Shown here: one piece after another, positions 1 through 18,507 of the stretch
Position numbering within the stretch: the first letter of the stretch is position 1
Layout: each line of letters opens with the position of its first letter
Source of the DNA: Candidatus Aenigmatarchaeota archaeon
GTDB lineage: Archaea; Aenigmatarchaeota; Aenigmatarchaeia; QMZP01
Length of the DNA stretch: 18,507 nt
NCBI GenBank assembly: GCA_030672315.1
Contig: DAOVGQ010000047.1
Coordinates: 1 to 18,507 of the forward strand
Direction of reading: 5' to 3'
Made by a program: the position numbers and the translations under genes
The notes under the pieces: model-generated
The model's input: only the letters and a program-made list of their open reading frames with translations
What the model was told of the DNA's origin: nothing
Databases searched by the model: none

Positions 1-1048
1 GGAGCTGGCCAGGACTAAATATAACAAGGCCACCCAGGCCCATATAGGAAGGCTCAAGGCCAAGCTGGCCAGGCTGAGGGAGCAGCGCCAGCGGACTGGC
101 ATGAGGAGCGCGGGCCTTGGGTATGGGATAAAGAAGGAGGGCGACGCGACAGTTGTCCTTGTCGGCTTTCCCTCTGTGGGAAAGTCCACTCTGCTCAACA
201 GAATAAGCAATGCAGAATCCAGGGTCGGGGAATATGACTTCACCACCCTCAACATCGTTCCTGGGGTGATGGAGCTCCACGGGGCCAGGATTCATGTCCT
301 GGACATGCCTGGTGTTGTGGAGGGCGCATCCCAGGGAAAAGGTCGTGGGCGCGAGGTCCTCTCGGTTGTCAGGAACGCAGACCTCGTTGTTATTATTCTT
401 GATGCAGACATGCCAGAGCACCTGGACATAATAAGGAGGGAACTGCATGATGCTGGATTCAGGCTTGACCAGGAGAGGCCAGATGTCAGGATAACCAAGA
501 GGTCCGAGGGGGGCCTTGACATCGGCTCGGCTGTGAGGCTCACCAAAATCACCAGGGATATGGTAAGGGAGGCCCTCCAGGAGTTCAAGATATTCAATGC
601 CGAGGTGGTGATAAGACAGGATGTGAGCATGGAGCAGCTCACTGACTGCATACTGGGGAACAGGGCCTACATACCCAGCCTGGTGGTGGTCAACAAGGTT
701 GACAGGGTCCCTGAGGAAGGCCTGAAATGGCTGAAGGAGAAATGTGGTGACTGCATCCTCGTTTCTGCTGAGCACGGAACCGGGATAGGGAAGTTCAGGG
801 AGGCCGTCTGGAGGAAGCTCAGCCTGATGAGGATATTCATGAAGAAGCCTGGCAGGCAGCCTGACATGAAGGAGCCCATAATTGTCAGGAAGGGTGCGAC
901 CATCAGGGATGCGGCCGAGAAGATTCACAGGTCCTGGGGCAGGGCACATTTCGCCAGGGTCTGGGGCTCGAGCAGGTTCCCTGGCCAGAGGCTTGGTCTT
1001 GACTACGCCCTCAGGGACGGGGATGTTGTGGAGATTCACACAGAATAG
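1..1048 (+). CDS. DRG-family (OBG-like) GTPase with C-terminal TGS domain, 5' end missing
   Basis: This is a translation-associated GTPase of the archaeal DRG family, probably acting in the cytoplasm on ribosomes. The reading frame is open from base 2 without a start. The visible N-terminus (ELARTKYNKATQAHIG, then a K/R-rich helix) is the typical DRG region before the G domain, so about 20 residues lie outside the window and the internal ATG at 101 is not the real start. G motifs are visible: G1 GFPSVGKST, G3 DMPG followed by VVEGA, G4 NKVD and G5 SAEHG. The C-terminal segment from about PIIVRKGAT to DGDVVEIHTE is a TGS domain. About 348 residues are visible, against roughly 365-370 for the family. 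The family assignment is firm; the exact cellular role is inferred from the family. Confidence 0.95.
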   Translation, partial: ELARTKYNKATQAHIGRLKAKLARLREQRQRTGMRSAGLGYGIKKEGDATVVLVGFPSVGKSTLLNRISNAESRVGEYDFTTLNIVPGVMELHGARIHVLDMPGVVEGASQGKGRGREVLSVVRNADLVVIILDADMPEHLDIIRRELHDAGFRLDQERPDVRITKRSEGGLDIGSAVRLTKITRDMVREALQEFKIFNAEVVIRQDVSMEQLTDCILGNRAYIPSLVVVNKVDRVPEEGLKWLKEKCGDCILVSAEHGTGIGKFREAVWRKLSLMRIFMKKPGRQPDMKEPIIVRKGATIRDAAEKIHRSWGRAHFARVWGSSRFPGQRLGLDYALRDGDVVEIHTE

Positions 1049-1074
1049 CATAACAGGGATTCTGCAGCCGCAAC

Positions 1075-1100
1075 TTTTATAATATTGCGGGGTAAATATT
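1075..1100 (+). promoter_or_regulatory. TATA-like promoter region for the small gene at 1120
   Basis: Two TATA-like stretches sit here: TTTTATAATATT at 1075-1086 and TAAATATT at 1093-1100. The second is centred about 24 nt before the ATG at 1120 and would give a leaderless mRNA; the first would give a short leader. No Shine-Dalgarno sequence is visible before the ATG. This is pattern-based and not proven. Confidence 0.45.
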
Positions 1101-1119
1101 ATAGTATACGAGTGTTTAT

Positions 1120-1374
1120 ATGTCAGCTGATACAGACGAACCACCTGATGATGGAAAAAGCAAAGTCAATATTCTTCACGAATTAAACTACACAGGATAT
1201 ATGTTCAAAGATTTATGGAACACTAAGAGAAGAACAATCGCGGCAAATCCCGATGAATTCGAGATTCTGAAGAAGGACTATAACAGCCAGCTGCACGAGC
1301 TGCACGAACACCTCTTCAACCATCTCGGCGGTCTAAAGAAACTGGATATCTATGGCGCGTTCAAAGATGAATAG
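1120..1374 (+). CDS. Small hypothetical protein, 84 aa
   Basis: I do not recognise this protein. It has an acidic N-terminus (SADTDEPPDD), then a largely helical, charged body with a histidine-rich patch (LHELHEHLFNHLGG) and no membrane segment. Its codons are more AT-rich (AAA, AGA, AAT) than those of its neighbours, which prefer AGG, AAG and CTG. This could reflect acquisition from elsewhere or simply a short, weakly expressed gene. It has its own TATA-like region upstream, no Shine-Dalgarno sequence, and lies 42 nt before the VIT-like gene on the same strand. A coding role is supported by a clean ATG-to-stop frame that fills the gap between two real genes, but function is unknown. Confidence 0.6.
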   Translation: MSADTDEPPDDGKSKVNILHELNYTGYMFKDLWNTKRRTIAANPDEFEILKKDYNSQLHELHEHLFNHLGGLKKLDIYGAFKDE

Positions 1375-1388
1375 CAACGACTTAAAGG

Positions 1389-1396
1389 ATTTTAAG
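1389..1396 (+). promoter_or_regulatory. TATA box for the VIT-like gene
   Basis: ATTTTAAG is centred about 25 nt upstream of the ATG at 1417. There is no Shine-Dalgarno motif in between, so a leaderless transcript starting at or near the ATG is likely. Confidence 0.5.
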
Positions 1397-1416
1397 CCGT
1401 CCATGCAATATAAAGC

Positions 1417-1920
1417 ATGTTCTTCAGGAGGATTATCGGTGCCCCGGGCATGACATTTGGTGTCATGGATGGTGTTATCACGGTCCTGGGCGTGCTGGCC
1501 GGGCTCTATATTCTGGGTGACAGGACTGTAGTGATAGCAGGCATGCTGATTGCAGGCATGGCGGACTCCCTTGCCAATGCCGCAGGTATCCACGTGAGCC
1601 AGGAGACCGAGGGAGAGCACAGCCGAAGGGAGGTCATGATGTCCACTATCATGGCATTTCTCTCGACCTTTGTTGTTACCCTGATTCTGGTCCTGCCGCA
1701 TGCATTCCTGGGGCTCTATGCAGCCTCCCTGGCAAGCATGGCCCTTGGCCTTACCATGATACTCGGAACGGGGTTCTTTGTGGGAAAGAAGCTCGGAAAG
1801 GGCAGTAAGAAAACAGGCAAGATAATGCTCGAATACATGGTGATGGCCCTGGTGGTTATAGGGATTTCCTCGCTGATAGGCCTGTTTGTCAGGGACCTGC
1901 TCGGTGTGGTCTATGTTTGA
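1417..1920 (+). CDS. VIT1/CCC1-like (TIGR00267-type) membrane protein
   Basis: This is a 167-residue integral membrane protein resembling the VIT1/CCC1 iron/manganese transporter superfamily, most like the short archaeal TIGR00267 group. The N-terminal stretch GAPGMTFGVMDGVITVLGVLAGL matches the conserved VIT start (G-x-x-D-G-x-x-T-x-x-G). It is followed by GMADSLANAAGIHVSQETE, the equivalent of the VIT segment with conserved small residues and an acidic end, then two or three further membrane helices up to residue 165. Metal transport is known for relatives; substrate and direction cannot be read here. The next gene starts inside its stop codon region (ATGTTTGA), so the two are translationally coupled. 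Confidence 0.8.
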   Translation: MFFRRIIGAPGMTFGVMDGVITVLGVLAGLYILGDRTVVIAGMLIAGMADSLANAAGIHVSQETEGEHSRREVMMSTIMAFLSTFVVTLILVLPHAFLGLYAASLASMALGLTMILGTGFFVGKKLGKGSKKTGKIMLEYMVMALVVIGISSLIGLFVRDLLGVVYV

Positions 1921-2311
1921 ATACCTGCTTTTCCTGCTGGTGATGCTGATTCTGTTTGCAGGCCTGTTGCTCCTCTACAGGAGGCTCTGGTTAAAATATG
2001 AGCAGCTCAAGCTCGACCTCCAGGAGGCCCTGTTCCAGAAGAAGAGCCTCTCGAGTAAGTATGGAAAGATGACCGAGCAGTTCATCCCCTTCCTGGAGAG
2101 CTACCCCTATGACGAGCAGAACTTCAGGTTCATGGGCTCCCCCATTGACGGGGTGCAGTTCGAGCCAGACAAGGTCATCCTGGTGGAGTTCAAGACAGCA
2201 GGCTCAGGCCTCACCAAGAGGCAGAAGGAAATTAAGAGGTTGGTTGAGAAAGGCAGGGTGGAGTTCCAGGAGTTCAGGCTGCCTGCCCGGGCCAAGGAGG
2301 GGGAGGGTTAG
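1913..2311 (+). CDS. Membrane-anchored Holliday-junction-resolvase-like nuclease (Endonuc_Holl family)
   Basis: The protein has 132 residues from the ATG at 1913, which overlaps the upstream stop by 8 nt. An upstream in-frame ATG at 1886 is less likely because it would lie deep in the VIT-like gene. The N-terminus is one hydrophobic helix (about residues 3-22, ending in YRRLWLKYEQ), then a charged helical linker. The C-terminal domain reads FRFMGSPIDGVQF, then VILVEFKTAGSGLTKRQKEI. This matches the Endonuc_Holl family and carries the D...(D/E)xK pattern of PD-(D/E)XK nucleases (D in SPIDG, E and K in EFK). A nuclease acting at the membrane face is inferred; activity has not been shown for this protein. 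It converges on the HerA-like gene. Confidence 0.75.
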   Translation: MFEYLLFLLVMLILFAGLLLLYRRLWLKYEQLKLDLQEALFQKKSLSSKYGKMTEQFIPFLESYPYDEQNFRFMGSPIDGVQFEPDKVILVEFKTAGSGLTKRQKEIKRLVEKGRVEFQEFRLPARAKEGEG

Positions 2312-2358
2312 AAACAAGTCAATCCTGCAAGTATTTACCTCGGCATATGATATAAATG

Positions 2359-3654
2359 CTATACATCGTCGAAGATGCCCCTTTCCTTGATGGCCTTGGG
2401 GGAGCCCCCCGCGTGCCAGGAGAGCCTCGGCCTTACCTGGATTGGAAAGATTCTCTCTGAATTGTCATCCAGGATTACAGCCGCGCCCTTGGTCTTGGGG
2501 AGCTGGTTGATGTAGGTCTGGATGTCCTCCTTGGCATAGCTCTGCATGATTCCCTGAAGGGCATTGATGTCGGCCTCTGATGTCAGCCTGTGGGACAGGA
2601 CCAGGTCAGACTGGGCAAGCACGTCGGGATGCAGCTTGTTGGGTATCTGGGTTATAAGGAGAAGGGATATTCCAGGTTCACGGCCTTCCTTGACCAGGGA
2701 GAGCATGGGTTCGGTGGCGGCTGTGATGCCCTCTGAGGGAACGAATTGGTGGGCCTCGTCCACCATTATCCATACCATGGGGACGGACTTCTTCTTTTCC
2801 CCGGTAATCACCTCGAGCTCCTCTGCCTTCCTGGCCATGAGGCGGGCCTGGAAGACCTTCCTGGCAAAGAGGCCTATCACCATGGAGCGAACCGACCAGC
2901 CGGCCCCGGAACGCACGTAGTGGGAGATGTCTATCACAGATATCCTGCCGGGTGAAAAGAATTTCTCGACCGGGGTTCCCTCTTTCTCAAAGATTCCCCA
3001 GCCCTCTGCCGACATGAACCTCGAGATAAGGGCGTCCTTGACCTTCTTGTCTGACTTGGTGTCCTCCCCTATTGTCTTGATGATGTCTTGGATGGAGTAG
3101 GCCTGCCCGGATTTCTGGAGCTTCTTGATAACCCTCTCTGTGAGGAGGCCATAGTCGTCCATGGGACCGAAGGCAAAGCTTACAATCCAGTCAGTGGAGC
3201 TTATCTCGCTGCAGGGAAGGGTGAAGGGAGAATCGAAATCGATTCCTGCCTTTCTGTATTTTTCAACAAAGCCCTTGGGTATGAAGAACTGCATGTCCAT
3301 GGCCTGGGGCTTGAGGCCCCACTGATCAAGGAGCTCGCGGTCCTTCTCATTGGGCCTCTTCATGGACCAGTAGATGCCCATGGTATCAATCATGAGGACA
3401 GAGAGGTTCTGCTTGATTTCCTGGGGGAGCAGGGTCATCTCCTCGGCAATGACGCCGCTTGAGTACGATTTTCCTGAACCCCTCTTGCCGCACACAAGGA
3501 CAATATGAGGCCTGCTCACATCCATGTAGACGGGGTTTGTCAGGTGGGCATCCTCGCCCTCGCCGACTATGTGCTTTCCTATAAAGACTGTTCCCTTCTC
3601 CCCAAACCTCTCGAGGTCTGTTCTGTCCCTTCCCACTATGATTTTCTCGACCAT
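2359..3654 (-). CDS. HerA/DUF87-family P-loop ATPase
   Basis: This is a 431-residue hexameric-translocase-type ATPase. Walker A is GKRGSGKS at about residues 56-63, and Walker B is VWIMVDEAH (hydrophobic run then DE) at about 290-300, followed by LLLITQIPNKL and SDLVLSHRL, typical of HerA/VirB4-type motors. The first 50 residues form a short beta-rich module in place of a long HAS barrel. ATG 3654 is preferred over an upstream TTG (3666) because a strong TATA box lies 29 nt upstream and no Shine-Dalgarno sequence is present. Canonical HerA works with the nuclease NurA in end resection, but no NurA is next door, so this may be a HerA-like paralogue rather than HerA itself. Confidence 0.85.
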   Translation of the reverse strand: MVEKIIVGRDRTDLERFGEKGTVFIGKHIVGEGEDAHLTNPVYMDVSRPHIVLVCGKRGSGKSYSSGVIAEEMTLLPQEIKQNLSVLMIDTMGIYWSMKRPNEKDRELLDQWGLKPQAMDMQFFIPKGFVEKYRKAGIDFDSPFTLPCSEISSTDWIVSFAFGPMDDYGLLTERVIKKLQKSGQAYSIQDIIKTIGEDTKSDKKVKDALISRFMSAEGWGIFEKEGTPVEKFFSPGRISVIDISHYVRSGAGWSVRSMVIGLFARKVFQARLMARKAEELEVITGEKKKSVPMVWIMVDEAHQFVPSEGITAATEPMLSLVKEGREPGISLLLITQIPNKLHPDVLAQSDLVLSHRLTSEADINALQGIMQSYAKEDIQTYINQLPKTKGAAVILDDNSERIFPIQVRPRLSWHAGGSPKAIKERGIFDDV

Positions 3655-3678
3655 GCAAACTACCAAAACAAGGCGCTG

Positions 3679-3690
3679 TTTTATATATAG
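3679..3690 (-). promoter_or_regulatory. TATA box of the HerA-like gene
   Basis: On the minus strand the sequence reads CTATATATAAAA, centred about 29 nt upstream of the ATG at 3654. This fits archaeal TATA geometry and a leaderless mRNA. The divergent promoter for the plus-strand pair lies just beyond it. Confidence 0.7.
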
Positions 3691-3694
3691 AAGT

Positions 3695-3706
3695 TTAATT
3701 ATAATA
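3695..3706 (+). promoter_or_regulatory. TATA-like box for the two small plus-strand genes
   Basis: TTATAATAAATC sits about 38 nt before the ATG at 3739, leaving room for a short leader with the Shine-Dalgarno GAGGTGA (3728-3734). Confidence 0.5.
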
Positions 3707-3738
3707 AATCCATTTAGTAATGATGTTGAGGTGATTTG

Positions 3739-3924
3739 ATGGGAATCGTTGAGGAGATACTCAAGAACAGGGAAGAGATGATTGAGAAGTTTCTGGACGT
3801 CCTGAGCGGGAAAGAGGCCACTGCCAAGGTCAACCTTGACGGTGTGCAGTTCAACATCGGGAAGTCCAAGGTAAGGCTTGAAGGAGAGATTAGCTTCACT
3901 GTTATACCTGGAAAGAAGAAGTAA
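3739..3924 (+). CDS. Small conserved-looking hypothetical protein, 61 aa
   Basis: The start at ATG 3739 follows a strong ribosome binding site, GAGGTGA, by 4 nt, so translation from here is well supported. The protein begins with an amphipathic helix (VEEILKNREEMIEKFLDVLSG), then alternating beta-type segments (ATAKVNLDGVQFNI, SKVRLEGEISFTVIP) and a lysine-rich end. I recognise no named family. It is followed after 21 nt by a second small gene whose N-terminus has a similar layout (ELIEKFF), so the two may share a fold or act together. Confidence 0.7.
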   Translation: MGIVEEILKNREEMIEKFLDVLSGKEATAKVNLDGVQFNIGKSKVRLEGEISFTVIPGKKK

Positions 3925-3945
3925 CTTTTTCTGGTGAAGGCTGCC

Positions 3946-4212
3946 ATGGACCCCAAGCGAAAGGAATTGATAGAGAAGTTTTTCAGAAAGGCCAGAATCG
4001 TTATCATGATTGACGATTCTCCTGTGGTGGAGGTTGGCTACAAGAAGGGTGTTTTCACGATTGATGTCAAGAACCCCATCCTTCTCATGGGCCTTGGCCT
4101 GGATTTGAAGCTTCTGAGCAGGGACAAGAAGAAATCCGTCATAAGAAAGGCCATCAAGGACATGGGTTTTGGGATAAAGCTCAAGTACGGGCGCCTTGAG
4201 ATTGACCTCTAG
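3946..4212 (+). CDS. Small hypothetical protein, 88 aa
   Basis: ATG 3946 is preferred over GTG 3934 because the GTG lies within a GGTGAAGG stretch that serves well as the Shine-Dalgarno site for the ATG. The protein has an N-terminal helix KRKELIEKFFRKA, then beta-type segments (RIVIMIDDSPVVEVGYKKGVFTIDV, GIKLKYGRLEIDL) around a lysine-rich helix (DKKKSVIRKAIKDM). No family was recognised. The gene is probably co-transcribed with the 61-residue protein before it. Its stop codon overlaps the stop of the convergent pilin-like gene in a shared CTAG. Confidence 0.7.
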   Translation: MDPKRKELIEKFFRKARIVIMIDDSPVVEVGYKKGVFTIDVKNPILLMGLGLDLKLLSRDKKKSVIRKAIKDMGFGIKLKYGRLEIDL

Positions 4213-4766
4213 CGCCAGAGCATGAACCTTAGCTTGGCCACCTTGGAATCAAAAAGGATATACCGCTCGATTGGAATGACTATGGTGCTGTTCTGGAAAC
4301 CCAAAGGGTCGAGGCCTTGAACAAGGTCTGTGTTGTTTGCCCGTGCCTGGGTGTTGTTTAGGTGAAGAACCTGGAAGTAGAACTCATAGGCAGGAATGCC
4401 GAGAATCCTCTTGGAGTGGTCGTAGTCCATCTGGACGAACATTAGTATCTTTGTCTCATTGAGCACATTCTCTTCTGATGCAAGGCCGAGGACATGGACG
4501 TTTGACTCGTTCCAGTACTCGGGGAAGCCCCTGGTCCTTATCATGTTGTCTGCCAGGGTGAGGGCGTTGTTTTCCATGTCATTGAATATCATCTGGTCCT
4601 CGTTCTGTATGGCTGTATATTCCCAGACGAAGAACAGGACTGCCATTATCATGAAGAACACCACCACGGATGCCATGAAATCGAATGACCAGATCTGTGC
4701 CCTCTTATTCGTACAGAAGGGTGCCTGCCTGTGCCCTCTTGTTCGTGTTGAATGGTATACTTTCAT
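4209..4766 (-). CDS. Class III-type pilin-like protein (QIWSFDF variant)
   Basis: This is a 185-residue secreted or pilus-related protein. After a 20-residue leader comes NKRAQIWSFDF, then a 20-residue hydrophobic helix (MASVVVFFMIMAVLFFVW). This resembles archaeal class III signal peptides, which are cut just before the Q; here the usual Glu at +5 is replaced by an SFD pattern. The rest is a soluble extracellular-type domain with conserved-looking aromatic residues and N-x-T sequons. The ATG at 4766 overlaps the previous stop (ATGA), so it is the last gene of a three-gene pilin operon. The leader is unusually long and contains an 18-nt direct repeat (see the repeat entry). Pilin identity is inferred from the signal and context. 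Confidence 0.75.
   Translation of the reverse strand: MKVYHSTRTRGHRQAPFCTNKRAQIWSFDFMASVVVFFMIMAVLFFVWEYTAIQNEDQMIFNDMENNALTLADNMIRTRGFPEYWNESNVHVLGLASEENVLNETKILMFVQMDYDHSKRILGIPAYEFYFQVLHLNNTQARANNTDLVQGLDPLGFQNSTIVIPIERYILFDSKVAKLRFMLWR
4695..4746 (-). repeat. Direct repeat of 18 nt in the leader of the third pilin gene
   Basis: Two near-identical copies (plus-strand CTGTGCCCTCTTATTCGT at 4695-4712 and CTGTGCCCTCTTGTTCGT at 4729-4746) lie 34 nt apart and differ at one base. On the coding strand they read in two different frames, giving TRTRGHR and then TNKRAQ. A further 15 identical bases (GCCTGCCTGTGCCCT) occur at 4723-4737 and again at 5178-5192, in front of the next pilin gene. Confidence 0.8.
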
Positions 4767-5155
4767 GCTGCCTCCATGATTATTATTTCTCCGTTCTGGT
4801 TAAGTATACGATTTGTTCCCTTGACAACCTCCCCGGTAACGTTGTCTGTCAGGATATACCGCACATAGGTGCTGCCATCCACCCTGAGTATCACCTCGTT
4901 GGAGCTTATGTCTATGGTGTAGTCGAGGCGGAGTATCCGCTCCGGCATGGTGACATTCATGGAAAAGCCGTCGCCCTCGAGATATGCTATGTTTATCTTG
5001 TCAGCCACCTGCCGGAGTATTTTATTGGATTCCAGGTCAACCTGGGCCTGGGATATGGCATGGCTCCTGTGCACGCTTACCACCAAGGCAAATCCAACTG
5101 CCACCAGGAACAGCATAAAAAGTATCATAAACTCCATGCTGGCCTGGGCCTTCAT
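4763..5155 (-). CDS. Class III signal peptide pilin-like protein
   Basis: The protein has 130 residues from ATG 5155 and begins MKAQASMEF then a long hydrophobic helix (MILFMLFLVAVGFALVV). This is the class III archaeal type IV pilin signal: a very short leader, cleavage before Q and Glu at +5, processed in relatives by an EppA/FlaK-type peptidase. The helix is followed by a soluble domain rich in beta-type segments (ILRLDYTIDISSNEVILRVDGSTYVRYILTDNVTG). An in-frame ATG at 5173 would add MRTLKG; neither start has a strong Shine-Dalgarno sequence, and 5155 is chosen by family leader length. Its stop overlaps the start of the next pilin gene. Confidence 0.8.
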   Translation of the reverse strand: MKAQASMEFMILFMLFLVAVGFALVVSVHRSHAISQAQVDLESNKILRQVADKINIAYLEGDGFSMNVTMPERILRLDYTIDISSNEVILRVDGSTYVRYILTDNVTGEVVKGTNRILNQNGEIIIMEAA

Positions 5156-5207
5156 GCCCTTTAGGGTGCGCATGGGGGCCTGCCTGTGCCCTTTGGGGGG
5201 GGCCTTC

Positions 5208-5621
5208 CTAGAAGGTGCGGTTGATCTCGACATAGGTATCGTGGGATATGATGTCAAAATAATAGTATCCTTCATTGACAGGTATGTTGTCCTCGCCCTG
5301 AAGCTCTGCAGTAGAGGTATACCACACCTCGGATTCCAGGGAGCCTGTCAGCATGTGGAATATTATTGTCTTGTTTACAATGCTCACATTGGTTACGCCG
5401 TCAGGGATGTAGACCTTTATGTTTATCTTTGCAGGGAAGCCCTGGGAGTGAACCAGGCTGGCGGCATCAGCTATATGCTTGGCCGCGTTTCTTGTATAGG
5501 AGAGTGATAGCTCCTGAGAGGTCTGCTGCTGGATGGTCACGATGTAGACCCATATAGGAATCATGAACATCATGACCATGCCTGCTATGACAAAGTATTC
5601 AATTGCTGCCTGAGCTTTCAT
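5208..5621 (-). CDS. Class III signal peptide pilin-like protein, first gene of the pilin operon
   Basis: The protein has 137 residues from ATG 5621. It begins MKAQAAIEYFVIAGMVMMFMIPIWVYIV: a class III pilin signal (QAAIEY, Glu at +5) merged with the membrane helix that packs the pilus core in relatives. The rest is a soluble domain ending in EINRTF. The start is supported by a T-rich TATA-like element about 25 nt upstream and by the family leader length; an upstream ATG at 5681 would place 20 unrelated residues inside the tRNA-Trp gene. The 3' end of tRNA-Trp is only 37 nt upstream. Major versus minor pilin cannot be told from sequence. Confidence 0.85.
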   Translation of the reverse strand: MKAQAAIEYFVIAGMVMMFMIPIWVYIVTIQQQTSQELSLSYTRNAAKHIADAASLVHSQGFPAKINIKVYIPDGVTNVSIVNKTIIFHMLTGSLESEVWYTSTAELQGEDNIPVNEGYYYFDIISHDTYVEINRTF

Positions 5622-5640
5622 GATAGATAATTGGTTCTGA

Positions 5641-5651
5641 ACAATAAAAAA
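5641..5651 (-). promoter_or_regulatory. T-rich element: likely tRNA-Trp terminator and pilin operon promoter
   Basis: On the minus strand TCTTTTTTATTG follows the tRNA-Trp discriminator base within about 8 nt and ends about 20-30 nt before the pilin ATG at 5621. A T-run is the usual archaeal terminator signal, and TTTTTTATTG also matches the position of a TATA box. One element may serve both roles. Confidence 0.5.
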
Positions 5652-5658
5652 GATGCCA

Positions 5659-5871
5659 TGGGGGCGCCGAGACTTGTCCAAACCTCTTTCATTTGGAAGT
5701 TGCCCCGAGCTGTGCGAGTGGGCAACTCCTTTTGGATTAAACCTTTTCCTGAAAAAGGTTTATCGAACTCGGGTGAACAGGTATCCTTCTATCATCCGGG
5801 AAGTCAAAATACCCATCAAAGCTCCAGATGACAACTGGAGCCTGTCAGGATAGCCACTACCTCACGCCCCC
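5659..5871 (-). tRNA. tRNA-Trp(CCA) with two introns (anticodon loop 37/38 and T-loop)
   Basis: Read on the minus strand from 5871. The acceptor stem is GGGGGCG with CGCCCCC, with unpaired A73 and no encoded CCA. The D-arm is AGGT / TCCT with loop AGTGGCTA (T13·T22 mismatch). The anticodon stem is ACAGG / CCTGT with loop CTCCAGA, anticodon CCA. The variable loop is TCAC, the T-stem CCGAG / CTCGG, and the T-loop TTCGAGT. Exons are 5871-5835, 5782-5763 and 5673-5659, 72 nt in total. Intron 1 (5834-5783, 52 nt) sits at the canonical 37/38 site; its BHB is relaxed. Intron 2 (5762-5674, 89 nt) sits at about 58/59 in the T-loop: central helix GTTC/GGAC, bulges GAT and AAG, and an 11-bp intron helix AAACCTTTTTC / GAAAGAGGTTT. 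A TATA box lies 27 nt upstream. The exact T-loop cut could shift by one or more bases. Confidence 0.88.
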
Positions 5872-6086
5872 GGCAATTGCCCGTCCAATCCGCCTTTTAA
5901 AGAGGACGGGATTGGCATGTACATGCCTGCCTTCCTCGATATGTCCGGGTCAGGAAGGCTATAAGTATTGGTACGTATGGGTTTAAAAGTCTTAAAAACG
6001 GGTTAACCGGATGGGATTTAACTCTTTTGCCAAAGAAGTCCACTTCCAAAATCGCACCGATGCTTAGGATTTTGGTGGTAGTTCAC
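5872..6086. other. Non-coding stretch with several inverted repeats, no gene recognised
   Basis: Beyond the tRNA-Trp promoter this stretch holds a perfect 14-nt palindrome GGCATGTACATGCC (5914-5927), an 8-bp inverted repeat GCCTTCCT / AGGAAGGC around 5927-5960, an AT-rich TTTAAAAGTCTTAAAAACG tract near 5980-5999, and a hairpin CCAAAATC / GATTTTGG just after the roadblock stop (about 6043-6073) that could be a 3'-end structure of that mRNA. I see no open frame with a ribosome binding site, no tRNA T-loop and no complete C/D box pair. A small RNA cannot be excluded. Confidence 0.5.
5895..5902 (-). promoter_or_regulatory. TATA box of tRNA-Trp
   Basis: On the minus strand CTTTAAAA is centred 27 nt upstream of the first base of tRNA-Trp (5871), which is the standard archaeal TATA distance. 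Confidence 0.7.
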
Positions 6087-6455
6087 CTAGCCAATAACAA
6101 CAGCTATCTTCTTGCTCGAGCGCTCCATATTCATGAGAACGAGACCCATGTTGGCCCTGGGCTTGACAAGGGCTGTGAATATGACATCAGAGTTGGCTTC
6201 GATTGAAATAAGCTTTCCAGAGGCGGATTCCACAACAACCCGGTTGAGTTCCCCTATGTCAAGCTCCTTGCTTGCAGTCTCTCCTGTTCCTACTATGGCA
6301 GCAGCCATTGCAGCAACTGCCTTGGAGTTGACCTCATCGGGGAGACTTGAGATTATCATGAGCCCGTCGCGCCTGACCACTGCAGAGCCTATCACATTTC
6401 CTATTGAGTCGAAGTCATCCAGGATTTTCTTCAGGTCCTCTTCCTTTGTTTCCAT
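6087..6455 (-). CDS. Roadblock/LC7 domain protein
   Basis: This 122-residue single-domain protein has the roadblock/LC7 layout: an N-terminal helix (EEDLKKILDDFDSIGNVIGSAVV), RRDGLMIISSLPDEVNSKAVAAMAAAIVGTG, a long helix, then the beta pair NRVVVESASGKLISIEAN and FTALVKPRANMGLVLMNM. In archaea and bacteria such proteins bind small Ras-like/MglA GTPases as regulators or scaffolds and often form dimers. No Ras-like GTPase is adjacent; the DRG GTPase at the window start is of another class. TATA-like sequence (GATATTTTAAG on the minus strand, near 6490) lies upstream. The fold assignment is strong; the partner is unknown. Confidence 0.88.
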   Translation of the reverse strand: METKEEDLKKILDDFDSIGNVIGSAVVRRDGLMIISSLPDEVNSKAVAAMAAAIVGTGETASKELDIGELNRVVVESASGKLISIEANSDVIFTALVKPRANMGLVLMNMERSSKKIAVVIG

Positions 6456-6681
6456 ACCAACCTAGTTTATTTTTGTCTTTGCTACTTAAAATATCAAAGG
6501 CTTCACATAAATCAAGTGTAAAAGCCCTGGGTGGGATTAGGGGTTTATTTTTAAAATCAGATTATAGACTATATACCAGAGTGGACAAACGGGCAACTGT
6601 ATATCATCTAGAGATACACGGAGCGAAACAGATAAGAAGATGGTTATCCGAATATGGGATAACAAATCAAGGAAGGATATT
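6456..6681. other. AT-rich intergenic region between roadblock gene and tRNA-Thr
   Basis: This contains the roadblock promoter (minus strand), a TATATA tract near 6570-6576 and a hairpin GTTATCC / GGATAAC around 6643-6663, just before tRNA-Thr. GAATATGGG near 6650 is the only TATA-like match at the usual distance from the tRNA start and is weak. A short frame that runs across this region into the tRNA has no credible start and is not considered a gene. Confidence 0.4.
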
Positions 6682-6862
6682 GCCTCGGTAGCTCAGTCGG
6701 TAGGAATCCGACGGGGGTTAGGCTTCCCGACAAAGAGCGTCAGAAGTGTTGCTTCCGCTAAACCTTGGTAAGGTGAAGGTCGCGAGTTCAAACGCACTGC
6801 TGGAGCATACCCTGAAGGGCACATGTGCGCATCCAGCAGGGCTGAATGTCTCGCCCGGGGCT
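6682..6862 (+). tRNA. tRNA-Thr(GGU) interrupted by three BHB introns (20/21, 28/29, 59/60)
   Basis: Exons are 6682-6701, 6734-6741, 6762-6792 and 6849-6862, totalling 73 nt. The mature form has acceptor GCCTCGG / CCGGGGC (one G-U), D-arm GCTC / GAGC with loop AGTCGGTA, anticodon stem TCACC / GGTGA with loop TTGGTAA (anticodon GGT, Thr), variable loop AGGTC, T-stem GCGAG / CTCGC, T-loop TTCAAAT, discriminator U73 and no encoded CCA. Intron 1 (6702-6733, 32 nt): central helix GTCG/CGAC, bulges GTA and AAA, inner helix GGAA/TTCC. Intron 2 (6742-6761, 20 nt): central AGCG/CGCT, bulges TCA and AAA, inner GAAG/CTTC. Intron 3 (6793-6848, 56 nt): outer helix is the T-stem itself, central TTCA/TGAA, bulges AAC and TGT, inner CTGCTGG/CCAGCAG. 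None is at the usual 37/38 site. The perfect cloverleaf after removal is the main evidence. Confidence 0.93.
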
Positions 6863-6947
6863 TATAAAAATAATTAACTAGAGGTAGCTACCAGGGCCTA
6901 TCCATTTATTATACGAGGTATTTATTAATTTATACCCAGGTGAAATC

Positions 6948-7424
6948 GTGGTTGAATATTTCGATGTTGTGGATAAGAAGGACAGGGTTGTAGGAAAGGC
7001 CTCCCGGGAAGAGGTTCATAAAAGCAGGGAGTGGCACAAGGCAGTCTATGTCTTTGTTTTCAACTCCGGGGGGGAGATGTTCCTTCAGGAAAGGAGCGAC
7101 GATAAGGATATGGAACCCGGAGTCTGGACATGCTCTGTATCAGGGCATCCTTCATCCGGGCAGTCATACATAGAGGCTGCCATCAGGGAGACAGAAGAGG
7201 AGATAGGGGTTAGGGTCAAGCCTAAACCGCTTTTCTTCATGAAATATGAACCATACAGGCACCACCTCTGGATATTCGAGGCCAGGCATGACGGGCCGTT
7301 CAAACTGGACCCGAATGAGATCAAGTCAGGAAGGTTTGTTTCAATGGAGGAGTTGAAAAAAGAGGTAAAGGAAAAGCCTGAGAGATTCTCGCCTGAGTTC
7401 CTGAAGATTCTGGAGAGATTCTAG
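6948..7424 (+). CDS. NUDIX hydrolase, IDI-1/YfcD-like
   Basis: The protein has 158 residues. The GTG start at 6948 follows AGGTGA by 4 nt. It opens with EYFDVVDKKDRVVGKASREEVHKS, as in type I isopentenyl-diphosphate isomerase and YfcD-like NUDIX proteins, and has REUxEExGU as RETEEEIGV (80-88). The position of the catalytic Cys of IDI-1 (SVCGHP) is Ser65 here (SVSGHP), although Cys62 is nearby; the usual GE before the NUDIX helix is GQ (Gln72). Its location opposite the isopentenyl phosphate kinase gene suggests an isoprenoid role: either the IPP/DMAPP isomerase of this pathway with a changed centre, or a hydrolase acting on isoprenyl diphosphates. A general NUDIX hydrolase remains possible. 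The stop overlaps that of the convergent kinase gene (CTAG). Confidence 0.75.
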   Translation: MVEYFDVVDKKDRVVGKASREEVHKSREWHKAVYVFVFNSGGEMFLQERSDDKDMEPGVWTCSVSGHPSSGQSYIEAAIRETEEEIGVRVKPKPLFFMKYEPYRHHLWIFEARHDGPFKLDPNEIKSGRFVSMEELKKEVKEKPERFSPEFLKILERF

Positions 7425-8218
7425 TATATAACAGTCTCTTTGACATGTTTTCCCAGGAGGGTCCTCTTGAGGTTTCCTGGGGTGTTTCCGTTAATAATGT
7501 ACACACTGGTGCCGCTGCGGGCAAGCCCAAGGGCCTGTTCTATCTTGTGGAGCATGCCGCCTGTAACGTCTATACCGTCAGAGTCTGACAGATGACCTCG
7601 AATCTCCTGGAAGCTCTCCTGGGTTATCTCTGGTATGTGCCTGGCAGAGCTGTCCCTGCTGGGGTCTCCTGTAAAGACGCCATCGGTCTTGCCGCACATT
7701 ATCACCCTCTTGGCGCCCAGGCTGCCTGAAAGGTGCCTGAACAGCTCCTCTGTGGAGAGTATGCAGCAGCCCCTCCTGACATCAATCCCCACATCGCCAT
7801 AGACAACAGGGAGCATCCCGTACTCAAGGAGCTTCTCAAGGGGCTTGGTGAACCACTCCCTGATTCTTCCGTCCTCTGATATTGTGGCAGCAGAGGGCTG
7901 TATAGTCATGGCGTTCTCTCCTGCCTTTATGAGGGAATCCACAACTATCCTGTTGAGGCGGGCTGCAGCATCCTGGACCTCGGCAATCCCCCTGTAGCTC
8001 TCCTTGCCGGTAACACCCTTCTGGGTCTGGTAGTCGCTTGCAGGCTTGTGTGGATAGGAGCCTCCGCCATGGCCGACAACAAGCCTTATTCCGGTCTCCT
8101 GTCTGGCCTCGTGTATCTCGCCTGCCAGGCGGTTGATAACATCGCGCCTCTCTGTAAAGGGCCTTGATTTGTCAGTAATCAGTGAGCCCCCAAGCTTTAG
8201 CAACACGGGTTCCGGCAT
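7421..8218 (-). CDS. ipk: Isopentenyl phosphate kinase
   Basis: This enzyme phosphorylates isopentenyl phosphate to isopentenyl diphosphate, the last step of the archaeal mevalonate route to IPP. It belongs to the amino-acid kinase fold. KLGGSLIT near the N-terminus (phosphate binding), GHGGGSYPH with the catalytic-type His at about residue 57, VVYGDVGID in the middle, and MCGKTDGVFTGDP plus DVTGGMLHKIEQA in the C-terminal half are all present. Starts at 8227 (GTG), 8221 (ATG) and 8218 (ATG) are possible; 8218 has the best spacing (5 nt) from GAGGTGG. This gives 265 residues, normal for the family. Start and upstream ubiX stop overlap, so translation is coupled. Confidence 0.92.
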   Translation of the reverse strand: MPEPVLLKLGGSLITDKSRPFTERRDVINRLAGEIHEARQETGIRLVVGHGGGSYPHKPASDYQTQKGVTGKESYRGIAEVQDAAARLNRIVVDSLIKAGENAMTIQPSAATISEDGRIREWFTKPLEKLLEYGMLPVVYGDVGIDVRRGCCILSTEELFRHLSGSLGAKRVIMCGKTDGVFTGDPSRDSSARHIPEITQESFQEIRGHLSDSDGIDVTGGMLHKIEQALGLARSGTSVYIINGNTPGNLKRTLLGKHVKETVIY

Positions 8219-8775
8219 CATTCCCACCTCTGGTAGATGTTGTTTTCCAGGCCCAGGCAGTCAAGGACCCTTCCCACTACATGATTGACAAGGTCGTTTA
8301 TATCCTTTGGCTTGGAGTAGAAGGATAAGACAGGAGGGAGGATTATCCCGCCTGCACGGGAGACCCTGGCCATGTTCTCGGTGTGTATGGAGCTCAGGGG
8401 CATCTCCCTGGTGACAAGGACAAGCCTCCTCCTCTCCTTGAGGCAGACATCAGCTGCCCTGAGTATGAGGTTGTCAGAGAAACCAGAGGCCACGCCTGCA
8501 AGGGTCTTCATGCTGCAGGGGATGATTACCATGCCGTCTGTTCTGAATGAACCCGAGGCCACAGGAGCAAAGAAGTCTGAATTCCCGTGGGTCTTCTTTG
8601 CCAGTTTCTTAAGGTCTGACATAGACTTGCCTGTCTCGTGCCCCATTATCTTCATGGCCGGCTCTGAAACAATAAGGTGGGTCTCCACACCCAGTTTCTT
8701 TAGCTCCTCGAGGAGTCGTATCCCGAGTATCGAGCCAGAGGCTCCGGACACGGCAACGATAATCCGCTTAGTCAT
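8218..8775 (-). CDS. ubiX: UbiX-type flavin prenyltransferase
   Basis: UbiX enzymes attach a dimethylallyl unit to FMN to make prenylated FMN, the cofactor of UbiD-type decarboxylases. The protein has 185 residues from ATG 8775, which follows AGGTGG by 6 nt and overlaps the previous stop. An upstream in-frame start at 8805 lies inside the previous gene and is unlikely. It shows the FMN-binding start VAVSGASGS, the family signature IIPCSMKTLAGVASGFSDNLILRAADVCLKERRRLVLVTREMPL, and a C-terminal ILPPVLSFYSKP. Its position between phosphomevalonate dehydratase and isopentenyl phosphate kinase indicates that the product serves the UbiD-like decarboxylase of the same operon. Confidence 0.93.
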   Translation of the reverse strand: MTKRIIVAVSGASGSILGIRLLEELKKLGVETHLIVSEPAMKIMGHETGKSMSDLKKLAKKTHGNSDFFAPVASGSFRTDGMVIIPCSMKTLAGVASGFSDNLILRAADVCLKERRRLVLVTREMPLSSIHTENMARVSRAGGIILPPVLSFYSKPKDINDLVNHVVGRVLDCLGLENNIYQRWE

Positions 8776-9160
8776 GAACTTCCACCTCACCCTTCTCAGC
8801 GTCAATGGTCAGGACGTTTCCTGTCTTTATGGCAGATATGTCTATCCCGTCAATGCAGGGTATGCCGGCGAGGATGGCCCCTGTGGCCACGATTGTCTCA
8901 GTCTCCTGGTTCACTATGGCCCTGGGGGCGACGCCGTTCCTCTTGAGGCCGTATATCACATAGGAGCCGACTGTGGATCCCTTTCCCCTGGGAAAGACCA
9001 GAATCCTGTCCTTCACGGATTGGCCCTCGAGCTCGTGGTCCTTCTCTATGAATATGCCTGTCTTGGCATCGATTCCGCCGTAGAAGCCTATGGGCTGGGA
9101 GGAGACCAGGGCCTCCCCTTCAACCCTTCCGGGGGATATGCAGCGTCCCTTGAGCTTCAT
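8768..9160 (-). CDS. Phosphomevalonate dehydratase small subunit (aconitase X small, DUF126)
   Basis: This is a 130-residue swivelling domain matching the small subunit of aconitase X. ISPGRVEGEALVSSQPIGFYGGID lies at the N-terminus and PRGKGSTVGSYVIY (about 77-90) is the family signature, followed by AIVNQETETIVATGAILAGIPCIDG. With the large subunit it forms the enzyme that removes water from (R)-mevalonate 5-phosphate to give trans-anhydromevalonate 5-phosphate in the archaeal mevalonate pathway. Its ATG overlaps the large-subunit stop (ATGA), which fits a 1:1 complex. Confidence 0.92.
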   Translation of the reverse strand: MKLKGRCISPGRVEGEALVSSQPIGFYGGIDAKTGIFIEKDHELEGQSVKDRILVFPRGKGSTVGSYVIYGLKRNGVAPRAIVNQETETIVATGAILAGIPCIDGIDISAIKTGNVLTIDAEKGEVEVHD

Positions 9161-10341
9161 GAGACCGCCTCCGCTATCAAATCATCGATGTTTTTGAAGA
9201 CCACGGCCTGCTTGCAGAATCCCGGCAGGTAGTTGGCTGCCTTGCCAGAGTCCACTGCAGTAGTCTTGTTGCCCATATCCTCTATGGGAGAGACCACCAT
9301 GCAGGTGTCCGCGACAACATTCCCCCCAGCATCCTCAATTATTCTGGTGTAGCCCTTTTCATCGGCCTGTTCCTTGACCTGCCTGGCGCAGCACACCCAG
9401 AGCCTTTTCCTTACCCTCCTGCCAGAGAGCCTGTCTGCCAACTCCCCTATCTGTTCCAGGGAGGCGTGGGGGCAGCCGAATATTGTTATGTCAGGGCTGT
9501 CGCCCGTGTTCAGGGCCTCATAGGTCTCCTTCATCTCCCTCTCGCCGAACTCGATTGTTTCCAGGCCCGAGATGTCCTGCTCTGCCTCAGGGGTTATGCC
9601 CTGGACATGGTAGAGGGCGACAGAGCCGGAGGCTGCCATGGCAGCCCCAAGGCCCTTGAGGATGTCCTGACTGGCAGACTGGATTCCGGTAAAGTATGGT
9701 ATGCCGCTGGTCACCTGCTTGCCGACCCAGTAGCCCATTGCCCCGAAATCAGAGTATGTTTTGGGTCTGGCAGATACCCTGACAACGACAGTGGACCTTC
9801 TCTTCTCGTCCAAGTGAAGGCCGTGATTGGGGGTAATCCCACAGAGGGCTGCAGCAAGGGAGGAGGGCCCGCCCTCCCTGTTGGTCCTGGCACCGAGAAT
9901 GGAATTGGCAAAGCTCACCGCAGAGGACTCTGACCAGGCAAGATGGTCTCCTCTGGAGGGCAGGTTGCCGCAGTAATAGGGTGTGCACGTGACAGTCGGT
10001 TTTATGCCCATATCAGAATAGGCCTTTATTATCTGGTTCTGTTTTTCAGCAAAATCCGCGGGGAATCCCAGCTGCTTCCAGGCCTTGAGGTCCATTCCAG
10101 CAGGATTCAGGGTGGTGAGAACCCTGGCCCGAGCCCCCTTGGAGGCAAAGTCCTGGAGGAATTCCAGGCCCGGGTCCCCTATTGATTTGTAGGATACGCC
10201 AGCAACCTGGGCGGATTTAATGGGAATCATGTTCTCGGCACCGTAAATCTCGCCGAGCCTTACAATCAGGCGCATGCAGCGCTCCACCACATCACCCTGC
10301 TCGCCATTGAGCATGGCCTCTTCCTGCTTGTTTAGAAACAT
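9157..10341 (-). CDS. Phosphomevalonate dehydratase large subunit (aconitase X large, DUF521)
   Basis: This is the catalytic, iron-sulfur-containing subunit of phosphomevalonate dehydratase. The protein has 394 residues from ATG 10341. The frame is open further upstream, but that part lies inside the preceding gene, while MFLNKQEEAMLNGEQG is the normal aconitase X start and GGTGA precedes it by 5 nt. Conserved aconitase X segments are CTPYYCGNLPSRGDHLAWSE, then SSAVSFANSILGARTNREGG, CGITPNHGLHLDE and FGCPHASLEQI, containing candidate cluster-ligand cysteines. It begins 1 nt after the decarboxylase stop, and the small subunit overlaps its end. No key residue looks lost. Confidence 0.93.
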   Translation of the reverse strand: MFLNKQEEAMLNGEQGDVVERCMRLIVRLGEIYGAENMIPIKSAQVAGVSYKSIGDPGLEFLQDFASKGARARVLTTLNPAGMDLKAWKQLGFPADFAEKQNQIIKAYSDMGIKPTVTCTPYYCGNLPSRGDHLAWSESSAVSFANSILGARTNREGGPSSLAAALCGITPNHGLHLDEKRRSTVVVRVSARPKTYSDFGAMGYWVGKQVTSGIPYFTGIQSASQDILKGLGAAMAASGSVALYHVQGITPEAEQDISGLETIEFGEREMKETYEALNTGDSPDITIFGCPHASLEQIGELADRLSGRRVRKRLWVCCARQVKEQADEKGYTRIIEDAGGNVVADTCMVVSPIEDMGNKTTAVDSGKAANYLPGFCKQAVVFKNIDDLIAEAVS

Positions 10342-10342
10342 G

Positions 10343-11617
10343 TCAGTCACCCAGGTAGTCCTCAACCCGGACATCCATGGAAGGCCTGGGTTTGGTGAAA
10401 AGATTTCTGTCCCTGCCCCACGGTATGGTTGCATCCAGGCCCACCTTTGCGGTCTCCCTGGTCTCCAGGTTTGAACTAGGGTCAAGTGATGAGCCCTTTT
10501 CCTTAGGCCTGATTACAGCGTCCCTGTCGGCCTGGAACCTTGTTGCAATGGCCCATTCAATCTCAGCTGGATTGCCTATGTCTATATCATCATCAACAAC
10601 AATCACGTGCTTCATGGACCTGTGCCCCCTGAAGGCAGCATCAATGACCTTCCTGCCGTCGTCCTCGGACTTCTTTTTTATACTGACAATGCCGTGGAGC
10701 CAGGAGCATCCGCCCGGGGTTATCAGGACATCCCTGCACTCACACACCTTGCTCACCTCTGAAAAGATAGTTGGCTCCCTGGGCATGCCCATAAGGGTTT
10801 TATGCTCGAGGCCTCCTGGAAGCAGGGCATGGAAGACGGGGTTCTTCTTTGCATATATCTTCTTGACTCTGAAAACAGGCTGCTCCCTGACAATGTCAAG
10901 GGTCTCTGTCAGGTCAAGGAAGGGGCCCTCCCTGGCCTTCTCGCCAGTGGTCTCTGCTATCATGACAATCTCGGCCTCTGGGACGGTGTGGCCGTCCACG
11001 TCAACCACTCTTGTCTTTTTCAGGGAGTTTGCTATGGAGAGTTCGTTCACTCCCATGTCAGGGGACATGGCAGAGGCAACAAGGACCTGTATGGGGTTGC
11101 CTATGCAGATTGCGAACTCCTTGAGGCCCCTCTCCAGGTATTCATTGAAGTTCCTGGGGATTATCCTTGCAACGAACCTGTCCCTGCCAAGGAGCATCAT
11201 TCTGTGGTATGAAGCATTGATGCCAAAATCCTTGTCCCTTGCAAAGAATATGGCAGAGGCTATATAGGGGCCGCCGTCCTCCCTCAGGTAGGTAAGAACG
11301 GGGATTTTCTCGAGGTCGCAGGAGAGCTCCTGGTATTCATGCTTAAGGACATCTGGTTCATCGGGCTCTTTCAGGGCCCTGGTGAGCTTCTGAATCAGCT
11401 TGCCCTTCTCGGTGTCCAGGCCGAGGGCGACCATGTCCCTGGTGGAGCAGATATTGGCAACCACGGGCATGTCAAAGTCCTTGACGTTCTCAAAGAGCAG
11501 GGCCCTGTCCTCTAGCCTCCTCATTATCGATGCTATTTCATATCTTGGAGAGACAGGCTTCTCTATTCTGGCAAGCATGCCTTTCTTCTCAAGTTTTTCC
11601 AGGTATTCGCGAAGCAT
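10343..11617 (-). CDS. UbiD-family anhydromevalonate phosphate decarboxylase
   Basis: This 424-residue UbiD-family enzyme is expected to decarboxylate trans-anhydromevalonate 5-phosphate to isopentenyl phosphate using prenylated FMN. UbiD hallmarks are ASYHRMMLLGRDRFVARIIPRNF near residues 135-155, VPEAEIVMIAETTGEKAREGPFLDLTET near the middle, and the C-terminal core VIVVDDDIDIGNPAEIEWAIATRFQADRD. UbiD proteins act on many substrates, but placement with mevalonate kinase, both dehydratase subunits, UbiX and isopentenyl phosphate kinase makes the mevalonate role by far the best reading. ATG 11617 has a TATA box 26 nt upstream and no Shine-Dalgarno sequence, so the mRNA is probably leaderless and heads the five-gene run. 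Confidence 0.93.
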   Translation of the reverse strand: MLREYLEKLEKKGMLARIEKPVSPRYEIASIMRRLEDRALLFENVKDFDMPVVANICSTRDMVALGLDTEKGKLIQKLTRALKEPDEPDVLKHEYQELSCDLEKIPVLTYLREDGGPYIASAIFFARDKDFGINASYHRMMLLGRDRFVARIIPRNFNEYLERGLKEFAICIGNPIQVLVASAMSPDMGVNELSIANSLKKTRVVDVDGHTVPEAEIVMIAETTGEKAREGPFLDLTETLDIVREQPVFRVKKIYAKKNPVFHALLPGGLEHKTLMGMPREPTIFSEVSKVCECRDVLITPGGCSWLHGIVSIKKKSEDDGRKVIDAAFRGHRSMKHVIVVDDDIDIGNPAEIEWAIATRFQADRDAVIRPKEKGSSLDPSSNLETRETAKVGLDATIPWGRDRNLFTKPRPSMDVRVEDYLGD

Positions 11618-11638
11618 ATTAACACATTTTGGCTTTAT

Positions 11639-11646
11639 GATTTAAA
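11639..11646 (-). promoter_or_regulatory. TATA box of the decarboxylase-to-kinase operon
   Basis: On the minus strand TTTAAATC is centred 26 nt before the ATG at 11617. It lies in the 59-nt gap after mevalonate kinase, so the five downstream genes can be transcribed separately from that gene. Confidence 0.6.
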
Positions 11647-11676
11647 CATTGGGGTTGGTTATCGACACAAGGCGAA

Positions 11677-12702
11677 CTATTCCAGCCTGACACCCTCTGC
11701 ACCCATCTCGGTCTCCCAAGGGGTGCAACCCGCGTCCCTTATAACCTTCTTGAGGGCCTCCTTGTCCTCGTGGCAGGACAGCATGATTCCCCCGCCGCAA
11801 GCCCCGCAGAGCTTGGCAGCGCCGCCGATTCCCTGGATTTTTGAAATCAGGTTGTCGGCCTCGGGTATCGAGAGCCCGAGCTCGGAGAGATTCTTCCAGG
11901 CCAGGTTTATGAGCTCCTTAACCCTTGGAAAATCCCTGTTCCTGAGGGCTGTGCGCATATCCCTGGATGCCTGGCCGATTGTCTTTATCCTCGGCTCACG
12001 GAATGAGGGGTCGAGGTCTCTGACATGGGAGACTAGCTCGCCGGTGGTCTTTACAGGCTTCTTGACATAGGTGAGCACAAAGTTCTCGAGTTTGTACGGA
12101 ATCTCCTCCTTCAGGGACTCCAGGGTGGGCCTTCCATTCTTGTCTTTCTGGAACCAGATGAGGCCCCCGTAGCAGGAGATGGTGTTGTCTCCACCTGAAG
12201 GGGTTCCGTGGGCGAGCTTCTCGATGTCAAGTGCAACCTTGTTCACCTCCTCAAGGGTGAGTTCCTTTCCATAGAGCTCGGATATGGCCCTGGTAAGGGC
12301 CACGGCAAGCGCAGAGCTCGATCCCAGGCCTGAGCCGAGGGGGATGTCCCCATAGATGTTAACATTGACTCCGGAGGGAATGCCAAGTCTGTGAAGAATC
12401 ATGCCAATGGCCACCTTCTTGAAGTTCTGGCTGTCCTTGACAAAGCTGAAGAGCTTTGAGAAATCCTTCTGCTCGAAGCCGTGCATCCACATGGTCTGGG
12501 CCTGCATGGCAGAGTCGATGCAGTCCTCAATAGGCCACTCCTCTTCCATGGACTGGCTCCTGTCCTTCATCCTGACCTTGTCATGTTTCTCGGCCTCGAC
12601 CCATATCCGCTTGCCAATGGCTGCCATGATGGCCGGTTCGCCATAGACCACGGCATGGTCGCCTATAAGGTGGATCTTTCCGGGTGCTGATGCCTTAATC
12701 AT
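11677..12702 (-). CDS. mvk: Mevalonate kinase
   Basis: This 341-residue GHMP-family kinase makes mevalonate 5-phosphate from mevalonate and ATP. It shows KASAPGKIHLIGDHAVVYGEPA at the N-terminus (substrate motif), the glycine-rich ATP loop PLGSGLGSSSALAVAL about a third of the way in, HGTPSGGDNTISCYGG (motif containing the catalytic-type Asp), and the C-terminal GGAAKLCGACGGGIML. The length suits archaeal mevalonate kinases. TATA-like GTTTATTAAGC on the minus strand is about 26 nt before the ATG, pointing to a leaderless transcript. It stands upstream of the rest of the pathway on the same strand. Confidence 0.94.
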   Translation of the reverse strand: MIKASAPGKIHLIGDHAVVYGEPAIMAAIGKRIWVEAEKHDKVRMKDRSQSMEEEWPIEDCIDSAMQAQTMWMHGFEQKDFSKLFSFVKDSQNFKKVAIGMILHRLGIPSGVNVNIYGDIPLGSGLGSSSALAVALTRAISELYGKELTLEEVNKVALDIEKLAHGTPSGGDNTISCYGGLIWFQKDKNGRPTLESLKEEIPYKLENFVLTYVKKPVKTTGELVSHVRDLDPSFREPRIKTIGQASRDMRTALRNRDFPRVKELINLAWKNLSELGLSIPEADNLISKIQGIGGAAKLCGACGGGIMLSCHEDKEALKKVIRDAGCTPWETEMGAEGVRLE

Positions 12703-12722
12703 GGAATCTTATTATTGCTGAA

Positions 12723-12733
12723 GCTTAATAAAC
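12723..12733 (-). promoter_or_regulatory. TATA box of mevalonate kinase
   Basis: On the minus strand GTTTATTAAGC is centred about 26 nt before the ATG at 12702, in the 61-nt gap downstream of ftsZ. Confidence 0.55.
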
Positions 12734-12763
12734 AAGATAAGAAAATGTGAAGGCCCTGCGGGC

Positions 12764-13870
12764 CTACTTCACGAAGTCAATTCCCAGGACCTGCTCGATT
12801 TCCTTCTGCTTCTCCTCGGTGAAGGTCTTCTCAGGGCCGTATATCTGGGAGGACTTCACGCCCGTGACAATGAGCATGGCCCTTATGGTGTCGCCGAGTT
12901 CCTTGATTATCTGGGCCCCCCAGATTATCTTGGCATCAGGGTTTATCTTCTGGGAGACTCCCTCGACAATCTCCTGGCACTCCCTTATTGTGACGTCTGC
13001 CCCGCCGAAGACGTTGACAAGGGCGCCCGAGGCCCCCTCGATGTCTACATCAAGGAGCGGGTTGTTCAGGGCCTTCTCCACTGCCTCCATGGCACGGTTC
13101 TCGGTGTCTGACTCTCCCATGCCTATCATGGCCAGGCCGCCAGAGCCCATGACTGCCCGGATGTCGGCAAAGTCGAGATTGACAAGGCCGGGCTTTGTGA
13201 TAAGCTCTGCAATGCCCTTTACAGCATTGACCAGTATCTCATCAGCCACCTTGAAGGCCGTGGTTATGGAAACGTCAGGGACTATCTCCAGAAGCTTGTC
13301 GTTGGGTATGACAATCAGGGTGTCAACCATGGATTCCAGGTCCTCAAGCCCTTGCTGGGCATTCTTCTTTCTGTTCTTGCCCTCCATCTCAAAGGGAAGG
13401 GTCACGATGCCAACTGTCAGCGCTCCAACCTTCTTGGCTATGTCAGCGATTATGGGAGAGGAGCCTGTTCCTGTTCCGCCGCCGAGTCCGCAGTTCACAA
13501 AGACCATGTCTGCTCCTTCAAGGGCCTTCTTGATTTCCTCCTTGGATTCCTTGGCAGCCTCTACTCCGATCTTGGGGTCCGCGCCTGCGCCGAGTCCACC
13601 TGTAAGGTCGCGTCCGATAAGGACTTTATGGTCTGCATCAGTATAGAGGAGATCCTGGGCATCGGTGTTTACAGCAATGGTCTCGGCACCGACTATGCCC
13701 ACCTGCATCAGGCGGGATACGGTGTTGCCACCCGCTCCTCCCACTCCTACAACCTTTATCTCGGCCTTTCTTGATTCGAGAATCTTTCTGAGTTCTTCAT
13801 CGGTTTCTGTGTCTCTCTCAACAACCCTTTCTTCCTCCTGCAAAGCAGATTCCATAACGGACTCGGTCAT
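12764..13870 (-). CDS. ftsZ: Cell division GTPase FtsZ
   Basis: This 368-residue tubulin-like GTPase polymerises at the division site. A charged N-terminal extension of about 36 residues precedes [16 protein letters not shown]. The tubulin signature GGGTGTG is at residues 130-136 (in [14 protein letters not shown]), and the T7 loop [15 protein letters not shown] carries the NxDxxD residues needed for hydrolysis across the subunit interface. The protein ends soon after the C-terminal domain (VLGIDFVK). ATG 13870 has a purine-rich GAGGGGAGGG ribosome binding site 6 nt upstream. The 260-nt upstream region has two TATA-like elements and a palindrome shared with the HTH regulator promoter. Confidence 0.96.
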
Positions 13871-14129
13871 TTGAACCCTCCCCTCAATCTTATTAAATCA
13901 GATGTAATCGCAAACACGTGAACTGTGAGCGCGAATATAAATCAGATTAAGAAAGTAAGTTTTTTAAACCTATGCAGACAAAAATGAGGACATAACACTG
14001 TTATACTGGTTTAGGTTGCCTTGCCCATCTAACTCCTAACTGCATCCTGTTCCTTGCTTCCATAAGCCTATGGCCTTTATCATTTCGATTGTTTATATGC
14101 AGTAATTAATATTAGAATTCACTTTGTCA
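13871..14129 (-). promoter_or_regulatory. ftsZ upstream region
   Basis: On the minus strand this region holds a TATA-like TTTATATTCG (13941-13932), which would give a leader of about 40 nt with the GGGGAGGG site. A second candidate, GGTTTAAAAA, lies at 13970-13961, and the palindrome at 13992-14004 is further upstream. The part next to the FKBP gene (about 14030-14129) contains a small CCATA / TATGG hairpin. I found no tRNA, no C/D box pair and no credible small ORF. Confidence 0.5.
13987..14005. promoter_or_regulatory. Palindromic element, copy 1 (upstream of ftsZ)
   Basis: AGGACATAACACTGTTATA. The core ATAACA-C-TGTTAT (13992-14004) is a perfect inverted repeat with a one-base spacer. It matches 18 of 19 bases at 15892-15910. 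It lies about 22 nt beyond a TATA-like sequence directed at ftsZ. Operator function is inferred. Confidence 0.6.
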
Positions 14130-14831
14130 TTATTTGGGTCTTTTCCCTTTATCGGAATCTTTTTCGGTTTTTTGTTCCTGAGGCCTGCCCACCTTAGGAC
14201 TAACATAATTAATCTTCTTGACTTCCTTTATCCACCTTGTTATCTCCCTGTTCAGCAGCTGCTTGACCTGGTCAGGGAGCTTGCTCTCGGTCTGGATGGT
14301 GAGGCTGCTGCTCTTTAGCACAGCCCCGGCCTTGAGGCCGTAGTGGTCAAGCATGGCCTGGGCCTTCTCCTGGGGGTTGGTCAGCTTCATTACTATCCTT
14401 ACCTTGTAGTGGAGGTCCTTGCCTGCCAGGGGACTGTTGAAGTCAGCTCTGACCCTGCCGCCAGAGACAGACTGTATCCTTGCGTGGCGGCCGTCTATGT
14501 TGACAAAGATTCCGGGAACTGGGTTTATCTTCTGGCTCACAAACCGATGGTAGGATATGATTTTGATGAGCCTGGGGTCACGCCTTCCGAAGCCCTCCTC
14601 CTGGCTGACATCGAACTCCCTCTTCTCGCCGGTTTTCATCTGGAGGAGATGCTTCTCCACTCCCGGTACTGTCATGCCTGAGCCCATTATAACAAGGACA
14701 GGGCCGTACCTCTGCCTGGGGTCATAGGTGCCCTCCTTCCTGGCCAGGGCCTCATCTGTAAGGTCAAAAACCTCACCTGTCGAGGCGATGCGGCCCACAT
14801 AATCTATCTTGAGGAAGTCTCCCTTGTGCAT
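14130..14831 (-). CDS. FKBP-type (SlyD-like) peptidyl-prolyl isomerase
   Basis: This 233-residue prolyl isomerase/chaperone is of the long archaeal FKBP type. GDFLKIDYVGRIASTGEVFDLT starts the FKBP domain, followed by GPVLVIMGSGMTVPGVEKHLLQMKTGEKREFDV. An insert-in-flap region (DPRLIKIISYHRF to VRADF) comes next, then NSPLAGKDLHYKVRI, the SlyD-type close of the domain. About 80 further residues form a helical C-terminal extension that ends in a lysine-rich tail (EKDSDKGKRPK). ATG 14831 is chosen over 14906 because a TATA box (ATTTAAATAA, minus strand) lies 25 nt upstream and the family starts with this sequence. Confidence 0.92.
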   Translation of the reverse strand: MHKGDFLKIDYVGRIASTGEVFDLTDEALARKEGTYDPRQRYGPVLVIMGSGMTVPGVEKHLLQMKTGEKREFDVSQEEGFGRRDPRLIKIISYHRFVSQKINPVPGIFVNIDGRHARIQSVSGGRVRADFNSPLAGKDLHYKVRIVMKLTNPQEKAQAMLDHYGLKAGAVLKSSSLTIQTESKLPDQVKQLLNREITRWIKEVKKINYVSPKVGRPQEQKTEKDSDKGKRPK

Positions 14832-14850
14832 GAAATCACTTTGTTGGGGG

Positions 14851-14860
14851 TTATTTAAAT
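14851..14860 (-). promoter_or_regulatory. TATA box of the FKBP gene
   Basis: On the minus strand ATTTAAATAA is centred 25 nt before the ATG at 14831, consistent with a leaderless mRNA. Confidence 0.6.
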
Positions 14861-14881
14861 TGTTGGCGGTTTGGCCGGGTA

Positions 14882-15301
14882 TCAGATGATATTTACGCTC
14901 GGGCATTCTGTGTATATCTCCAGGGTCTGGTAGTACTTCTGGAACTTACCCGAAAGGAAGACCTGGTCGCCCTCCCTGACGTCCGCAGTCCCGCTGTATT
15001 TGGAGCAGAAGACCTTGACCTCGCTCTGGCCGTCGGAGACATAGAACTGCTGGTATTCATAGCCCTTGTCAGAGGTGAAGTCATCGGCCACCCTGGAGAC
15101 CGTCCCTGACAGGGAGATGTGCTTGTCAAGGGGCATCTCATCAAGGAGATCGGTAACACTCTGGTATTCAAGCGTGGGGTAGAAGCTCTCGAAGGGGTCT
15201 GAGAGGCTGTAGCTCGAGAGCTCGCCTGACACTGCAGCTATGGCCAGGGCTACGGCTATGAAGCCGGCCATCATTAGGAATCTGAGCATGTTCTCATCCA
15301 T
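14882..15301 (-). CDS. Membrane-anchored OB-fold protein
   Basis: The protein has 139 residues. A single hydrophobic helix (MLRFLMMAGFIAVALAIAAVSG, about residues 5-26) acts as a signal anchor. It is followed by a linker and a domain with an OB-fold pattern: DKHISLSGTVSRVADDF, YQQFYVSDGQSEVKVFCSKYSGTADVREGDQVFLSGKFQKYYQTLEIYTE. Such tRNA_anti-like OB domains bind nucleic acid or act as secreted accessory modules; the external location suggested by the anchor leaves the ligand open. ATG 15301 is preferred because GGTGA lies 5 nt upstream; in-frame ATGs at 15307 and 15313 are alternatives. The leader contains two strong hairpins. Confidence 0.75.
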   Translation of the reverse strand: MDENMLRFLMMAGFIAVALAIAAVSGELSSYSLSDPFESFYPTLEYQSVTDLLDEMPLDKHISLSGTVSRVADDFTSDKGYEYQQFYVSDGQSEVKVFCSKYSGTADVREGDQVFLSGKFQKYYQTLEIYTECPSVNII

Positions 15302-15372
15302 ACACATCACCATCCGTTCCCTTCGGGAACGGCAAGCACTACATCACCATACTGCCTTTCAGGCAGGCAATC
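15302..15372 (-). repeat. Two tandem hairpins flanked by GGTGAT repeats
   Basis: Between the hydrolase stop and the OB-fold start the minus strand carries CTGCCT-GAA-AGGCAG and then CCGTTCCC-GAA-GGGAACGG (plus-strand 15313-15331). Both are perfect stems with a GAA loop, and each is followed by ATGGTGATGT. A third GGTGAT spans the hydrolase stop. The last GGTGA is the ribosome binding site of the OB-fold gene. Confidence 0.75.
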
Positions 15373-15844
15373 ACCCTCTGGCCTCCCTCGGGGCCTCGAG
15401 ATTGACTCTGAAGGCCCTGTGGACCCAGTCCTGGAAGCCGTCAGAGCGGTAGAGCAGAATGGCTGCCAGGGAAAAGGCAATTATCCCCAGGTTGGCGAAT
15501 ATGTTGTTGTAGGCTGCAAGGTTCAGGGTGTAGTACACGGGCAGGGGGTAGAGCAGGGGTATCCCCGATGGGGTTATGATGTCCAGGAGCAGGTGGGAGA
15601 GAAAGCCCGCGCCAAAGGCAAAGGTCGTTGAGCTGTCCACAACAAGGTAGAGGAAGACCACGCACACGGCCAGGAAGAATGGTGTGTGGACAATGCCGCG
15701 GTGCACAAAGGGAAAGCCGTACTGGAGGAGCAGGTCCAGGTCAGGGATGACCCCGCCTATGGCCATGGGAATCCTGGGAAGCCTCAGAATGTAGGCGAGG
15801 GCAAGGGCAAAGAAGAGATGGGTGGGACCGAGCATGGGAATCAT
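15371..15844 (-). CDS. YdjM-like (DUF457) membrane-bound metal-dependent hydrolase
   Basis: This 157-residue protein has four or so membrane helices and the family's metal-site motifs: GPTHLFFALALAY at the N-terminus, GGVIPDLDLL, HRGIVHTPFF, and GFLSHLLLDIITPSGIPLLYPL. The conserved His and Asp residues (THL, PDLD, HRGIVH, SHLLLD) are all present. Bacterial relatives are SOS-regulated, but the substrate is unknown. ATG 15844 is used; ATG 15835 (MLGPTH) is a close alternative. ACATAAAAAGG on the minus strand lies about 23-30 nt upstream as a TATA candidate. The OB-fold gene follows after 69 nt and may be co-transcribed. Confidence 0.85.
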   Translation of the reverse strand: MIPMLGPTHLFFALALAYILRLPRIPMAIGGVIPDLDLLLQYGFPFVHRGIVHTPFFLAVCVVFLYLVVDSSTTFAFGAGFLSHLLLDIITPSGIPLLYPLPVYYTLNLAAYNNIFANLGIIAFSLAAILLYRSDGFQDWVHRAFRVNLEAPREARG

Positions 15845-15891
15845 CTATTAATTGGGGGTTTCCTTTTTATGTGTAGGCCGGGTGGGGCGGC

Positions 15892-15910
15892 AGGACATAA
15901 CAGTGTTATA
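15892..15910. promoter_or_regulatory. Palindromic element, copy 2 (over the HTH regulator promoter)
   Basis: AGGACATAACAGTGTTATA. The core ATAACA-G-TGTTAT (15897-15909) directly abuts the TATA box TTTATAAA (15911-15918) of the HTH gene and covers its BRE position. It also lies about 50 nt upstream of the divergent hydrolase gene. Placement is typical of an autoregulatory operator; binding is inferred. Confidence 0.65.
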
Positions 15911-15918
15911 TTTATAAA
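15911..15918 (+). promoter_or_regulatory. TATA box of the HTH regulator gene
   Basis: TTTATAAA would place the transcript start near 15940, giving a leader of about 40 nt that ends in AGGTGA (15971-15976), 4 nt before the ATG at 15981. Confidence 0.6.
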
Positions 15919-15980
15919 CCTTTCCTGCAACTCTATTCAGGTGTTTGGTAATTACCAGTATGAACAGTTAAGGTGAAGTA

Positions 15981-16367
15981 ATGAAGCCCGTATGCGAGGT
16001 TATGGTGATGGAAATCCTTCCCGGCATCCGGGCCATGGTTGCCAGGAAGCTTATTGAGAAGCATGATTTCTCCCAGAAGGCCGCTGCCGAGAGGCTCGGG
16101 ACCACCCAGCCCGCGATATCCCAGTACAAAAGGAAACTCAGGGGCTTGGGGGTGGACTCCCTCCAGGGAAGCCCCAGACTTATCGAGATGATTGATTCCA
16201 TAGCATCAGGGGCGGCCTCGGGCAGGCTTTCCCAGGAGGAAATCGGCGGGGAGTTCTGCTCTGTCTGCAGGTTCATGCGCTCCTCGGGCCTGGCCTGCGA
16301 GTTCCACAGGAGGATGTACCCCTCCCTGGAGAACTGCACAATATGCATGGACAGGGAAAAGAAGTAA
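15981..16367 (+). CDS. COG2522-type transcriptional regulator: HTH plus C-terminal cysteines
   Basis: This 128-residue DNA-binding protein begins CEVMVMEILPGIRAMVARKLIEKHDFSQKAAAERLGTTQPAISQYKRKLRG, an XRE-like helix-turn-helix (recognition helix about TTQPAISQYKRKL) found at the N-terminus of the archaeal COG2522 family. The C-terminal half has FCSVCRFM, LACEF and NCTICMD: a CxxC, a single Cys and another CxxC. Together with Cys5 these suggest a bound metal or iron-sulfur cluster that could sense redox or metal state. The palindrome over its own promoter suggests autoregulation, and the second copy before ftsZ may be another target. Regulatory targets are inferred. Confidence 0.82.
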   Translation: MKPVCEVMVMEILPGIRAMVARKLIEKHDFSQKAAAERLGTTQPAISQYKRKLRGLGVDSLQGSPRLIEMIDSIASGAASGRLSQEEIGGEFCSVCRFMRSSGLACEFHRRMYPSLENCTICMDREKK

Positions 16368-16394
16368 CCCCGCTTATTAGAGAACCAAAACCAG

Positions 16395-17081
16395 CTATGA
16401 AAACTCGAGATATAGCCTGCCCCTTTCAAACCTCTTTGAGGTGACCGAGAACCTCTCGGGCTTGGTGATTATCTTGAAGTAGGCCCTGTCCCCTGCGCGG
16501 GCCCTGACCTCCACCGAGGACTCGAGTTCATTGATTTCTATATTGCCCTCGGACTTCACATCAGGGAGTTCCATCTCCACCATTACCCTGGTACCCACGC
16601 TTCTTACCTGAGTCCTGGGCTCCTCTGTGAACTTGGCGGGCTCCTGGTGCGGCTTCTCCTCCAGGGCTTTAGGTTTCTCATAGGGTCTTTCTTTCTGGAC
16701 AGTTCCCATGGGGGTGGTTTTTATGCCCAGCTCCTTCATCTCCTCTGCAACCTCCCTCCTGACCTCGTTGCGGTCAACGTTGCCAAAGGTCTTGACATCC
16801 ACCCTGGGTTGCTCCCTGTTCCTCCTTGTTATCTTTATTGTGAAACCGGATCTTCTGGGCCTCCTTGTGCCCTCTGGGGTATGGGGTGCCCTGAAGAATG
16901 GGGAGAGGTCAAGGACCTCGAACTCTTTGTCAAAGAGTTTGTCCATCTCCTTGAACTCCCTCCTGAACCTAGAGAATATATCGTCAAAGATGGACCTTCC
17001 CTTCTGCTCCAGGCTCGAGCCGCAGTTCGGACAGAAGTGCCAGCCCCTGTCAATCTTTTTGCCGCATCTCCTGCAAATCAT
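16395..17081 (-). CDS. Zinc-ribbon protein with Hsp20-like C-terminal domain
   Basis: This 228-residue protein has three parts. The N-terminal zinc ribbon has CxxC pairs at residues 3/6 and 17/20 (ICRRCGKK, FCPNCGSS). A long charged, proline- and lysine-rich middle (about 30-165) includes FDDIFSRFRREFKEMDKLFDKEF, a helix like that before many small heat-shock domains. The C-terminal beta domain (RVMVEMELPDVKSEGNIEINELESSVEVRARAGDRAYFKII, then GRLYLEFS) resembles an alpha-crystallin/Hsp20 core. A chaperone-like or scaffold role is possible; I cannot assign a function. The minus-strand TATA-like AAAATATATATACC lies about 24 nt upstream of ATG 17081. Confidence 0.75.
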   Translation of the reverse strand: MICRRCGKKIDRGWHFCPNCGSSLEQKGRSIFDDIFSRFRREFKEMDKLFDKEFEVLDLSPFFRAPHTPEGTRRPRRSGFTIKITRRNREQPRVDVKTFGNVDRNEVRREVAEEMKELGIKTTPMGTVQKERPYEKPKALEEKPHQEPAKFTEEPRTQVRSVGTRVMVEMELPDVKSEGNIEINELESSVEVRARAGDRAYFKIITKPERFSVTSKRFERGRLYLEFS

Positions 17082-17097
17082 GGCAACCCCTTATTGG

Positions 17098-17112
17098 TAT
17101 ATATATTTTAAC
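17098..17112 (-). promoter_or_regulatory. TATA box of the zinc-ribbon gene
   Basis: On the minus strand TTAAAATATATATAC is centred about 24 nt before the ATG at 17081; there is no Shine-Dalgarno site, so the mRNA is probably leaderless. Confidence 0.55.
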
Positions 17113-17143
17113 AGGGAATGGTTTAAAGGTTTGGACACACACC

Positions 17144-17150
17144 TATAAAT
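17144..17150 (+). promoter_or_regulatory. TATA box of nreA
   Basis: TATAAAT is centred 27 nt upstream of ATG 17174, supporting that start over the TTG at 17156. Confidence 0.6.
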
Positions 17151-17173
17151 AATTTTTGGGTTGGGAGAAGGGT

Positions 17174-18373
17174 ATGGTTTCGACAGCCAGGATGTGCCTT
17201 GTGTGCAAGGGTAGCAGGGCCCTGTGCGGCCAGGTGTACTGCCCCCTCATGGCCAGAATAAGTGTGGAGCCCAAGGTTAAGAATCTCCCCATGGACTTCT
17301 TCGGACCATCAACCTCTGTTTTCGTGGGCAGGATGGGATACCCAAGGATAAATGCAGGCCCACTTGCTGCAGTGGAATACAGGGAGAACATCGACAATCC
17401 CTCTGCCTGGTTCGGAATGCCCTACACAGAGCTGATAACCATGCGCTCCATGATGCTCAGGGCCAAGGTCTCCCAGGACATCAGGTCCAGGAGCAGGTAT
17501 GTCCTGGAGAATCAGGAGCTCGCTTTATCAGACAGGCCAACCGACATCGAACTCACCTTCAAGAGCAGGCCTGTATACAGGGTCAGCTTCTCTGACATTG
17601 TTCAGCCCATGGGCCCCAGTGCTGCCCTCCAGAGCATGAGGCTTGCCGAGAACCCGCACATACCAAAAAGGATTGACTACATAGTGAGCGACGACCTCAA
17701 GGCCGGCCAGGCTGGAATTCTGCTCTATAAGGACGGCCAGGATGTCTACAGAATATCCAGCATGCTGTCCTCTGGGGTTCTTGGCAGGAAGGAATCCAGG
17801 AGGCTCGTTCCCACCAGATGGAGCATAGTGGCTGTCCAGAATATGGTAGCTGAAGACATGATAATGAAGCTCAAGGACTATCCGCAGATTAATGAATACA
17901 GGGTATACTCGAGCGAGTTCCTGGACAACCACTTCGAGGTCCTGCTCATGCCAGGCAGCTGGGAGTTTGAGAACTTCGAGGCCTGGGCCCCTGGCTCCAT
18001 GTGGACCTCAAGTCTCAAGAAGCCCGAGATACTGGAGGAATACGAGCCCTACGAGGGCAGGAGGGGGTATGCAGAGCTCCAGGGAGGCGGTTACTATGCA
18101 AGCAGGCTGGGGGTGGCCGAGGGCCTCGCCAGGATGGAGAGGCAGGCCAGGGTGGTGGTCTTCAGGGAGGTCTATGAGGGGTATACAGTCCCCTTGGGGA
18201 ACTGGCAGATTCTTGAGAACGTCCGCAACGCCTTCAGGCAGCCCTTCATGAAGTTTGACACAAAAAAGGAGGTCCTTGAGCACATAGACTCAAGGCTCAG
18301 GCTCCCTGTCAAGGACTACATTGCAAGCAGCAGGATGCTCAGGCAGAAGAGGCTGGCTGACTTCGTAGTGTAG
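17174..18373 (+). CDS. nreA: NreA-type archaeal DNA repair protein
   Basis: This 399-residue member of the archaeal Nre family is linked in haloarchaea to repair of alkylation-type DNA damage and to the sliding clamp PCNA. An N-terminal Cys4 zinc finger (C8, C11, C18, C23 in CLVCKGSRALCGQVYCP) is followed by family segments FFGPSTSVFVGRMGYPRINAGP, NPSAWFGMPYTELI, MGPSAALQSMRLAENPHIPKR, LVPTRWSIVAVQNM and GGGYYASRLGVAEGL. The last residues, QKRLADFV, form a PIP-like box (Q, L, F at the right spacing, with V in place of the second aromatic), which suggests PCNA binding. The gene is monocistronic as far as visible. Confidence 0.93.
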   Translation: MVSTARMCLVCKGSRALCGQVYCPLMARISVEPKVKNLPMDFFGPSTSVFVGRMGYPRINAGPLAAVEYRENIDNPSAWFGMPYTELITMRSMMLRAKVSQDIRSRSRYVLENQELALSDRPTDIELTFKSRPVYRVSFSDIVQPMGPSAALQSMRLAENPHIPKRIDYIVSDDLKAGQAGILLYKDGQDVYRISSMLSSGVLGRKESRRLVPTRWSIVAVQNMVAEDMIMKLKDYPQINEYRVYSSEFLDNHFEVLLMPGSWEFENFEAWAPGSMWTSSLKKPEILEEYEPYEGRRGYAELQGGGYYASRLGVAEGLARMERQARVVVFREVYEGYTVPLGNWQILENVRNAFRQPFMKFDTKKEVLEHIDSRLRLPVKDYIASSRMLRQKRLADFVV

Positions 18374-18400
18374 ATATTGCAAAGACAGGGACCTCAGCGT

Positions 18401-18507
18401 CTAAAATATGTAGGGATACAACAGGGATGTTAGCCAGAAAAGGCCCAGCATTGCCAGAGAGACGACGACTGCTGTGATTAACCATCTCTTGATACCCCGC
18501 TTCCAGC
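18401..18507 (-). CDS. C-terminal end of a membrane protein (partial)
   Basis: On the minus strand the frame from the window edge reads WKRGIKRWLITAVVV, then SLAMLGLFWLTSLLYPYIF, then a TAG stop at 18403-18401. A basic stretch followed by a long hydrophobic helix is typical of a membrane protein C-terminus. The rest of the gene is outside the window, so no family can be assigned. It converges on nreA with a 27-nt gap. Confidence 0.7.
   Translation of the reverse strand, partial: WKRGIKRWLITAVVVSLAMLGLFWLTSLLYPYIF

Follow-up and report, generated by a model that had tools for sequence, protein, structure and literature searches.

Can a tRNA gene that is cut into four pieces, with every cut away from the canonical intron position, still encode an intact tRNA, and do related genomes carry the same interruptions? 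These questions are raised by a locus on a contig of 18,507 nucleotides (the window, by which we mean the whole stretch of DNA analysed here), for which an original prediction, made from the letters of the sequence, had proposed a tRNA-Thr(GGU) split by three BHB introns. Our analysis leads us to conclude, with a probability of roughly 0.9, that an uncultured, Aenigmatarchaeota-like archaeon here carries tRNA-Thr(GGU) in a gene with three BHB introns; the predicted course is that the splicing endonuclease cuts the transcript, which is then joined into a 73-nt tRNA. Relatives are denoted below by G numbers, and the sequences within them by C or L numbers.

Results

The spliced product is a complete tRNA-Thr(GGU)

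The gene occupies positions 6682-6862 of the forward strand of the window and is interrupted at 20/21, 28/29 and 59/60. Its parts are as follows:

6682..6701, + strand: exon 1, with the acceptor 5' strand, U8-A9, the D-stem 5' strand and the D-loop to U20
6702..6733, + strand: intron 1, 32 nt, at 20/21; central helix 6696-6699 with 6728-6731 (GTCG/CGAC)
6734..6741, + strand: exon 2, 8 nt, with A21, the D-stem 3' strand, base 26 and anticodon-stem bases 1-2
6742..6761, + strand: intron 2, 20 nt, at 28/29 inside the anticodon stem; central helix 6736-6739 with 6756-6759 (AGCG/CGCT)
6762..6792, + strand: exon 3, with the remaining anticodon stem, the GGU loop, the variable loop, the T-stem 5' strand and the T-loop to 59
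6793..6848, + strand: intron 3, 56 nt, at 59/60; central helix 6787-6790 with 6843-6846 (TTCA/TGAA)
6849..6862, + strand: exon 4, with U60, the T-stem 3' strand, the acceptor 3' strand and U73

Excision of the three introns leaves a complete cloverleaf of 73 nt, with acceptor stem GCCTCGG/CCGGGGC followed by U73, D-stem GCTC/GAGC, anticodon stem TCACC/GGTGA enclosing the loop TTGGTAA, and T-stem GCGAG/CTCGC. Refolding (minimum free energy -32.2 kcal/mol) agrees with the cloverleaf of paired stems and anticodon GGU that had been predicted. The anticodon lies in a 7-nt loop with U33 and a closing stem of 5 bp, features that point to tRNA-Thr(GGU) by sequence. The exons follow one another in order on one strand, within 181 bases, and join to a complete cloverleaf; the gene therefore has the organization of an archaeal intron-containing tRNA and not that of a split or permuted one. 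An Rfam search of positions 6500-7100 yielded no group I or group II intron at E values up to 10.

The joins were examined with a purpose-written finder for tRNAs carrying up to four BHB introns, of which three were allowed in the window scan. It returned two rows, both at this locus. The better one, with a score of 99, has precisely the joins originally proposed and so upholds all three non-canonical sites, while the other (score 96) cuts intron 1 elsewhere and makes the D-loop two bases longer; the opposite strand of the window gave nothing. The expectation that standard finders would overlook the gene was borne out for the two that we tried, since its three inserts hide it from both: ARAGORN reports no tRNA in the window, and Rfam reports none there at gathering level and nothing around the locus (6500-7100) at E up to 10.

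Inspection by eye of the forward strand upstream of the gene (window 6560-6681) showed that about 100 nt separate TATA-like sequences from the tRNA, possibly a long leader, and that a hairpin-like sequence, GTTATCC...GGGATAAC, lies immediately before it.

BHB motifs and a predicted order of intron removal

All three joins combine a 4-bp central helix with bulges of 3 nt, as expected of archaeal BHB introns, and to this extent the motif that had been predicted at each junction is present. Beyond this the three differ. Intron 3 has the full motif, which uses the T-stem as its outer helix and appears in the unconstrained minimum-energy fold. At intron 1, where the central helix GTCG/CGAC is joined by the inner helix GGAA/TTCC, the prediction needs amending, since A14 turns the outer bulge into a 1x3 loop; folding of the fragment adds a G19-C pair. 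At intron 2, the central helix AGCG/CGCT and the inner helix GAAG/CTTC are accompanied by almost no outer helix, again a departure from what had been proposed. Neither the intron 1 nor the intron 2 motif occurs in the minimum-energy fold of the full precursor.

The outer helix of intron 1 needs positions 22-25 and the central helix of intron 2 needs positions 23-26, so that both cannot be complete together, and because they share this D-stem strand intron 2 is likely to be removed before intron 1. Pairing probabilities computed for the weakest pair of each central helix point the same way. At 37 °C, the value for intron 1 rises from 0.08 in the full precursor to 0.75 once intron 2 has been taken out, that for intron 2 is lowered from 0.20 to 0.07 by prior removal of intron 1, and that for intron 3 stays at 0.43-0.46. 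At 60 °C, intron 1 again gains from the loss of intron 2 (0.29 to 0.76), intron 2 barely changes on removal of intron 1 (0.35 to 0.33), and intron 3 lies at 0.36-0.48. These calculations suggest that intron 2 leaves before intron 1; as intron 2 hardly depends on intron 1 at 60 °C, the argument for an order rests mainly on the behaviour of intron 1.

The strongest alternative is that the introns are real but leave independently, without this order, to which we give somewhat below even odds. The predicted probabilities are modest and vary with temperature, intron 2 is scarcely affected by the loss of intron 1 at the higher temperature, and some archaeal endonucleases accept relaxed motifs, according to the portions consulted of two papers (PMC12397907, PMC4090602), in which case the outer helix may not matter. 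What argues against independent removal is the single D-stem strand required by the outer helix of intron 1 and the central helix of intron 2. In the ordered scheme, which we prefer, the transcript of the gene would be cut at each BHB by the splicing endonuclease, removal of intron 2 would come first and free the D-stem for intron 1, intron 3, which folds by itself, might leave at any time, and RtcB would ligate the exons to give the 73-nt tRNA.

Candidate splicing enzymes in related genomes

Neither EndA nor RtcB is among the annotated proteins of the window. EndA was found in six of the seven relatives searched (the exception being G007), and RtcB in three of four (the exception being G118). 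In G112, RtcB is represented by two partial matches that lie 15 kb from each other and on different strands (C1:332401-333285, +, and C1:317165-317689, -), which by sequence may be a split gene, an assembly fault or two partial genes.

The 399-aa EndA of G112 matches the ARMAN-2 epsilon2 enzyme (4fz2) over residues 16-399 with an E value of 3e-92 and conserves Tyr160-Lys161 of the epsilon2-specific loop; by eye, the 392-aa EndA of G118 has the same Tyr-Lys. A second EndA, shorter than the first, is present in G112 and in G123. The loop has been tied to broad specificity, as stated in the part of that report available to us (PMC12397907). Taking a best E value below 1e-60 as the mark of the epsilon type, 45 of 156 genomes qualify. 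We considered whether an epsilon2 endonuclease could by itself explain tRNA gene fragmentation and rejected the idea: some genomes that lack it have low tRNA counts (G100, G102), and some that have it show high ones (G054, G114).

Source lineage and gene neighbourhood

The nearest named relatives in a protein search with AcnX, among 120 relatives listed, are Aenigmarchaeota, at 77 and 65% identity. The isopentenyl phosphate kinase of the window is 73% identical to that of G112 (the highest value among the 68 genomes with a match, out of 156 in the phylum of G001) and 64% identical to that of G123, and its FtsZ is 91% identical to the G123 protein and 87% to the G118 protein. Judged by the similarity of these proteins, the contig is Aenigmatarchaeota-like, in keeping with the original remark that the protein genes do not look crenarchaeal: the named relatives are Aenigmarchaeota or Aenigmatarchaeota. 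Aenigmatarchaeota is a phylum of DPANN. A scan of genome contigs with a single AcnX protein found no relative; the alignment did find relatives.

Two genes follow the tRNA:

6948-7424, + strand: Nudix gene, between the tRNA-Thr gene and the isopentenyl phosphate kinase gene
7421..8227, - strand: isopentenyl phosphate kinase gene (NCBIfam IPPK_Arch, above cut-off), the anchor for syntenic loci

Other neighbours in the window include FtsZ, an Nre protein and a HerA-like ATPase. The kinase gene also belongs to a cluster on the reverse strand (7421-12702) that comprises isopentenyl phosphate kinase, UbiX-like, AcnX small and large, UbiD-like and mevalonate-kinase-like genes, and that resembles, judged partly by annotation, an archaeal alternative mevalonate pathway.

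Orthologues keep the cloverleaf

G123 and G001 carry an intronless tRNA-Thr(GGU) downstream of the same kinase gene. The tRNA is on the strand opposite to the kinase in G001 and in the window, with HerA further on, and on the strand of the kinase in G123. The spliced product of the window aligns without gaps with its orthologues and shares 67 of 73 positions with that of G123, 63 with G118 and 58 with G001. Every pair is standard in the tRNA-Thr of the window, G123 and G118, and G001 has one A-C; at pair 52-62 of the T-stem, the window and G118 have A-U where G123 and G001 have G-C. The original prediction had named loss of pairing in close relatives as evidence that would count against it, and this was not seen: apart from the one A-C, the exon pairings of the orthologues are kept, and the same three sites are used. 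That introns in this tRNA-Thr are dispensable is shown by the nearest of the relatives that lack them, G123 and G001. A short match to the mature tRNA at position 124169 of G112 was rejected, since the 310 bases searched there contain no T-loop motif.

The intronless genes of these close relatives are also what might lead one to regard the locus as a decaying tRNA pseudogene that has accumulated unrelated insertions and is not spliced. We consider this very unlikely, because every stem pair of the spliced molecule is standard, one T-stem pair has changed on both sides relative to G123, each insertion sits in a BHB motif, and relatives use the same intron sites. A chance arrangement or assembly artefact, in which unrelated pieces of a single metagenome contig are joined by three freely chosen cuts that permit many combinations, is extremely unlikely, since the strict finder, run on one strand of 160 dinucleotide-shuffled versions of the window (2.96 Mb in total), never reached a score of 50, against 99 at the locus, and the spliced product aligns gap-free with orthologues near the same kinase gene.

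Each intron site is used in tRNA-Thr(GGU) of relatives

The tRNA-Thr(GGU) of G118 has introns at 20/21 and 59/60, and that of G102 has three, at 20/21, 37/38 and 59/60 (sites read from the exons). On C7 of G118, within a foreign-looking cluster, there is in addition an intact tRNA-Thr(GGU)-like gene that lacks introns and differs in sequence; it is perhaps foreign itself.

Searching the 156 genomes for a tRNA-Thr(GGU) pattern in which the anticodon arm is uninterrupted gave 42 places, spread over 40 genomes; all 42 were examined for typing, in sets of 30 and 12. For five of the 30, the finder gave no model and the loci were read by motif. A D-loop intron is present in 11 of the 42 loci and a T-loop intron in 10; six have both, 15 have either, 18 have neither and nine could not be typed. 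These counts take G001 as intronless, although its A-C pair kept the script from deciding on the T-loop, and they include G094 and G120 for the D-loop intron with the T-loop left open. Besides G118 and G102, 10 typed loci have an intron at 20/21.

A BLAST search with window positions 6640-6900 had matches in 50 of the 156 genomes, from which 16 stretches were taken, chosen for matching. In 11 of these 16, selected as they were for similarity, tRNA-Thr(GGU) has an intron at 28/29 (sites read from the exons), either alone (G073, G075, G076, G092, G093), together with one at 53/54 (G014) or together with one at 42/43 (G062, G064, G065, G068, G080). Among the remaining stretches, G134 has an intron at 59/60, G072 is intronless and G120 yielded a tRNA-Val; the finder gave no model for those of G019 and G071. 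Each site of the window is thus used in the same isoacceptor elsewhere, and the combination of 20/21, 28/29 and 59/60 was found in the window only, among the relatives examined. Such a mosaic of full and empty sites probably reflects repeated gain and loss, with some introns having moved between tRNA genes.

Intron 3 is shared with a tRNA-Val

The best BLAST match, on C37 of G120, is identical at 64 of 82 bases (78%) and covers the T-stem and the whole of intron 3. It belongs to a tRNA-Val(CAC) with a related intron, also of 56 nt, at 59/60; the tRNA-Thr(GGU) of the same genome, with a D-loop intron, lies on another contig. One intron at one site of two different tRNAs is the pattern that intron transposition would leave, by analogy with the transposition between tRNAs described for Thermoproteales in the sections seen of PMC4090602, citing Fujishima 2010. 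None of the three introns of the window was among the best 40 intron-to-intron matches against the introns of G112 and G118.

tRNA genes are fragmented across several related genomes

In the genome of G112, a single scaffold of 742,325 bases with 8,400 N, Rfam finds 8 tRNAs and ARAGORN 5, or 10 with introns allowed. Our finder, run in relaxed form, recovered 23 scoring at least 74, where the best score on the reversed genome was 61. Introns interrupt 19 of the 23, each of these having at least one away from 37/38 and 13 having several, and the commonest site is 59/60 (14 of 36 introns). No tRNA-Thr(GGU) is among these 23, and the finder is incomplete, having missed a tRNA-Lys that ARAGORN finds with an intron.

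G118 (885,619 bases) gave 21 tRNAs, against a best score of 66 on the reversed genome; 17 have a non-canonical intron and 11 have several introns, with 59/60 again the commonest site (10 of 36). The 21 include four C7 loci (28960-29924), three of them intronless and one with an odd 68/69 intron, which look foreign and may be contamination. The two introns at 72/73 in each of G112 and G118 are probably artefacts of the finder and are still included in the counts for those genomes. With 72/73 forbidden and 820,000 of 832,779 bases scanned, G102 gave 17 tRNAs scoring at least 76 (best on reversed sequence, 61), of which 14 have introns and 12 have at least one away from 37/38, the rows being read by hand.

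The Rfam tRNA model finds from 2 to 30 tRNAs per genome across the 156, with about 29 candidates scored in each under stricter filters and irrespective of completeness. In this survey, 14 genomes of 0.4-1.0 Mb have at most five:

Genomes with at most five Rfam tRNAs: G014, G020, G059, G077, G082, G084, G096, G100, G101, G102, G120, G125, G126, G130

Introns are shown to account for the low tRNA counts in G112, G118 and G102, of which the first two were scanned in full and the third for the most part.

Two anticodons unusual in archaea, AAG (Leu) and TAT (Ile), were read by the finder in G112 (C1:44466-44622, -, and C1:111422-111677, -), and such readings recur in G118 (C13:17044-17243, -, and C17:33932-34221, +) and G102 (C1:697772-697984, -). 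They could be real or the result of a misplaced join.

Discussion

Relation to known multi-intron tRNAs

Three scattered BHB introns in one tRNA were already known, as the available parts of two papers describe (PMC4090602, PMC3218864). Pyrobaculum islandicum tRNA-Pro(UGG), for instance, has introns at 25/26, 56/57 and the canonical site, according to the former (PMC4090602). The text seen of that paper also describes Thermoproteales tRNAs that resemble ours in carrying several short, mostly non-canonical BHB introns, with 20/21 and 59/60 among the sites and similar introns common to different tRNAs (PMC4090602). The gene in the window differs in belonging to another phylum, in having no canonical intron among its three and in using 28/29, which is not among the sites given in that text (PMC4090602).

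The original prediction named Thermoproteales as the group best known for such genes, which is right yet incomplete, since multi-intron, non-canonical tRNA genes have also been reported in Asgard archaea, on the evidence of the passages available from PMC11291895. In Atabeyarchaeia and Freyarchaeia, those passages state, 92-95% of tRNA genes have introns, often non-canonical, and over half have several; the window is from a different lineage, and the likeness is one of description (PMC11291895). In Caldiarchaeum, as far as the excerpt of PMC3293823 goes, it is likewise tRNA-Thr(GGU) that shows intron gain or loss among close relatives; the gene there is subject to splitting, with three types in one population that are put down to integration of a mobile element, whereas the window has three introns in one gene (PMC3293823). 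The epsilon2 endonuclease of ARMAN-2 (PMC12397907) is like the EndA of G112, a match that lies in relatives and not in the window itself; a fragmented tRNA set also occurs without the epsilon type, in G102.

Our literature search covered titles and abstract openings, with most subscription papers and all preprints outside it, and none of the matches listed concerned tRNA introns in Aenigmatarchaeota. To multi-intron tRNAs known from Thermoproteales and Asgard archaea, the window thus adds a DPANN phylum, which is new as far as that search reaches.

Intron spread in a phylum with small genomes

A broader reading, to which we would give a little less than an even chance, is that introns invaded the stable RNA genes of Aenigmatarchaeota in a process distinct from the corresponding invasions in Thermoproteales and Asgard archaea. 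Families of small, structured BHB introns would have spread through tRNA genes, mainly by way of the T-loop site 59/60, and would also have reached rRNA genes, leaving some genomes with hardly a tRNA gene that standard tools can see; the tRNA-Thr of the window, one of whose introns is shared with the tRNA-Val of a relative, would be a product of this process.

Heavy fragmentation of tRNA genes is now seen in a DPANN phylum with small genomes, where tRNAs missed by standard tools could pass for genome reduction, host dependence or poor assembly, and where estimates of completeness and codon decoding made from standard tRNA annotation would be affected. The relatives of the window tRNA-Thr form an unusually informative set: because a site that is full in one related genome may be empty or differently filled in another, they offer a test case for the movement and loss of BHB introns, and also for the proposal that broad-specificity endonucleases and intron variety have co-evolved.

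Other intron families in related genomes

A structured intron of about 71 nt, modelled from alignment A2 and here called R1, recurs in many tRNAs at different sites (59/60, 58/59, 37/38, 15/16 and 20/21), for example at L144:14252-14322 (+) in G112 and as the D-loop intron of tRNA-Thr in G148 (L299). Six of its 11 predicted pairs show changes on both sides. R1 matches 71 of the 156 genomes of the phylum, with up to 31 copies per genome. The 21 matches of the R1 covariance model all fall in pieces of G112, with none in the window; of these 21 places, 12 lie within the tRNA loci of the finder.

R1 also occurs outside tRNAs. One copy, L143:6589-6650 (-), lies inside the 16S gene of G112 (L143:5106-7361, -), over which Rfam SSU_rRNA_archaea spans 2256 bases against a model of 1478 positions, and two copies in G102 (C1:781226-781297 and 792657-792716, -) lie, by eye, in 23S-like and 16S-like sequence. 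Further copies in G112, outside recognised tRNAs and rRNAs, are found at C1:632336-632490, 687818-687874, 697293-697343, 237343-237414 and 111679-111748, and are possible traces of mobility. The copy at C1:111679 has, by eye, the same tRNA 5' piece on both flanks, as a duplication would leave.

A second family, of 39 nt, occupies 59/60 in the tRNA-His, tRNA-Phe and tRNA-Glu(CTC) of G112, whose copies are 90-92% identical, and a T-loop intron that looks similar by eye is present in the tRNA-Thr of G146 (L298).
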